In this document: positions 1 to 64,000 of the stretch, piece by piece
Layout: each line of letters begins with the position of its first letter
How positions within the stretch are numbered: position 1 is the first letter of the stretch
Assembly: GCF_028882255.1 (NCBI RefSeq)
Contig: NZ_JARBUY010000004.1
Location: 198,328-262,327 of the forward strand
Source: Maribacter polysaccharolyticus
GTDB taxonomy: Bacteria > Bacteroidota > Bacteroidia > Flavobacteriales > Flavobacteriaceae
Direction of reading: 5' to 3'
Length of the DNA: 64,000 bases
Notes under the pieces: model-generated
What the model saw: the letters and a program-made list of their open reading frames with translations, nothing else
What the model was told of the DNA's origin: nothing
Database searches by the model: none
Translations under genes and position numbers: made by a program

Positions 1-49
1 TACCTCACCATCGTTAGGGTAACGAGCTATGTTTTCGCTACTCCTTGGT

Positions 50-3000
50 TTGGTTTTAAGGTGTCAGTTCTTTAATTTTAAGGATAGTTCACAGGAAAGG
101 ATTGGAATCATTCTACAACGAGATGTTGTGAATTGCTTTCAGTTCTTTAATTTTAAGGATAGTTCACAGGTACCGTGGCCAATTGGTTTACGCTGTCGCC
201 GTTGTGAATTGCTTTCAGTTCTTTAATTTTAAGGATAGTTCACAGGTGGAAGTCTTTGTTAAAAGTAGTCATGATGGTTGTGAATTGCTTTCAGTTCTTT
301 AATTTTAAGGATAGTTCACAGGAAAAGGAGGCTCATTAACGATTGTATATCGGTTGTGAATTGCTTTCAGTTCTTTAATTTTAAGGATAGTTCACAGGAC
401 TTATTTAAAACGGGATATTTCAACCCCGGTTGTGAATTGCTTTCAGTTCTTTAATTTTAAGGATAGTTCACAGGTGCCAAGAAAGAAACCCTTTTGCCAG
501 CTGCGTTGTGAATTGCTTTCAGTTCTTTAATTTTAAGGATAGTTCACAGGAGTAAGTTCGTTGAAGTAGAAAGAGGATAGTTGTGAATTGCTTTCAGTTC
601 TTTAATTTTAAGGATAGTTCACAGGCATTTTAAGCTGATACAATCGACCGTGTGCGTTGTGAATTGCTTTCAGTTCTTTAATTTTAAGGATAGTTCACAG
701 GTCGCGGCAAAAAGATGTAAAAAACGGTTTAGTTGTGAATTGCTTTCAGTTCTTTAATTTTAAGGATAGTTCACAGGTTCGGTTGAGATTTCATTGAAAC
801 GTGATGCGTTGTGAATTGCTTTCAGTTCTTTAATTTTAAGGATAGTTCACAGGCGTATCTAGGTTCAACCCTTCATAATCCCTGTTGTGAATTGCTTTCA
901 GTTCTTTAATTTTAAGGATAGTTCACAGGTCAGATTTACGAAAGGTTGGGAATGGACCCGTTGTGAATTGCTTTCAGTTCTTTAATTTTAAGGATAGTTC
1001 ACAGGTCAGATTACCAACGTAATGAACGGCTTTCAGTTGTGAATTGCTTTCAGTTCTTTAATTTTAAGGATAGTTCACAGGTTTATCGATCCTAGGTTTT
1101 TGATCTGCCCGTTGTGAATTGCTTTCAGTTCTTTAATTTTAAGGATAGTTCACAGGACCCACAACCGCAATTTTTTACTTTGACCGGTTGTGAATTGCTT
1201 TCAGTTCTTTAATTTTAAGGATAGTTCACAGGCGTGCCGGAAACACTTAGAAAAAGCCGATGTTGTGAATTGCTTTCAGTTCTTTAATTTTAAGGATAGT
1301 TCACAGGGGTTCTCAACGATGGCCGTGTTATAAGCCTGTTGTGAATTGCTTTCAGTTCTTTAATTTTAAGGATAGTTCACAGGCAATAAGCTGAATCACT
1401 TGTGTCACGTTCGGTTGTGAATTGCTTTCAGTTCTTTAATTTTAAGGATAGTTCACAGGGGCTGTAAAATTTACACGTTTGCGAGTGATGTTGTGAATTG
1501 CTTTCAGTTCTTTAATTTTAAGGATAGTTCACAGGCCATACTTTAAAACAAAATAACGGGGATCGTTGTGAATTGCTTTCAGTTCTTTAATTTTAAGGAT
1601 AGTTCACAGGAAACGAATATGAAACAGAACTTAAAAAGATGTTGTGAATTGCTTTCAGTTCTTTAATTTTAAGGATAGTTCACAGGGTTATCCGTTGAGG
1701 GTTTCAACCCGATAACGTTGTGAATTGCTTTCAGTTCTTTAATTTTAAGGATAGTTCACAGGATATTCACATTATTGGCTTCCGCATCGAGAGTTGTGAA
1801 TTGCTTTCAGTTCTTTAATTTTAAGGATAGTTCACAGGTAATTCTTCACAGCCCTTCTTTGAAAATTAGTTGTGAATTGCTTTCAGTTCTTTAATTTTAA
1901 GGATAGTTCACAGGTTCATAAATTACCCCGTCGATCGATAACTCGTTGTGAATTGCTTTCAGTTCTTTAATTTTAAGGATAGTTCACAGGGCAGAACCTA
2001 GAGAAGGCGATCCAGGCGGCGTTGTGAATTGCTTTCAGTTCTTTAATTTTAAGGATAGTTCACAGGAGAGGGAGTTTAACCTAAACCCTGACATATGTTG
2101 TGAATTGCTTTCAGTTCTTTAATTTTAAGGATAGTTCACAGGGCTACGGTAAAAGGCTTCAGCGGCCGATCTGTTGTGAATTGCTTTCAGTTCTTTAATT
2201 TTAAGGATAGTTCACAGGGGATATTTTTTTTTTAATGAAGTAGAAAGTGTTGTGAATTGCTTTCAGTTCTTTAATTTTAAGGATAGTTCACAGGTACTTG
2301 TCTTTGGTCGATAATGTCACAGTAGTTGTGAATTGCTTTCAGTTCTTTAATTTTAAGGATAGTTCACAGGTTTTTAGAACGTTTAGTAATGAACTATATG
2401 TTGTGAATTGCTTTCAGTTCTTTAATTTTAAGGATAGTTCACAGGATCTAAAGGTTGATTGGATCGACTATAGAAGTTGTGAATTGCTTTCAGTTCTTTA
2501 ATTTTAAGGATAGTTCACAGGCAGAAGCCATTGGTTGACAAGGTAGCGGCGTTGTGAATTGCTTTCAGTTCTTTAATTTTAAGGATAGTTCACAGGCGAG
2601 GCCCTGAAAAACGGAAGGACGTTGCCGTTGTGAATTGCTTTCAGTTCTTTAATTTTAAGGATAGTTCACAGGTTCGGTTATAGTATCCATGAAAACAAAA
2701 GTGTTGTGAATTGCTTTCAGTTCTTTAATTTTAAGGATAGTTCACAGGAAAAAGCTACGTGCGAAAAAGGCAAAGGCGGTTGTGAATTGCTTTCAGTTCT
2801 TTAATTTTAAGGATAGTTCACAGGGTGGACATTGATAATAATTGGACTATTGAAGTTGTGAATTGCTTTCAGTTCTTTAATTTTAAGGATAGTTCACAGG
2901 TTCACCACAAAAGGAGTGACCTTGGCTTTTGTTGTGAATTGCTTTCAGTTCTTTAATTTTAAGGATAGTTCACAGGACCGTCAAGAAACGCGAATTGGCT

Positions 3001-3204
3001 TTGAAGGTTGTGAATTGCTTTCAGTTCTTTAATTTTAAGGATAGTTCACAGGATATTGGACAGGGTAAGTATTCAACACTCCGTTGTGAATTGCTTTCAG
3101 TTCTTTAATTTTAAGGATAGTTCACAGGTAGTTGGTTGCCATACTCCCATAGTATCGTGTTGTGAATTGCTTTCAGTTCTTTAATTTTAAGGATAGTTCA
3201 CAGG
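50..3204 (+). CRISPR. Type II-C CRISPR array, 41 full repeats plus one decayed repeat
   Basis: The 46-bp repeat begins GTTGTGAATTGCTTTCAG and ends AAGGATAGTTCACAGG. Full copies start at 125, 201, 277, 353, 429, 505, 580, 656 and so on, the last at 3159-3204. The copies I read appear identical. Spacers are 29-30 bp, giving a 75-76 bp period. The copy at 50-95 has lost its first 14 bases and marks the old, distal end, so new spacers probably enter at the cas2-proximal end near 3204. The strand is set by the tracrRNA anti-repeat at 9836-9852, which complements the first part of the repeat as read on the plus strand. The array is therefore read toward cas2, opposite to the cas genes, as described for other II-C loci. 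Repeat length, Cas9 size and absence of csn2 or cas4 agree with a Bacteroidota II-C system. Confidence 0.98.
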
Positions 3205-3230
3205 ATACCCGCCATAATTGGCTGGTATCC
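3203..3230. repeat. Hairpin at the array/leader junction
   Basis: GGATACC at 3203-3209 pairs with GGTATCC at 3224-3230. After one mismatch, GCCA at 3211-3214 pairs with TGGC at 3219-3222, leaving a small AT loop. The stem uses the last two bases of the final repeat. It could end array transcription on the plus strand, although only a weak T run follows. It could also mark the integration end of the array. The structure is directly visible; its role is inference. Confidence 0.6.
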
Positions 3231-3274
3231 TGTTCTTTAAGACTAGTCGTAGAAATAAAAAAATGTGCCAATTG

Positions 3275-3300
3275 AGGTCTCGACTGCGCTCGACCTGACA
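3275..3300 (+). repeat. Palindromic REP-like element, copy A
   Basis: The unit begins with AGGTC, has the core CGACTGCGCTC, closes with GACCT and ends with GACA. The outer five bases are complementary. It lies in the short leader stretch between the array and cas2. With copy B and a 27-bp linker it forms a doublet that resembles the doublet at 4162-4239 on the far side of cas2. Confidence 0.85.
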
Positions 3301-3327
3301 AATAATGGGATTGCTTCTTTATCAATT

Positions 3328-3353
3328 AGGTCTCGACTGCGCTCGACCTGACA
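3328..3353 (+). repeat. Palindromic REP-like element, copy B
   Basis: Same sequence and orientation as copy A: AGGTC stem, CGACTGCGCTC core, GACCT closing stem. It ends nine bases before the cas2 stop codon region, so it sits directly at the 3' end of cas2. Confidence 0.85.
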
Positions 3354-3362
3354 TTTTGAATG

Positions 3363-3749
<387 letters not shown>

Positions 3750-3815
3750 CTAAAGTCCATGGTTCCCAGCGCTATAGCAATTGAGCCTAAACACATTTAA
3801 ATTGGCTAACATAGG

Positions 3816-3839
3816 TCAGGTCGAGCGCAGTCGAGACCT
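3816..3839 (-). repeat. Palindromic REP-like element, copy C (inverted)
   Basis: This copy is the reverse complement of the others, reading TCAGGTCGAGCGCAGTCGAG then ACCT on the plus strand. It is the only inverted copy. It abuts the 3' end of the GIY-YIG remnant, whose stop codon is at 3843-3845, and so forms an inverted pair with copy D across that remnant. Confidence 0.85.
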
Positions 3840-3842
3840 CAT

Positions 3843-4153
3843 TCAAGGTTTATATTTAAAATGGCTCGCATTCCTGTATTTGGCCAAAATGCACAACAGT
3901 TCTTCATTCCCGTTGGCCAAGCCCCATTTCTTTGTACTACTCTACTTCTTTAGTTGTTTCGCTATGGCAATCGCTGTTCCATTTCATTGAACGTTTCGTG
4001 TCCTATTAAGCGTACCGGTCTTCGTTTATAGGTAAAACCGATTTTGTTTATCCCCAACTGATGCTCATCGAAACGCCTGGCTTTATCGTTCGTAACCCCA
4101 GTGTACACTAGGTTGTCTTTGTATTCCAGCATGCACACTTTATACGTTTTCAT
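3843..4153 (-). pseudogene. GIY-YIG nuclease-domain gene, frameshifted
   Basis: The intact part (4153 down to about 3980) encodes a GIY-YIG fold: YKVCMLEYKDNLVYTGVT, then the catalytic-type Arg in NDKARRFDEHQ, then FTYKRRPVRL and HETFNEMEQ. The open frame then stops early after 63 residues. In other frames the same strand continues as IAIAKQLKK and then as KKWGLANGNEELL through NASHFKYKP, ending at the stop at 3843-3845. This matches the C-terminal part of small UvrC-like GIY-YIG proteins of about 80-100 residues, so at least two frameshifts are present. The remnant lies between cas1 and cas2 and is bounded within 4 and 8 bp by inverted palindromes C and D. Family membership is well supported; its role in the locus is unknown. 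Confidence 0.8.
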
Positions 4154-4161
4154 GGGCTTTT

Positions 4162-4187
4162 AGTTCTCGACTGCGCTCGAACTGACA
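4162..4187 (+). repeat. Palindromic REP-like element, copy D
   Basis: The stem here is AGTTC/GAACT instead of AGGTC/GACCT, so one base pair has changed on both sides while the core CGACTGCGCTC is kept. It lies eight bases upstream of the GIY-YIG remnant start, in inverted orientation to copy C. Confidence 0.85.
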
Positions 4188-4213
4188 AATAATCGGTTGC
4201 TTTTTTAATAATG

Positions 4214-4239
4214 AGGTCTCGACTGCGCTCGACCTGACA
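4214..4239 (+). repeat. Palindromic REP-like element, copy E
   Basis: Stem AGGTC/GACCT with the same core. The linker between D and E (AATAATCGGTTGC then a T run) resembles the linker between A and B, so D-E looks like a second copy of the A-B doublet. Confidence 0.85.
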
Positions 4240-4261
4240 CTCGGTTCTTCCTTTACTTTTG

Positions 4262-4288
4262 AGGACCCGACTGCGCTCGTCCTTACAT
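4262..4288 (+). repeat. Palindromic REP-like element, copy F
   Basis: The stem is AGGAC/GTCCT, a second compensatory variant, with CGACTGCGCTC in the middle. It ends six bases before the cas1 stop codon region at 4295. Confidence 0.8.
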
Positions 4289-4294
4289 TTATGT

Positions 4295-5200
4295 TCATTT
4301 TACGTATTGAAATTCTGGATACAACAACCTACGACCACTACCCAAAAAACATTCATACAGACTATTGGTGGTGCGGCTCATGGCATTCATTAATGGGCTT
4401 TGTTTCCCATCGATCACCACGTCCATCGCCGGTATGCTTAAAAGTTCTGCTTTCAAATTTTGATTCAATTCTTCCAACTGGCACCCCGTTTCCACAATGT
4501 CGTACACCAAGGCATCTACAAAAGGCCTATAGGGCTCCATGATATCATCGGCCAAACAAAAGGCGTTGTACTTATTGCGATGATAAATACCGATAGCGGG
4601 TAATAAGCCACTACTGCATAAGGCCCTTGCGGTTACGGCCCTTAGTATGGCATAACCATAATTCAGTAAATTGTTGGGGGCCATTCCTTTCTGGTTGCGA
4701 CTAAAACCGGCTATTTCAAATAGGTTTTGAAAATAATAAGCCGCAGCATAGGCTTCATGGTTGTCAGTGTCGCCACTTTTAACTTCTTTGGCCCAGCGTT
4801 TTAATTTTAGGGCATTTTTATCCCGTTGTAAAAGGTGTTGCGCCTGATTTTCAATTTTGGCCATTACGGTTTGTTGCCATAATTGTTTTTTAAGGGGTAT
4901 GCTGGCATTCAATTGGTGGCGCATACGCTCGGTCTGTTCGCTATGCCCAACCAAGGGTTGGAAAAACGAACAGGGCAAATGCTGTTTGTCGCAGGTTATG
5001 ACGGCGGTTTTGTTTTGCACCAACTTCATCAACAACCCATTGGTAACCGTAATCTGCGGATCTTCCAACACCACATAGCCCAAGTCCTCAATGGGGATGG
5101 TGGCCTCTTTTTTGCCTTCCTCCGGAAAGTTGACCACCAATTGCTCGTTCTTGGTGCTTAAATAAGCGGGATTACCGAAAAAGAGGGTGCGTTTGATCAT
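4295..5200 (-). CDS. cas1: CRISPR-associated endonuclease Cas1 (type II)
   Basis: This 301-residue protein is the integrase of the spacer acquisition complex. The N-terminal beta domain starts MIKRTLFFGNPAYLS. The alpha-helical catalytic domain carries the conserved metal ligands: Glu in NHEAYAAAYYF, His in GIYHRNKYNAF and Asp in LADDIMEPYRP. The NNLLNYGYAILRA motif is typical. The start codon lies four bases beyond the cas9 stop, so cas9 and cas1 are co-transcribed. Cas2, normally the next gene, is displaced by the palindrome/GIY-YIG insert. Confidence 0.97.
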   Translation of the reverse strand: MIKRTLFFGNPAYLSTKNEQLVVNFPEEGKKEATIPIEDLGYVVLEDPQITVTNGLLMKLVQNKTAVITCDKQHLPCSFFQPLVGHSEQTERMRHQLNASIPLKKQLWQQTVMAKIENQAQHLLQRDKNALKLKRWAKEVKSGDTDNHEAYAAAYYFQNLFEIAGFSRNQKGMAPNNLLNYGYAILRAVTARALCSSGLLPAIGIYHRNKYNAFCLADDIMEPYRPFVDALVYDIVETGCQLEELNQNLKAELLSIPAMDVVIDGKQSPLMNAMSRTTNSLYECFLGSGRRLLYPEFQYVK

Positions 5201-5204
5201 ACTA

Positions 5205-8200
5205 TTAAGCTTTGGTAATATTGCCTAACCTATCTACTTTGAGTTTGATGCATCTTTCTTTTATACTAATGCCTTCCAAACTTGCTGTTTTTACATCAAA
5301 TGAACCTGTTGTTTTTTGCTTCTTCTTATCAAATTTCATGTCGACTTCTTTCGGACAAATGGATTTTGATAATGAATTAGGTGTAAAATAACACGTTACA
5401 CCAGAGAAATCATTTACATTATAAATTCTTTTAAGTTGGACTTTGTTTAAATTATTAAAATCAATTGAACTGATTTTATCAAGCTCATCATCAGTTGGTA
5501 TATAAACGAGGTCTAAAGGTGAAAGTGTCATTTTATAATTTACTGAAACTTCTTTACCTTTAATAACAGCAGTATTACAAATAGGAGCTAAAGTTCTATT
5601 TTCCTTTGGATGATTTGCTACATCTTTCTGATGAATAATTACCATGTCTAAAGGTACCGTTTCATAATATTGTCCAACTTCATTTTTATAAATGTTAAAA
5701 TATAGATTAGGTGAACCCTGTACATATTTCTTTGAATTTATACCTTTAAAACCCAAGGTAAATCGTCCACTTCCTTTTTCGTAAGTACGAACTTTATAAA
5801 TTGGGTGATGAAATTTGCCTTCATTGAATTGAGTAATGTTTTTATTCATGTCTTCAATTCCTTCTGGAGAAAAGGCCAATTCTGGATTGTATTCTTTACT
5901 TTTTAAGTAGTTCTTAAGGATTTTTTGAATACCAGTATCTGTTATTTTACTTATTTTATTTTCAGCCTTTTCTTTAGTCTTTGCGTCTTTAAATAATGTC
6001 GCTAAATCATTTCGTTCTCGCGTGGCGGTTGTTATTTCTCCTTTACCAAGTTTGACCCAAGGTAAATTGACGATACCTGAAACCGTTTCCTCATGCATAG
6101 CCTTCCTTATAGCCCAATTATCCCCTTTGGTTTGCTTTCGTAGCTTTTTAACGGGTTTGCCGTTTTTGTCTAGATTTAAGTTGCCATTTTCATCTTTGTA
6201 TGACCAAAATTTGTTGTTGGCTTTATTGATAATGCGCAAGTTTTGCTTAAAGCTAATCACCGTTTTATCCAATTGATTTTTAGCCTCGGTTGTAAAACCT
6301 TGCCACGGCATTTGGAATGCTTTGGTATAATGGTTGTTTTCGTTTTTAATAAGCAACTTATCACGTAAACCGTAATTTTTATTTTCAGCATTCAAAGCAC
6401 TTAAATAATGACTATGGTTGCGTGTACAGCAAGCAACCACCAAGGCATCCAAAGCGTGATGTCGATGGTCTATTCGCTTCTTGTTAAAGCCTTTGAGCAA
6501 CGCTTCTGGAACAGTTGGGATGGTGTTGCCATTGGTATTGGTTGCGGTGAAGTCATTGGTTTGTGTTAATTGGTCCAAGCGCTCAAATCGTGGCAAGATA
6601 AGTTCGTTCCATTTGTCGTTCAACCCCCAATCGTTTTTAAGTTTTGAGGTTACCGAGCCTGTAACAGGAATCAAGTTTTTTGAAGTCGCTTCTTGCTCGC
6701 CCTCTTCACGAACAATATTACTCAACAAACCTTTTACTAATTTACTAATGTAGCGACTATCGTTCATTTGTCTGTTGATAAAACCTTCAGGAATATCCTC
6801 ACTCAATAGGTTTTTAAGCTTTTGTCGGTTATTTTTGAAGTATTGGTTAACATGGGCTTCATATTCTTCAAGACCTAATAATTTATGTCCATTGATAACA
6901 CTGCCACTTTTCTCTTTTAAATATTCAAATGCTGTTTTATTGTCTTTGTCTTCATTTACGGGACTTTCACAAATGATTTTATTGCTTAAAGAGTTGTCAA
7001 AATACCTGGATTGCGGTATGATATGCTCTATTTGATATTCGTGTGTAAATAATTTTGACAACGGAATGGGCTTTCCGGTATAAGGTGAGATATAGCCTTG
7101 ATCTAACCATAAACGATAGCGCTGTATTTCTTTTTGAGTTGGGTTATTGCTACGTCTAATCTTTGTAATTTCATCTTCACTAACTTTTGAATAATCTGCT
7201 TTTGGGTTTTGATAAACACCTTCTTCAAAGATTTTTAAAATATCTTGTTGGCTTGGTGAATAATCTCGCACGTCGCCTTCAATAGAAGCATCGTTCATTA
7301 AGTCTTTTAAAACTTCCCTGATACGATGGTTGGTGTTTTCATTTTCGCTATTTCTATCGGCTATTCTTTTTCGCTTATCAGCAGGATTTTTCATTTCACG
7401 CCCTAACTCTACGTGAATTTCGTTGAAAAAATTCGGTTTACTCTCACCATGATGTATCCAAATATCACGTACCACGCGCAATGTTTCGGTAACCACTTGC
7501 TCTACAATAGGATTGCGAAGTGAGTGTTGTTTGAAGATTTTTAGGTAGTCATCAATGTCCTGAGGGCTTTTCCAATCCTGGATATCGCCAACCTCTGAGT
7601 GCCTACCATAAACCAAATATGTGGCCTGATAGGTATTTAAGCCAATTAATGGGTTTTTATCTTTAAACGGAACAAAACTTTTAATGAGCTGCTTTCTTAC
7701 ATCATCATCACTGACATTTGCTAAAGCTTCAGCTAAATCTTTAGCCGTGTAATCCACTTTTAAGTCAAGGGCATTAACACGATCCATAATGGTATTTACT
7801 CGCTGTTTAACCTTATCTGAAATTACATTTTCGTTCCAATGTTTACCCCTACGCATTAAAGGCAACAATTTGTGCAATGCCTTTTGGGAATAGCTACCAT
7901 AATCGCTTTTGAAAGGCGGAAATTTGATGAAATTATCTACAAAAGACGTTTGCCCTAAATGATGTTTGTTAGCAAATTTTTCTAAAGCTGATTTATATTG
8001 ATTGATATCAGAAACCGAATAGATAATGTGCCAAAGTTGTTCTATTCTACTAATTAACGGGCTATTTTCGTTTGTGCCAAGTTGTGTCTTTTCATCTAAA
8101 AAAGCGTTTATATCATCAATGCCTTCTACTTTGCTCAAACGCGAAATGAATTGCGCTCTGGTTTCGCCAAATGGATATGTTTTATCTTCTACATAATTCC

Positions 8201-9740
8201 ATCGGTAATGGTCTTTTTCTGATTTATCGATTGACCTTTTATCTATAAAGTATTTTACAAATTGCTTTTGTTCCAGTTCTTTTTTGCTCTGTAAAAAATC
8301 GAATAAGGCGATCCAATCCTCCTCATTCGGCAACAGTTTTTCTGTTACATCGGTTAGCTCGCCTTTATCAGTAGCTACTTTATTATAGATTTTTAAATTT
8401 TGTAACCATTGCCAAATCCTAAACTCTTGAAATAAGGGATGCGATTTTGGGACGGCTTTCACCACCTGTTTAATTTTTTCTTTTTCACCGGTTTCTTTAT
8501 TGATCTTAAAATAAGTTCGTTGCTCTAATTGACACCCTGAAATGTTTGATTTTTGGCTTTTCAAGGGACGTTGATAAAAAATAATATCCTCCATCAACAA
8601 GTACACAAAGTCGCGGTTTTTTATGGCATTTTGGTGTGCTTCATTTCTTGGATACAATTCTTTAACACAAGCTTCGTACAGGGCAGCTGAAAACAGTTCG
8701 GGCTGTAATTCCATTTGTTTGGTTAATATTCTTTTGAATTCATCTTTGTAAAACTTACGCTCAATGGTTTTTACCAGCTTCCCTCTTATTTTTTGTGTTG
8801 GGTTTTCAAGTAAGGTTTCATAAATAAATTCACCTACGGTTTTGTTCGAGCGCTCTATATCCTGTTCGGTTTTAGCTTTTATGGCAGCCCAATCTTTTTC
8901 AGAATCAACAGCTTTATAAGTCCTTTTTATATCTCCATTTTTTAGAGTTTTTATAGTTACAATGAACTCTTTTGTTCGATCAATCCAATCTTCAGTTTTT
9001 ACAACTTGTTTATCATATTTCCAACCATTTTCAAAAAACACATCGAAGAGTGGCTTTCCTTTTATAACTTCACCAGAATCAACGACCTCTTTTACTCTCA
9101 GTTGAACAAAATGTTTGTCTTTGTTATCATCTATTTCTTCGCCTCTCAATTGATAATACCCTCGCTTTTGATTAAAATTCAGAATAATCCATGCCAACTC
9201 TTGTTTGGTCAATGGCTGTAAAAGCGCTTTTTTACGTAAATAATAAAGGGTCCAATCATACGGCACTTTAGTTTCTTTGCCGATAGACTTAATGTAAAAC
9301 AACTCAGGATGAGTCTTTTTAAATTCCCCGAGCATCTCATTAAAGGACGATTTAAAAATAAACTCGTGCTTGCCAGCAGCATTAGGCTCATAATTCAATT
9401 TTACTTCTTTACCATCTTTAAATTGACCTAATCGCTTTTCAAAGTCTATGTGTTCTACATAATGCTGTGGCAAAAAACCAAGTATATGTAATACACGATG
9501 TAAACGCTCTCTGCGTAAATTATCACGTTGGTATAAACGTCTGACGCCCCGATACCCAGTTCTTTCGGCAGTTTGGGAATGTGATTGTCCAGCATCGAAC
9601 TTTCCCAAAATATCCGCGCTCATCGGTATAATCCGAACGCCTAAATCGTTAATTTTACCTTCTTTTTTATCAAATTCATGTTCTATTAAGCTCCACCCAA
9701 TACTATTGGTCCCTAAATCCAAACCTAAAATTCGTTTCAT
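5205..9740 (-). CDS. cas9: Type II-C CRISPR endonuclease Cas9
   Basis: This 1511-residue RNA-guided DNA endonuclease is large for II-C but in the range seen in Bacteroidota. RuvC-I is GLDLGTNSIGW with Asp8. An Arg-rich bridge helix lies at about 60-83 (ERTGYRGVRRLYQRDNLRRE). RuvC-II is IHVELGREMK with Glu778. HNH is YQIEHIIPQSRYFDN with His906. RuvC-III is KRIDHRHHALDALVVA with His1095 and Asp1098. All catalytic residues are present, so the enzyme should be active. The gene is visibly more AT-rich than its chromosomal neighbours, which fits an acquired defence locus. It is transcribed away from the tracrRNA, with about 95 bp between its start and the anti-repeat. Confidence 0.98.
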   Translation of the reverse strand: MKRILGLDLGTNSIGWSLIEHEFDKKEGKINDLGVRIIPMSADILGKFDAGQSHSQTAERTGYRGVRRLYQRDNLRRERLHRVLHILGFLPQHYVEHIDFEKRLGQFKDGKEVKLNYEPNAAGKHEFIFKSSFNEMLGEFKKTHPELFYIKSIGKETKVPYDWTLYYLRKKALLQPLTKQELAWIILNFNQKRGYYQLRGEEIDDNKDKHFVQLRVKEVVDSGEVIKGKPLFDVFFENGWKYDKQVVKTEDWIDRTKEFIVTIKTLKNGDIKRTYKAVDSEKDWAAIKAKTEQDIERSNKTVGEFIYETLLENPTQKIRGKLVKTIERKFYKDEFKRILTKQMELQPELFSAALYEACVKELYPRNEAHQNAIKNRDFVYLLMEDIIFYQRPLKSQKSNISGCQLEQRTYFKINKETGEKEKIKQVVKAVPKSHPLFQEFRIWQWLQNLKIYNKVATDKGELTDVTEKLLPNEEDWIALFDFLQSKKELEQKQFVKYFIDKRSIDKSEKDHYRWNYVEDKTYPFGETRAQFISRLSKVEGIDDINAFLDEKTQLGTNENSPLISRIEQLWHIIYSVSDINQYKSALEKFANKHHLGQTSFVDNFIKFPPFKSDYGSYSQKALHKLLPLMRRGKHWNENVISDKVKQRVNTIMDRVNALDLKVDYTAKDLAEALANVSDDDVRKQLIKSFVPFKDKNPLIGLNTYQATYLVYGRHSEVGDIQDWKSPQDIDDYLKIFKQHSLRNPIVEQVVTETLRVVRDIWIHHGESKPNFFNEIHVELGREMKNPADKRKRIADRNSENENTNHRIREVLKDLMNDASIEGDVRDYSPSQQDILKIFEEGVYQNPKADYSKVSEDEITKIRRSNNPTQKEIQRYRLWLDQGYISPYTGKPIPLSKLFTHEYQIEHIIPQSRYFDNSLSNKIICESPVNEDKDNKTAFEYLKEKSGSVINGHKLLGLEEYEAHVNQYFKNNRQKLKNLLSEDIPEGFINRQMNDSRYISKLVKGLLSNIVREEGEQEATSKNLIPVTGSVTSKLKNDWGLNDKWNELILPRFERLDQLTQTNDFTATNTNGNTIPTVPEALLKGFNKKRIDHRHHALDALVVACCTRNHSHYLSALNAENKNYGLRDKLLIKNENNHYTKAFQMPWQGFTTEAKNQLDKTVISFKQNLRIINKANNKFWSYKDENGNLNLDKNGKPVKKLRKQTKGDNWAIRKAMHEETVSGIVNLPWVKLGKGEITTATRERNDLATLFKDAKTKEKAENKISKITDTGIQKILKNYLKSKEYNPELAFSPEGIEDMNKNITQFNEGKFHHPIYKVRTYEKGSGRFTLGFKGINSKKYVQGSPNLYFNIYKNEVGQYYETVPLDMVIIHQKDVANHPKENRTLAPICNTAVIKGKEVSVNYKMTLSPLDLVYIPTDDELDKISSIDFNNLNKVQLKRIYNVNDFSGVTCYFTPNSLSKSICPKEVDMKFDKKKQKTTGSFDVKTASLEGISIKERCIKLKVDRLGNITKA

Positions 9741-9822
9741 GTATATAAAGTTTGTTTAAAAGTAAATAGAAACCTGCGCATTACCTTACAGAAAAGTGTA
9801 ATGCCATTAATAATCTTTTTAT

Positions 9823-9830
9823 TACATTTG
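9823..9830 (+). promoter_or_regulatory. Putative tracrRNA promoter, -7 box
   Basis: TACATTTG matches the Bacteroidota TAnnTTTG -7 consensus. It would place the transcription start at about 9834-9838, right at the first base of the anti-repeat. No clear TTTG lies 19-20 bases upstream; that position holds GTAATGC, part of a repeated heptamer. Confidence 0.6.
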
Positions 9831-9835
9831 CATTA

Positions 9836-9919
9836 CTGAAAGCAATTCACAATAAGGATTATTCCGTTGTGAAAACATTTAAAGCGGCATTGGTTCAATC
9901 TTATGTCGCTTTCTTTTTT
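9836..9919 (+). ncRNA. tracrRNA
   Basis: The anti-repeat CTGAAAGCAATTCACAA (9836-9852) is a perfect complement of repeat bases 2-18. Downstream, GGA-TTAT-TCC (9856-9865) forms a small nexus-like hairpin, enclosed by TTCACAA (9846-9852) pairing with TTGTGAA (9867-9873). The 3' hairpin pairs AAAGCGGCAT (9881-9890) with ATGTCGCTTT (9903-9912), ten pairs including one G-U, followed by C and six T residues. That makes a good intrinsic terminator and sets the 3' end near 9919. The RNA pairs with pre-crRNA and loads Cas9. It is divergent from cas9. Confidence 0.92.
9903..9919 (+). terminator. tracrRNA intrinsic terminator (3' arm and T run)
   Basis: The 3' arm ATGTCGCTTT of the ten-pair hairpin starting at 9881 is followed by CTTTTTT. 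It is part of the mature tracrRNA 3' end. Confidence 0.8.
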
Positions 9920-9984
9920 CCTTTGAATGGCTTCACGAGCACAAATTATTCATTAACTAAATTTGCGAGTAAAACATTTAAGCC

Positions 9985-10014
9985 GCCTCGACTTCCAATT
10001 CGGGGCATTTTTTT
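9985..10014 (+). terminator. Second terminator-like hairpin downstream of the tracrRNA
   Basis: GCCTCGA (9985-9991) pairs with TCGGGGC (10000-10006), followed by A and seven T residues. The bases just before it (AAAACATTTAAGCCGC) resemble the tracrRNA segment at 9872-9887, so this may be a duplicated tracrRNA tail used by a longer transcript or as a backup terminator. Confidence 0.55.
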
Positions 10015-10308
10015 GCTCCAATGTGTCAATTCCTTTACAAAAAAATTACCTGCAAATACTTTTAAAACGGTAAAATCTTCCATCATTGCACCCTCTCACT
10101 TTTACTTGATCCATAGGTTTTAGACCACTAACATACCTCCACCTATATTCGGGTCTTGAATCCTATGCGCCCTAGAAACACAGACGTTGATTACTTGTAG
10201 CAATAGTACCCTTTGGGGTTCTAAATGGAAGAAAAACAGTAGGTTTATGCATATATCTTTAAAACTAACTCCCATACTTTTTGGCAGCCCCTTTTTCACA
10301 ATTGGGCA
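10015..10308. other. Non-coding interval, no gene recognised
   Basis: Open frames on either strand here are short, overlap RNA signals or lack recognisable composition. Apart from the hairpins described separately, I see no gene, repeat or promoter I can support in this stretch. Confidence 0.5.
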
Positions 10309-10338
10309 CAAAAAAACCCTGACACAAGGTCAGGGTTC
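10309..10338 (-). terminator. Terminator of the tail-specific protease gene
   Basis: On the minus strand AACCCTGAC and GTCAGGGTT form a nine-pair stem with a short loop, followed by a run of T residues. It lies just past the stop codon at 10362 and fits an intrinsic terminator. Confidence 0.85.
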
Positions 10339-10361
10339 TAAATCTATATAAGGTAAATTCA

Positions 10362-12515
10362 TTACCCTTTTACGCTGGCCAATTTGGCTTGCTTTAAATT
10401 GTTCATTTTAAGGTCTTGCAATACATTCACGGCCTCTTCAACATATACATCCTTGGCCAGGTCTTTATGCCATCGATCCCTTTTCTCCCTTAAGTCGGCA
10501 TCCTGGGTAAACAGCTCCTCTTCGTATTTCAATGACTCAAAGTCCAATTTGGAATCGTATTCCGTCAAGGATTTGAAGTAATCCGATTGCTTTTTATCCT
10601 TTTCCTCTTCGGACTTATAGGTCTTGTAATTCAAGGAAATGAGATTTTCCTCCTGTTGTTTCTTGATCCACTTTGCATTTTCCTCGATCAACTTGATCTG
10701 GGGATTGGCCTGCATCCGTTTTTTACTGTTGGCTATGGTTTGCTCATAATCTATATAACCGTCCCATATATCATAGTTCGCAGGGGTGATCTTATCCCAT
10801 TTCAAAGGATTGGCCTGATCCCTTTCGCCCAAATCGATATAGCTATACTTGTCGGGCACCACGACATCGCTTTTAACCCCTTCCAACTGGGTAGAGCCCC
10901 CATTGATCCGGTAAAACTTCTGGGTGGTCAACTTAATGGCCCCCAAATCGCCATGCTCATTACTTCTTACGATGTTTTCCAAAGGAATGACATTCTGTAC
11001 CGTTCCTTTACCGAAAGTCTGCTTACTACCGATAACAATCGCACGCTTATAATCCTGCATTGCCGCAGCCAAGATTTCCGAAGCGGAAGCAGACAGTTCA
11101 TTCACTAAGATCACCAAAGGTCCATCCCATTGGATACGTTCATCCTTATCGTCATAAACGTCCTTTCCTTGACCGTTGGATCGCACCTGAACAATAGGTC
11201 CGTCCTTAATGAACAGTCCGGCCATTTCGACCACTGTTTTCAATGACCCACCGCCATTATCACGTAAATCGAGGATCAACCCTTCTGCCCCTTCCTGTTT
11301 TAATCGCTCCACTTCCTTGGCCACATCGGTAGCTGCATTCCTCTCGGAATAATCATTGAAATCGACATAAAACTTAGGTAAGTTGATCAAACCGAATTTT
11401 TGGTCCCCTTTTATGATTTTAGCCGATTTGGCATAAGATTCCTCAAGCTCAACGACATCCCTAGTCAATGATATGACTTCTATTGACCCATCCACTTTTC
11501 GTACGGTTAGGTCTACAACGGTACCTTCCGGACCTTTGATCAATTTTATGGCATCGTCCAAACGCATCCCTACGATATCGATGGGATCCTTGCCATCCTG
11601 ACCTACTTTGATGATCTCATCACCGACTTCCATACGTTGGTCCCTCCACACCGGTCCCCCGGAAATGATCTCAACCACTTTGGCCCCTTCAGGTTTCTTT
11701 TGTAAACGTGCCCCGATACCTTCGAACTTACCCGACATACTTACATCGAACTTCTCCTTATCCTCAGGGGCGAAATAAAAGGTATGGGGGTCGAACTCAT
11801 CAACAATGGTATTGATATATTGCACGAACCAATCCTTTCGTTCCAAATCATCGATAAAATCAAAAAATTCATCCAAGGTTTTCTCGGTGGCCTCCCGGGC
11901 TTCTTTCTCGGCCTCTTCGGGCGTCAACGGCTTTACTTCCTCTGAAGAAGATTCCGATTTTTTGGCTTCAGCATCTTTTTTTGACCGGGTCAGTTTTGAA
12001 TCGTATGTGCCAATGGTCGCATATTTCAATTGTTTTCTCCATCGTTCCTTAAGCTCTTTTCTAGAAGCGGCAAAAGGTTCGTCCTCATAGCTAACACTGA
12101 TATTTTCGTCTATCGAATAATCAAAGGGATCCTGTAAGATTTCCTTGTATATTTTTTTGGCGTCATCCATGCGCTCAATGAGCCTATCATAAACGACATT
12201 GAAAAAGGTGATATCGGTATTGTTGATCTGATCATCGATTTGAAACTTGTATTGTTCAAAATCCATGATGTCGCTTTCCAAAAAGTACCTTTTAGTGGGA
12301 TCGAGAACATCAATAAAATCCTCGAATACCTGTACCGAAAAGTCATCATCGATAGCTTTGGGCTCATAATGCCCCTTTTCCAAAACATAGGCAATCAAAT
12401 CCAATAATAATTTGTCTTTATCATCCCCATCAAACTGATAAGATTTATTGGTAAAACTGCAAGAAGCAACTGCAACAAGCATAACGATCAACGCGTAGGC
12501 AAGGTTCCTTTTCAT
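10362..12515 (-). CDS. prc: Carboxy-terminal processing (tail-specific) protease, S41 family
   Basis: This 717-residue Prc/Tsp-type protease cleaves proteins from their C-termini in the periplasm. An N-terminal signal with VASC suggests a lipoprotein anchored by Cys19. A long helical N-terminal domain is followed by a PDZ domain (about 245-330, GKFEGIGARL onward) and the S41 catalytic domain. The serine lies in LSASASEILAAAMQDY and the general-base lysine in TFGKGTVQ, so the Ser-Lys dyad is intact. A C-terminal domain of the E. coli Tsp type follows. It is monocistronic, with its own terminator, and divergent from surE. Confidence 0.94.
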   Translation of the reverse strand: MKRNLAYALIVMLVAVASCSFTNKSYQFDGDDKDKLLLDLIAYVLEKGHYEPKAIDDDFSVQVFEDFIDVLDPTKRYFLESDIMDFEQYKFQIDDQINNTDITFFNVVYDRLIERMDDAKKIYKEILQDPFDYSIDENISVSYEDEPFAASRKELKERWRKQLKYATIGTYDSKLTRSKKDAEAKKSESSSEEVKPLTPEEAEKEAREATEKTLDEFFDFIDDLERKDWFVQYINTIVDEFDPHTFYFAPEDKEKFDVSMSGKFEGIGARLQKKPEGAKVVEIISGGPVWRDQRMEVGDEIIKVGQDGKDPIDIVGMRLDDAIKLIKGPEGTVVDLTVRKVDGSIEVISLTRDVVELEESYAKSAKIIKGDQKFGLINLPKFYVDFNDYSERNAATDVAKEVERLKQEGAEGLILDLRDNGGGSLKTVVEMAGLFIKDGPIVQVRSNGQGKDVYDDKDERIQWDGPLVILVNELSASASEILAAAMQDYKRAIVIGSKQTFGKGTVQNVIPLENIVRSNEHGDLGAIKLTTQKFYRINGGSTQLEGVKSDVVVPDKYSYIDLGERDQANPLKWDKITPANYDIWDGYIDYEQTIANSKKRMQANPQIKLIEENAKWIKKQQEENLISLNYKTYKSEEEKDKKQSDYFKSLTEYDSKLDFESLKYEEELFTQDADLREKRDRWHKDLAKDVYVEEAVNVLQDLKMNNLKQAKLASVKG

Positions 12516-12719
12516 AAAATATTCTTTGCTATTAATTTTTTTATCCTATTCTAAATGATCAAGATTCCCCATAGCTGACAGCTTTGGGAACCAATCTAAA
12601 TCCCTAAGGTACTGAAAAAACCGTGCCAGCACTTAAGCCCGTGCCATTAAATTTTTGTTAAACACCATTTGGGAACTTCTGTTTTTTTAAACGTATTTTT
12701 ACCTGATAAAGTATAAATT

Positions 12720-13493
12720 ATGGAAAAACCTCTTATCCTGGTTACCAATGATGACGGAATTACCGCACCTGGACTAAGGGCTTTGATTCGTTTTATGTCA
12801 GAAATTGGTGAGGTTGTCGTCGTTGCCCCAGACAGCCCACAATCCGGGATGGGCCATGCGATTACCGTGGACAATACCCTGTACACCTCCAAGGATGATG
12901 TAAAAAGCCCGGATGGTGCTTTGGTCGAATATAGCTGTAGTGGTACTCCTGCCGATTGTGTGAAATTGGCCCTTCAGGAACTTCTCGACCGAAAGCCCGA
13001 TATCTGTATCAGTGGGATCAATCACGGATCCAATGCATCGATCAATGTCATCTATTCAGGTACCATGAGTGCTGCCATCGAAGCCGGTATCGAAGGATTG
13101 CCTGCCATAGGTTTCTCACTTTGTGACTATTCTTGGAATGCCGATTTTGAATTTGCCCGTGATGCCATCATAAGCATCGTCACCGAGGCCCTTCAACATA
13201 AAATGCCCAAAGGCATCGTGCTCAATGTCAACATTCCGAAAACTGGACCCGATGTGCCCAAGGGAATAAAAATATGCAGGCAAGCACGGGCCAATTGGAA
13301 AGAAAAATTCGACAAACGCACCAATCCCAGAGGTAAGGAATACTATTGGTTAACGGGGGAATTCGAATTATTGGACAAAGGTGAGGACACCGACGAATGG
13401 GCGCTTGCCAATGGTTATATTTCCGTAGTACCTACCCAATTCGACCTTACCGCCCACCATGCCATACAAGAACTGAATAGCTGGAACCTATAA
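12720..13493 (+). CDS. surE: 5'/3'-nucleotidase SurE
   Basis: This 257-residue protein opens with ILVTNDDGITAPG, whose Asp11-Asp12 pair binds the catalytic metal. The conserved SGINHGSNASINVIYSGTMSAA segment follows. SurE dephosphorylates nucleoside monophosphates and is linked to stationary-phase survival. The length is normal for the family. It heads a plus-strand run that leads to lpxB, with about 200 bp separating it from the divergent protease gene, where its promoter should lie. Confidence 0.96.
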   Translation: MEKPLILVTNDDGITAPGLRALIRFMSEIGEVVVVAPDSPQSGMGHAITVDNTLYTSKDDVKSPDGALVEYSCSGTPADCVKLALQELLDRKPDICISGINHGSNASINVIYSGTMSAAIEAGIEGLPAIGFSLCDYSWNADFEFARDAIISIVTEALQHKMPKGIVLNVNIPKTGPDVPKGIKICRQARANWKEKFDKRTNPRGKEYYWLTGEFELLDKGEDTDEWALANGYISVVPTQFDLTAHHAIQELNSWNL

Positions 13494-13561
13494 CCCTTGC
13501 CCAATAAAGGGCTACTGAACATAATAATCATTGAATCAAAATAGAACTTGAAATCCAACCC

Positions 13562-13846
13562 ATGAACATTAAAAAGGAAATAATCATCGGTTTTATCATT
13601 GGGATAATCGCCAATACCTTAGGCACTTTGCTCTACATACTCCTGTTTTCCGATTTTGGGATCGTAGAAACTTTTAATGCGGCCATTCAACAAGGACATG
13701 TTGGCAGTTTGCTTGCCCTTGGGGCCATTTTGAATTTGGTCGCCTTCTTTGGATTCTTGAAAATACGGAGAGACCACCGCGCCAAAGGGGTTTTGATCGC
13801 CACATTGCTTACCGCTATGATCATTTTATATTATAAAATATTCTAA
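13562..13846 (+). CDS. Small integral membrane protein of unknown function
   Basis: This 94-residue protein has three predicted membrane helices (about 7-30, 46-66 and 74-92) with a short polar loop KIRRDHRAKG between the last two. I recognise no catalytic motif. It sits between surE and lpxB in the same direction, 68 bp after surE, and may belong to that transcription unit. It resembles uncharacterised membrane proteins found at this position in flavobacteria, but no function can be given. Confidence 0.75.
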   Translation: MNIKKEIIIGFIIGIIANTLGTLLYILLFSDFGIVETFNAAIQQGHVGSLLALGAILNLVAFFGFLKIRRDHRAKGVLIATLLTAMIILYYKIF

Positions 13847-13920
13847 AGTACACCCAGAAGGGAATGATACGAATCTAAAACGAACACCACAATATACCTG
13901 GTTTTGAACCTGAACAAATC

Positions 13921-15033
13921 ATGAAATACTATATCATCGCCGGGGAGGCTTCCGGAGACCTTCACGGATCCAATCTAATCAAGGCATTGAAAAAGAAAGA
14001 TGCCGAAGCCGATATCAGATGCTGGGGCGGCGACCTTATGCAGGCCGCAGGGGGGACTTTGGCGAAGCATTATAAGGAACTGGCTTTTATGGGCTTCTTG
14101 GAAGTTATCATGAACTTGGGTACCATTTTCGCCAATATCAAATACTGTAAAAATGATATCTCCAATTTTGATCCCGATGTGATCATCTTTATAGACTATT
14201 CGGGCTTCAACCTCCGCATCGCAGAATGGGCCAAACAACAACACTATAGGACAAACTACTATATTTCGCCTCAAATTTGGGCCTCTAGGGAAAGTCGGAT
14301 CCATAAAATAAAAAAGAATATCGATGCCATGTATGTCATCCTACCTTTTGAGAAGGCCTTTTATGAAGAAAAACATGGTTATCCCGTCCATTTTGTAGGC
14401 CACCCCTTGATCGATGCCGTTGAAAACCGAAAGGTCATCGATGAGCAGACCTTTAGAAAAGAGAATAATTTGATAGGTGGAAAGCCCATTATCGCTTTGC
14501 TCCCTGGCAGCCGCAAACAGGAAGTCAAAAAAATGCTGGATACCATGCTCTCGGTTACCAAGGATTTTCCGGATTACCACTTTATCATTGCCGGTGCCCC
14601 AAGTTTGGACAATGATTTTTATGCCCCGTTTTTAACAAACCCCAATGTCGGTTTTGTGGCGAACAAGACCTATGACCTATTGAGCGTGGCCCATACGGCT
14701 TTGGTGACCAGTGGCACCGCCACCTTGGAAACCGCCTTGTTCAAAGTACCCCAGGTGGTTTGTTATAAGGCCAATTGGGTTTCCTATCAAATCGCCAAGC
14801 GAATTATTACATTGGAATATATTTCTTTGGTAAACCTGATTATGGAGCAAGAGATCGTCAAGGAATTGATCCAGGATGATCTAACAACCAAAAACCTCAA
14901 GCATGAACTCGCCAAAATCCTGAAAGGCCAAGCCCGGGAAGAACAATTACGGGCCTATGACCAACTGGAAATGAAGTTGGGTGGAAAAGGGGCCAGCGCC
15001 AAGGCCGCCGACCTAATTGTAGAAAATGTTTAA
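13921..15033 (+). CDS. lpxB: Lipid-A-disaccharide synthase
   Basis: This 370-residue GT19 enzyme joins UDP-2,3-diacylglucosamine and lipid X to make lipid A disaccharide phosphate at the inner membrane. Signatures include YIIAGEASGDLHG at the N-terminus, FIDYSGFNLRIAEWAK, YISPQIWASRESR and LLPGSRKQEVKKM. Length is typical. Placement after surE follows a common Bacteroidota order and implies a standard lipid A pathway. Confidence 0.96.
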   Translation: MKYYIIAGEASGDLHGSNLIKALKKKDAEADIRCWGGDLMQAAGGTLAKHYKELAFMGFLEVIMNLGTIFANIKYCKNDISNFDPDVIIFIDYSGFNLRIAEWAKQQHYRTNYYISPQIWASRESRIHKIKKNIDAMYVILPFEKAFYEEKHGYPVHFVGHPLIDAVENRKVIDEQTFRKENNLIGGKPIIALLPGSRKQEVKKMLDTMLSVTKDFPDYHFIIAGAPSLDNDFYAPFLTNPNVGFVANKTYDLLSVAHTALVTSGTATLETALFKVPQVVCYKANWVSYQIAKRIITLEYISLVNLIMEQEIVKELIQDDLTTKNLKHELAKILKGQAREEQLRAYDQLEMKLGGKGASAKAADLIVENV

Positions 15034-15066
15034 ATTTGATAACCAATGACAATCTGAAATCCTTGG

Positions 15067-15624
15067 ATGAAAAGAATCCCGACCTTACTACTACTCCTAC
15101 TTTTTTTGGGCAGCTGCGCCACCAAAAAGAGAACCACCTCCGCGGAAGGACATAGGGTTTCGGTCGCCGCTTCTCCTGAAAAACCAAATGAAGAACCATC
15201 GGTAGCCGAGCCGGCCGCTACGGAAAACCTTTCACCCCCCTCAAAGGTCAATAGCATTATAAGTACGGCCCTAACCTACTCCGGAGTCCGTTATAAATAT
15301 GGGGGGACCACAAAAAAAGGCATGGATTGTTCGGGCTTACTCTATGTTGCCTTTAAGAAAAACGACATTGAATTACCGAGGGTTTCCACGGCAATGGCCA
15401 ATCAAGGAAAACGCATTCGGGTCGACCAAATCCAAAAGGGGGATCTACTATTTTTCAAAACCTCCAAAAGGGGTAAAAAAATCAATCATGTGGGATTGGT
15501 GGTCGCCGTGGAGCATGATGATGTCAAATTCATACACGCCTCCACTTCCAGAGGGGTGATCGTGTCCTCACTAAGGGAAGGCTTTTGGAATTATGCTTTT
15601 GTAAAAGCAAATAGGATCCTCTAG
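15067..15624 (+). CDS. NlpC/P60 family cell-wall endopeptidase, lipoprotein
   Basis: This 185-residue protein starts with a lipoprotein signal (LLFLGSC, Cys17), a low-complexity Pro/Glu/Ala linker to about residue 60, then an NlpC/P60 domain. The catalytic Cys88 lies in MDCSGLLY, with His141 in NHVGLVV and His157 in FIHAS. It should cleave peptide stems of peptidoglycan in the periplasm. It starts 33 bp after lpxB and abuts comEC, so the three genes are probably co-transcribed. Confidence 0.92.
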   Translation: MKRIPTLLLLLLFLGSCATKKRTTSAEGHRVSVAASPEKPNEEPSVAEPAATENLSPPSKVNSIISTALTYSGVRYKYGGTTKKGMDCSGLLYVAFKKNDIELPRVSTAMANQGKRIRVDQIQKGDLLFFKTSKRGKKINHVGLVVAVEHDDVKFIHASTSRGVIVSSLREGFWNYAFVKANRIL

Positions 15625-17649
15625 ATGAAACTGCTCCAATTTATCCCTATAAAACTGACCTTCTTCTTGGTCATGGGGATCTTGGCAGGTTATCATCTTG
15701 ATTTGGGTATATATTGGCCCTTAGCCTTGACCCTATCCTCGGTAGCGTGCCTTGGTTTTTTCCGCTATTCCAAAAGCCGACCCAAATCCGTTACTTTTGG
15801 AATTACCGCAGCCTGTACGACCCTTTTTCTTGGAATGCTTATCGTAGGTATTTCACAACCGAAAAACGACGCCCATCATTATTCAAAGGCAAACACCGAC
15901 GATCTGGGCGCATGGAAATTGAAAATTACCGACGTTTTAAAAAGTACGACCTTCTCAAATCGATTCATAGCCGATGTGGAAGCGTTCGATGCTGCCCATG
16001 TCACCGGGAAGATCATCGTAAGCCTCCCCGCCGATGCAAGTCCATTCCCTTTGCAAGTAGATGATGAACTGATTGTCTTGGCGAAAAGAACCGAAATCCC
16101 TTCGCCTTTAAACCCACATCAATTCGATTATAGGCAATACCTGGAAAAACAGGGGATTTACCATCAATTGAAAATGGATCCCCAAAATACAATCTTGCTC
16201 AAAAACCCAAAAAAGACACTTTTGGGCCGTGCTGCCTCGGTAAGGAATACGATACGTTCCGCATTACAACAAGCTGCATTTGGTGAAAATGAATTGGGGA
16301 TAATCCAAGCGTTGTTCCTTGGGCAGCGAAATGACATTTCCGAAGCCACGTATACAGCCTACAAAAATGCCGGTGCCGTACATATTTTAGCCGTTTCCGG
16401 ACTGCATATCGGTATTCTCCTTCTCTTTCTGGAATTTCTTTTACGCCCCATGGAGCTATTGCCCAAAGGCAAGGTCTTAAAACTGATAACCATCGTAATC
16501 TTGCTGTGGGGATTCGCTTTTTTGGCAGGGTTATCGGCCTCCGTCGTACGAGCGGTCACCATGTTCTCCTTTGTGGCTTACGCCCTTTATTTGAACAGGC
16601 CCAGCAATACCTTCAATATATTGGCATTGTCGATGTTTTTCATTCTATTGGCCATAAACCCCATGCTTTTATTTCATGTGGGGTTCCAGATGAGTTATGC
16701 CGCCGTCTTTTCGATTGTATGGATATATCCCCTTTTACAAAGGTTTTGGTTTCCAAAAAATTGGATGGTAAATAAAATCTGGCAATTACTTTCGGTGAGT
16801 ATTGCCGCCCAAATCGGGGTATTACCCATCAGTTTGTTTTATTTTCATCAATTCCCAGGTCTATTTTTTATATCGAACTTATTGATCATCCCCTTTTTGG
16901 GTTTCATATTGGGACTGGGCATAATCGTGATCGCCTTGGTGGTCTTGGATTTGGCACCGGATGCCCTCATCTTTTTTTATGATTATGTAATACGGCTGAT
17001 GAATGGGGTGATCGATAAGGTTGCCCAACAAGAAGCCTTTATTTTTCGAGATATCCCTTTCGATTCCGTTCAACTGATCCTTACCTATGTCATGGTCCTA
17101 ACATTGGTTTCCTTGTTACACCAATACACTTTCAAACGCTTGCGAATGGTTCTGGTAGCTGTTATCGCCTTACAGGTTTGGTCATTGACCCGCCTATCCC
17201 AAGCTGAAAGCAAAGCACGATTGTTGGTCGCCCATCAAACCAAAAACACCATAGTGATGCACCGATCGGGAAACCAGCTTACCGTCTTTACGCCAGATAG
17301 TATCAGCTCAAAAAACATTATCACCGATTATGTCATCGGGGAACATATCGCAACGACCCATTTTAAACCTCTCGAAAATGTATTCGACATAAACGGCGGA
17401 AAGATGCTGATCATTGATAGTTTGGGGGTAATCCCTACACGGGCCGAGCGGTTCGATCTTCTATTATTGACCCAATCCCCAAAGATCAATCTTGAACGGC
17501 TATTGGATTCGTTACAGCCGAAATCGGTGATTGCCGACGGCAGTAATTATGGCAGTTACATAAAACGATGGACTGCCACCTGTGCCCAAAGAAAACTTCC
17601 CATGCACTATACGGGGGAAAAGGGCATTTTTGAACTCGACCTTGAATAA
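15625..17649 (+). CDS. comEC: ComEC/Rec2 family DNA-uptake channel protein
   Basis: This 674-residue polytopic membrane protein contains the ComEC core: ALFLGQRNDISE, AGAVHILAVSGLHIGIL and LLWGFAFLAGLSASVVRA, then many helices to about residue 500. ComEC conducts single-stranded DNA across the inner membrane during natural transformation. The C-terminal soluble region (about 530-674) sits where other bacteria carry a metallo-beta-lactamase-like domain. I see no HxHxDH motif there, which is common in Bacteroidota versions. The start codon follows the NlpC/P60 stop directly. The gene ends 9 bp from the convergent transporter gene. Confidence 0.93.
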   Translation: MKLLQFIPIKLTFFLVMGILAGYHLDLGIYWPLALTLSSVACLGFFRYSKSRPKSVTFGITAACTTLFLGMLIVGISQPKNDAHHYSKANTDDLGAWKLKITDVLKSTTFSNRFIADVEAFDAAHVTGKIIVSLPADASPFPLQVDDELIVLAKRTEIPSPLNPHQFDYRQYLEKQGIYHQLKMDPQNTILLKNPKKTLLGRAASVRNTIRSALQQAAFGENELGIIQALFLGQRNDISEATYTAYKNAGAVHILAVSGLHIGILLLFLEFLLRPMELLPKGKVLKLITIVILLWGFAFLAGLSASVVRAVTMFSFVAYALYLNRPSNTFNILALSMFFILLAINPMLLFHVGFQMSYAAVFSIVWIYPLLQRFWFPKNWMVNKIWQLLSVSIAAQIGVLPISLFYFHQFPGLFFISNLLIIPFLGFILGLGIIVIALVVLDLAPDALIFFYDYVIRLMNGVIDKVAQQEAFIFRDIPFDSVQLILTYVMVLTLVSLLHQYTFKRLRMVLVAVIALQVWSLTRLSQAESKARLLVAHQTKNTIVMHRSGNQLTVFTPDSISSKNIITDYVIGEHIATTHFKPLENVFDINGGKMLIIDSLGVIPTRAERFDLLLLTQSPKINLERLLDSLQPKSVIADGSNYGSYIKRWTATCAQRKLPMHYTGEKGIFELDLE

Positions 17650-17658
17650 TTCAAAGTT

Positions 17659-19443
17659 TCAGCGTACCCCGTGCATTAATTTCTTAAGCACTGGGTTCAA
17701 CAATATGGATAGTAACCCAACTCCGATCGGGACCAAGGTAAACATCAAAAAAAACGTACTCAGGGAGTATTGTTCCGAAATCCTGTCGATCATACCACCC
17801 ATGGTTCCTGCTGCTTTTTGCCCAATGGCAATGGCCAAATACCAAATCCCGAACATAAAACCGATCATTCTGGGGGGTACCAATTTGCTCAGGTAAGACA
17901 AACCGACCGGTGACAGGCACAATTCGCCCATGGTGTGGAACAAATATGCCAAGATCAAGAAAACCATGCTAACCGAGGCTGTTTTCGCTCCTTGGGGTAT
18001 ACCCAGGGTGCCATAGGCCAAAATCGCAAATCCGAGACCCAATAAGATCAATCCCAACCCATACTTCATGGCCGCACTGGGGTTGTATTTACTTTCCCAC
18101 CAGCGCGAGAACAGTGGTGCCAAAGTGATAATGAAAAAGGAGTTTAAGATCCCGAACCAAGAGGCTTCTATTTGATTGCCTTCTTGTGAGAATTTATCGT
18201 TCAATCGATATAATACCAATGCCCATATCCCTACAAAGGCCAAACCCAGGATAATATTGGATAATCCGATTTTTGAATAGGTCTTTTTGAACAATAGATA
18301 AAGCACCCACGTGATGATCATCAGTGGCACGGTGGTCAATAACGCATCCACTACCTTGAAGATCAAGGCCGAAGACCCCAGAAGGTCCCGATTGGTGTAA
18401 TCCCTTGCAAATAAGGTCATTGACCCGAGTGATTGCTCAAAAGCCGCAAAGAAAAATACCGTGAACAGGCCGAAAATGGCCACAGCGATAATCCTATCCC
18501 GGACAATGGGAAGGTATCGTGATACCCTTGAAACCACGAGGATCAAGAATAATACAAGGGCCGTTAAAATAACGACCGATGAACCATCCAAACTTCCTAT
18601 ACGGAATGGAAGCAAGTTTACTTCCTGGATTTTGGACAATGGGTCGTTGAACAAATACAACAATCCACCAATGGCCGAAACCCCTATCAGGATATAGTCG
18701 AGAAGGGTAAACGGATTCAATTTTTCATCAACACTTGTTTCTGCTCCTGCAGCCGGACTTTCCTCATTTATATTTTGAGGAAGTTCAACTTCATGTTTTT
18801 TAGAGGGTTTAGCACCAACCCCACCGAAAAGGTTCTTTGCCAACAGAAATTGAAGCATCCCAAAAAACATGAATATCCCTGCAAGGCCAAAGCCCCAGGA
18901 CCATCCTACATTTTCGGCCAAGTAACCACAGAGCATCATTCCGAAAAAAGCGCCGGCATTTACCCCCATATAAAAAATGGTATAAGCTCCATCTTTTTTG
19001 GATTCCTTTCCCTTATACATCTCGGAAATGATCGAAGTGATGTTCGGTTTAAAAAATCCCGTGCCGATTACCAATAAAGCCAGACCTAAATAGAATGTTG
19101 CCGTCGTTTCCAAAGCCATTGAGGCATGGCCGAGGGTCATAATGGCACAACCGATCACCACGGCGATGCGGTACCCTGTAAATTTATCGGCAATATACCC
19201 TCCAACAATAGGTGTTAGATATAATAACGAAGCGTATGTACCTATTAATGCCAACGCATGTTCACGGGGCCATTCCCATCCGGGATTATCACTGATAATG
19301 GGGGCCGTAAGAAACAGCACCAATAAAATTCGCATTCCATAAAATGAAAAACGCTCCCACATTTCGGTAAAAAAAAGAACGAACAACCCTGCTGGGTGCC
19401 CTAAAACCTTTTCCTTGAATAAATTTTCAATATCGGTATTCAT
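17659..19443 (-). CDS. POT/PTR family proton-coupled peptide transporter (first of two)
   Basis: This 594-residue protein has about 14 membrane helices and the POT signature FFTEMWERFSFYGMR near residues 25-40 (the ExxERF proton-coupling motif), plus NVGWSWGFGLAG and FHTMGELCLSPVGLSYLSKL. Such carriers import di- and tripeptides with protons. A hydrophilic insert of about 30 residues lies near 215-245. It follows a second POT gene and a dipeptidyl-peptidase gene on the same strand, which suggests import of the dipeptides that enzyme releases. Confidence 0.94.
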   Translation of the reverse strand: MNTDIENLFKEKVLGHPAGLFVLFFTEMWERFSFYGMRILLVLFLTAPIISDNPGWEWPREHALALIGTYASLLYLTPIVGGYIADKFTGYRIAVVIGCAIMTLGHASMALETTATFYLGLALLVIGTGFFKPNITSIISEMYKGKESKKDGAYTIFYMGVNAGAFFGMMLCGYLAENVGWSWGFGLAGIFMFFGMLQFLLAKNLFGGVGAKPSKKHEVELPQNINEESPAAGAETSVDEKLNPFTLLDYILIGVSAIGGLLYLFNDPLSKIQEVNLLPFRIGSLDGSSVVILTALVLFLILVVSRVSRYLPIVRDRIIAVAIFGLFTVFFFAAFEQSLGSMTLFARDYTNRDLLGSSALIFKVVDALLTTVPLMIITWVLYLLFKKTYSKIGLSNIILGLAFVGIWALVLYRLNDKFSQEGNQIEASWFGILNSFFIITLAPLFSRWWESKYNPSAAMKYGLGLILLGLGFAILAYGTLGIPQGAKTASVSMVFLILAYLFHTMGELCLSPVGLSYLSKLVPPRMIGFMFGIWYLAIAIGQKAAGTMGGMIDRISEQYSLSTFFLMFTLVPIGVGLLSILLNPVLKKLMHGVR

Positions 19444-19528
19444 TGATTCGAATATTAGTCGCCAATATAGTTACTACCACTTCATGAATCACTACCGGAT
19501 ACCATTCAGTTTATCGATAAGTTAGGCC

Positions 19529-20914
19529 CTAGGCCTCTTCTGCTGTCAACTCATGCTCATCATCCTCAGCGCCGTGAGTCAGGGCTTCCAATTTTTTCCT
19601 GAACAATATCACTAAGAATCCAAATACTATACAAAACACAGCAATGCCCGTAAATATGGTAAATTCTCCGAACTGGGAAGCCGACTCCCCTAAAAGACCG
19701 GCCAATTTATTCCCAAAACCGGTCATCGCAAAATATATACCCATCATAAAAGATGCGTATTTTACAGGTGCCAATTTTGTGATATAAGATAATGCCACAG
19801 GTGAGATACATAATTCACCTACGGTATGGAACAAATAAGCCAATACCAACCAATACATGGCCGAGGAACCCGTACTATTATATTCGGTTGCAGCAGCTGT
19901 CATGAAGAAAAAACCTGTTCCCATGATTATAAGTCCCAATATCATTTTGAAAAGTCCTGTTGACAACTTTCCCTTCAATTTCCGTTTGGCCCAATACCCC
20001 GCCACTGATGTCCCTAAAAAGATGATGAACATAGCATTCAAAGACTGAAACCATGAAGCCGGAATTTCGTTTCCGATAAACGGCAATGAAAAGGATAAAA
20101 TCCTATTTGTTTTTTCCGAGGCATATATATTCATTAATCCCCCAGCTTGCTCAAAGGCGCCCCAAAAAACGATAACCAACAGAAATGAAACGAATAATAC
20201 AACCACCCTGTCCTTTTCAATTTTGGTCAATGGTTTATCCATTGCTTCTTTTTCAACCTGATCTTCCGAGGCTCCCAAAAAATTACCTACATGTTTTAAA
20301 TAATTCTGTCCTAAAACATATTGTAGCAGCCCTAAAGCCATACCTATACCTGCCAATCCAAAACCATAATGCCAGCCGTAGACCTCACCAACGGTCCCAA
20401 CGATCAAACTTGATAAAAATGCCCCAACATTGATCCCAATGTAAAAAATGGTAAATCCTTTATCCCTACGAATATCCCCTTGTTTATAAAGTCCGCCGAC
20501 CATGGTCGAGATATTGGGTTTCAACATACCCACTCCCGCAATAATAAAACCAAGACCCGTATAAAATGCCCACATTTCCTCAATGGCCAAAACACTATGT
20601 CCGATTACCAAAAGAATTCCTCCGATTAAAACTGATTTTTTCTGACCTAGGAATTTATCGGCAATCCATCCTCCGGGTATGGAAGCAACATACACCAACA
20701 TGGTATACCAGCCATATAATGCCAACGCCTCTCCGTTGGTCCAACCTAAACCGGCATTATCCCCTGTGGTCTGAGCCACTAAATAAAGGACCAAAATGGC
20801 TCGCATTCCATAGTAGGAGAACCGTTCCCACATCTCGGTGAAGAATAAAATATAAAGTCCTACTGGATGCCCAAAAAGCTCTTTTTTATGTGCTGGTTTC
20901 TCAATTGCTGCCAT
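19529..20914 (-). CDS. POT/PTR family proton-coupled peptide transporter (second of two)
   Basis: This 461-residue paralogue of the neighbouring gene shares GHPVGLYILFFTEMWERFSY, the YGMRAILVLYL helix and FHTVGELCISPVALSY. It is about 130 residues shorter and lacks the long mid-protein insert. It lies between DPP4 (16 bp upstream) and the longer transporter (85 bp downstream). The pair may differ in substrate range; the sequence does not show which peptides each prefers. Confidence 0.94.
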   Translation of the reverse strand: MAAIEKPAHKKELFGHPVGLYILFFTEMWERFSYYGMRAILVLYLVAQTTGDNAGLGWTNGEALALYGWYTMLVYVASIPGGWIADKFLGQKKSVLIGGILLVIGHSVLAIEEMWAFYTGLGFIIAGVGMLKPNISTMVGGLYKQGDIRRDKGFTIFYIGINVGAFLSSLIVGTVGEVYGWHYGFGLAGIGMALGLLQYVLGQNYLKHVGNFLGASEDQVEKEAMDKPLTKIEKDRVVVLFVSFLLVIVFWGAFEQAGGLMNIYASEKTNRILSFSLPFIGNEIPASWFQSLNAMFIIFLGTSVAGYWAKRKLKGKLSTGLFKMILGLIIMGTGFFFMTAAATEYNSTGSSAMYWLVLAYLFHTVGELCISPVALSYITKLAPVKYASFMMGIYFAMTGFGNKLAGLLGESASQFGEFTIFTGIAVFCIVFGFLVILFRKKLEALTHGAEDDEHELTAEEA

Positions 20915-20930
20915 TTATAATTTGATTTGG

Positions 20931-23096
20931 TTATAGATTTTCTTTAATGAAATTCGTCATCTTGGTAAAAAGATGGATTCGGGTGTTCCCACCATATATC
21001 CCATGGTTCCTATCGGGATAAATGGCCCAGTCGAACTGTTTGTTCGCCTGAACCAAAGCCTCGACCATGCGCATGGTATTCTGTACATGTACATTATCAT
21101 CCCCCGACCCATGGACCAATAAATACTTGCCTTCGAGCAATTCTGGATAGTTGAATGGGGAATTATCATCATAGCCACTTGCATTCTCCTGGGGGGTCTG
21201 CATATAGCGCTCGGTATAAATGGTGTCATAGAACCGCCATGAAGTCACTGGTGCTACCGCAATGGCGGTCTCAAAGACATCATTGCCCTTTAGGATACAA
21301 TTGGTAGACATAAAGCCGCCATAGCTCCAACCCCATATTCCTGTCCTATCTTCATCAATGTATGGAAGTTCGCTCAATTTTTTGGCCGCAGCGATTTGGT
21401 CCTCTACCTCATATTTACCCAATTCCTTTTGGGTGATTTTCTTAAAATCCCTACCCTTGAACCCGGTTCCCCGGCCATCTACACAGGCAATGATATACCC
21501 TTCGGAAGCCAACATTTGATGCCAATAATCATTTGTGCTCCCCCAGCGGTTCGCCACCGATTGCGATCCCGGCCCACTGTATTGGAACAACAAAAGCGGA
21601 TATTCTTTTGAAGCATCGAAATTGGATGGTTTGATCATGTACATATTCAAATCATTCCCATTGATCGCCAAGGTGGAAAATTCCTTAGGGGAAGCATCAT
21701 ACCCCTTGAGCATATCGGCAAGTTCCCGATTATCCTTTATATCCTTCAACTTAGCACCGGTAAGTGCCTTATGTAAGGTAAAACGGAAAGGTTGTGTTGC
21801 GCTGGAATACGTGTTTATAAAATAGGAAAAATCCGCACTGAAAGAGGCTGAATTCGTCCCTGTTTCCACAGCCAGTGCTTTTTTCTTTTTGCCATTGCTT
21901 TCTATACTGTAGACCCCTCTGTTAATTGAGCCATTCTCGGTGGATTGGTAATAGATCTTATCCTCATTTTGATCATACCCATAGTATTTGGTCACTTCCC
22001 AATTTCCTTTGGTGATCTGATTCATGAGCTTGCCGTCGGAACCATACAGGTACAAATGGTTGTACCCATCCCTTTCACTGGTCCAGATAAAACTATCATC
22101 GGCCAAAAACGTAAGGTTGTCGTTGATGTCGACATACGCTTTATCGGTCTCCTCCAACAAAACGCTTACCGAATTATGCTTTGCATCGACCGCATATAAT
22201 TTCAAATGGTCCTGATGCCTATTCAGCGTCGTTACACTTAAATAATCCGCATTGTTCATCCATTTGATCCGAGGAATGTAGTAAGGATCTTCCAAGTCTA
22301 TTTTCGTCGTACTCCCCGAAACCACATCAAACATATGTAGGGTCACCCTCGCATTGTCCTCCCCGGCTTTAGGATATTTGAATACGTATTGCCGTTGATA
22401 CAGGTCTTTTCCGTATATATCCATGGAGAACTCGGGCACATTGGTCTCGTCAAAACGGAGAAAAGCAATTTTGGTTCCGTTCGCGTTCCAGGCAAATGCC
22501 CTTACAAAGGCAAATTCCTCTTCGTACACCCAATCGGTTACCCCGTTAATGATCTTATTGTATTCACCGTCACTTGTAATTTGCCGGGTCGTACCACTTG
22601 CGATATCGAAGATATAGAGGTTATTGTCCATGGCATAGGCCACTTGGCCACCATCGGGGGACAACAACGGCTCCTGTATCTTGGCGTTCGCCACTTTCAC
22701 AACCGATTTCGAAGCGATATCATAAACATAATACACCCCTAACTTTGAACGCCTGTATATTTTTTCCAATTCAGTGGCCAATAGCACCTTGCTTTCATCT
22801 TCACTGAAACTGTAGGAACTGAACGCAGGAACGGCATCATTGTCTGCGGAATTTAGGATCGTTTCGACTTTTTCCAAAGTCTTATAATCGTATTTATCAA
22901 TACTGGAGGATTTATTGCCCCTATTGAAATTTAGTAAGGTGTACTGCTCTCCGTTTTTCATAGACCGGAGCGCTTCCATGGTTTTGGTCTTAAAAGCTCC
23001 CCCGTAAATTTCCTCAATAGTAATTTTCTTCCCTTGCGCAAATGTAATGGTCACAAAACCAAGCATAAACAACAAGAGCCTAAGGCGTTTGTCCAT
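20931..23096 (-). CDS. Dipeptidyl-peptidase IV, S9B family
   Basis: This 721-residue exported serine peptidase has a signal peptide (LLLFMLGFVTITFAQG), an eight-bladed propeller region to about residue 480 that includes the double-Glu motif WVYEEEFAF, and an alpha/beta hydrolase domain. Ser591 lies in GWSYGGFM, the Asp in GSGDDNVHVQN and the His in DRNHGIYGG. It should release X-Pro or X-Ala dipeptides in the periplasm. It is the first gene of a unit with two POT transporters, forming a peptide-scavenging module. Confidence 0.95.
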   Translation of the reverse strand: MDKRLRLLLFMLGFVTITFAQGKKITIEEIYGGAFKTKTMEALRSMKNGEQYTLLNFNRGNKSSSIDKYDYKTLEKVETILNSADNDAVPAFSSYSFSEDESKVLLATELEKIYRRSKLGVYYVYDIASKSVVKVANAKIQEPLLSPDGGQVAYAMDNNLYIFDIASGTTRQITSDGEYNKIINGVTDWVYEEEFAFVRAFAWNANGTKIAFLRFDETNVPEFSMDIYGKDLYQRQYVFKYPKAGEDNARVTLHMFDVVSGSTTKIDLEDPYYIPRIKWMNNADYLSVTTLNRHQDHLKLYAVDAKHNSVSVLLEETDKAYVDINDNLTFLADDSFIWTSERDGYNHLYLYGSDGKLMNQITKGNWEVTKYYGYDQNEDKIYYQSTENGSINRGVYSIESNGKKKKALAVETGTNSASFSADFSYFINTYSSATQPFRFTLHKALTGAKLKDIKDNRELADMLKGYDASPKEFSTLAINGNDLNMYMIKPSNFDASKEYPLLLFQYSGPGSQSVANRWGSTNDYWHQMLASEGYIIACVDGRGTGFKGRDFKKITQKELGKYEVEDQIAAAKKLSELPYIDEDRTGIWGWSYGGFMSTNCILKGNDVFETAIAVAPVTSWRFYDTIYTERYMQTPQENASGYDDNSPFNYPELLEGKYLLVHGSGDDNVHVQNTMRMVEALVQANKQFDWAIYPDRNHGIYGGNTRIHLFTKMTNFIKENL

Positions 23097-23245
23097 ATTT
23101 GTTGAAATAGAAGTTTAAATTCATCCAAGTTTAGTGAATATTTTACAATAAATTAAACTTTAAAGGCAAAAACCATCGGGTCTGCAAGAGTTTTCATTGC
23201 CCATGCATAACGACCTAATGACTATCTTTACCACCACAAACAAAA

Positions 23246-24574
23246 ATGAATATGACCAATCCGATTTCAGGCTTCTCAAAATTATCCAAGCAAGAAAAGA
23301 TAGACTGGGTCGCCGAACAATATACCCACAACCCTACCGTCACCAAGCGGTTGCTTCAAAAGTACTGGAATATTGATGACGAGTTGCAAAAATTACACGA
23401 TGAGTTCATTGAAAATACCATTTCGAATTACTATTTACCGTTGGGAATTGCCCCGAATTTCCTGATCAATGGAAAACTATATGCCATCCCCATGGCCATT
23501 GAAGAAAGTTCTGTCGTGGCAGCGGCCAGTAAGGCGGCTAAGTTCTGGTTGGACCGTGGCGGATTTAAAGCGGAAGTTTTAGGTACGGAAAAAATAGGAC
23601 AGGTCCATTTCATGTATTCCGGGGATCCGGACCATTTGGAAACCTTTTTTCTTCAAGTAAAACCCAAGCTCATCGAAGCGGCCAAATCCTTGACCGCCAA
23701 CATGGAAAAAAGAGGTGGGGGCATCACCCAAATAGAACTTCGGAACAAAACTTCGGAACTCAAGGATTATTACCAATTGCATTGCACTTTTGAGACTTTG
23801 GATGCCATGGGTGCCAACTTCATCAATTCCTGTTTGGAACAATTCGCAGAAACCTTTGAGGAAGAAGCCATGGCATCCCCTCTTTTTAATGAAGAAGGGA
23901 AGAAGATCGAAATTGTAATGAGCATTCTCTCCAATTATGTTCCCAACTGTTTGATCCGGGCAGAGGTATCATGTCCCGTGAGCGACTTAAGACCGAATGC
24001 GTCGATCGACCCTGAGGAATTTGCCAAAAAAATGATCCGTGCCATCAATATTGCCGATGTTGAACCCCACAGGGCGGTAACCCACAACAAAGGCATAATG
24101 AACGGTATCGATGCGGTCGTTTTGGCCACGGGGAATGATTTTAGGGCCGTGGAAGCAGGGGTACATGCTTATGCGGCCAAAGATGGAACCTATAAAAGTC
24201 TTACCCATGCAACCATAGCGCATGGAATTTTCAAATTCTGGATAGAATTACCTTTGGCCCTTGGCACTATCGGCGGATTGACAAACCTTCATCCTTTGGT
24301 GGGCATGGCCCTGGAAATACTCCATAAACCTTCTGCCAAGGAACTCATGCAAATCGTAGCGGTTGCCGGTCTTGCCCAAAACTTCGCAGCGGTAAGTTCG
24401 TTGGTTACCACAGGTATCCAAGAAGGCCATATGAAAATGCACTTATTGAACATACTCAACCAACTTGGTGCGACGGATCTTGAAAAAAAGAAGATCGTCG
24501 AATATTTTAAAGACCATACCGTGACCCAAAGTGCCGTTGTACAGGTGTTCAATACTTTAAGGGACAACCCATGA
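23246..24574 (+). CDS. Hydroxymethylglutaryl-CoA reductase, class II
   Basis: This 442-residue protein matches class II HMG-CoA reductases. Visible signatures are AIEESSVVAAASKAAKFW (catalytic Glu region), VTHNKGIMNGIDAVVLATGN (Lys and Asp of the active site) and IQEGHMKMHL (the C-terminal His). It interconverts HMG-CoA and mevalonate. Flavobacteria use the mevalonate pathway, so here it most likely supplies mevalonate. It overlaps the downstream GHMP kinase by 4 bp, a tight translational coupling. Confidence 0.95.
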   Translation: MNMTNPISGFSKLSKQEKIDWVAEQYTHNPTVTKRLLQKYWNIDDELQKLHDEFIENTISNYYLPLGIAPNFLINGKLYAIPMAIEESSVVAAASKAAKFWLDRGGFKAEVLGTEKIGQVHFMYSGDPDHLETFFLQVKPKLIEAAKSLTANMEKRGGGITQIELRNKTSELKDYYQLHCTFETLDAMGANFINSCLEQFAETFEEEAMASPLFNEEGKKIEIVMSILSNYVPNCLIRAEVSCPVSDLRPNASIDPEEFAKKMIRAINIADVEPHRAVTHNKGIMNGIDAVVLATGNDFRAVEAGVHAYAAKDGTYKSLTHATIAHGIFKFWIELPLALGTIGGLTNLHPLVGMALEILHKPSAKELMQIVAVAGLAQNFAAVSSLVTTGIQEGHMKMHLLNILNQLGATDLEKKKIVEYFKDHTVTQSAVVQVFNTLRDNP

Positions 24575-25479
24575 AGAAAACATTCTATAGCAACGGCAAA
24601 CTTTTATTGACCGGGGAATATGCAGTTCTCGATGGAGCCAAAGCCTTGGCCCTACCCACGAAATACGGCCAGCATTTAACCGTGACGGAAAACCCTACCC
24701 AAACCCTTATTTGGGAGAGTTTGGACAAGGAAAAGAATAGATGGTTCGACGCTGTTTTTGATTTGCAATCGATGGCCATAATCCGTTCAAGCGATAACGA
24801 AATCGCGACTACCGCACAGCACATCCTTAGATCGGCCCAAGGTTTGAACCCGATGGGGTTAAAGAAAGACAAAGGGTACCATCTGGTTACACAACTTACA
24901 TTTCCCAAAGATTGGGGATTGGGATCCTCTTCGACCTTGATCAACAACATTGCCCTCTGGCTGAAAATAGATCCCTATACATTATTGAAACACACTTTTG
25001 GCGGAAGCGGTTATGATATCGCCTGCGCACGACACAATACCCCGATTACCTACAAATTGGATAAGGGCATTCCCGTGGTGGAAGAAGTATCGTTCGACCC
25101 CGCGTTCAAAGATCGATTGTTCTTTGTTTATCTGAATAAAAAACAAAACAGTCGGGAGGGCATCTCAAAATATCGTGATCAGGATTTCGATGCCAATGAA
25201 CTTATCCGTGTGATCGATGACCTGACAGGCCAAATGGTTTCATGTACCCACATCAATACTTTTGAAATCCTATTAACATTGCACGAATCGGTAATTTCAC
25301 AAACCCTACAAACCCCGACCATAAAGAACAGGCTATTTCCCGATTACCCAAGGGCCATAAAAAGCTTGGGGGCTTGGGGTGGCGACTTTATACTTGTTGT
25401 TGGGGATACCGCCACCATAGCCTACTTTCGACAAAAGGGATACCATACGATCATCCCCTATTCCGAAATGATCTTATAA
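24571..25479 (+). CDS. GYDIA family GHMP kinase (mevalonate pathway)
   Basis: This 302-residue GHMP-superfamily protein has LLLTGEYAVLDGAKALALP at the N-terminus, the ATP-binding WGLGSSSTLINN and the diagnostic GSGYDIACAR. The pairing with HMG-CoA reductase suggests it phosphorylates mevalonate or a later pathway intermediate. The exact step is not shown by sequence. A strong hairpin terminator follows directly. Confidence 0.88.
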   Translation: MKKTFYSNGKLLLTGEYAVLDGAKALALPTKYGQHLTVTENPTQTLIWESLDKEKNRWFDAVFDLQSMAIIRSSDNEIATTAQHILRSAQGLNPMGLKKDKGYHLVTQLTFPKDWGLGSSSTLINNIALWLKIDPYTLLKHTFGGSGYDIACARHNTPITYKLDKGIPVVEEVSFDPAFKDRLFFVYLNKKQNSREGISKYRDQDFDANELIRVIDDLTGQMVSCTHINTFEILLTLHESVISQTLQTPTIKNRLFPDYPRAIKSLGAWGGDFILVVGDTATIAYFRQKGYHTIIPYSEMIL

Positions 25480-25480
25480 A

Positions 25481-25510
25481 AAAAGGCCCAACAGAAGTTG
25501 GGCCTTTTTT
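25481..25510. terminator. Bidirectional terminator
   Basis: GGCCCAAC (25485-25492) and GTTGGGCC (25497-25504) form a perfect eight-pair stem with loop AGAA. A-rich bases precede and six T residues follow, so it can end both the GHMP kinase and the convergent isomerase transcripts. Confidence 0.92.
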
Positions 25511-25531
25511 ATTTCTTACTATTTTTTCTTT

Positions 25532-27652
25532 CTAATAGAATATGCTCCTATTGTCTTTAATTTCGGAGGCTTCCTTCAATGCATTGTAGACCGCGGTATT
25601 TACCCTGGCCGCATTCGAATTTTTTAAGGAATTCGCGAATGTACTGTAGTTCTCCAATTTCGGCGCCTCTTGTTTATTGGTCACGGTAATCAGAAAAACA
25701 CCGCTTTCCCCTTTGATCAAATCAGAAGTATCGCCAACATTCATGGTATAGGCCGTACCAACAACTATCGGTTCACGCCCTGCACCCGGGATGGTCGGAG
25801 CCTTAACCGTCAAGGCAGATGCGGTGGATACGGAAACGGAATTATCCTTGGCCAATTCTTCCATTGATTTACCTTTGTTGGCAGCGATCAATTGTTTGGC
25901 CTTTCTTTCTTTTCTTAAAATCGGCAATACGGTTGTCGAAGCATCCGCAACACTTTGCAACCCTTCCTCGTATTGGGCCGTCATTTGTGCAATAACATAG
26001 CCATTGTTCACATTGAACCTCTTAACGGCACCAACTTCGGTATCTTCATTGAAGGCCCATTGAACAATGCTTCTTTGTGTACCTAGACCGGGTAAATTCT
26101 CGTCCATGGCCTTAATCTTATTTACAGGTCGTACGACATAACTGTTTTCCTTGGCCAAATCAACAAAATTGTTCTCACCGGATATGGCATCCATTTCAAA
26201 CTTGGTAGCATCTTGGAACAACGTATTGATCGTGGTTTCCGAAGGCTCGATTTCCCTTGTTAAGGTGGCAATTTTGTACACATCCTGTTTATCATCGATC
26301 TTAATGACATGGAAACCGAATTCCGTTTCAACAAGTCCAACAGTACCTACGGCATTCCTAAATACAAAATCGTTGAAATCGGCAACCATCATTCCTTCTT
26401 GGAAATAACCTAAATCCCCTCCATTGGGAGCCGATGGCCCATCTGAATTATCCCTTGCCAACTGCACGAATACCGCATCTTTCTTTTTGGCTTCTGCCAA
26501 AAGCTCTTTAGCCTTGGCCTCTGCCTCTTCTTTTGTCCTGGTAATGTTGGCACCTGCCCTTTCCGCTCCCTCCCAGGAAATCAGGATATGACTGGCCTTG
26601 GCCGATCCATTTGTTTTTTTATCCACCATTTTGGATATCTTGAAATAATCGCCGTCGCGGTAAGGACCATACATTTCACCAATGTTCAAAGCGACCAAGG
26701 AATCCGCAAAACTAGTGGACAGATCTTTTTTGGCCCTGTAAAGGGTATCGTACTTCGTATCGGATTTTCGTTCCAGAAAATCGACCAAGTCGTTCGTGTT
26801 CTTGAATCCTTGAAGCGTATCCATTCTATCGGTTGCCTCACGATACTCGATGGCATCATCCAACATCTTAACGATTTCCTCTTTTATGGCAGCTACATCT
26901 TCAGTTGATGCTTTTTCCTCAAAATAAACATATTGGATATCCCGGGCATTCTCCTGCTTATATTCATCTTGATGCTTGTCGATATAGGATTGTATCTCAC
27001 TCTTGGAAATACTTATGGTGCTATCGGCAATTGACGTATAAGGTAATCGCACATATTTAATATCAACCTTGTCGTTGGACAATTTATAATCCAATTCCCC
27101 TTCTTTCAACGTCACACCCATTCCGGCCTTGACCAGGTTAAAATAGGCTTGTTGTTTGGCATTCTGGATTATGGACTGCTCATCTTGCAACCAAAGCTCG
27201 TATTGGGAAGGACTGTTCGCCCTTAAATCAGCAATGAAATCCCTGAATTTACCTTGGTCGAAAATACCACTTTCATTCATGAACTGCGGATTTTGGCTGT
27301 ATGCCGGAATCGTCTCGATATAGTTCATGATCTGATCCTGCTCGATATCGATACCCAAATCCTCAAATTGTTGGTTTAGAACGGCATTCCTGACCTCTTG
27401 CTCATATACTTGGTTCACTACCATCATCGATGATGCGGAGGAACCATACCTGTTCTTCGCAACTTCCACTTGTCTTCTAAAATCAGTGATAGGGATTTCA
27501 TCCCCATTTACTTCTGCGACCGAAGAACCTGTCTTACCGCCCGACATACTATTATTCGTAAACACTCCTGATATGACAAATGCAAAAAGTGCTAGACCTA
27601 TGATCAATATCAATACGGTGGTTCTCTTTCTTATATTCTCTAAAATCGCCAT
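25532..27652 (-). CDS. PpiD-like periplasmic peptidyl-prolyl isomerase / chaperone
   Basis: This 706-residue protein has one N-terminal membrane anchor (LILIIGLALFAFVISGVF), a SurA-like chaperone region rich in helices, and a parvulin domain near residues 345-450: ASHILISWEGAE, ARDNSDGPSAPNGGDLGYFQ and VETEFGFHVIKI. It should help fold outer-membrane and secreted proteins while tethered to the inner membrane. A second, degenerate rotamase-like region may follow. It is the last gene of the minus-strand block that includes lptC, in keeping with an envelope-assembly role. Confidence 0.92.
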   Translation of the reverse strand: MAILENIRKRTTVLILIIGLALFAFVISGVFTNNSMSGGKTGSSVAEVNGDEIPITDFRRQVEVAKNRYGSSASSMMVVNQVYEQEVRNAVLNQQFEDLGIDIEQDQIMNYIETIPAYSQNPQFMNESGIFDQGKFRDFIADLRANSPSQYELWLQDEQSIIQNAKQQAYFNLVKAGMGVTLKEGELDYKLSNDKVDIKYVRLPYTSIADSTISISKSEIQSYIDKHQDEYKQENARDIQYVYFEEKASTEDVAAIKEEIVKMLDDAIEYREATDRMDTLQGFKNTNDLVDFLERKSDTKYDTLYRAKKDLSTSFADSLVALNIGEMYGPYRDGDYFKISKMVDKKTNGSAKASHILISWEGAERAGANITRTKEEAEAKAKELLAEAKKKDAVFVQLARDNSDGPSAPNGGDLGYFQEGMMVADFNDFVFRNAVGTVGLVETEFGFHVIKIDDKQDVYKIATLTREIEPSETTINTLFQDATKFEMDAISGENNFVDLAKENSYVVRPVNKIKAMDENLPGLGTQRSIVQWAFNEDTEVGAVKRFNVNNGYVIAQMTAQYEEGLQSVADASTTVLPILRKERKAKQLIAANKGKSMEELAKDNSVSVSTASALTVKAPTIPGAGREPIVVGTAYTMNVGDTSDLIKGESGVFLITVTNKQEAPKLENYSTFANSLKNSNAARVNTAVYNALKEASEIKDNRSIFY

Positions 27653-27744
27653 TCTATGGTATATTTAAAATCAGTTTGCGAAATTACCATTTTCTTTTGA
27701 ATTAATAAAAAGTAAAACGGGCTTAAAACAAGGTTGATACAGGT

Positions 27745-29034
27745 TTATACGTCATCCAACAAGCTGAGCTTGATCAAATCTATTTTTGTGTTCGAAACTT
27801 CCAAAATCGTAAATAGGAAATTATTGATTTTTATCTCTGTGTCCTTTTCGGGAATTTCCCCCGTTTCGTTGACCAGCAGTCCTCCCAAAGTCTCATACTC
27901 ATCGTTCTCCGGGAGTTCCAATTTGTAGTTTTCATTAATATAATCCACTTCCAAACGGGCCGAAAACCGATAGTTTTTCGCGTCGATCTGTTCCTCGATC
28001 AGATCGGTGGAATCATGTTCGTCCTCTATCTCACCAAAAAGTTCCTCCACGATATCCTCCACGGTCATTAACCCCGAGGTACCCCCGTATTCATCCAAAA
28101 CCACGGCGATGCTTTTTCGTTTCTTCGTCAACACCTTTAAAATATCATGAATGAGCATGGTCTCAGGAACGAATTCCACCGGTCTAAGGATACTCTTAAT
28201 GGTCTTTGGCTTTGTAAAGAGTTCGTACGAATGCACATAACCAATGATATTATCTACGGTGCCCTTATAAATCAATATTTTCGAATACCCGGTCTCGGTA
28301 AAGAGTTTTGCCAGGTTCTTGGGGGTTTCATGAAGCTCCACTGCCGCAATCTCGGTTCTTGGCACCATTACTTCCCGGGCCTTAACCAAGGTAAACTCCA
28401 AGGCATTTTGAAAAATCTGGATCTCCGAATCCACTTGGTCCTCCTCTTCGACACTTCCCATTTGTTCATTGATATAATCCCCCAGTTCCACCTTACTGAA
28501 CACAAGCTGGGTTTCGTCCCCATCGGTCTTGAAAAAGGTTTTCAGGATAACATCGGAAACTTTAATGACGAATTCGGAAATCACCGAAAACAAAAGGTAA
28601 AAAAAATAGGCAGGTACCGCCAATATCTTCAACAGGCTATTGGCATAGATCTGAAAAAGTACCTTAGGGAGGAATTCCGCCGTGATCAAAATGATCAGTG
28701 TGGATATTATGGTCTGTGTAAGCAAACTGAAATCGGTCAACATCAGGTGCACCAGGCTATTCCGTACCGGCAGTGCCCCGACAAACCAAGCCATCAGCAA
28801 TTCCCCCATGAACAACCCGTAGATGACCAATGAGATATTATTGCCAATTAACATGGTAGCAATGAACTTCGAAGGTCTATTCGTTAAACGGGAAAGTACT
28901 TTGGCCAAAAAATCATCTTGTTTTTTCTCAATCTCAATATGGATTTTATTGGCAGAGATGAATGCGATTTCCATACCTGAAAAAAAGGCTGAAAACACCA
29001 AGGAAAGTACTATTATGACAATGGAGGCCTCCAT
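27745..29034 (-). CDS. CNNM/CorC-type (hemolysin family) membrane protein
   Basis: This 429-residue protein has an N-terminal CNNM (DUF21) domain of about four helices (LSLVFSAFFSGMEIAFISANK at the start), then a CBS pair (about 205-330: VMVPRTEIAAVE and VVLDEYGGTSGLMTVEDIVEE), and a C-terminal CorC/HlyC transporter-associated domain. Relatives are implicated in magnesium or cobalt efflux, and in gliding bacteria as GldE-like proteins. Which of these applies is not shown. It starts 2 bp after the 67-residue membrane protein gene. Confidence 0.9.
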   Translation of the reverse strand: MEASIVIIVLSLVFSAFFSGMEIAFISANKIHIEIEKKQDDFLAKVLSRLTNRPSKFIATMLIGNNISLVIYGLFMGELLMAWFVGALPVRNSLVHLMLTDFSLLTQTIISTLIILITAEFLPKVLFQIYANSLLKILAVPAYFFYLLFSVISEFVIKVSDVILKTFFKTDGDETQLVFSKVELGDYINEQMGSVEEEDQVDSEIQIFQNALEFTLVKAREVMVPRTEIAAVELHETPKNLAKLFTETGYSKILIYKGTVDNIIGYVHSYELFTKPKTIKSILRPVEFVPETMLIHDILKVLTKKRKSIAVVLDEYGGTSGLMTVEDIVEELFGEIEDEHDSTDLIEEQIDAKNYRFSARLEVDYINENYKLELPENDEYETLGGLLVNETGEIPEKDTEIKINNFLFTILEVSNTKIDLIKLSLLDDV

Positions 29035-29036
29035 TC

Positions 29037-29240
29037 TTACTGTTGGTTATCCTTATTTCGTTGTTCGAATTTCTTGCGGTAATTTCTTCTGAAAGCGAAC
29101 ATGGCAATAGAAACTACTGCAAAAAATATGAATATATAGGTGCCCTCCCTATTGACATTCCAATCCGTAAAAATCCTATAAACCGAGAAGATAGCCACTA
29201 GCAAATACAAATACTCGGTATACTTTAATATCTTAATCAT
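29037..29240 (-). CDS. Small membrane protein of unknown function
   Basis: This 67-residue protein has two membrane helices (about 8-24 and 36-50) followed by a basic tail (RRNYRKKFEQRNKDNQQ). It overlaps lptC by 8 bp and is followed after 2 bp by the CNNM gene, so it is clearly part of the operon. No motif points to a function. Confidence 0.8.
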   Translation of the reverse strand: MIKILKYTEYLYLLVAIFSVYRIFTDWNVNREGTYIFIFFAVVSIAMFAFRRNYRKKFEQRNKDNQQ

Positions 29241-29841
29241 TCAATTCTTCTTTAATGGTCATTAGACCATAGGTTTTATGTGCATTCAAAAACGTAAAAT
29301 CCCTGTTGAAATCCATTCCTTCACCATCCATTACCGTACCCTCTTCGGGGTTTGTATATTTGAATTCCTCTTCGGTAAAGGCCCAATTGTTGGATTGATC
29401 ATAATACAATCTGGGGGTTTCCAGTTTTTTGCCGTCATGGGTTTCCAAAACCACATTGCCCCTTAAATCAATTAAACCGGTCGATGAATATCGTATACAA
29501 TAATCCGCGGTGATCTTGTTTCTATTGTTGTCTTCATCGAAAATATCGACCGAAATACCTTTTGGAAACGTGCGATAGGGAAATTCGAGATTTTCATAAT
29601 TCTCGGTAATAGGTCCCGACAATACGGATATGACCTTAGTGGTATCGACATCCCCATTTCCCATATCCTCTTTGGCCTCTGAATACCTAAATGAGAAATT
29701 TTCCGCGATACCCTGTGGAAACACCAATGGCAAGGCCTCTTCCCCTACGCGCTCATAATTATCCGCACATGAAAAAAAAAGCATTGCCCCGGAAAACACC
29801 AGGGCAATGCCATATAAATTATATCTAAAAGGTCGTTTCAT
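29233..29841 (-). CDS. lptC: LPS export protein LptC
   Basis: From the Met at 29841 the protein has about 202 residues, with an N-terminal signal (VFSGAMLFFSC, possible lipobox) and an LptC-type beta-jellyroll rich in D/N and short strands (CIRYSSTGLIDLRGNVVLET, TPRLYYDQSNNWAFTEE). The earlier in-frame start at 29871 lies inside the upstream TPR gene and is less likely. LptC bridges the inner-membrane LptBFG complex and LptA. It starts one base after the TPR gene stop. Confidence 0.88.
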   Translation of the reverse strand: MKRPFRYNLYGIALVFSGAMLFFSCADNYERVGEEALPLVFPQGIAENFSFRYSEAKEDMGNGDVDTTKVISVLSGPITENYENLEFPYRTFPKGISVDIFDEDNNRNKITADYCIRYSSTGLIDLRGNVVLETHDGKKLETPRLYYDQSNNWAFTEEEFKYTNPEEGTVMDGEGMDFNRDFTFLNAHKTYGLMTIKEELND

Positions 29842-29842
29842 C

Positions 29843-31213
29843 TTATAAATTAGGAACCTTGACACTACCACCTACCCAACAATTGAAGGATACTGTTTTA
29901 CCGGCCATTCCCGAGTTGAAGATATCTGTTTTAGAGGGAGCTTTCGCTGAATAACTTGCAGCGGATTGATTGGCTCTTCCACTTAAGGAAGGATCCACCC
30001 TACCGGCTTTTCTTGCCATTTCAGCAGCTCTCCAATAAATCGCTCTTTTTTCAAAAGGAGTTGACCCACAATCATTGGCACTTGTAGCATATAAATTAGC
30101 GATCAATAAGTACGCCCTACCATTGGAAGGATTGGCATCAATCGCCTTTTGGGCATAATTTCTTGCCGTAGATTTGCTACTTGTCCTAAAAACGGTGGCT
30201 ACTTTATAAGCAATGTTGGATTTTTTCCTTGCATCGGTTTCCAATTCCAAAGCTTTGTTGAAATCTGCTACGGCACCATTGCGATCCCCAGCCTTTAATT
30301 TAAGGTTACCTCCATATACATAAGCATCAGCAGATGGATCCAATGCCATTTGGGCTTCAAATAATTTTCTGAACATTGGGTCATCGGTACACTCTTTGTT
30401 GAACATTCTACCCACAGCCCTCTTTACCCAAGTAATATCGTTTTTCTTTTCTTCGAAACTCTTCTGGTACAAAGGGATCAAATTACCACAATCGGCCAAA
30501 TCCCCTAGTTTGGAATCTATACTACCTTCGATTTTACCAAAGGATTCGGAGTTGGTAGTGGCCGCTTTCAATGTTCTTTTCTCCTTGCTCGTCAAGGTAC
30601 CTTCCTCTTCTTTTGGAAGTAATTTTGAAATCCTATCGGTCAACTTAACATTCTCCTCTTCGATTTTTTCGGTAACATCATCATAGACATCAAAAACCTC
30701 TTGGAGATCCTTGCTTCCGGCTTTATGCAAATCCACTAAACTGGAAAAATAAAGATAAAGTGCCTTTGGATTTTTGAAATTAACCCTATCCTCTTTAAAA
30801 GCTCTACCCAATTCTTCATATATCTCGTCATTCGAGACCATTTTATTGTCATACTTCAACAATACCTTATCAATAATGACATCGGCAAGCTTCGCTTTTT
30901 TAGGAAAGTATTTTAAACTACCGTCATACAAAGACAATAAATCTTGGATGGCTGCATCTTTATCGGCCCCGGTGGATTTTTGCACGCGATCTTTCAAAAT
31001 CCTTTCACCATAGGCGAAATTGGCCCAGTTGATATCAGGACAATTGTCATACACCATTTTCCAGGGGGTGTATGCCGATTCGTAATTTTTAACTTTTGCA
31101 TGTTCAACGTAGATCGACAGATTGGTCATGCACTCTTGGTTCTGTGCCTGTGCATTACTCACTCCCATGCTTCCTAGAAGCAAAACAGCCGTGAAGTAAA
31201 GTTTCGTTTTCAT
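29843..31213 (-). CDS. Exported TPR-repeat protein
   Basis: From the Met at 31213 (MKTKLYFTAVLLLGSMG, a clear signal peptide) the protein has about 456 residues. The upstream in-frame Met at 31252 lies in the preceding gene and is not used. The middle is helical and charged. TPR-like repeats occur near residues 290-400: ADAYVYGGNLKLKAGDRNGA, VADFNKALELETDARKKSNI and AIDANPSNGRAYLLIANLYA. It is probably periplasmic, lies in a coaX-lptC operon, and is likely an envelope scaffold. No enzymatic motif is visible. Confidence 0.85.
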   Translation of the reverse strand: MKTKLYFTAVLLLGSMGVSNAQAQNQECMTNLSIYVEHAKVKNYESAYTPWKMVYDNCPDINWANFAYGERILKDRVQKSTGADKDAAIQDLLSLYDGSLKYFPKKAKLADVIIDKVLLKYDNKMVSNDEIYEELGRAFKEDRVNFKNPKALYLYFSSLVDLHKAGSKDLQEVFDVYDDVTEKIEEENVKLTDRISKLLPKEEEGTLTSKEKRTLKAATTNSESFGKIEGSIDSKLGDLADCGNLIPLYQKSFEEKKNDITWVKRAVGRMFNKECTDDPMFRKLFEAQMALDPSADAYVYGGNLKLKAGDRNGAVADFNKALELETDARKKSNIAYKVATVFRTSSKSTARNYAQKAIDANPSNGRAYLLIANLYATSANDCGSTPFEKRAIYWRAAEMARKAGRVDPSLSGRANQSAASYSAKAPSKTDIFNSGMAGKTVSFNCWVGGSVKVPNL

Positions 31214-31248
31214 ATTATTAATTTTAGCGGTTAATGTACAATTTTTTC

Positions 31249-31953
31249 TCAATTAATTCTACGCTTACGGAACCAAATATCGTCCAACGAAAGACCTGAA
31301 TTAATCTTGAAATAATTTTCTTCTTTTGAATCAGCATATTCGGACCCTTCCCTATTCTCCTCAAAATCAAGGTTAAAATCGGAAAAGCTACCTTTCTTCG
31401 GTAAACCAAAAGTTATGCCAAAGTTATTTATCTTACGTGTTATTATAGGCATTCCCATTTTTTCCTGCCCCAAACCGGCCTTGCAAGACATTCCTGTAAA
31501 ATTTGTTGACGATGGTGCATGCCCCAGTTTAAATGATCGATTGGATGCACCTGGACCGATTTCGTTTCCCTTCCTGAATGTACGGTTAGATTCCGTATCC
31601 ATCCCAACACTCAAATTCCTTACGTATTCAAGCGAGGTAACCGAGTTGCTTTGGGCATCACCATTAGGCGCTGAATCCTGGGTGGCAAATGTAGTCGATA
31701 CGGTAGTATATATAGTATTACAGAAAATCGCCCTGTTCCGAACCCCTAGACCACTATACGTCGTAGGGTTCTTTTGGTTTGGACAGCCACTATCGGCAAA
31801 CCTACCGACACTGCCTACCACTGGATATTCCGCAGATTCTTTTGATCGTGATCCATCGATGCCAAAATAAGAGTATGAAGGAACAGTTCCATGTTGAGAA
31901 CGTAGTCTTGAGGACGTAATGCATACTTTTGCAATTACACTTTTTTTGGCCAT
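31249..31953 (-). pseudogene. Shortened and diverged outer-membrane protein gene
   Basis: The open frame of 234 residues starts right after the coaX stop. It keeps recognisable pieces of a flavobacterial outer-membrane beta-barrel protein that usually sits between coaX and the TPR gene: HGTVPSYSYFGIDGSRSKES near the start and NYFKINSGLSLDDIWFRKRR at the end. From memory those relatives have about 400 residues. Here the hydrophobic signal core is missing (SVIAKVCITSSRLRSQ) and much of the middle barrel is absent or scrambled. The frame may still be translated, but an intact exported barrel is unlikely. The alternative is a fast-evolving short relative. Confidence 0.5.
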
Positions 31954-32682
31954 CTAACTCTTATTGTAGTCTAGCAAATTGTTCAATCCTGTTAGCAGAA
32001 AATTGGAAAGCGCAAATATGGTATTTTTTAACCGTTTAGACAAAAATTGAGTATCCCCACCTGTTAAAATAACTGTTAAATCTACGAATTCAGTGCGATA
32101 TTGATCTATTATACCGTCCAATTCGGCACAAACCCCATTAATTACCCCACTATGTATACTCGATTCCGTACTATTTCCCATCAACCCCCTGGGATTCCCG
32201 GGGGTCAAAAGCGGTAACTTTGAAGTTTGCCGGTGAAGTGCATTATAACGCATTTGTAGTCCCGGGGAGATGGCACCCCCCAAATACTCCCCCTCTTCGG
32301 TCAACAGATCATAGGTGATACAGGTTCCCGCATCGATAACCAATACATTCTTATTTGGCTTATGATAAAACGCAGCCGCCGCGAGGGCGATACGGTCTAC
32401 CCCTAAGGTATCAGGAGTGGCATATCTGTTTTTAAAAGGGGTCTTGGTACTGTGATCAAGCACATGTACCTTGGAAAAAACTTTCAATGCCTCTAAATCG
32501 GTTTTTTCCAAAACTACGACCGAAGACACCATAGTCCATTCTATTTCGGGATATGCACCGTATATGTATCTGGCTTTATCCACCAAACCAACAAGCTTGA
32601 CACTATCCTCATATACCAACGTACCCTTTTCGAAAACGGCTAATTTCACAAAGCTGTTCCCAACATCTATTATGAGATTCAT
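31954..32682 (-). CDS. coaX: Type III pantothenate kinase
   Basis: From the Met at 32682 the protein has 242 residues. It shows the ASKHA-fold phosphate motif LIIDVGNSFVKLAVFE at the start, then LGVDRIALAAAAFY, DAGTCITYDLL and GGAISPGLQMR. It phosphorylates pantothenate as the first step of coenzyme A synthesis and is not inhibited by CoA in this family. A longer in-frame start at 32712 adds ten residues before the family motif and is less likely. It heads the minus-strand block running down to the PpiD-like gene. Confidence 0.95.
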   Translation of the reverse strand: MNLIIDVGNSFVKLAVFEKGTLVYEDSVKLVGLVDKARYIYGAYPEIEWTMVSSVVVLEKTDLEALKVFSKVHVLDHSTKTPFKNRYATPDTLGVDRIALAAAAFYHKPNKNVLVIDAGTCITYDLLTEEGEYLGGAISPGLQMRYNALHRQTSKLPLLTPGNPRGLMGNSTESSIHSGVINGVCAELDGIIDQYRTEFVDLTVILTGGDTQFLSKRLKNTIFALSNFLLTGLNNLLDYNKS

Positions 32683-32733
32683 GATACAAAGATCTACAAT
32701 TGTAAAAAACAATCATCTTTTTTTACAAATTTG

Positions 32734-32764
32734 TTTGTATATCGTAAAATTGAAATTATATTTG
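32734..32764 (+). promoter_or_regulatory. Promoter of tRNA-Phe
   Basis: TTTG at 32734-32737, a 19-base spacer and TATATTTG at 32757-32764 match the Bacteroidota -33/-7 consensus closely, 18 bases upstream of the tRNA. It gives a good local standard for promoter spacing. Confidence 0.8.
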
Positions 32765-32782
32765 CACCCTCTTAAAAGGGAT

Positions 32783-32855
32783 GGTGCCTTAGCTCAGTTG
32801 GTAGAGCAATGGACTGAAAATCCATGTGTCCCTGGTTCGATTCCTGGAGGCACCA
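32783..32855 (+). tRNA. tRNA-Phe (anticodon GAA)
   Basis: A 73-base cloverleaf. GGTGCCT at the 5' end pairs with AGGCACC at the 3' end. The D-arm holds AGCTCAGTTGGTAGAGC, the anticodon stem-loop ATGGACTGAAAATCCAT places GAA centrally, and the T-arm has GGTTCGATTCC. The 3' CCA is not encoded. A promoter precedes it and a terminator follows. Confidence 0.97.
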
Positions 32856-32858
32856 CAA

Positions 32859-32888
32859 AAAAGCGTTCGATTTTCGAACGCTTTTTTT
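32859..32888. terminator. Terminator after tRNA-Phe
   Basis: AAGCGTTCGA and TCGAACGCTT form a long stem flanked by A residues on the left and seven T residues on the right. It can act for the tRNA and, on the other strand, for the convergent GH32 gene. Confidence 0.88.
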
Positions 32889-32912
32889 ATACCTTGACCT
32901 TTCACTTTGGCG

Positions 32913-34475
32913 CTACTCCCAAATCCGATCTACCCCATTCACTTGAAAATCAATGCACTCCATTGTTTCCGCACTTAAATTTTCAATGGTCAATTCCGAA
33001 TAATCCTCATTTGGGAAAATCTGGGATGTCATCACATATTGCCCGTTATTGATAAAGATCTCTACCGAAGACCAATCGACAAAAATCCTGACTTCATAAG
33101 GTCCGTTTGGCAAATCAGGAACCGGCATTCGTTGTATGATGTTTCCAAACCCCTCTTGAAAGTCAACTTTCCCCGATTTGGACCTATCCAGTAAAAACAG
33201 CCCTTCATTCCCTTTCATGGTCAACAACAACCGATCATTTACCCCATTACCCAACCTTAACAGAAAATCTTTTGATCCGGTGGTAAAACGAATTTCCGAT
33301 TGACTTAATTTTTCCGAATCGATCCGATGGTCTTTTCCTGCAGGAACAATCAGTGTTGTTCCAGACCCATTTGCGATAATCGAATTGAAACCTTCAATTG
33401 GGTAGTTGAACAACTGATAGTCTTTGGAAATTTGCTTTAACTTCAATGCCCTTGGTAGTGTCATGGCGCTTCGCCATTTTTCGGTCGGCGTATCCCTGGC
33501 ATAATTCCAATTACTCATCCATCCTATAAAAATCGGGTCAGGTTCCGGGGTGTTGTTATACGTTACCCCGGCATAGTTATCCGTACCATAGTCGATCCAT
33601 TTCTCTTCGGTTTGGTCTGTGGCAAAAGACGTACCGTCAAAATCCCCAACGAAATATTGGGTACCGCTCCCGCTGTTGGGTGCCCCAGGGTTAATGCTGA
33701 TCAATAACACCCACTTGACTTCATTCGTTCCATCGACCACCATGGGTATCAGGTCCGGGCACTCCCAAACACCCCCATGTGCCCCTTTATCCTTACCGAA
33801 TTCACTGAGAAGCTCCCACTCCTTTAAATTATCGGACCCATAAAACAGGGCCCGATCCCCAGCTACCAAAGTCATAATCCATTTTTCGGATTCCCCATGC
33901 CACATTACCTTAGGATCACGGAAATCCTTTACACCAGGGTTGCCGATCACAGGGTTGCCTTCGTACTTCGTCCAAGTGTCCCCATGGTCAAGACTATAGG
34001 CAATCCCCTGGGTTTGGTAATCGAGCTTACCTTCTTTTTCCCCAATCGGATCATGATACGTAAAGATCGCCACCAATGGGGGGTTATCTGCCGTGCCGAA
34101 ACCCGAACTGTTCGCTTTATCGACCACAGCACTCCCCGAGAAGATATAACCCAGTTCATCCGGATATAGGGCTATAGGTTTATGTTCCCAGTGCAATAGG
34201 TCTTTACTCACCGCATGCCCCCAATGCATGGGGCCCCAAACAATATCATCAGGGTAGTATTGATAGAAAAGATGATAAATTCCATCATGGTACACCATGC
34301 CGTTCGGATCGTTCATCCATTTTTCTTTAGGGGAAAAATGAAACTGTGGCCTGTAAGGCTCCCGGTAATATTCCGTCTTACCCATAACTGTAGGTGTTGA
34401 CGAATCGTTTGCCTTTTGTTTGCAGGCGACCAAAACAATTAATACGGAAATAAGAGCAAGTGTTTTATAACCCAT
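32913..34475 (-). CDS. Glycoside hydrolase family 32 (fructan hydrolase), lipoprotein
   Basis: This 520-residue protein begins with a lipoprotein signal (LIVLVAC, Cys18). The five-bladed propeller carries the GH32 triad: nucleophile Asp56 in WMNDPNG, transition-state Asp in FRDPK and acid/base Glu in WECPDL. A beta-sandwich domain follows (VDWSSVEIFINNG). It should hydrolyse levan, inulin or sucrose at the cell surface. No SusCD pair or fructokinase lies beside it in this window, so it is not within an obvious utilisation locus. Confidence 0.94.
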   Translation of the reverse strand: MGYKTLALISVLIVLVACKQKANDSSTPTVMGKTEYYREPYRPQFHFSPKEKWMNDPNGMVYHDGIYHLFYQYYPDDIVWGPMHWGHAVSKDLLHWEHKPIALYPDELGYIFSGSAVVDKANSSGFGTADNPPLVAIFTYHDPIGEKEGKLDYQTQGIAYSLDHGDTWTKYEGNPVIGNPGVKDFRDPKVMWHGESEKWIMTLVAGDRALFYGSDNLKEWELLSEFGKDKGAHGGVWECPDLIPMVVDGTNEVKWVLLISINPGAPNSGSGTQYFVGDFDGTSFATDQTEEKWIDYGTDNYAGVTYNNTPEPDPIFIGWMSNWNYARDTPTEKWRSAMTLPRALKLKQISKDYQLFNYPIEGFNSIIANGSGTTLIVPAGKDHRIDSEKLSQSEIRFTTGSKDFLLRLGNGVNDRLLLTMKGNEGLFLLDRSKSGKVDFQEGFGNIIQRMPVPDLPNGPYEVRIFVDWSSVEIFINNGQYVMTSQIFPNEDYSELTIENLSAETMECIDFQVNGVDRIWE

Positions 34476-34521
34476 ATCATTTTTTCGTTTAGCTTAAGTT
34501 ACGAAATTCCCATGATATCTT

Positions 34522-34529
34522 TACCTTTG
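34522..34529 (+). promoter_or_regulatory. Putative promoter of the arsenosugar-type cluster
   Basis: TACCTTTG matches TAnnTTTG and lies 13 bases before the ATG at 34543. The upstream -33 element is not obvious. Confidence 0.5.
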
Positions 34530-34542
34530 ATTATCCCGGAAC

Positions 34543-35037
34543 ATGAAAACCTTATCCATATTTTGTAGCTTTCTATTTTGTGTCGCATCGCTGATGGCAC
34601 AGAGGAAAATGGATAGGGCCTTACAAACCCTCAACAAGGGAACGATCCCTTACATCGAGGTCTCGGAGGCCATTTCCAAAGACAGTTTGATTTATTTGGA
34701 CAGTAGGGACATCAAGGAATTCAGGGTAAGTCATTTAAAGGATGCGATATGGGTAGGCCATGATTTTTTTGACCCGAAACGCCTACAAGAAATCGTACCT
34801 GATCTAGACACCCCAGTGGTGGTCTATTGTTCGATCGGGGTGCGTTCGGAGGACATAGGGGAAAGGCTCAAAGAACTTGGCTATACGAATATCCAAAACC
34901 TATATGGGGGCATTTTTAAATGGAAAAACTCCGGTTATCCCGTTTTTGACCCTGAGGGCAACAAAACGGAAAAAGTGCACGCCTATAATAGGGTTTGGGG
35001 CAAATTATTGACCAAAGGCGAAAAAATATACGAGTAA
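34543..35037 (+). CDS. Exported rhodanese-like protein
   Basis: This 164-residue protein has a signal peptide (FLFCVASLMAQ) and a single rhodanese domain with YLDSRDIKEF, Cys96 in VVYCSIGVRSED and LYGGIFKWKNSGYPV. The active-site Cys is present, so sulfur or another thiophilic group could be carried in the periplasm. It opens a plus-strand cluster with arsenosugar-type genes; a role in arsenic chemistry is inference from context. Confidence 0.88.
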   Translation: MKTLSIFCSFLFCVASLMAQRKMDRALQTLNKGTIPYIEVSEAISKDSLIYLDSRDIKEFRVSHLKDAIWVGHDFFDPKRLQEIVPDLDTPVVVYCSIGVRSEDIGERLKELGYTNIQNLYGGIFKWKNSGYPVFDPEGNKTEKVHAYNRVWGKLLTKGEKIYE

Positions 35038-35051
35038 GCAAGTAACTATAG

Positions 35052-35723
35052 ATGGGCATTATCCAATCAAATACACAAAAAATAGACGCCAAGACCATTC
35101 ACTTCCATTTGGCGGATCCGAAAGATCTTCTACTCATTTTTACACGAAACCCGGTTTTGGGCAAATGCAAAACACGATTGGCGGCCAAAGTAGGTGACCA
35201 AGTCGCTTTGGACATCTATACGGATCTACTACACCATACGGCCAGCATTACCAAAGATTTACCGGTACACAAACAAGTGTTTTATTCGGAAGAAATTTGG
35301 GAAAACGATCTTTGGGACAACCTTATTTATGACAAGCGCCCACAACAAGGATCCGATTTAGGGGAACGTATGGCAAATGCTTTTCTCGATGGATTTGAAA
35401 ATGCATTTGAGAGAATCATCATCATCGGAAGCGATATGTACGATTTGGAACGCATTGACTTGGCCAATGCCTTCAAAGCGCTTCATGAAAATGACTATGT
35501 CATAGGACCGGCCACCGATGGCGGGTACTATCTGCTGGGAATGAAATCCTATAACGATAAAATCTTCAAAAATAAGGCCTGGGGAACGAACAAGGTGTTT
35601 GAAGATACAATGAACGATATGACCAATGACAAAGTTTTCCTCTTGGAAACAAAGAATGATATTGACCACTACGAAGACATTTTACCAATAAAAGCTTTTC
35701 ATAAATATTTGAAGAACCTATGA
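35052..35723 (+). CDS. TIGR04282-type arsenosugar biosynthesis glycosyltransferase
   Basis: This 223-residue GT-A fold protein resembles the CofC-like TIGR04282 family: LLIFTRNPVLGKCKTRLAAK near residues 26-45, IIIGSDMYDLE and VIGPATDGGYYLLGMK. The family recurs with arsM and TIGR04283 genes in proposed arsenosugar clusters. It overlaps the following phosphorylase gene by 4 bp. Confidence 0.88.
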   Translation: MGIIQSNTQKIDAKTIHFHLADPKDLLLIFTRNPVLGKCKTRLAAKVGDQVALDIYTDLLHHTASITKDLPVHKQVFYSEEIWENDLWDNLIYDKRPQQGSDLGERMANAFLDGFENAFERIIIIGSDMYDLERIDLANAFKALHENDYVIGPATDGGYYLLGMKSYNDKIFKNKAWGTNKVFEDTMNDMTNDKVFLLETKNDIDHYEDILPIKAFHKYLKNL

Positions 35724-36541
35724 GATTATCAGAACAACAATTACAGGATTCAACGGCGTATTTAATGGATAAGGGGTTTGACGAACCTGAAATCGGGATT
35801 GTTTTAGGGACCGGACTGGGAAAATTGGTTGAGGCCATTGAAGACCCTATCACAGCACATTACAATCAAATCCCGTATTTTCCTTTGGCCACCGTCGAGT
35901 TCCATTCCGGAAAATTGATATACGGCATTATAGAAGGCAAAAAAGTGGTGGTTATGGAAGGACGCTTCCATCTTTATGAAGGTTATGACTTTGTCGATGT
36001 CACTTATCCCATCCGAATAATGCACAAACTCGGGATCAAAAAATTGTTCGTTTCAAACGCTGCGGGAGCCATCAACCTCGATTTCAAAAAAGGGGACATT
36101 ATGCTGATTGAAGACCATATAAACCTTCAAGGCGGATCACCTTTGGCTTTCAGCAATGTGGACAAATTCGGCAATCGATTTGTAGATATGAGCGAGCCAT
36201 ATGACAAAACCATGCGGAATACGCTGATCACCATAGCCAAGCGCGAGAATATACGATTACAAAAAGGGGTTTATGCCGCGGTAATAGGACCTCAGCTCGA
36301 AACCAAAGCAGAATATCGAATGTTGAAAATCATAGGCTCCGATGCCGTAGGTATGAGTACCGTACCTGAGGTGATCGTGGCCAACCACTTGCAAATACCT
36401 ATCGTGGCCGTATCGGTACTGACCGACGAATGTGACCCGGACAACCTTGAACCCGTAGACATTCAGGAAATTATTGGAATCGCCAATAAAACAGAACCCA
36501 AAATGATCAAACTATTTACAGAACTAATAAAAGAGCTATGA
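35720..36541 (+). CDS. Purine-nucleoside phosphorylase
   Basis: This 273-residue trimeric-type phosphorylase has IGIVLGTGLGKLVEAI, VVMEGRFHLYEGYDFVDVTY, FVSNAAGAIN and VIGPQLETKAEYRM, all standard for PNP-I. It splits purine nucleosides with phosphate. In arsenosugar clusters such an enzyme may handle adenosyl-derived ribose leftovers; that link is inference. It overlaps both neighbours by 4 bp, so it is translationally coupled within the cluster. Confidence 0.93.
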   Translation: MRLSEQQLQDSTAYLMDKGFDEPEIGIVLGTGLGKLVEAIEDPITAHYNQIPYFPLATVEFHSGKLIYGIIEGKKVVVMEGRFHLYEGYDFVDVTYPIRIMHKLGIKKLFVSNAAGAINLDFKKGDIMLIEDHINLQGGSPLAFSNVDKFGNRFVDMSEPYDKTMRNTLITIAKRENIRLQKGVYAAVIGPQLETKAEYRMLKIIGSDAVGMSTVPEVIVANHLQIPIVAVSVLTDECDPDNLEPVDIQEIIGIANKTEPKMIKLFTELIKEL

Positions 36542-37503
36542 GTTACTTAGACGCCACGAACGATCTCTATAAGAATGCGGCCCTAACCCCTGATGTCGGC
36601 TTATGTTGTACTACCAATCCCATTTGGCAATTCCCGGGATTGTCGATCCCCAAGATCATGCAAGAAATGAATTACGGGTGCGGCAGCACCGTATCTGCCC
36701 AGGACTTGGTAAACGATCCCAAAATACTCTATGTTGGCGTTGGTGGCGGTATGGAGCTCTTGCAATTTTCTTATTTCTCCCGTCAAAAAGGTGGTGTTAC
36801 CGGAGTGGATGTGGTCGATGAAATGCTCGAGGCTTCCCAACGGAATTTCAAGATAGCGGAAAAAGAAAACGACTGGTTCAAAAGTGAATTCATAAACCTC
36901 GTCAAAGGGGATGCCTTGAACTTGCCCATCGCGAGCGAAAGTATCGACATCGCTGCCCAGAACTGCCTTTTCAACATCTTCAAGACCGAAGATTTAAAGA
37001 AAGCCATTGGTGAAATGTACCGCGTTTTAAAGCCACACGGTCGTTTGGTGATGAGCGACCCTATTTGTGAGCAACCAATGAACGAGAGGTTGCGAAACGA
37101 CGACAAGCTTCGCGCACTTTGTTTAAGTGGCAGTATTCCCATGAAGGACTACATCAAGACCTTGACCGATGCCGGATTCGGAACCATCGAGATCAGGGCA
37201 AGAAAATCGTATCGGGTATTATCGCCCAACCACTACCCCACCGATGAACTGATTTTTATAGAGTCTATCGAAATTGCAGCCATAAAAGACCCGATGCCGG
37301 CCGATGGCCCTTGTATTTTTACAGGGAAAACCGCTATTTATTACGGTGATGAAGAATATTTCGATGATCATGCCGGGCATGTGCTGTTGCAAAACCAGCC
37401 CTTGGCCATATGTGACAAAACCGCTGCGGCTTTGACAAAGACCGGGGCACCCATACATATCAGCGAAAGCACATGGCATTATAATGGCGGTGGATGCTGT
37501 TGA
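36538..37503 (+). CDS. arsM: Arsenosugar-type arsenite methyltransferase ArsM
   Basis: This 321-residue SAM-dependent methyltransferase has ILYVGVGGGMELLQF as the SAM motif and VTGVDVVDEMLEASQ. Cys-rich parts fit arsenite binding: GLCCTTNP near residue 22, SDPICEQP, and the tail HYNGGGCC. The long C-terminal half matches the arsenosugar subfamily rather than small resistance ArsM proteins. It should methylate trivalent arsenic. No arsenical radical-SAM ArsS gene is visible nearby. Confidence 0.9.
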   Translation: MSYLDATNDLYKNAALTPDVGLCCTTNPIWQFPGLSIPKIMQEMNYGCGSTVSAQDLVNDPKILYVGVGGGMELLQFSYFSRQKGGVTGVDVVDEMLEASQRNFKIAEKENDWFKSEFINLVKGDALNLPIASESIDIAAQNCLFNIFKTEDLKKAIGEMYRVLKPHGRLVMSDPICEQPMNERLRNDDKLRALCLSGSIPMKDYIKTLTDAGFGTIEIRARKSYRVLSPNHYPTDELIFIESIEIAAIKDPMPADGPCIFTGKTAIYYGDEEYFDDHAGHVLLQNQPLAICDKTAAALTKTGAPIHISESTWHYNGGGCC

Positions 37504-37564
37504 TTTTGTAAGGTTCCAAGGAATTGATGAACTAAAGGAACATAGTTTTTCTTAAACCCACGCC

Positions 37565-38314
37565 ATGAGCAAACTGAGTGCCATCCTCATCGTTTTACCT
37601 TTTTTCCTGATACGGAATTGCTTTGGACAAAAGCCATCCTTTCCAAGGACGGAAAAAGAAATTATAACGATCCACCATGATGCCTGGGACACCCTACTGC
37701 GACAATATGTCGATGAAAATGGAAATGTCGACTATCAGGGCTTTGCCTCCAAGAGCCAACAATTAGGCCATTATTTGGACTATTTGACCACCAACCCCAT
37801 ATCAGTCGCCGCGGATAAAGAAGAACAGTTGGCCTATTACATCAATCTTTACAACGCAGGCACCATTCAGTTGATCTTGGAACATTATCCCATCGAAAGT
37901 ATAAAGGATATCTCGAGACCTTGGGACAAAAATCGATTTAAAATCGGGGAAGACCAATATTCCCTGGGTGAAATCGAGCACGGTATACTTCGTAAAATGG
38001 AAGAACCCCGCATTCATTTTGCCATCAATTGTGCTTCCTATTCCTGTCCCCGATTATTGAACGAGGCCTTTACCGCCGCTAAAATGGAGGAACAACTCCA
38101 TAAGGCGACCATAGGGTTCATCAATGACCCAAGCAAAAACGAAATATCAAAAAATCACGTCGCGATTTCGAAAATATTCAAATGGTATGCAGGTGATTTT
38201 ACCCATGAAAACGGCCTTATCGGTTACCTCAACCAATATTCCGAAATTAAGGTTCCGTTACATTCCGATATTGATCATTTAACTTATGATTGGAGCTTGA
38301 ATGAAAAAAAGTAA
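37565..38314 (+). CDS. DUF547 protein, exported
   Basis: This 249-residue protein has a signal peptide (LIVLPFFLIRNCFGQ) and a DUF547 domain: YVDENGNVDYQGF, LAYYINLYNAGTIQLIL, HFAINCASYSCPRL and IFKWYAGDF. The fold is related to papain-like proteins, but no activity is established. It overlaps the next glycosyltransferase gene by 14 bp, which binds it to the cluster. Confidence 0.88.
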   Translation: MSKLSAILIVLPFFLIRNCFGQKPSFPRTEKEIITIHHDAWDTLLRQYVDENGNVDYQGFASKSQQLGHYLDYLTTNPISVAADKEEQLAYYINLYNAGTIQLILEHYPIESIKDISRPWDKNRFKIGEDQYSLGEIEHGILRKMEEPRIHFAINCASYSCPRLLNEAFTAAKMEEQLHKATIGFINDPSKNEISKNHVAISKIFKWYAGDFTHENGLIGYLNQYSEIKVPLHSDIDHLTYDWSLNEKK

Positions 38315-39005
38315 CAAAACCATAAGCATTATCATCCCGGTGTTGAATGAGGAAAAACATATCGGCAAACTCCTTGTTTACCTTAAAGAAAACAGTACCC
38401 CATCACAAATAGCGGAGGTATTGGTCGTTGATGGCCATAGTAGCGACCAAACCGTTCAAATTGCCCGAAATGCCGGAGCTACCGTTTTTCAAGCCCCAAA
38501 AGGCAGGGCCAAACAAATGAATTATGGCGCCAAAAAAGCCAAAGGCGACATTCTCTATTTTTTGCATGCCGATACCTTTCCCCCAAAGGATTTTGACGGC
38601 CATATCATTTCCGCACTTTCCCAAAACCATAGATCGGGCTGCTTTCAAATGCGTTTTGACAGTAACAGTGTCCTACTTCGTTTTTTTGCCTGGTTTACCC
38701 GGTACAATCACAAAATATGTAGAGGAGGGGATCAATCGTTGTTCATTACCAAAGAACTCTTTGACCGGATCGAAGGTTATAATGAGGATTACTGGATTTT
38801 TGAAGACAACGAAATGATTGGGCGCATATATCAAAAAACCGATTTTAAGATACTTCCCCATCCCGTTGAAACTTCTGCCAGAAAATACCAAAAGAACGGG
38901 GTCCTAAAACTGCAATATCATTTCGGGGTAATCCACCTTAAGAATTTTTTGGGTGCCGGACCGGAAAAATTGCATGATTATTACAAAAGAAAAATCTCAA
39001 CTTAA
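38301..39005 (+). CDS. TIGR04283-type arsenosugar biosynthesis glycosyltransferase
   Basis: This 234-residue GT2 enzyme has SIIIPVLNEEKHIGKLLVYL, VVDGHSSDQTV, ILYFLHADTFPP (the DxD-type site) and DNEMIGRIYQKTDFK. It matches the TIGR04283 family, which accompanies TIGR04282, arsM and PNP in proposed arsenosugar clusters. It is the last gene of the cluster and is convergent with the amidase gene. Confidence 0.88.
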   Translation: MKKSNKTISIIIPVLNEEKHIGKLLVYLKENSTPSQIAEVLVVDGHSSDQTVQIARNAGATVFQAPKGRAKQMNYGAKKAKGDILYFLHADTFPPKDFDGHIISALSQNHRSGCFQMRFDSNSVLLRFFAWFTRYNHKICRGGDQSLFITKELFDRIEGYNEDYWIFEDNEMIGRIYQKTDFKILPHPVETSARKYQKNGVLKLQYHFGVIHLKNFLGAGPEKLHDYYKRKIST

Positions 39006-39109
39006 GGAATCTCCCTACCTTACCTACCACCCCCAAAAATTTGTAAATTAACGAATTGTGACTCCCCATACAAGAATACGGAAGACCCCCAAAGGCAGGA
39101 GTGCTCCAC

Positions 39110-40174
39110 TCAACGGATAGGTCCAATCTCACCACTTTCAAAGTCCTTGATCACCCCTTCCGAAATCCATTTCGCCAAGGCTTGGCGATTATCGGGTTCC
39201 AAAATTCTTTTCTGGTCTTTCCCATTCCTGATATTCCCAATTTCGATAAAGGTCATGGCCGGATGCGTTTTTTTAACAAGGTATAATGAAGTTCGATCTT
39301 GAAACGTACCCGTATACGTGCGATTGGGTTGGTATTTTTTGTATTTCGCTTTGAAGGTATTATGAATACTTTCAGCCAGTTTCTTTCCATTCTTGCTTTT
39401 CGCATGGTGATAGAAAAAAACATCGATATTCTGCCCCTTGCTACGGCTATCTACATGGGTTACTATAAGGCGCTGAAATTGGCCACTATGCTTTTTATGC
39501 AGTTCATTGACGATATCTACCCGTTGTTTTAAACGTGCGGTTTGGTTTAACGGAATTACCTTGTCAGGAAAAGCCACCTCATCCCGATCCATTTTTAAAA
39601 TCCGCTCATCACGGATGCCATCATCCTTATCTTGGATTATAACATAGACCGTAGCACCATGGGCCAATAGCTCGCGTGCCAACCTAAGGGTAAGGTCATA
39701 GGCATATTCATCTTCGGAAATAGGGGTTCCCCCATATGTGGTCATCGCACCGGGATCGGGACCCCCATGCCCTGAGATCAAATAATAGACCGCATCCTTT
39801 AGAAGGGTGTTTTTAATGACCACCTCCGAATAAGCCTCCCCGAACAATGGATATGAAACACTTGGCTCCAATATTGGCGCTTTTTCTTTTGCCTTATTCG
39901 CGTTGGAAACTGAATCCGGGGTCGGCAATAAATATGTTCTTCCCTCGTATAGATGAACACTATCCCGAAGGTTTTCTGAATTCAAAGCTATAAAATCGTC
40001 ATAAGTACCATAAGGGTCTATACCTTGTTTCCTTAACAAGGAATACACCCCATCCCCTTTTTCGGCCGTTACTGAAATATAAGCATCCTGCCCGCTGGCA
40101 ACCACTACCACGAACGAAAATACAACAACTACTATATTCTTAATTTTCACTTGTCCCTTTTTACTAATTGTCAA
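39110..40174 (-). CDS. N-acetylmuramoyl-L-alanine amidase (Amidase_3)
   Basis: This 354-residue exported protein has a signal peptide, an N-terminal module seen also in its neighbour (VTAEKGDGVYSLLRKQGIDP), and a C-terminal zinc amidase domain. Zinc ligands are the His in SGHGGPDPGA, the Glu in ISEDEYAYDL and the His in VTHVDSRS, with a catalytic Glu in FIEIGNIRNG. It should cut the MurNAc-L-Ala bond of peptidoglycan. It overlaps the upstream pseudo-amidase by 11 bp. Confidence 0.88.
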   Translation of the reverse strand: MTISKKGQVKIKNIVVVVFSFVVVVASGQDAYISVTAEKGDGVYSLLRKQGIDPYGTYDDFIALNSENLRDSVHLYEGRTYLLPTPDSVSNANKAKEKAPILEPSVSYPLFGEAYSEVVIKNTLLKDAVYYLISGHGGPDPGAMTTYGGTPISEDEYAYDLTLRLARELLAHGATVYVIIQDKDDGIRDERILKMDRDEVAFPDKVIPLNQTARLKQRVDIVNELHKKHSGQFQRLIVTHVDSRSKGQNIDVFFYHHAKSKNGKKLAESIHNTFKAKYKKYQPNRTYTGTFQDRTSLYLVKKTHPAMTFIEIGNIRNGKDQKRILEPDNRQALAKWISEGVIKDFESGEIGPIR

Positions 40175-41063
40175 TAAACTCGGTATTGGTATAATCCGAT
40201 AAGATTCCGTTGGTAATCAGGTTGGTCATATCCTTATTGCTTGTATCCACTTTCAGGGTCTTATGGGCCCCATCCGATTTTGAATCCATATCAATATAGG
40301 TAATAGGGGGCAGAATATTCTTGGCAAAAGTGATATTCTCGAAATCGGTGAATACCTCGGAATAATCATCCAAAGGCTCGTGGTTGACGACATTTTTGCC
40401 CAAACCTATTAAAATATTGTGTGCAAACCGTTCACCCTCCACACTTTCCCTATAATGGTACACCGTCACCTCTGCCTGTGTCCCCGCCTTTACATTCCCA
40501 TTATCGATGATCATCAGTCTTTGATAATGCCCATGATGTTTCAAATATTTCCTATTCACGATACTTGCAAAATCCAAGAGCCCCAAGGAATCCTTCGCTT
40601 TACGTTCCAAAAGATATACCCTTGAACCGCTTTGGAGCAAATTCCTGGCCATTCCCATGGCAACCCCCTCCTTTTGTGCTTTATTATGTTCAATCAAATA
40701 GTATACCGTATTCTTAAGGGTACTGTCCTTTCGCTTCAATGAGGCCAGTTCCCCTTTAAAGATAGGTCGTTCGGCACCATCACCGATTGAAATGGACACT
40801 CCCATTTTTTTTAAGGAATCAGGGGCGTCCGGGAGTAGATACGTTTCCCCAACAACCAAACGGCTCCCATTTTTTAGTTTGTCCCCATTGAGTTCAAGGA
40901 ATGGTTCATAATATTTTGAAATATCCATGCCCTCTTTTCTTAGGATCGACAAAATCCCGTCACCGTATTCCGCTACAACGGTTTCATAGGTTGGTTGGGA
41001 AAAGAGCGTTGTAAAAAAAAGTAGGGAAAAGACCGTTGCTATAAAATATTTCGTAATACTCAC
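40164..41063 (-). CDS. Amidase paralogue without zinc ligands (pseudo-enzyme)
   Basis: This 299-residue exported protein aligns along its length with the next gene: VVAEYGDGILSILRKEGMDI matches its N-terminal module, and TVYYLIEHNKAQKEG falls where the amidase has YYLISGHGGPDPGA. The segment with the first His and the Glu is deleted or replaced, the second His region reads MIIDNGNVKAG, and the catalytic Glu region reads TYIDMDSKSDG. It therefore should not bind zinc or cleave peptidoglycan. A regulatory or wall-binding role for its active partner is inference, supported by the 11-bp gene overlap. Confidence 0.75.
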   Translation of the reverse strand: MSITKYFIATVFSLLFFTTLFSQPTYETVVAEYGDGILSILRKEGMDISKYYEPFLELNGDKLKNGSRLVVGETYLLPDAPDSLKKMGVSISIGDGAERPIFKGELASLKRKDSTLKNTVYYLIEHNKAQKEGVAMGMARNLLQSGSRVYLLERKAKDSLGLLDFASIVNRKYLKHHGHYQRLMIIDNGNVKAGTQAEVTVYHYRESVEGERFAHNILIGLGKNVVNHEPLDDYSEVFTDFENITFAKNILPPITYIDMDSKSDGAHKTLKVDTSNKDMTNLITNGILSDYTNTEFIDN

Positions 41064-41268
41064 GTGGAAAAGGATTTACGCAAAGTTTAACAAAAAAATT
41101 CCTAAATACAAATACCATTAGGAGGTTTCCCATTAAATTGTTGATCCATCCAATACGCATCCGGTCTTTACCACTCAAAACCTTACCGCTATACCAATCC
41201 ACTGACCGGATCATATTAAAGGCACCTATTGTTCCAGACTGATTTTTGGCCCAAAAGCATGGGGTATT

Positions 41269-42270
41269 TCAATAGTTCCTATAATAATCACTGATAACGA
41301 ATTGTGCCGGCTTGTTTTGGGGCGTAAACCTATTGTCATTACCGCCACCAGCCCTATCATGGTTAATAAACCATTTCCAGACATACCCGCCGGCAAACCA
41401 ATCTTCTCCCCAAAATTCTTCAAAAATGGCCTTTTTTGCATTCACTTGTCCGTCCAGGTTTACGTTTTCTTCATTACGATCTACCAACCATGGCTTCTTC
41501 GCCGTATAATCCATACTTCGATAGCCATACTCCGTAAACAAAATGGGCCTGTCCAATAGGAGTGAAAAGTCCATCATCCTATTCTTATGGGTTTTCCAAC
41601 CTGCTTTTAATTGAGTAACCGATGGGGTTCGTTCTTCTGACAAAGGAAAATAGGCATCGATACCGATATAATCGAGATCGGCCCAAAAGGTTGTCTTAGG
41701 ATATTCGTCCCAATTGGCCGCATAGGTCAACTTCCCGTGATACAGTTTCCTTATTTTATGTATCAATGCTTTCCAATACCCGGGCCTGTTTTCCACGAAG
41801 GATTCCAGTTCGGTCCCAACACAGAAAATTTCGGCATCGGTGTCCTCTGCCAATGCCGCGTATGCCAGAATGAATTTTTCATAGGACTTTTCCAGCCGCT
41901 CCCAATCTTCCTCGGATTGCATTTGCAGGGTTCCGGTAAATACACCCCTCCAGATCCAAATTTGAGGTTTGAGCATTACCTTGACCCCATTTTTATGCAA
42001 CACTTCAATGTATTGTTTGGCCCCACTTTTCGTTTCCCCGAACCATTGTCGTTCGGTATCGAAAATAATATCGGGCGAATTCATTTCCCGAATAAACCCA
42101 AAGGGCATTACCGCGGCATGGTTGGCATATATCTTCAAAATCTCATCAACATGCTTTTGACCTACCCGTTCACGGGAGGCCACAAAACTGACCCCATTTA
42201 TTTTATCATACATCTGCCTTGCACAGGAAAACTGTAGAAAACAGAGAACCAATACCCCCAATCGCCTCAT
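41269..42270 (-). CDS. GH113-like glycoside hydrolase, lipoprotein
   Basis: This 333-residue TIM-barrel protein has a lipoprotein signal (VLCFLQFSC), VMLKPQIWIWRGVFTG, the acid/base candidate Glu in FCVGTELESF and the nucleophile candidate Glu in ILFTEYGYRS. The pattern fits GH113, which includes beta-mannanases, although substrate cannot be set from sequence. It is likely on the cell surface. It is single, divergent from the redox gene pair. Confidence 0.82.
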   Translation of the reverse strand: MRRLGVLVLCFLQFSCARQMYDKINGVSFVASRERVGQKHVDEILKIYANHAAVMPFGFIREMNSPDIIFDTERQWFGETKSGAKQYIEVLHKNGVKVMLKPQIWIWRGVFTGTLQMQSEEDWERLEKSYEKFILAYAALAEDTDAEIFCVGTELESFVENRPGYWKALIHKIRKLYHGKLTYAANWDEYPKTTFWADLDYIGIDAYFPLSEERTPSVTQLKAGWKTHKNRMMDFSLLLDRPILFTEYGYRSMDYTAKKPWLVDRNEENVNLDGQVNAKKAIFEEFWGEDWFAGGYVWKWFINHDRAGGGNDNRFTPQNKPAQFVISDYYRNY

Positions 42271-42464
42271 ATATCGATGAATTTAAAACTTAAATGTAGT
42301 ATAATATAACCATCATTTAAAATTAAGAAAGGTTTAACACCCTAATTTAAAGACCACTTTAACACCTATAAACCTTTACATGTCAGCTTTTTACGTAAAT
42401 TATAATGACTATTTAAAGTTTCCGCCCAAGATAGTGGGTTAAGTTCCTTTATTTAAAAACGACA

Positions 42465-42472
42465 TAAATTTG
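42465..42472 (+). promoter_or_regulatory. Putative promoter of the redox gene pair
   Basis: TAAATTTG fits the TAnnTTTG -7 consensus and lies 19 bases before the ATG at 42492. No clear TTTG is seen 19-20 bases upstream. Confidence 0.5.
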
Positions 42473-42491
42473 GACAATCAACAATAATCAA

Positions 42492-43838
42492 ATGCAACAT
42501 ATTGTAATAATAGGCAATGGTATCTCCGGGGTTACCGCTGCAAGGCATATCAGAAAACTTTCCGATAAACAGATTACCATCATCTCCGCCGAAACAGATT
42601 ACTTTTTTTCACGTACCGCCCTTATGTACGTATATATGGGCCATATGAAGTTCGAGCACACCCAGCCTTACGAACACTGGTTTTGGAAAAAAAACAGGAT
42701 TGCCCTATTGAAAGCCTATGTGGAAAGCATCGACCATCGGAAAAAAACATTACGGCTAAAAGACGGAAAATTCATTACCTATGACAAATTGATTATTGCA
42801 ACGGGATCCAAACCCAATAAATTCGGTTGGCCAGGCCAGGATCTCAAGGGGGTACAAGGTTTATATTCCAAGCAGGATTTGGACTGCCTTGAAGCATATG
42901 CCCCAAACAATAAGATCTGTAACAGGGCGGTAATCGTTGGGGGCGGATTGATTGGCATTGAACTGGCGGAAATGCTTCGCTCCAGGAATATTCCCGTTAC
43001 TTTTTTAGTCCGTGAAGACAGCTTTTGGAATGGGGTCTTACCGAAGGGTGAATCGCAAATGATCAATGAACATATATTGGAACACCATATTGATTTACGC
43101 CTTTCGACCAATTTGACGGAAATACTCCCCGATGAAACCGGAAGGGTCAAGGCCATAAAAACAGACAAAGGGGAAACCATCGCATGTAACGTTGTCGGGC
43201 TTACGGCCGGCGTTACCCCCAATGTTGATTTTCTAAAGGATAGCGGTATTGAAGTCGGTCGGGGGGTAAAGGTCAATCGATTGCTGGAAACCAACATCGA
43301 GGATATCTATGCCATCGGCGATTGCGCCGAACAACAGGATCCCATAGGCAACCGGCGCCCCATAGAAGCGGTCTGGTATACCGGACGAATGATGGGGGAG
43401 ACCGTGGCACAGACCATCTGTGGCCATAATACCGAATACAAACCGGGCCATTGGTTCAATTCGGCCAAATTCCTGGAGGTAGAGTACCAAACCTATGGGT
43501 GGGTATTCAGTGAGATAACGAAAAAAGATTCTGAAAAACACTTTCACTGGCGACATCCCAAAGAAAAAATATGTATTACCGTTGCCTATGATTCCCACAC
43601 CAAGAGGTTCTTGGGCATCAACACCTTCGGAATACGTATGCGCCATGAAATTTTCGATCGTTGGCTTACCGAAGAACGAACGGTGGAATACGTTATGGAA
43701 TATTTAAAGGATGCCAACTTCGACCCCGAATTCTACACCCAATACGAACATGATATCGTCTTGAAATTCAATTCTGAAATGGGAACGTCAATAGCACCAA
43801 AAAAGAAAAGTTGGAAACGAATTTTTAAAACTGCCTAA
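42492..43838 (+). CDS. NAD(P)/FAD-dependent oxidoreductase
   Basis: This 448-residue flavoprotein has two Rossmann motifs, IVIIGNGISGVTAARHIRKL at the N-terminus and VIVGGGLIGIELAEMLRSR near residue 155, plus the FAD signature NIEDIYAIGDCAEQ. The order is that of rubredoxin or nitrite reductase-type oxidoreductases. A C-terminal region of about 110 residues (from about 340) is not a standard domain I recognise. It ends 6 bp before a membrane iron-sulfur protein gene, which suggests electron transfer between them. The substrate is unknown. Confidence 0.88.
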   Translation: MQHIVIIGNGISGVTAARHIRKLSDKQITIISAETDYFFSRTALMYVYMGHMKFEHTQPYEHWFWKKNRIALLKAYVESIDHRKKTLRLKDGKFITYDKLIIATGSKPNKFGWPGQDLKGVQGLYSKQDLDCLEAYAPNNKICNRAVIVGGGLIGIELAEMLRSRNIPVTFLVREDSFWNGVLPKGESQMINEHILEHHIDLRLSTNLTEILPDETGRVKAIKTDKGETIACNVVGLTAGVTPNVDFLKDSGIEVGRGVKVNRLLETNIEDIYAIGDCAEQQDPIGNRRPIEAVWYTGRMMGETVAQTICGHNTEYKPGHWFNSAKFLEVEYQTYGWVFSEITKKDSEKHFHWRHPKEKICITVAYDSHTKRFLGINTFGIRMRHEIFDRWLTEERTVEYVMEYLKDANFDPEFYTQYEHDIVLKFNSEMGTSIAPKKKSWKRIFKTA

Positions 43839-43844
43839 GACCGA

Positions 43845-45425
43845 ATGAAAACAATACAGCACATAGGCCTGATCATATTTTTGATGGGGCTGGCATTTTT
43901 TATCGCTTTGCCGGTTACAGGCACCTTTAACCTCTCCTCAAAACAGTTTGATGATTTTGTCGACCAGAACGGAATCAAAAGTGAACGCTTCATTAACGAT
44001 ATTGAACAAAATGTCGTGGACCGCTCATTTAACGGCATGCTATCCTTTGCCCCTAAAGTTACCAGTGCCCTGGAAAAGGCCAACGCCCACCATCGAAAGA
44101 ACAAAGAATACAAAAAAGTCATTTATACCAAACCCCACGACATGGCTGCAGTACTTGGAAAGAAGGCCGGAAGCGGTTTTAGGGTCGAAAATAAGGGCTT
44201 GATGTGGTTCCTGACTTTTGGCCTGGGGATATTGGGCGCACTGATGTTCATTCTTCCCAATGTGACCCTTTTGGGCAAGAAAGGAATAAAGAACAATGGT
44301 ATCTACCACCAAAATGCCACTAATAGGGGATGGATCGCCTGGATGGTCTTTGTCTTTCTCGTCTCCTTTTACCTTATCCTGTATTTTCGTCCGGAATATG
44401 CCGTGAACTGGACCTATTTGGTAGATCCGATAAGTGAATGGCTAAGTGGGAATCTTGCCGGACATTGGTTTGTATATGGCTTCATGTATTGCACGGTAAT
44501 GGTCGTCATGGCCGTTCGCATGTATATAAAGTACCGACATAATATGTACCAAATGGTGAGAACGACTTCGGTGTTGTTCTTCCAAATCGTATTTGCCTTT
44601 TTGATTCCTGAAATCATGGTCCGCCTTCAAATGCCCTATTATGATTTCAAAAATGCCTTTCCCCTGGATTATGATTTCTTTTTCCAATGGAATATAAGAT
44701 CATTGGTGAATAGTGGCGGAATAGGCCTGTTCATCCTGGTATGGGGAATCGTGCTCACCGTCGTCGTAGTGCCGGTTATGGTCTATTTCTTTGGAAAACG
44801 CTGGTACTGCTCATGGGTATGTGGTTGCGGTGGATTGGCCGAAACGTTGGGCGACCCTTATAGGCAACATTCGAGCAAGTCGCTTTTTTCCTGGAAGGTC
44901 GAACGCTGGTTGGTTCATGGCGTCCTACTTTTTGTCCTCATCATGACAGGGATGACGCTATATAGCTTCTTTAGTGGATCGAGTGCCATTTTGGGCATTA
45001 AAACACAGGATGTACAAAACACCTACAGCCTAATGATCGGAGCGGTATTCGCAGGTGTTATCGGAACCGGTTTTTACCCTATTTTCGGAAATAGGGTCTG
45101 GTGCCGTTTCGGCTGTCCGCTCGCAGCTTATCTCGGTTTTGTCCAACGGTTTAAATCAAGGTTCAGGATCACCACCAACGGGGGACAATGCATATCATGC
45201 GGTAACTGTTCTACCTATTGTGAACAAGGGATCGACGTCAGGGCCTATGCCCAGAAAGGGGAAAACATAATCCGATCCAGTTGTGTAGGTTGTGGCGTTT
45301 GTTCCGCAGTTTGTCCACGAGGCGTATTGAAATTGGAAAATGGCCCGGAACAAGGCCGGATAAACCCCACACAAGTGCTATTGGGCAATGACCCAGATCT
45401 GATGGACCTGGTCAATAAACAATAG
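43845..45425 (+). CDS. Polytopic membrane iron-sulfur protein (NapH/CcoG-like)
   Basis: This 526-residue protein has about seven membrane helices and several Cys clusters: WYCSWVCGCGGLAETLG and VWCRFGCPLAAY in the membrane part, then two ferredoxin motifs, CISCGNCSTYCEQGID and SCVGCGVCSAVCPRG. This fits membrane electron conduits of the NapH, NosR or CcoG type. A periplasmic loop of about 100 residues lies between helices one and two. With the flavoprotein just upstream it likely forms a quinol- or NAD(P)H-linked electron path; the terminal acceptor is unknown. Confidence 0.88.
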   Translation: MKTIQHIGLIIFLMGLAFFIALPVTGTFNLSSKQFDDFVDQNGIKSERFINDIEQNVVDRSFNGMLSFAPKVTSALEKANAHHRKNKEYKKVIYTKPHDMAAVLGKKAGSGFRVENKGLMWFLTFGLGILGALMFILPNVTLLGKKGIKNNGIYHQNATNRGWIAWMVFVFLVSFYLILYFRPEYAVNWTYLVDPISEWLSGNLAGHWFVYGFMYCTVMVVMAVRMYIKYRHNMYQMVRTTSVLFFQIVFAFLIPEIMVRLQMPYYDFKNAFPLDYDFFFQWNIRSLVNSGGIGLFILVWGIVLTVVVVPVMVYFFGKRWYCSWVCGCGGLAETLGDPYRQHSSKSLFSWKVERWLVHGVLLFVLIMTGMTLYSFFSGSSAILGIKTQDVQNTYSLMIGAVFAGVIGTGFYPIFGNRVWCRFGCPLAAYLGFVQRFKSRFRITTNGGQCISCGNCSTYCEQGIDVRAYAQKGENIIRSSCVGCGVCSAVCPRGVLKLENGPEQGRINPTQVLLGNDPDLMDLVNKQ

Positions 45426-45857
45426 TCATGCTATCGGATGCCAAACTCCATCCCATTGATTTTCGTTTTTCAAAAAAGGTCTTTGGATATTTAAGGGAAG
45501 TCAAAATCCAAAAGCCTTTCGTTAGCTTGAAAGCTATTCGGTCCTACGAAATCCTTTGATGGGAGCATCAAAATTGCGCTACCGGCATTATTAATTCAAT
45601 AAAAGTAAAAAGTATTGGTATTTTTACGGCCCGATCCGCATTCGACCAAATGAAGGTGATGTATATAAGACAGCTGTAAACCGGGTGTTTATTTATCGAC
45701 ACTATCACCAACACCTTTATATAACGAAAGTGGTTACCGTATAAAATAAAAATCAAAAATTGATCTCTAAATTAGAATATCAACGTGGAATCAACATCAA
45801 GGAATGGTTTGGTTTTATCGATTTTATAAGAGAAAACAAACTATCCCTCCCAAAATA
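45426..45857. other. Intergenic region, no gene recognised
   Basis: A perfect hairpin TTTGATG-GGAG-CATCAAA lies near 45556-45573 but no T run follows. One 43-codon frame begins at 45428, but its composition gives no support. Otherwise the stretch is AT-rich and presumably carries the promoter of the glycosyltransferase genes. Confidence 0.5.
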
Positions 45858-46547
45858 ATGACCAAAATAAAAGTTATTATTCCCGCCTATAACGAGGCGG
45901 ATTCCATTGCCCAAGTCATACAGGAAATCCCTGAAATCGTTTCGGAAACCATTGTGGTCAACAACAATTCGTCGGACCACACCGCTCAAGAGGCCCAAAA
46001 AGCGGGTGCAACGGTATTGACCGAAACAAAAATGGGCTATGGTTATGCCTGTCTTTGCGGCATGCAATATATCGCCGAAAGATCCGACAAACCCGATATT
46101 ATCGTATTTATCGATGGTGATTACTCCGATTTTCCGGAAGAATTGACTAAATTGGTCCAACCGATCATTGAAAGGAATATTGATTTTGTCGTTGGGGCCA
46201 GAAACAAAGAATTAAGGGAACCGGGCAGTATGACACCCCAACAGATTTTCGGTAATTGGCTTGCGACCACCTTGATGAAATTGTTCTTCAGGGCAACATA
46301 TACAGACCTTGGACCGTTTAGGGCTATAAAGTACGAACGATTATTGGCTTTACAGATGGAGGACAAAACCTATGGCTGGACCGTCGAAATGCAGTTAAAG
46401 GTTTTAAAACAAAAAATGACATATATCGAAGTACCAGTACATTACAAAAAAAGAATCGGGATATCAAAAGTGTCGGGTACCGTAAAAGGTAGTATATTTG
46501 CTGGCATAAAAATTCTTGGTTGGATTTTTAAATACAGCATCAAGTAA
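45858..46547 (+). CDS. GT2 glycosyltransferase, polyprenyl-phosphate mannose/glucose synthase-like
   Basis: From the Met at 45858 (MTKIKVIIPAYNEADSIAQV) the protein has 229 residues. GT2 features include VVNNNSSDHTAQEAQ and the DxD-type VFIDGDYSDFPEEL. No membrane helices are apparent, as in soluble dolichyl-phosphate-mannose synthase relatives. An earlier in-frame Met at 45804 adds a non-conserved stretch. It probably makes a lipid-linked sugar used by the next two membrane enzymes. Confidence 0.88.
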   Translation: MTKIKVIIPAYNEADSIAQVIQEIPEIVSETIVVNNNSSDHTAQEAQKAGATVLTETKMGYGYACLCGMQYIAERSDKPDIIVFIDGDYSDFPEELTKLVQPIIERNIDFVVGARNKELREPGSMTPQQIFGNWLATTLMKLFFRATYTDLGPFRAIKYERLLALQMEDKTYGWTVEMQLKVLKQKMTYIEVPVHYKKRIGISKVSGTVKGSIFAGIKILGWIFKYSIK

Positions 46548-46548
46548 T

Positions 46549-48033
46549 ATGGGTCTTATAATATCTTATATAATTATCGCCATTTACAGCATAGCGCTGT
46601 TATTGATTTTCTTCTACAGTTTGGCACAATTGAATCTATTGGTCAATTACCTAAGCTATAAGCGGCAAAACCAGACCGCCCCAAAATTCAACCTTTTAGA
46701 CCCAAAGGAAATTCCGTTGGTCACCATACAACTTCCCGTCTACAATGAGGAATATGTCATGGAACGGTTATTGGATAATATCGCAAAAATCGAATATCCA
46801 AAAAGCAAACTCGAAATACAGGTTTTGGATGATTCTACCGACAACTCGGTAAATATCACCTCAAAACGGATCCAAGAACTTCAGGAAGAAGGGATAAACA
46901 TACAACACATCCGACGGGAAAACAGGGAAGGATACAAGGCAGGGGCCTTAAAGGAAGGCCTGGAAATCGCCAAAGGGGATTTCATCGCCATATTTGATGC
47001 CGATTTTCTTCCGGATCCCGATTGGTTAAAGAAAACGGTCATCTATTTCAAGGATGAGGAAATCGGGGTGGTACAGACACGATGGGGACATATCAACCGC
47101 GATTATTCCACCTTAACAAGAATCCAGGCATTTGCTTTGGATGCGCATTTTACCTTGGAACAAGTAGGTAGAAATGCAAAAGGGCATTTTATCAATTTCA
47201 ATGGTACCGCAGGTATTTGGCGAAAAAAATGCATTTTGGATGCCGGAAACTGGGAAGGCGATACCTTGACCGAAGACCTTGACCTAAGCTATAGGGCCCA
47301 GTTGAAAAATTGGAAGTTCAAATATTTGGAAGATGTCGAAACCCCGGCCGAATTACCCGTTGTGATCAGTGCCGCACGTTCCCAGCAGTTCCGTTGGAAC
47401 AAAGGAGGAGCGGAAAACTTCAGGAAATCAGTAATGAAGGTCCTTACGGCAAAGAACATATCCTTTAAGACCAAATTTCATGGGGTCATGCATTTACTCA
47501 ACAGTTCCATGTTCCTTTGCGTGTTCTTGGTTTCCCTGTTAAGTATCCCCGCCATGTATATCAAGGCATTGTACCCTCAATTGGATTGGGCATTCGACGT
47601 ATTAAGCTTTTTTGTACTTAGTACGATTATTCTCTTTATCTGTTATTGGTTCACCTATAAAAGTATCCAGGGCAGCAGTTTCGACAATTTTGTCGATTAC
47701 ATTAAACTGTTCTTTACTTTTTTCTCGGTAGCCCTTGGGTTTTCGTTACACAACTCCATTGCCGTATTGGAAGGCCATATGGGCAAAAGAAGTGAGTTCG
47801 TAAGAACCCCCAAATTCAACTTGAGCAATCTTTCCGATAGTTGGAAAGGAAATAAGTACCTGACCAAAAAACTATCCCCGAACATGATATTGGAATTTGC
47901 CCTGATGGTTTATTTCCTCTTTGGGATGTACAGTGCAGTCCCCTTAAATGATTTTGGACTTTTCCCTTTCCATTTTATGCTATTTTCCGGATTTGGTTTC
48001 GTCTTCTATAAATCGCTAACGGCCCGGGCTTAA
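46549..48033 (+). CDS. Membrane glycosyltransferase, cellulose-synthase family GT2
   Basis: From the Met at 46549, one base after the previous stop, the protein has 494 residues. It has an N-terminal helix, a GT2 domain with LVTIQLPVYNEEYVMERLLD, FIAIFDADFLPDPDWLK and TEDLDLSYRAQLKNW, and the processive QxxRW motif in SQQFRWNKGGAENF, then several C-terminal helices. It should polymerise or transfer sugars at the inner membrane. The polymer is not identifiable. Confidence 0.9.
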   Translation: MGLIISYIIIAIYSIALLLIFFYSLAQLNLLVNYLSYKRQNQTAPKFNLLDPKEIPLVTIQLPVYNEEYVMERLLDNIAKIEYPKSKLEIQVLDDSTDNSVNITSKRIQELQEEGINIQHIRRENREGYKAGALKEGLEIAKGDFIAIFDADFLPDPDWLKKTVIYFKDEEIGVVQTRWGHINRDYSTLTRIQAFALDAHFTLEQVGRNAKGHFINFNGTAGIWRKKCILDAGNWEGDTLTEDLDLSYRAQLKNWKFKYLEDVETPAELPVVISAARSQQFRWNKGGAENFRKSVMKVLTAKNISFKTKFHGVMHLLNSSMFLCVFLVSLLSIPAMYIKALYPQLDWAFDVLSFFVLSTIILFICYWFTYKSIQGSSFDNFVDYIKLFFTFFSVALGFSLHNSIAVLEGHMGKRSEFVRTPKFNLSNLSDSWKGNKYLTKKLSPNMILEFALMVYFLFGMYSAVPLNDFGLFPFHFMLFSGFGFVFYKSLTARA

Positions 48034-48129
48034 GCCCATAACCTTGCAATCATTCCAACATAAGGGGACGCCTTTGAATTGTTACGCTTTTTTTTCGGTT
48101 ATTTGCAGTAGAATAAATTAAAACCAACA

Positions 48130-49491
48130 ATGACCTTCCCTATTGTAACCTATTGGAAACTACATAAGATTCCGATACTTATAGTGATCTTGAGCCTTGT
48201 TTTTTATTATACATTTGCCTACCACTTAGACCGTACCGATTTTATAAAACTGATAACCTTATTCGGGGCGCTTTTCTTCTTTTGCTATAAGATCATCCAA
48301 TTTGAAAAATGGAATTTCAAGTTTTTGTTGGCCGTAGGCTTACTTTTTCGACTGATGTTCCTTTGTGCCATACCGAACCTATCCCAAGATTTTTATCGCT
48401 TTATTTGGGACGGGGAATTGGTTGGGAATTTCATAAATCCCTATCTACATGTCCCGGATACATTGATAACCGACCAAGATCTGGTCATTTCCAATGCCCA
48501 GGTACTTTATCAAGGCATGGGTGAATTAAGTGCAAAACACTTTAGCAATTACCCCCCTTTGAAGCAATTCATTTTTGGCCTATGTGCCTATTTGGGAGGG
48601 CAAAGTATCTTGGGGCCGATCATGGCAATGCGGTCCGTAATGATCCTCTCCGATTTGGGAATCCTTTATTTTGGCAGGAAATTACTTAAAAACCTGAATC
48701 TTTCACCACACCTGATATTTTGGTATTTCCTCAACCCATTGGTCATAGTCGAACTTACGGGAAACCTTCATTTTGAAGGCGTCATGCTTTGTTTTTTCAT
48801 TACTTCCCTTTACCTGCTATCGCTCAATAAATGGAAGTTGGCCGCCATCCTCTACGCCCTTTCCATTTCAATAAAACTCATCCCCTTAATGTTCCTGCCC
48901 CTATTCCTAAAGTATCTGGGGATTAAGAAAAGCTTACTTTTCTATACCGTGATCCTGGTTACCACATTACTATTGACAGCCCCGTTTTTAACTGCCGTAT
49001 CCATTGACAATTATTCCCAAACGGTGGCACTTTGGTTCTCGAACTTTGAATTCAATGCCGGCCTTTACAATGTCATAAAGGAAATAGCGGTACGATTCGA
49101 TTCCAAACCTTGGGAATTGATCAAAACCTATGGAAAGATAGTCCCTTACGTAATAATACTCCTGGTACTCCTGATTACATTCCTTCGAAATAATGGGAAA
49201 TTGCCGAAATTGATCTCCTCGATGTTATGGATCCTTACCGCCTATTATCTTTTGGCGACGACCATACACCCATGGTATATCGTTTTCTTGGCAATATTAT
49301 CGATCTTTACCAACTATAGGTTCCCCTTAGTATGGTCCTTGGCAGCGATTTTAAGTTATTATGCGTATTCCCAAACGGATTTCAAGGAACATATGGGCCT
49401 TCTTGCCATTGAATATATTTTGGTATATGGATTTTTAATTTTCGAAATATTCAGTCAACATGGGAAAAAGCTGCTTTTTCTAAAAAAGTAA
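48130..49491 (+). CDS. Polytopic membrane mannosyltransferase-like protein
   Basis: This 453-residue protein has about ten to twelve membrane helices and the loop motif SQDFYRFIWDGELVGNFINP near residue 96, typical of GT-C enzymes that use lipid-linked sugars (GT39/GT87-like). LATTIHPWYIVF near the end also fits. It follows the GT2 pair, so a shared pathway for a surface glycan or glycolipid is likely. Acceptor and sugar are unknown. Confidence 0.82.
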   Translation: MTFPIVTYWKLHKIPILIVILSLVFYYTFAYHLDRTDFIKLITLFGALFFFCYKIIQFEKWNFKFLLAVGLLFRLMFLCAIPNLSQDFYRFIWDGELVGNFINPYLHVPDTLITDQDLVISNAQVLYQGMGELSAKHFSNYPPLKQFIFGLCAYLGGQSILGPIMAMRSVMILSDLGILYFGRKLLKNLNLSPHLIFWYFLNPLVIVELTGNLHFEGVMLCFFITSLYLLSLNKWKLAAILYALSISIKLIPLMFLPLFLKYLGIKKSLLFYTVILVTTLLLTAPFLTAVSIDNYSQTVALWFSNFEFNAGLYNVIKEIAVRFDSKPWELIKTYGKIVPYVIILLVLLITFLRNNGKLPKLISSMLWILTAYYLLATTIHPWYIVFLAILSIFTNYRFPLVWSLAAILSYYAYSQTDFKEHMGLLAIEYILVYGFLIFEIFSQHGKKLLFLKK

Positions 49492-49537
49492 ATCCAAGAT
49501 ATGGCTGTTTCGATTTAATTCGTACTTTTACACCATA

Positions 49538-49621
49538 ATGAAGAACGAACTACATACTTTCACGATTATTTGGACCTCTACTCCAAATCGTTCTTTTACA
49601 CCTGTACGTCGCCGCCCGTAA
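49538..49621 (+). CDS. Putative arginine-operon leader peptide
   Basis: A 27-codon frame (ATG at 49538, TAA at 49619-49621) lies 91 bases upstream of an eleven-gene arginine/proline operon. The peptide ends PVRRRP, with codons CGT-CGC-CGC just before the last Pro and stop; another Arg is at position 18. Runs of the end-product codon near the stop are the hallmark of leader-peptide attenuation. A TACTTTTA box at 49523-49530 could be its promoter. Downstream pairing segments are ACACC (49598-49602) with GGTGT (49624-49628), and GGAAAT with ATTTCC (49639-49660), then a T run near 49680. A classic strong terminator is not evident. Confidence 0.6.
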   Translation: MKNELHTFTIIWTSTPNRSFTPVRRRP

Positions 49622-49712
49622 GGGGTGTGTACTATTATGGAAATAGGTGAGTCCATTTCCGCAAAATCTTCGAAAAAATCTTTTTTAAATCATTTAAATA
49701 CTATTAGTAACA

Positions 49713-50342
49713 ATGGAAATTGTTATTGCTAACGAATCCCATTTCAAATACGCAGAGATCATTTGTGAGACCATTGCCGAATCAGCAAAGGTACGAGGAA
49801 CGGGTATTGCCAAAAGAACTCCGGAATACATAAAGCAAAGACTGGCAAATGGAAATGCGGTCATCGCTTTGGATGATGGTAAATTCGTGGGATTTTGCTA
49901 CATAGAGGTTTGGGGGCATGAGAAATATGTTGCCAACTCCGGACTTATCGTACACCCTGATTATCGAAACTTAGGAATGGCAAAAAAAATCAAAAAAGCC
50001 GTTTTTGACCTTTCTGTCAAAAAGTTTCCTGATGCCAAGATTTTCGGGATCACAACAGGATTGGCCGTAATGAAAATAAATTACGAGTTGGGCTACCAAC
50101 CGGTAACATTTTCAGAACTGACCGACGACCCCCAATTCTGGAAAGGTTGCCAAACCTGTAAAAATTTCGATATCCTTACCCGTACCGATCAAAAAATGTG
50201 CCTATGTACCGGCATGCTATACGACCCAGCCAAAAAACAAGCTGCCAAGGAACAGAAAGAGGATAAATTGAACAGTAAGGCTTTTAAAAGATTAAAGAGC
50301 ATTAAAGAACATTTGTTCTTAAAAAAGAAACAGAAAAAATAG
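49713..50342 (+). CDS. GNAT family acyltransferase, candidate glutamate N-acyltransferase
   Basis: This 209-residue GNAT protein has IALDDGKFVGFCYIEVW and LIVHPDYRNLGMAKKIKKAV, the acyl-CoA pyrophosphate loop. A C-terminal extension carries four Cys (146, 149, 163 and 165, as CQTC and CLC), a possible metal site, then a basic tail. It is the first gene of the arginine operon, which otherwise lacks an ArgA or ArgJ. By position it probably acylates glutamate, with acetyl or succinyl, in the first step. That assignment is inference from context and known Bacteroidota gene order. Confidence 0.8.
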   Translation: MEIVIANESHFKYAEIICETIAESAKVRGTGIAKRTPEYIKQRLANGNAVIALDDGKFVGFCYIEVWGHEKYVANSGLIVHPDYRNLGMAKKIKKAVFDLSVKKFPDAKIFGITTGLAVMKINYELGYQPVTFSELTDDPQFWKGCQTCKNFDILTRTDQKMCLCTGMLYDPAKKQAAKEQKEDKLNSKAFKRLKSIKEHLFLKKKQKK

Positions 50343-50374
50343 TCTCCGTTAACAGGAATATAAAATCATCAATA

Positions 50375-51565
50375 ATGAAAAAACTAGTTTTAGCATATAG
50401 TGGGGGGCTCGACACCTCTTACTGTGCAAAGTATTTGTCAAAAGATCAAGGATTCGAAGTACATGCGGTTAGCGTAAATACGGGCGGTTTCTCAAAAGAA
50501 GAGATTGCAACCATAAAATCAAAGGCTCTGGAATTGGGGGCAACTTCCTATATTTCAATCGATGCCGTCAAAACCTTTTACGATAAGGTTGTCAAGTATC
50601 TGATTTTCGGCAATGTCCTAAAAAACAACACCTATCCGTTATCCGTGAGTGCCGAACGGATCGTTCAGGCCATAGAAATCGTCAACTACGCAAAAAGCAT
50701 AGGCGCCGAATATATTGCCCATGGCAGTACCGGGGCTGGTAACGACCAGGTCCGTTTCGATATGATCTTTCAAATCATAGCTCCCGAAATCGAGATCATA
50801 ACCCCGATCAGGGACAACAAACTCTCTAGGGAATATGAAATTGAATATTTGCAGAAAAACGGGGTCGACTACCCTTGGGCAAAAGCCAAGTATTCCATCA
50901 ATAAAGGGCTATGGGGAACTTCCGTTGGGGGCGATGAAACCCTTTCCTCCAATTTACCTTTACCGGATAGTGCCTATCCCAGTCAATTGCAAGAGAAAGA
51001 ACCTTCTGAGGTAACCTTGACCTTTGAGAAAGGGGAATTGGTAGCCATTGATGGGGAAAAAGACCATCCTGTTGCGAATATCGAGAAGTTGGAAGCCATG
51101 GCTTCGAAATATGCCATTGGCAGGGACATTCACGTAGGCGATACCATTATAGGAATAAAAGGAAGGGTCGGTTTTGAAGCAGCTGCGGCATTGATCATAA
51201 TAAAAGCGCACCATTTATTGGAAAAACACACCTTAAGTAAATGGCAGCAGTTCCAAAAAGAACAATTGGGTAATTTCTATGGCATGCTTTTGCACGAAGG
51301 CAATTATCTCGACGAGGTAATGCGGAATATCGAGGCATTCCTGACCGATACACAAAAGAACGTTACGGGCGATGTTTTCGTAAGCTTGTATCCGTTCCAA
51401 TTTAGATTGAACGGAATTTCATCCGAACACGATTTGATGAATGCTTCTTTCGGAAGTTACGGGGAGATCCATAAAGGTTGGACAGCGGATGACGCCAAAG
51501 GGTTCATCAAGATCCTTTCCAACCCAGGAAAAATATACAACCATGTAAACCACAACAATGATTAA
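50375..51565 (+). CDS. argG: Argininosuccinate synthase
   Basis: This 396-residue enzyme joins citrulline and aspartate with ATP. The PP-loop KLVLAYSGGLDTSYCAKYL is at the N-terminus. YIAHGSTGAGNDQVRFD and the STNG-like region follow. Length is normal. It overlaps argC by 8 bp. Confidence 0.97.
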   Translation: MKKLVLAYSGGLDTSYCAKYLSKDQGFEVHAVSVNTGGFSKEEIATIKSKALELGATSYISIDAVKTFYDKVVKYLIFGNVLKNNTYPLSVSAERIVQAIEIVNYAKSIGAEYIAHGSTGAGNDQVRFDMIFQIIAPEIEIITPIRDNKLSREYEIEYLQKNGVDYPWAKAKYSINKGLWGTSVGGDETLSSNLPLPDSAYPSQLQEKEPSEVTLTFEKGELVAIDGEKDHPVANIEKLEAMASKYAIGRDIHVGDTIIGIKGRVGFEAAAALIIIKAHHLLEKHTLSKWQQFQKEQLGNFYGMLLHEGNYLDEVMRNIEAFLTDTQKNVTGDVFVSLYPFQFRLNGISSEHDLMNASFGSYGEIHKGWTADDAKGFIKILSNPGKIYNHVNHNND

Positions 51566-52532
51566 AGCAGGTATTATCGGTGGGTCTGGTTACACAGGGG
51601 GCGAATTGATCCGAATTCTCCTGAACCACCCAAAGGTCGAAATAGATTTCGTTTACAGTACCACGAGGGCAGGTAAAGCCATTGCGGCTGCCCATCCCGA
51701 TCTATTGGGGTTGACCGATTTACGGTTTACCGGCTCGGTAAACTTGGAGGTAGATGTGGTTTTTCTTTGCTTGGGACATGGCAATTCGACCAAATTCCTG
51801 AATGCGCACGATTTCTCGTCAAATACGAAGATCATTGACCTTAGTAATGACTTCAGGTTGCATAAAGATTCGGTATACGATGGTAAGGATTTTGTTTACG
51901 GCCTTCCCGAATTACAGAAAGAAAACATTAGGAATGCGCAATATATAGCGAACCCCGGATGTTTTGCGACGGCCATAGAATTGGCGCTTTTGCCTTTGGC
52001 GAAAGCCCAATTGTTAAATGCACAAATACATGTAAATGCCGTAACCGGGAGTACGGGCGCAGGTATCAGTCCGTCCGCAACCACCCATTTTAGTTGGCGC
52101 AACGGCAATGTTTCTTGGTACAAACCCTTTACCCATCAACATTTGGGAGAGATCAACGAAAGTGTAAGATCATTGCAGGAAAACACGGGGGAAATAATGT
52201 TCCTTCCCATGCGAGGCAATTTTACCCGGGGTATTTTAGCTACGGCCTACACCCCTTTTGAAGGTACTGTGGAGGACGCCGTACAATTGTACCAAGAATT
52301 TTATGCAGAGGCCCACTTTACCCAAATTGCCATGGAACCCATTGACCTGAAGCAGGTAGTAAACACCAATCAGTGCCATATCCACCTGCACAAACACAAT
52401 GATGTGCTTTTGATTACCTCTGCCATAGACAACTTGTTGAAAGGAGCTTCGGGACAAGCCGTTCAGAACATGAACCTGATCTTTGGCTATGCGGAAAGTG
52501 AAGGATTGCAATTGAAAGCAGGGGTTTTTTAA
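51558..52532 (+). CDS. argC: N-acyl-gamma-glutamyl-phosphate reductase
   Basis: This 324-residue NADPH-dependent reductase has the Rossmann start AGIIGGSGYTGGELIRIL and the catalytic Cys135 in ANPGCFATAI. It reduces N-acyl-glutamyl phosphate to the semialdehyde. In this operon the acyl group may be succinyl rather than acetyl. A 102-bp gap follows before proC, with a degenerate palindrome in it. Confidence 0.95.
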   Translation: MIKAGIIGGSGYTGGELIRILLNHPKVEIDFVYSTTRAGKAIAAAHPDLLGLTDLRFTGSVNLEVDVVFLCLGHGNSTKFLNAHDFSSNTKIIDLSNDFRLHKDSVYDGKDFVYGLPELQKENIRNAQYIANPGCFATAIELALLPLAKAQLLNAQIHVNAVTGSTGAGISPSATTHFSWRNGNVSWYKPFTHQHLGEINESVRSLQENTGEIMFLPMRGNFTRGILATAYTPFEGTVEDAVQLYQEFYAEAHFTQIAMEPIDLKQVVNTNQCHIHLHKHNDVLLITSAIDNLLKGASGQAVQNMNLIFGYAESEGLQLKAGVF

Positions 52533-52544
52533 TGATCGTTGTAG

Positions 52545-52564
52545 GGTAGAGCAACGTCGAGACC
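52545..52564. repeat. Degenerate copy of the REP-like palindrome
   Basis: GGTAGAGCAACGTCGAGACC resembles the minus-orientation unit in the CRISPR region (GGTCGAGCGCAGTCGAGACC) with a few changes. It lies between argC and proC. Membership in the same family is likely but not certain. Confidence 0.45.
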
Positions 52565-52634
52565 AGTTTTGAAACCGTAAACCAGGATTAAAGGAATTCC
52601 CGCTTAGTGGGGGTTTAGATTAAAGATAATATTC

Positions 52635-53435
52635 ATGAAAATAGCCATAATAGGAGCCGGTAATTTGGGATTGTCCATTGCCAAGGGAATCTTGAAAAGT
52701 GATGGTGCCACTAAAATGTACCTTACCAAAAGAAATATTTCGGACATTGAACATTTTGAAAAATACGGAATTGTCAAGGTTACAACCGATAACCGGGAGG
52801 CCGTCAAAAATTCCGATATACTGATTTTTGCCGTTCAGCCCTTACATATCGCAAAATTATTGGAGGGACTCAAAGACCTCCTTACCGAAAAACATGTGAT
52901 CATTTCGACCATTACGGGCTATAGTATTGAAAAAATGGAAAATATAATCGGCAAAGACCACCATATCATACGCAGTATGCCCAATACCGCTATTTCTGTC
53001 GGCAAATCCATGACCTGTATTTGTGCCAACGAAAAAGGAAAGAAACGAATTGAATTGGCCAAGGCCATTTTTAACCGAATGGGGCATTCCATGGAAATTC
53101 CCGAAGTACAGATGCAAGCAGCTACCGTTATCTGTGCCAGTGGAATCGCCTTTTGGATGCGATTGATCAGGGCCACGACACAAGGGGCCATACAACTTGG
53201 TTTCGATGCCAAGGAAGCCCAGGAATTGGCCATGCATACCTGTGATGGCGCTGCCGGATTATTGATCGCATCGGGAAACCACCCCGAGGAGGAAATCGAC
53301 AAGGTGACCACCCCTATGGGCTGTACCATTCAAGGGTTGAACGAAATGGAACACCATGGACTCAGTTCTTCCCTGATCCAAGGTATCGTAGCTTCCTTTG
53401 ATAAAATCAGTGAATTTAAAAAAGAGAACCAATGA
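52635..53435 (+). CDS. proC: Pyrroline-5-carboxylate reductase
   Basis: This 266-residue enzyme makes proline from pyrroline-5-carboxylate. The NAD(P) fold begins IAIIGAGNLGLSIAKGIL. The C-terminal signature is partly seen in GCTIQGLNEMEHHGLSSSLI. It overlaps argD by 4 bp, which ties proline and arginine synthesis in one transcript. Confidence 0.95.
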   Translation: MKIAIIGAGNLGLSIAKGILKSDGATKMYLTKRNISDIEHFEKYGIVKVTTDNREAVKNSDILIFAVQPLHIAKLLEGLKDLLTEKHVIISTITGYSIEKMENIIGKDHHIIRSMPNTAISVGKSMTCICANEKGKKRIELAKAIFNRMGHSMEIPEVQMQAATVICASGIAFWMRLIRATTQGAIQLGFDAKEAQELAMHTCDGAAGLLIASGNHPEEEIDKVTTPMGCTIQGLNEMEHHGLSSSLIQGIVASFDKISEFKKENQ

Positions 53436-54559
53436 AATTATTTGATGTTTACCCCCTATATGACGTAACCCCCGTTTCGGCCAAAGGCATTGTGGTAACC
53501 GATGACAAAGGTCAGGAATACATGGATTTTTATGGTGGCCATGCCGTAATTTCCATAGGGCATTCACATCCACATTATGTAAAAAGGTTAAAGGATCAAT
53601 TGGATAAAATCGGATTTTACAGCAATGCGGTCCAGAATCCATTACAAGAAGAATTGGCTACCAAACTCGGTGAGCTTTCACAATGTGGGGACTATAACCT
53701 TTTCCTATGTAATTCTGGGGCCGAGGCAAACGAAAACGCCTTGAAATTGGCTTCTTTCCAAACGGGTAAATCCAGGGTCATTGCCTTTAAGAACAGTTTT
53801 CATGGCAGAACCTCAGCGGCAGTCGCGACCACCGATAACGAAAAAATAAACGCCCCCATCAACAAACAGCAAAAAGTAACCTTTTTGCCTTTCAATGACA
53901 GCGATGCATTTGAAAAGGAAATCAAAAAAGGGGATGTATGTGCGGTTATCCTGGAGGCCATTCAAGGAGTGGGTGGTTTGGACGAACCTTCAACGGAGTT
54001 TTATCGAAACATTGCAAAACAGTGCAAAGAGCACAATGTCATTCTCATTGCGGACGAAGTTCAGTCGGGTTTTGGGCGAAGCGGAAAATTCTTTGCTTTT
54101 CAACACCATGACATCCAACCCGATATCATCACCATAGCTAAAGGCATGGGCAACGGTTTTCCGGTAGGGGGAGTATTGATCCACGAGGACATTGAAGCTT
54201 CTTACGGCTTACTCGGTACCACTTTTGGGGGAAATCACCTGGCTTGTGCCGCTTCATTGGCCGTACTCGAGGTTATGGAAAAAGAACATCTTATGGCCAA
54301 CGCCCATCACCTTGGTGAGTATTTCAAACAGAAAGCCAAGGAAATACCCCAGGTAAAACGTACCAAGGGGAAAGGGTTAATGCTGGGTCTGGAATTTGAT
54401 TTTGAGGTTGCCGAACTCCGTAAAAAATTAATTTATGGGCAACACCTGTTCACCGGGGGGGCAAAAGACAAATATATATTGCGGATTTTACCCGCCTTAA
54501 ATATCACGAAGGCAGAAATGGATCTGTTTTTCGATAAATTAAAAGTGGCTTTATCATGA
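53432..54559 (+). CDS. argD: Acylornithine aminotransferase
   Basis: This 375-residue class III PLP aminotransferase has FYGGHAVISIGHSHPHYVK, the NSGAEANENALKLA motif, LIADEVQSGFGRSGKFF and the PLP Lys in ITIAKGMGNGFPVGG. It makes N-acylornithine from the semialdehyde. It overlaps proC and proA by 4 bp on each side. Confidence 0.94.
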   Translation: MKLFDVYPLYDVTPVSAKGIVVTDDKGQEYMDFYGGHAVISIGHSHPHYVKRLKDQLDKIGFYSNAVQNPLQEELATKLGELSQCGDYNLFLCNSGAEANENALKLASFQTGKSRVIAFKNSFHGRTSAAVATTDNEKINAPINKQQKVTFLPFNDSDAFEKEIKKGDVCAVILEAIQGVGGLDEPSTEFYRNIAKQCKEHNVILIADEVQSGFGRSGKFFAFQHHDIQPDIITIAKGMGNGFPVGGVLIHEDIEASYGLLGTTFGGNHLACAASLAVLEVMEKEHLMANAHHLGEYFKQKAKEIPQVKRTKGKGLMLGLEFDFEVAELRKKLIYGQHLFTGGAKDKYILRILPALNITKAEMDLFFDKLKVALS

Positions 54560-55752
54560 GTTTATTATTGAACATCGAACAACGTAATGCCGTCCTGAAT
54601 TCAATGATAAAATGGCTCGAAAAGGAAAAGGAAACCCTTTTGAAGGCCAATACAAAGGATATGGACGGCTATAAGGGTGATGACCTTGCCATGTACGACC
54701 GCCTAAAGGTCGATGACAACAAGATCGAGGGAATGGTTCGTTCCCTCCAAGAACTTGAACAACAAGAGGACCCGTTGAATAAAGAACGGTTTCATTTTGA
54801 ACATGGGAATGGCATGTCGGTCAGTAATAGAACCGCGCCTTTCGGGACCGTGTTGATCATTTACGAATCCCGCCCCGACGTAACCATAGAGGCTGCGGGA
54901 ATCGCATTCAAATCGGGCAATAAAATAGTATTGAAGGGTGGAAAGGAATCCTTGAACAGCAATTTGGTCCTGGTAGACCTTTGGCACAAAGCATTGCAGG
55001 AAAACCAGATATCCACATCATGGGTGACCTATTTGCAATATGACCGTTCCGAAACCCAAGCATTTTTGGAAAACCCTACCCAGAAATTGGATTTGATCGT
55101 ACCCAGAGGTGGGGAAAAACTGATTGCCTTTGTTAAGCAACATGCTACCTGCCCGGTAATCGTCAGCGGAAGGGGAAATAACTTTGTCTTTGTTGATGTC
55201 GATGCCGACCAAGATATGGCCATCGATATCATTATCAATGCAAAGACGACCAAGATATCGGCATGCAATGCTTTGGATAAGGTATTGATCCACGAACAAT
55301 TGCCCAACAAATCGGTATTTTTGGATACATTGACCAAAAAGCTATTGGAAAGCAAGGTGACGATTTGGGTCGATGGGCATTTAAATGGTCTTGCGAACAC
55401 TTCCTTGATTGCCAATGAGGCGATTTGGTATGAAGAATTTCTGGATTACAAGATCCTTTTGGGGGAGGTCAAAGACCTAAAAGAGGCCATGGTTAAGATC
55501 AATAAATACGGTGGTGGACACTCCGCGGCCATCATTACCAAAAATGACAGTTCCGCAACGGAGTTCATGAATGGTGTTGACACTGCGGCCGTATACCACA
55601 ATGCATCAACCCGGTTTACCGATGGTGGTCAATTCGGACTTGGAGGGGAACTCGCCATTAGCACGGATAAATTACACCAAAGAGGCCCTATCGGATTGCA
55701 ACATTTGGTAACCAACAAATGGTATATCAAAGGAAATGGACAGGTAAGGTAA
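54556..55752 (+). CDS. proA: Glutamate-5-semialdehyde dehydrogenase
   Basis: This 398-residue enzyme reduces glutamyl phosphate for proline synthesis. It has GTVLIIYESRPDVTIEAAG, LIVPRGGEKLIAFVKQ and the catalytic Cys in TTKISACNALDKVL. It works with the ProB made by the next gene. Confidence 0.96.
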   Translation: MSLLLNIEQRNAVLNSMIKWLEKEKETLLKANTKDMDGYKGDDLAMYDRLKVDDNKIEGMVRSLQELEQQEDPLNKERFHFEHGNGMSVSNRTAPFGTVLIIYESRPDVTIEAAGIAFKSGNKIVLKGGKESLNSNLVLVDLWHKALQENQISTSWVTYLQYDRSETQAFLENPTQKLDLIVPRGGEKLIAFVKQHATCPVIVSGRGNNFVFVDVDADQDMAIDIIINAKTTKISACNALDKVLIHEQLPNKSVFLDTLTKKLLESKVTIWVDGHLNGLANTSLIANEAIWYEEFLDYKILLGEVKDLKEAMVKINKYGGGHSAAIITKNDSSATEFMNGVDTAAVYHNASTRFTDGGQFGLGGELAISTDKLHQRGPIGLQHLVTNKWYIKGNGQVR

Positions 55753-55802
55753 CACTGGCGTACCGGTTTTTTTGACGTCGGACAGATTGAAGGAAAAAGG
55801 AA

Positions 55803-56564
55803 ATGGACAAAAAAAGAATATTACTGAAAATAGGCAGCAATACCTTGACCAAGGAAACCAATCAGATTTCCCGAGGGAAGATAGAGGACATTGCAAGGCA
55901 AATAGATGCCCTAAAGGATGAATACGAATTCATTATCGTAAGTTCCGGTGCGATTGCCGCAGCCAAGCAATTTGTGAAACTGGAACACAATGGGGAGGAA
56001 ATAAAGGTAAAACAAGCCTTGGCAGCAATTGGCCAACCCCATCTAATGCGTATTTTTCAAGAGAATTTTCGAGAGTTGGGACTTTTCACTTCCCAATGTC
56101 TCCTATCCTATTCCGATTTTGAAAATCCAGATGCCAAGGCCAATATCAAAAACACCATCAATGTGTTGGTCGCGAATAATTTTATTCCGATCATCAATGA
56201 GAATGACACTGTTGCCACTGATGAGATCCAGTTTGGGGACAATGATAAATTAGCGGCGTTGACGGCAGCACTCTTAAAGGTCGATTTACTAATGATCGCC
56301 ACGAATACCGACGGCGTCTACACCAAAGAATCCCTCAAAAATGAGACTCCCGAAACCATTGCTATGGTATCGGGAACACAAAGCTTGCTCAAGGAAATAA
56401 GTAATTCCAAATCATCCCATGGTACCGGTGGCATGCAATCCAAAATTGAGGCGGCTTCCATTGCCCAAAAAGCAGGAATTGCAACATGGATCGTAAACGG
56501 ATTAAAGGACAATTTCATTACTGACGCCTTAATGGACCTTAGTAAGCACACCAAAATAAATTAA
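55803..56564 (+). CDS. proB: Glutamate 5-kinase, kinase domain only
   Basis: This 253-residue amino-acid kinase has ILLKIGSNTLTKE, FIIVSSGAIAAAKQF, FIPIINENDTVATDEIQFGD and GTGGMQSKIEAASIAQKAGI. It stops after the kinase domain and lacks the C-terminal PUA domain of about 110 residues found in many ProB proteins. Forms without PUA are known. Feedback control by proline resides mainly in the kinase domain. Confidence 0.94.
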   Translation: MDKKRILLKIGSNTLTKETNQISRGKIEDIARQIDALKDEYEFIIVSSGAIAAAKQFVKLEHNGEEIKVKQALAAIGQPHLMRIFQENFRELGLFTSQCLLSYSDFENPDAKANIKNTINVLVANNFIPIINENDTVATDEIQFGDNDKLAALTAALLKVDLLMIATNTDGVYTKESLKNETPETIAMVSGTQSLLKEISNSKSSHGTGGMQSKIEAASIAQKAGIATWIVNGLKDNFITDALMDLSKHTKIN

Positions 56565-56571
56565 TATTAAG

Positions 56572-57513
56572 ATGAAAAATTACCTTTCCATAGCTGATAT
56601 CGATTCATTACAAAAATGGACCGACGAGGCCCGTTCATTAAAAAAGAATCCGGTAGCAAACAAAACGTTGGGAAAAAACAAGACCATTGGCCTTCTTTTC
56701 TTCAACAATAGCCTTAGGACACGATTGAGCACACAAAAAGCCGCCATGAATTTGGGGATGGAGGTCATGGTCATGAATTTCGGGAACGAAGGTTGGGCCC
56801 TGGAATATGGCGACGGCACCATTATGGACCAAGGTACCTCCGAACATATCAAGGAAGCGGCCCAAGTAGTTTCCCAATATTGTGATATCATAGCCATTAG
56901 GGCCTTTGCCTTACTAAAAGATAAAGTCAAGGATGAAGCCGAAGAAGTATTGAACGGTTTCCGAAAATATGCCACCGTACCCATCGTGAATATGGAGAGT
57001 TCATTGGGGCATCCGCTACAGGCCTTGGCCGATGCGATCACCTTGGCAGAAAACAATACCAAAGTTAGGCCAAAAGTGGTTCTATCCTGGGCTCCCCACC
57101 CCAAGGCACTTCCCCATGCCGTTGCCAATTCATTTGTACAAATGATGCAGTTGCAAGATGCCGATTTTGTGATCACACACCCCAAAGGGTATGAATTGGA
57201 CCCTACTATCACCAAAGATGCCACCATAGAGTATGACCAGGACAAAGCGTTTGAAAATGCCGATTTTGTTTATGCAAAGAACTGGAGTAACTACTCAGAT
57301 TATGGCAAGGTCCTGAACCAGGATAAAAGTTGGATGATCACCAAGGATAAATTGGGGGATGCCAAATTCATGCACTGCCTACCTGTGCGTAGAAATGTCA
57401 TCGTTGAGGACAGTGTACTCGACAGCAAGCAATCTTTGGTCATAGAAGAAGCCAATAACAGAACCTATGCAGCGCAGTTGGTACTTAAAAAAATCCTTGA
57501 AGATCTGGAATGA
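56572..57513 (+). CDS. argF': N-succinylornithine carbamoyltransferase-type enzyme
   Basis: This 313-residue transcarbamylase has the carbamoyl-phosphate motif NNSLRTRLSTQ (about 45-55) and HPLQALADAITLAEN. It matches the AOTC/SOTC branch, not ordinary ornithine carbamoyltransferase, so the acyl group is kept until after carbamoylation. Residue 90 is Ser (in DQGTSEHIKE), where, from memory of the published structures, the Bacteroides succinyl enzyme has Pro90 and the Xanthomonas acetyl enzyme Glu92. A small residue there favours succinylornithine. Confidence 0.92.
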   Translation: MKNYLSIADIDSLQKWTDEARSLKKNPVANKTLGKNKTIGLLFFNNSLRTRLSTQKAAMNLGMEVMVMNFGNEGWALEYGDGTIMDQGTSEHIKEAAQVVSQYCDIIAIRAFALLKDKVKDEAEEVLNGFRKYATVPIVNMESSLGHPLQALADAITLAENNTKVRPKVVLSWAPHPKALPHAVANSFVQMMQLQDADFVITHPKGYELDPTITKDATIEYDQDKAFENADFVYAKNWSNYSDYGKVLNQDKSWMITKDKLGDAKFMHCLPVRRNVIVEDSVLDSKQSLVIEEANNRTYAAQLVLKKILEDLE

Positions 57514-58289
57514 AACAAAAATTATCCATAGTTAAGATCGGTGGCAATGTCATTGAAAACCAAGCCGAGTTGGAACGGTTTTTACTCAATTTCTCGAAAT
57601 TGGAAGGGTTAAAGATATTGGTACACGGTGGTGGAAAATTGGCCACAAAATTAGCCTCACAATTGGGGATCGAATCCCAAATGTCGAATGGCAGACGTAT
57701 TACCGATGCCAAAAGCCTTGAAGTCATCACCATGGTCTATGGCGGACTTGCCAATAAGAATATCGTCGCCAAATTGCAGGCCTTGGGCACCAATGCCCTT
57801 GGACTCAGTGGGGCAGACGGAAACAGTATAAAAGCACATAAACGACCCGTAAAGGATATCGATTTCGGCTTCGTCGGGGATATAGACGGAATAGCATCCG
57901 ACTTTTTGAACACCGTGCTCAATGCTGGTATCACCCCTGTTTTTTGTGCTATTTCACACGATGGAAAAGGGCAACTTTTAAACACGAATGCCGATACCAT
58001 AGCCTCCGAAATTGCCATTGGGATGAGCCCAATCTTTGAAACTACCCTGTATTACTGTTTTGAGAAAAAAGGGGTATTGAAAAATGTGGAAGATGAAGAT
58101 TCGGTAATCCAACATATCAACACGGCAACATATTCCGACCTAATACAGGAAAAGATCATAGCGGATGGAATGCTTCCCAAAATGGAGAATTGCTTTCATG
58201 CACTGCATAACCATGTAGGCAAAGTCTGTATCGGTGATATTTCAATGCTTCAACCCGAATCAAATACCTTTACAACGATAACCTTATGA
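57510..58289 (+). CDS. argB: N-acylglutamate kinase
   Basis: This 259-residue amino-acid kinase has SIVKIGGNVIENQAELE, ILVHGGGKLATKLASQLGIE and GLSGADGNSIKAHKRP. It phosphorylates N-acylglutamate. It overlaps the transcarbamylase and argE genes by 4 bp each. The Arg-inhibited N-terminal helix extension of some relatives is absent, so control may lie elsewhere, for example the leader peptide. Confidence 0.94.
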   Translation: MKQKLSIVKIGGNVIENQAELERFLLNFSKLEGLKILVHGGGKLATKLASQLGIESQMSNGRRITDAKSLEVITMVYGGLANKNIVAKLQALGTNALGLSGADGNSIKAHKRPVKDIDFGFVGDIDGIASDFLNTVLNAGITPVFCAISHDGKGQLLNTNADTIASEIAIGMSPIFETTLYYCFEKKGVLKNVEDEDSVIQHINTATYSDLIQEKIIADGMLPKMENCFHALHNHVGKVCIGDISMLQPESNTFTTITL

Positions 58290-59356
58290 AAATAGATCAG
58301 GAAAAGCTAACCGAAAAGGCCATTGAGCTATTACAAAAACTGATTTCCATCCAGTCCTTTTCCGGGGAAGAACACCAAACGGCCGAAGCCATTGAAAATT
58401 GGTTCAAGACCTTCGACATTCCGTTCGATCGGGAAAACAACAATGTAATCGCGAAGAACAAATACTGGGACGATACCAAACCCACCTTATTGTTAAACTC
58501 CCATCACGATACCGTATTACCCAACCAAGCCTATACACGAGATCCCTATGACCCCCAAATCATAGATGGCAAACTGTATGGATTGGGCAGTAATGATGCC
58601 GGTGGCGCCTTGGTTTCCTTGATCGCAACGTTCACCCACTTTTATGCTTCTCAAGATTTAAGCCACAACCTCCTGATCGCCGCTACGGCAGAGGAAGAAA
58701 ACGCAGGTCCGAATAGCCTCCGTGGATTGCTTCCCAGTTTACCCAAAATTGATGTGGCCATTGTCGGCGAACCGACCCTTATGAACTTGGCCATTGCCGA
58801 AAAAGGATTGGTTGTCTTTGATGCCGTTGTAAAAGGCACTCCTTCACATGCCGCCCACCCGAACGATGATAATTCGATCTACAAAGCCATCAAGGTTTTG
58901 GATTGGTTCAAGAACTACAGGTTCGAAAAGGTTTCGGAAGCCCTGGGCGAAGTAAAGCTTACGGTAACCCAGATCAATGCCGGAAGCCAACACAATGTGG
59001 TACCCGCCCATACTGATCTGGTTATCGATGTTAGGGTAAATGACCATTACAGCAATAAGGAAATAGCCGATATATTGAAGGCGGAGGCTCCTTGTGAGTT
59101 ACAGGAACGATCGCTACGGTTAAATTCGTCTTCCATAGACATCAACCATCCGTTGGTGCAATCCGGAATAAAACTGGGCCGTGGGACATACGGTTCGCCC
59201 ACGCTATCGGACCAGGCGGCGCTTACGTGCCAATCGATGAAATTAGGACCTGGCGATAGTACCCGTTCCCATTCCGCAGATGAGTATATTTACGTCAATG
59301 AAATCGAAGAAGGCATTGATATTTACATCAAATTATTAAAGGGATTTTTACAATAA
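58286..59356 (+). CDS. argE: M20 family deacylase, N-acylcitrulline or acylornithine deacylase
   Basis: This 356-residue M20 metallohydrolase has LLLNSHHDTVLPNQAY, YGLGSNDAGGALVSLIATF, ATAEEENAGPNSLRGLLP and the dimerisation insert GTPSHAAHP. Metal ligands are present. With an SOTC-type transcarbamylase upstream, the substrate is probably N-acylcitrulline. Confidence 0.9.
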   Translation: MKIDQEKLTEKAIELLQKLISIQSFSGEEHQTAEAIENWFKTFDIPFDRENNNVIAKNKYWDDTKPTLLLNSHHDTVLPNQAYTRDPYDPQIIDGKLYGLGSNDAGGALVSLIATFTHFYASQDLSHNLLIAATAEEENAGPNSLRGLLPSLPKIDVAIVGEPTLMNLAIAEKGLVVFDAVVKGTPSHAAHPNDDNSIYKAIKVLDWFKNYRFEKVSEALGEVKLTVTQINAGSQHNVVPAHTDLVIDVRVNDHYSNKEIADILKAEAPCELQERSLRLNSSSIDINHPLVQSGIKLGRGTYGSPTLSDQAALTCQSMKLGPGDSTRSHSADEYIYVNEIEEGIDIYIKLLKGFLQ

Positions 59357-59367
59357 ACAATAATGAA

Positions 59368-59409
59368 TTAACAATTGGCAATTGATAATTGTCTATTGTT
59401 AATTGTTAA
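59368..59409. repeat. AT-rich inverted repeat between argE and argH
   Basis: TTAACAATT (59368-59376) and AATTGTTAA (59401-59409) are perfect nine-base inverted arms around several CAATTG/TAATTG motifs. Similar AT-rich AATTG-rich repeats are common in Bacteroidota intergenic regions. It may be an mRNA hairpin that adjusts argH expression. Confidence 0.7.
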
Positions 59410-59419
59410 CTGAAAACAA

Positions 59420-60700
59420 ATGAAACTCTGGGACAAAGGATTTAGTACAGACAAAAAAATAGACCATTTTACCGTGGGCAATGATCGCGAATTGGATCTG
59501 CTCTTGGCAAAATATGATGTTATTGCTTCCAAGGCACATGCCAAAATGTTGGGAAAAATCGGTTTGTTGACCGATGGGGAAACCTCCGCTTTGGTCAACG
59601 AATTGGATGCCATTGCCGATACCATTGAAAAAGGTTCGTTTACCATAGAGGATTCCTTTGAGGATATGCATTCTAAAATCGAGTTCGTACTTACCGAAAA
59701 ATTGGGGGATACCGGCAAAAAAATACATACCGCAAGATCCCGTAACGACCAAGTGTTGGTAGCCATGCACCTGTATCTAAAAAATGAGTTACAGGAGATA
59801 AAAAGCGAAACGGGCCTCTTGTTCGATTTATTGATGGATCTTGCCGAAGAACACAAAGCAGTTATGTTGCCCGGGTACACCCATTTGCAAATAGCCATGC
59901 CTTCTTCATTCGGGCTTTGGTTCTCGGCCTATGCCGAAAGCCTTATCGATGACCTTTATTTTATTGAGGCCGCCTACAAAGTAGCCGATCAAAATCCATT
60001 GGGAAGTGCCGCAGGATATGGCAGTTCCTTTCCTATTGACCGTTCCTTTACTACAAAGGAAATGGGTTTTGAAACGATGAAGTACAATGTTGTTGCCGCT
60101 CAAATGGGAAGGGGAAAAGTGGAAAAGGCCACAGCTTTCGGAATGAGCAGTATTGCCGCAACCCTTTCAAAAATGGCCATGGACATCTGCCTATACATGA
60201 GCCAGAATTTCGATTTCATCTCCTTCCCCGATGAATTGACCACCGGTAGCAGCATCATGCCCCATAAAAAGAATCCGGACGTTTTTGAATTGGTGCGTGC
60301 CAAATGCAATAAACTACAGGCAGTACCCAACCAATTGATCTTGATCACCAACAATCTGCCCAGTGGGTACCACCGTGACCTACAATTGGTAAAAGAAGTG
60401 ATCGTACCGGCCATTCAGGATTTAAAGGCTTGTTTGGAAATCCTGACCTTCAGTCTAAAAGAAATAAGGGTCAATAAAAATATTCTTGACGACCCTAAAT
60501 ACGATTACCTATTCAGTGTGGACACCTTGAATGAATTGGTGCAGAACGGAATGCCTTTCCGGGATGCGTACAAAAAAATGGGCATGGAAATCAACGAAGG
60601 CACCTTTACCCCAAAAAGGGATATTGAACACTCGCATGAAGGCAGTTTAGGAAATTTATGTTTGGATAAAATTCGTGGCAAGATGAAAAAATCCTTTTAA
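59420..60700 (+). CDS. argH: Argininosuccinate lyase
   Basis: This 426-residue enzyme releases arginine and fumarate. It has HTARSRNDQVLVAMHLYL, LPGYTHLQIAMPSSFG and the family signature GSSIMPHKKNPDVFE. It is the last biosynthetic gene of the operon, 63 bp after argE, with an AT-rich repeat in the gap. Confidence 0.96.
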   Translation: MKLWDKGFSTDKKIDHFTVGNDRELDLLLAKYDVIASKAHAKMLGKIGLLTDGETSALVNELDAIADTIEKGSFTIEDSFEDMHSKIEFVLTEKLGDTGKKIHTARSRNDQVLVAMHLYLKNELQEIKSETGLLFDLLMDLAEEHKAVMLPGYTHLQIAMPSSFGLWFSAYAESLIDDLYFIEAAYKVADQNPLGSAAGYGSSFPIDRSFTTKEMGFETMKYNVVAAQMGRGKVEKATAFGMSSIAATLSKMAMDICLYMSQNFDFISFPDELTTGSSIMPHKKNPDVFELVRAKCNKLQAVPNQLILITNNLPSGYHRDLQLVKEVIVPAIQDLKACLEILTFSLKEIRVNKNILDDPKYDYLFSVDTLNELVQNGMPFRDAYKKMGMEINEGTFTPKRDIEHSHEGSLGNLCLDKIRGKMKKSF

Positions 60701-60735
60701 ATTTACCCAGACCTTCCACATTTAACCAAGATCAA

Positions 60736-62343
60736 ATGAAATTGTATTTCCCATATCTTAAAAGATATACCTGCTTGGCAACCTGTTTATTGTTTGCCAT
60801 CGTCGAAATGGCAGCCCAGGACCTGTACCCCAAAAACGAAGCCGTAGATGTTCAAGATTATATTTTCAACCTTACCTTGAACGATGAAAACAACGTTATT
60901 ATAGGGGAGGCCCAAATCAATGTTGCTTTTAAGGATAAGGTCGATACACTCGTTTTAGACCTTATTGGCAAGTCGCAAAAGTACGGTATGGAAATCACCA
61001 CGGTCTTAGAAGGCGATAAAGTGGCCAATTACTCCTTCAGTAAAAACAAAATCCATATTCTTCCCTCCGAATCCAAAGAAAACACCCGAACCTTCAAGGT
61101 TTTTTACGAAGGTATTCCGGAGCGGGGACTCGTAATATCAACCACCAAATTTGGGCAACGATCTTTTTTTGGGGACAATTGGCCCAATTTAGCCCGACAT
61201 TGGTTGCCATCCGTAGACCACCCTTATGATAAAGCGACCATTGAATTCCGGATTACCGCCCCAGAGGATTATGATGTAGTCGCAACGGGAGAAAAATTAG
61301 AGGAAAGTAACTTGGGCAATGGTTTTAAGCTGACCACTTACAAAGAGCCCGCACCGGTAGCCATGAAGGTAGTAACGATCGGGGTGACCAAATTTGCGAG
61401 CAAATTATTGGATGTGGTCCATGGTATTCCCGTAACGGCTTGGGTCTATCCGGAAAACCGCCTTGAAGGATTTTCGGATTATAATGTTGCCTCGAAAGTC
61501 TTGGATTATTTTATAGAAAATATTGGCCCGTATTCCTATGCCAAATTGGCAAACATGCAGGCAAAAACGCAATGGGGCGGACTCGAAAATGCGGGTACCA
61601 TAGCCTATTTTGAGAACTCGGTCACCGGTAAAAATACCGTTGAAGCCTTGATAGCCCATGAAATTGCCCACCAGTGGTTCGGAAATTCGGCTACCGAAGC
61701 CAGTTGGAACCATGTATGGTTGAGTGAGGGCTTCGCCACCTATTTTTCGATTTTATATTTGGAGCATGTTTATGGGGATGAAAAAAGAAAAGATGAATTG
61801 GCCCTGGATAGAAAACAAATCATCGATTACTACAAACAAAATCCGTCCCCGATCGTCGACCTTACCATTAAAGATCCGATGCGCGTATTGAGTATCAACA
61901 GCTATCAAAAAGGGGGTTGGGTATTGAATATGCTTCGCCATAAACTTGGGGATGATCTCTTTTGGAAAGGCATACGGCACTATTATGGAACCTTCCGAAA
62001 TTCGAATGCGCTGACCGATGATTTCCGGAAAGCGATGGAAGAGGTTTCAGGCGAGCAACTCGAACCTTTTTTCCAACAATGGTTATTCACCAAGGGCCAC
62101 CCCGAAATAAAATGGGATTGGAGCTATGAAAAAGGCAAAGTACGAATCGACCTGGAACAAATACAAAAACACCATCCATTCGACTTCCCATTGGAAATCG
62201 GCATTGTTCAGGATGATGAGCTGAAAATCATGAAGGTAACCGTGAACAAAAAGTCGGAAGTCTTCGAGTTCGCTTTGGAAGCACGCCCCGACAATATTGT
62301 CCTCGACCCAAATTACTGGCTTTTGTTCGAGGAGAAAATCTAA
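60736..62343 (+). CDS. M1 family metallopeptidase
   Basis: This 535-residue exported aminopeptidase-type enzyme has a signal peptide (TCLLFAIVEMAAQ), the exopeptidase motif GGLENAG and the zinc site HEIAHQWFGNSATEASWNHV with the third ligand Glu in WLSEGFATYF. It lacks the long C-terminal helical domain of larger M1 enzymes. It lies 35 bp after argH but a role in arginine synthesis is unlikely. It is convergent with the next gene with a 4-bp overlap. Confidence 0.93.
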   Translation: MKLYFPYLKRYTCLATCLLFAIVEMAAQDLYPKNEAVDVQDYIFNLTLNDENNVIIGEAQINVAFKDKVDTLVLDLIGKSQKYGMEITTVLEGDKVANYSFSKNKIHILPSESKENTRTFKVFYEGIPERGLVISTTKFGQRSFFGDNWPNLARHWLPSVDHPYDKATIEFRITAPEDYDVVATGEKLEESNLGNGFKLTTYKEPAPVAMKVVTIGVTKFASKLLDVVHGIPVTAWVYPENRLEGFSDYNVASKVLDYFIENIGPYSYAKLANMQAKTQWGGLENAGTIAYFENSVTGKNTVEALIAHEIAHQWFGNSATEASWNHVWLSEGFATYFSILYLEHVYGDEKRKDELALDRKQIIDYYKQNPSPIVDLTIKDPMRVLSINSYQKGGWVLNMLRHKLGDDLFWKGIRHYYGTFRNSNALTDDFRKAMEEVSGEQLEPFFQQWLFTKGHPEIKWDWSYEKGKVRIDLEQIQKHHPFDFPLEIGIVQDDELKIMKVTVNKKSEVFEFALEARPDNIVLDPNYWLLFEEKI

Positions 62344-63182
62344 CGGATCATCCCAAGATTAATGACCTCTTGCTCGGTCAAATACCTCCAGTGTCCCCTA
62401 GGAAGATCTTTTTTGGTGAGTCCGGCATAAGCAACCCGATCTATTTTGACGACTTCATATTCCAAGTGCTCAAAAATACGTTCAACGATCTTGTTTTTTG
62501 AACTAAAGATCTCTACCCCGACTTCCCGTTTTGGGGCATCATCGATAAAACTGATGTCCTGCACACGAACGGGTTTTTCGTCGATTACGACGCCTTCCTG
62601 GATTTTCTTCAAATCCGCACTTCGAAGATCGCGGTTCAATACCACATGATAGATTTTTCGAAGTCCGTTTTTAGGGCTTTTCAATCGTTTGGTCAAATCC
62701 CCATCGTTGGTGAACAATAGAAGTCCGGTTGCTTCCTTACCCATTTTATCCACGGGCAACAATGTTGCCTTGGATGCATTGGATATGAGGCCATTGACAT
62801 TTCGTTTTCCCTTATCATCACGTATGGTGGTCGAAAAATCCTTAGGCTTGTTCAACAATACATATTCTTTCTTTTCCGGATTAAGTACGCGTCCGTCAAA
62901 CTTAACGACATCGGTTTTCTTAACCTTATACCCCATTTCGGTAATGGGCTTGCCGTTTACGGTAATATTGCCCGCTGCGATATAAATATCGGCATCACGT
63001 CGTGAACACACCCCCGAATTGGCCACATATTTATTTAAACGGATTAAATTAGGGTCTGAAGGTTTTTGGGGTTCGGTACGTTTCTTTATCGGAGCATTGC
63101 CACGGGCATAACTCTTCTTTCTGTATGTACCGCCCTGACGCCCTGATGCCTTTTTGTCTTTGTTTGAATCTGACCTTCCCAT
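62340..63182 (-). CDS. RsuA/RluB-family pseudouridine synthase homologue, catalytic Asp missing
   Basis: This 280-residue protein has a basic N-terminal tail, an S4 RNA-binding domain (about 48-105, RLNKYVANSGVCSRRDADI) and a pseudouridine-synthase fold. Where the family has G-R/K-L/M-D before TxGLL, this protein reads VDKMGKEATGLLLFTND, with Asp145 and Gly148 swapped relative to the usual Gly and catalytic Asp. Nearby conserved positions also carry acidic changes (KPKDF, NKIVERIFEHLEYEV). It may therefore bind rRNA without modifying it, or use an altered mechanism. Confidence 0.8.
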   Translation of the reverse strand: MGRSDSNKDKKASGRQGGTYRKKSYARGNAPIKKRTEPQKPSDPNLIRLNKYVANSGVCSRRDADIYIAAGNITVNGKPITEMGYKVKKTDVVKFDGRVLNPEKKEYVLLNKPKDFSTTIRDDKGKRNVNGLISNASKATLLPVDKMGKEATGLLLFTNDGDLTKRLKSPKNGLRKIYHVVLNRDLRSADLKKIQEGVVIDEKPVRVQDISFIDDAPKREVGVEIFSSKNKIVERIFEHLEYEVVKIDRVAYAGLTKKDLPRGHWRYLTEQEVINLGMIR

Positions 63183-63237
63183 TATCTTCTAATTTTTCGC
63201 AAAGGTAATGAATTCAACAAGGATTGATTAAATAATA

Positions 63238-64000
63238 TCAATCTTCAAAATCAAGTGTGGATTGCCTTTCCCTATTGATCGTAAGTTTCGTAACATCGGG
63301 CCTGGCATAATGCCCTGCAGGGTCAAAATTCTGACGTTCTTCGTACACCCTGTTGAAATCCAACCACTGGTAAAGGAGCCCTTCTTTATCAAGTACCGGC
63401 TCCATTAGCCATTCCCCATCAGGGCCAGCTATGCAGGAACCGCCGTTCGCAAGTACTTCAGGAGCATTTTCAAGGATTTTATCCAGATGTGGCGTACCGA
63501 TCGGAAAATCTGTTTTTTTCATTAAAGAAGAAACCGATATAACATAACTTCTTGATTCCCGCGCAATGAAACGTGTAATGTCTTTGGTATTATAAGCGCT
63601 TCCGGGCCAAACCGCTATATGTAGATTCTCTCCCTGACCGTATAATGCAGCTCTTGGTAAGGGCATCCAGTTTTCCCAACAATTGAGTCCGCCAACCGTA
63701 AATTGCTTCAAGGAATGCACTTGCAATCCGTTGCCATCCCCTGGGGCCCAGGTCAATCTTTCGTCATAAGTAGGCTGTAATTTCCTATGCACCGATTTTA
63801 TAAGTCCGTTTTGATCAATATATACCAAAGAACAGTAAATACTGTGACCGCCCCTATCCTGAGGTCTTTCGATCACTCCCAAATAAATGGCGATTCGGTG
63901 CTCCTTTGCCAATTTACGAATGTTGTCCAATTCCCCGGATTCAATTTGCACCGCATTCCTAACATAATGGGCATGTAATTCTTTGTTGATTTTCGTATCC
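63238..64000 (-). CDS. Nitrilase-family carbon-nitrogen hydrolase (partial, cut at window edge)
   Basis: The frame is open to the window end, so the N-terminus, including the catalytic Glu, lies outside. The visible part of about 253 residues holds the Lys region VHRKLQPTYDERL and the nucleophile Cys in GGLNCWENWMPLPR, the classical nitrilase motif, then the C-terminal WPGSAYNTKDI and AGPDGEWLMEP segments. It likely hydrolyses nitriles to acids and ammonia. The GTG at 63951 is internal, not the start. Confidence 0.88.
   Translation of the reverse strand, partial: DTKINKELHAHYVRNAVQIESGELDNIRKLAKEHRIAIYLGVIERPQDRGGHSIYCSLVYIDQNGLIKSVHRKLQPTYDERLTWAPGDGNGLQVHSLKQFTVGGLNCWENWMPLPRAALYGQGENLHIAVWPGSAYNTKDITRFIARESRSYVISVSSLMKKTDFPIGTPHLDKILENAPEVLANGGSCIAGPDGEWLMEPVLDKEGLLYQWLDFNRVYEERQNFDPAGHYARPDVTKLTINRERQSTLDFED

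Follow-up and report, generated by a model that had tools for sequence, protein, structure and literature searches.

Why does a type II-C CRISPR–Cas locus carry a broken nuclease gene between cas1 and cas2, closely enclosed by inverted palindromes, and does this arrangement belong to a mobile unit? The locus lies in a stretch of 64,000 nucleotides from Maribacter polysaccharolyticus (the window), on the minus strand of which cas9 (5205–9740), cas1 (4295–5200) and cas2 (3363–3710) are all confirmed in their identity. The same window has a CRISPR array at 65–3204, with at least 41 near-identical 46-base repeats and spacers of 29–30 bases. Between cas1 and cas2 lies the remnant of a GIY-YIG nuclease gene (3843–4153, minus strand), as a sequence-only reading of this DNA had proposed. 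This pseudogene runs from an ATG at 4151–4153 to a terminal TGA at 3843–3845, but a frameshift near 3970 moves its remainder into another frame, where a further stop interrupts it. Its upstream side is marked by palindrome D (4162–4187, plus strand, AGTTCTCGACTGCGCTCGAACTGACA) and its downstream side by palindrome C (3815–3839, minus strand, reading GTCAGGTCGAGCGCAGTCGAGACCT on the plus strand), the tag of which is GGTC, not TGTC, as the preceding base is G. The enclosure is real and tight, with 8 bp from palindrome D to the ATG and 3 bp from the stop codon to palindrome C, where the earlier reading had given 8 and 4; its account of the site is correct to a base or two. Further palindromes, all on the plus strand, are found upstream of the remnant (E, an additional copy, 4211–4239), directly after cas1 (F, degenerate, 4262–4287), in the interval from the CRISPR array to cas2 (A, 3273–3300) and next to the cas2 stop codon (B, 3325–3353). 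With up to 3 mismatches, the 24-base palindrome has 5 copies in the window, against a mean of 0.00 in 100 shuffles.

The remnant itself is far gone. Its 63-codon open part matches the Pfam GIY-YIG domain at 24.4 bits, barely above the cut-off of 22.6, and in the region of the first motif it has KVCML, against YVYIL in the intact copy on contig C11 of the same genome. What the window holds is an old, dead copy of a GIY-YIG/palindrome unit. Comparison of the GIY-YIG nucleases with NCBIfam yielded at most a sub-threshold match, to a group I intron endonuclease, and comparison with PADLOC yielded none.

The rest of the 4.76 Mb genome is informative about what such a unit looks like when alive. A 16-base palindrome core occurs at 40 sites (at most 2 mismatches; reversed control, 0), of which 21 form one 2-kb cluster on C11 around an intact GIY-YIG gene of 107 residues. 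The layout there is as in the window: an inverted palindrome, 16 bases, the gene, and at its stop codon a direct palindrome. The spacer between metG and tex holds a third copy, decayed and with its downstream palindrome. Of the 40 core sites, 27 are no more than 1.5 kb away from a member of this trio of GIY-YIG copies, against a random expectation of 0.08. The intact copy scores 63 bits against the same Pfam domain. Among ten aligned GIY-YIG proteins, Y17, G19, T21, R27 and H31 are invariant and E65 is nearly so; the conserved Tyr, Arg, His and Glu we take to be the GIY-YIG catalytic residues. Two congeners have the C11 gene in a syntenic position, and it is inherited vertically in the three species; dN/dS values of 0.09, 0.16 and 0.20 for three orthologue pairs (dS is saturated wherever a more distant fourth copy is paired) indicate that it is under purifying selection. 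Not all GIY-YIG genes of this genome take part in the arrangement, since two on contig C14 and one on contig C15 lack the palindrome in the stretches read beside them. Each of these adjoins a probable tRNA (judged by eye), and the C14 pair is a tandem duplication (L040:2860–3600).

Whether gene and palindrome belong together beyond this genome was assessed in the family, where 92 of 199 genomes have a GIY-YIG match (E 1e-8 or better). The measure was the score of the best inverted match that 150 bases of upstream flank make with 150 bases of downstream flank; it used no palindrome motif, and the controls had the same geometry elsewhere in the same loci. The assessment covered 95 matches (30 loci and 65 picked by the author among the matches listed); in three of these a contig end truncates the flanks, and one identical pair was counted twice. 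At a score of at least 14, an inverted flank repeat is found at 24 of the 33 matches of at least 120 bits (controls 0/245), at 10 of 39 in the 80–120 bit band (1/470) and at 5 of 23 below 80 bits (0/253). Loosening the score to at least 12 yields 24/33 against 0/245, 18/39 against 16/470 and 9/23 against 1/253, respectively, and the 80–120 bit band is the least clean of the three. Among the nine misses in the strongest band, four (L053, L054, L056 and L058) have differing palindrome kinds on their two sides, and at L079 the match started within the gene; some flank repeats of the weakest band are devoid of a CGTC or TGTC tag. Across all 199 genomes, the palindrome core is present in 32 of the 36 that have a gene of subfamily SF1 (a set made by hand, with scores of about 99 bits and up) and in 53 of the 163 that do not (Fisher p 4e-10), with 3 of the twelve core-richest genomes having no SF1 gene. 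The search that the sequence-only reading had recommended, for the palindrome core beside GIY-YIG genes in related genomes, finds many of these genes enclosed by inverted palindromes tagged [C/T]GTC, far above control placements, and at the level of sequence the pairing of nuclease gene and palindrome is established.

The pairing is also specific, as far as the flanks of the genes tell. SF1 genes go with palindromes of the types TGTCAGGTCGAG... or TGTCAGCCTGAG..., SF2 genes with TGTCACTTCGAGTG... and SF3 genes with CGTCATGCTGAAC...; a subfamily's own type lies within 200 bases of 39/45 (SF1), 22/22 (SF2) and 5/5 (SF3) distinct proteins, and another subfamily's type near 1, 1 and 0 of them, counts that are descriptive because the types (T1–T4) were defined after the loci, with 94 distinct proteins, had been inspected. 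Nine genomes hold at least two of the three subfamilies, and here the own palindrome type accompanies 19 of 20 copies; the exception is L079, and L114 additionally carries a second type. At most 7 of the 22 GIY-YIG proteins outside SF1–SF3 are near any defined type. Three subfamilies are thereby seen to have each its own palindrome type, even inside one genome.

A merely positional association, in which spacers that collect palindromes (as terminators or as neutral sequence) also happen to host GIY-YIG genes, would leave this match within single genomes unexplained. It could draw on three cas1–cas2 spacers in the family (L162, L164 and L174) that hold single or paired palindromes of other types and no GIY-YIG gene, from which the cas1–cas2 spacer seems to be a permissive landing site; placements of the same geometry in the same loci seldom show flank repeats, and we consider this explanation very improbable.

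Subfamily specificity bears equally on the idea that another enzyme moves the palindromes and that the GIY-YIG gene is a passenger. The candidates would be RAYTs, which belong to the Y1 transposase family, or other transposases, and Y1 transposase genes do occur in 73 of the 199 family genomes, one of them in this genome. At least one core copy is found in 38 of the 73 genomes with and 47 of the 126 without a Y1 gene (p 0.053, not significant), and at least five copies in 19/73 and 26/126 (p 0.39). At E 0.001, Y1 matches are absent from the two core-richest genomes (106 and 79 copies), no listed palindrome comes closer than about 4.5 kb to the single Y1 match here, and it is the GIY-YIG subfamily that predicts the palindrome type. 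With so weak a Y1 link, RAYT-driven movement was rejected, and transposase-driven movement in general is disfavoured as highly unlikely.

If the palindromes delimit a unit, its copies should begin and end with them. The GIY-YIG gene has a match in 11 of the 12 genomes of the genus, and six copies elsewhere (L187, L188, L189, L192, L202 and L205) match the C11 locus (L039) only from 4596–4612 to 5001–5004, position 4611 being the first base of the upstream TGTC and 5001 the last of the downstream GACA; for L205, part of the C11 palindrome array is matched too. The ends of the unit, as these alignments show them, coincide with palindromes, give or take a few bases.

Sites with and without the unit were found as well. 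Cas1–cas2 spacers were read in the best 30 of 42 family genomes with a cas1 match, and cas2 was recognisable in 29. Among these best 30 of 42, the gap measures 6–91 nt in 24 of the 29 loci, in line with the expectation of the earlier reading that cas1 and cas2 are normally adjacent; it measures 166–280 nt without a GIY-YIG gene in three, and contains a GIY-YIG gene in two, with 588 nt here and 576 nt in another genus. Occupied sites are known from this genome, a congener (G202) and the other genus (G176), and an empty one from the congener that is closest by cas1 (G201). The three remnants at the cas site are 67–77% alike and 59–63% alike to the C11 copies; since they are closer to each other than to the C11 copies, they probably derive from one old insertion, or from one that was carried along with a transferred cas locus, and are now decaying. 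For the site to be empty in the closest relative by cas1, either the insertion was lost there or the cas locus has a history of its own.

A second such site is the metG–tex spacer, found in 10 of the 12 genus genomes. It is empty, at 9 bp, in three genomes, holds an intact unit (486 bp) in one and a frameshifted unit (503 bp) in another, and contains an array, fragments or a remnant in four, one of these with a run of N; tex was not found in the last. A metG tree unites five of the genomes with a unit or its remains in a single clade and places the sixth among the empty ones. Beside one full metG–tex copy (L188 with L227, G199:C5:6645–8589), 144-base 5′ fragments of the GIY-YIG unit stand in tandem with palindromes between them, an array that is possibly an amplification product. 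Far from this genus, a CGTC-bounded GIY-YIG unit splits sufB from sufC in Azospirillum lipoferum (L147) and is absent from five aligned relatives, three of which show 94–95% overall identity in the shared parts. The same junction, judged from coordinates and upstream sequence because the record has no gene table there, is the site of a different GIY-YIG gene with a different palindrome on a plasmid of Shinella PSBB067 (L153), so that GIY-YIG genes occur at sufB–sufC in two orders of Alphaproteobacteria. Defined ends together with occupied and empty sites, as an autonomous transposable element would have them, are on record for cas1–cas2, metG–tex and sufB–sufC; the sequence-only reading had said that occupied and empty sites with sharp boundaries would support mobility. 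No target site duplication was recognised by eye in the three comparisons, the flanks of which are too diverged.

The GIY-YIG fold and the occupied and empty alleles would also fit a classical homing endonuclease that homes into its own target in the cas1–cas2 spacer. This spacer has no sign of an intron or intein, both sides of the gene carry whole palindromes and not the halves of a split target, and the unit is present in several unrelated spacers; classical homing was rejected, as the least probable of the explanations weighed here.

A stronger competitor supposes that nothing is moved by the enzyme. According to reports, a 2025 paper in Nature Communications introduced Ssn, first in Neisseria, as site-specific GIY-YIG enzymes that cleave single-stranded DNA where a cognate repeat stands. 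The intact C11 protein and its relatives resemble this description in being single-domain GIY-YIG nucleases with a cognate genomic repeat, and there is homology to a Neisseria gonorrhoeae protein (L312; 33% over 75 residues, E 1e-9) that we assume to be Ssn and that has CGTC-type hairpins beside its gene. On this view, the nuclease would be a single-strand enzyme specific for its repeats, which it attacks in DNA that enters the cell or is being replicated; the flanking palindromes would reflect regulation of the gene or co-selection of nuclease and sites, and the unit would spread by ordinary recombination between repeats. Vertical inheritance and purifying selection of the intact copy fit such a host-serving function, and recombination between repeats could yield part of the unit pattern; palindrome-ended units in unrelated spacers, with their empty counterparts, exceed what a fixed regulatory pair needs. 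We consider a non-mobile nuclease a realistic alternative that falls on the doubtful side of even. The claim of the sequence-only reading that no element of this kind has been described was probably too strong in view of Ssn, and the pairing of enzyme and repeat is probably not new in itself. Similarity extends to the UPF0213 proteins (PDB 1zg2 and 1ywl; E about 2e-9), which are of the same small fold family and listed as hypothetical proteins, a listing that implies neither activity nor repeats.

The reading that we prefer, with a probability of roughly 70%, is a two-part unit, in which a single-domain GIY-YIG gene is enclosed by inverted copies of its own palindrome (TGTC-stem ... gene ... 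stem-GACA) and the palindromes are copied by way of nuclease cutting. The nuclease would recognise its own palindrome, most likely as single-stranded DNA, and would cut at or near the tag when replication, repair or DNA uptake offers the occasion. As a result, palindromes, close pairs of palindromes and occasionally the whole palindrome–gene–palindrome unit would be copied into new intergenic sites, and the GIY-YIG gene would stand to its palindromes as RAYT genes stand to GTAG REPs. One such unit would have entered the cas1–cas2 spacer in an ancestor and decayed since. Close palindrome pairs have the polarity of the unit in 21 of 27 cases (among 150 core sites listed for the family), as expected for units minus their gene. 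Folding is less accommodating. As single-stranded DNA, the window palindrome reaches −2.4 and −1.8 kcal/mol with z about 0.3, no better than shuffles, and the related SF1 type is likewise weak, which speaks against a simple hairpin model for these two; the SF3, Rhizobiaceae and Aeromonas/Neisseria-like palindromes fold strongly (−6.7 to −10.1 kcal/mol, z −4.3 to −5.4). From the minimal mobile unit proposed earlier, the pairing, the unit layout and the occupied and empty sites stand; movement by the GIY-YIG nuclease is what we infer from them, and the window copy is an old one, common to a congener and another genus.

The palindromes have a counterpart in the literature. The CGTC REP superfamily, with a CGTC or TGTC tag and frequent dimers, is described in the accessible part of a survey by Di Nocera, De Gregorio and Rocco (2013, PMC3733652), according to which these repeats 'apparently lack a dedicated transposase' and include the dRS3 repeat of Neisseria. 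The Neisseria GIY-YIG gene of our analysis is flanked by CGTC repeats. Measured against the features given in that part of the survey, the repeats of the window and its relatives are palindromes of 20–40 bp with a terminal CGTC or TGTC tag, many copies and dimers, but the window type is imperfect, bulged and weakly folding where a stable stem of 8–9 bp is described, so that we call it similar to the CGTC REP family and not a proven member. A GIY-YIG gene accompanies the repeats here, whereas they have no gene partner in the survey as far as its accessible part goes (PMC3733652). Like RAYT/GTAG REPtrons and REPINs, the arrangement combines a nuclease gene flanked by its own repeats, repeat-specific partners and miniature paired derivatives (in part after PMC3733652 as accessible, in part from general background); unlike in RAYT REPtrons, the flanked gene encodes a GIY-YIG fold instead of an HUH/Y1 tyrosine nuclease, and the tag is another. 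A literature search by titles and the starts of abstracts found no paper that links GIY-YIG to REPs, and the words nuclease, transposase and RAYT are absent from the accessible text of RepRanger 2025 (PMC12306157). The CGTC-REP identity of the repeats, the palindrome-bounded units with empty sites and the split CRISPR operon may be the new parts.

How far the pairing reaches was followed in two larger collections. Relatives occur in 33 plasmid records, of which 14, picked by organism name, were read; an inverted flank repeat is present at 10 of the 14 loci (controls 3/126), all ten from Pseudomonadota, and bears a CGTC tag in nine, the repeat of L142 having none. The four loci without a flank repeat are L146, L150, L151 and L152. 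In L150, on a Planktothrix plasmid, the GIY-YIG gene has a type IIL restriction enzyme gene on one side and a DISARM helicase gene on the other, and repeats of the GTCATTCTGAG type are close by. GTDB contigs were scanned with a single Aeromonas protein as query, and the best 80 of 560 confirmed relatives were evaluated, which by their record titles come from Pseudomonadota, Bacteroidota, Planctomycetota, Chloroflexota, Nitrospirota and candidate phyla; three were dropped for short flanks, leaving 77, and the gene was given a length of 264 bases, slightly more than the match covers. Among these best 80 of 560, a tagged hairpin lies within 150 bases of the gene at 76 of 77 loci and at 241 of 1178 controls, which reach 20% because the hairpin definition is loose, and the flank inverted repeat is found at 35/77 loci against 3/1178 controls. 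Chance placement is rejected by the control placements in the family, plasmid and GTDB sets. As far as genome sequences can show it, the pairing spans many phyla.

This breadth invites a wider reading, which we hold tentatively, as something close to an even bet: small GIY-YIG nucleases would be the missing partner and mobiliser of CGTC/TGTC palindromes, a second REP system beside RAYT/GTAG and structurally unrelated to it, with subfamilies that have co-evolved with their palindromes, units that are autonomous, close pairs that are miniature derivatives, and a distribution over many phyla in which even CRISPR and iron–sulphur operons have been entered. Short repeats of the CGTC palindrome type are widespread in bacteria, and the accessible part of the 2013 survey leaves their mobiliser open (PMC3733652). 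A GIY-YIG partner may explain what accompanies these repeats, which were thought to be partnerless, and a matched nuclease, visible within single genomes, makes the mobiliser question testable with an enzyme of about 100 residues and a 26-base substrate. It would add a second, independent case in which a dedicated nuclease maintains repeats, and a family of small enzymes that reveal their likely targets in the sequence beside their genes. At one locus (L128), the GIY-YIG reading frame opens with MRHPELVSGS, which looks like a CGTC-type palindrome translated in frame; palindromes of this sort may yield artefactual protein ends in databases.
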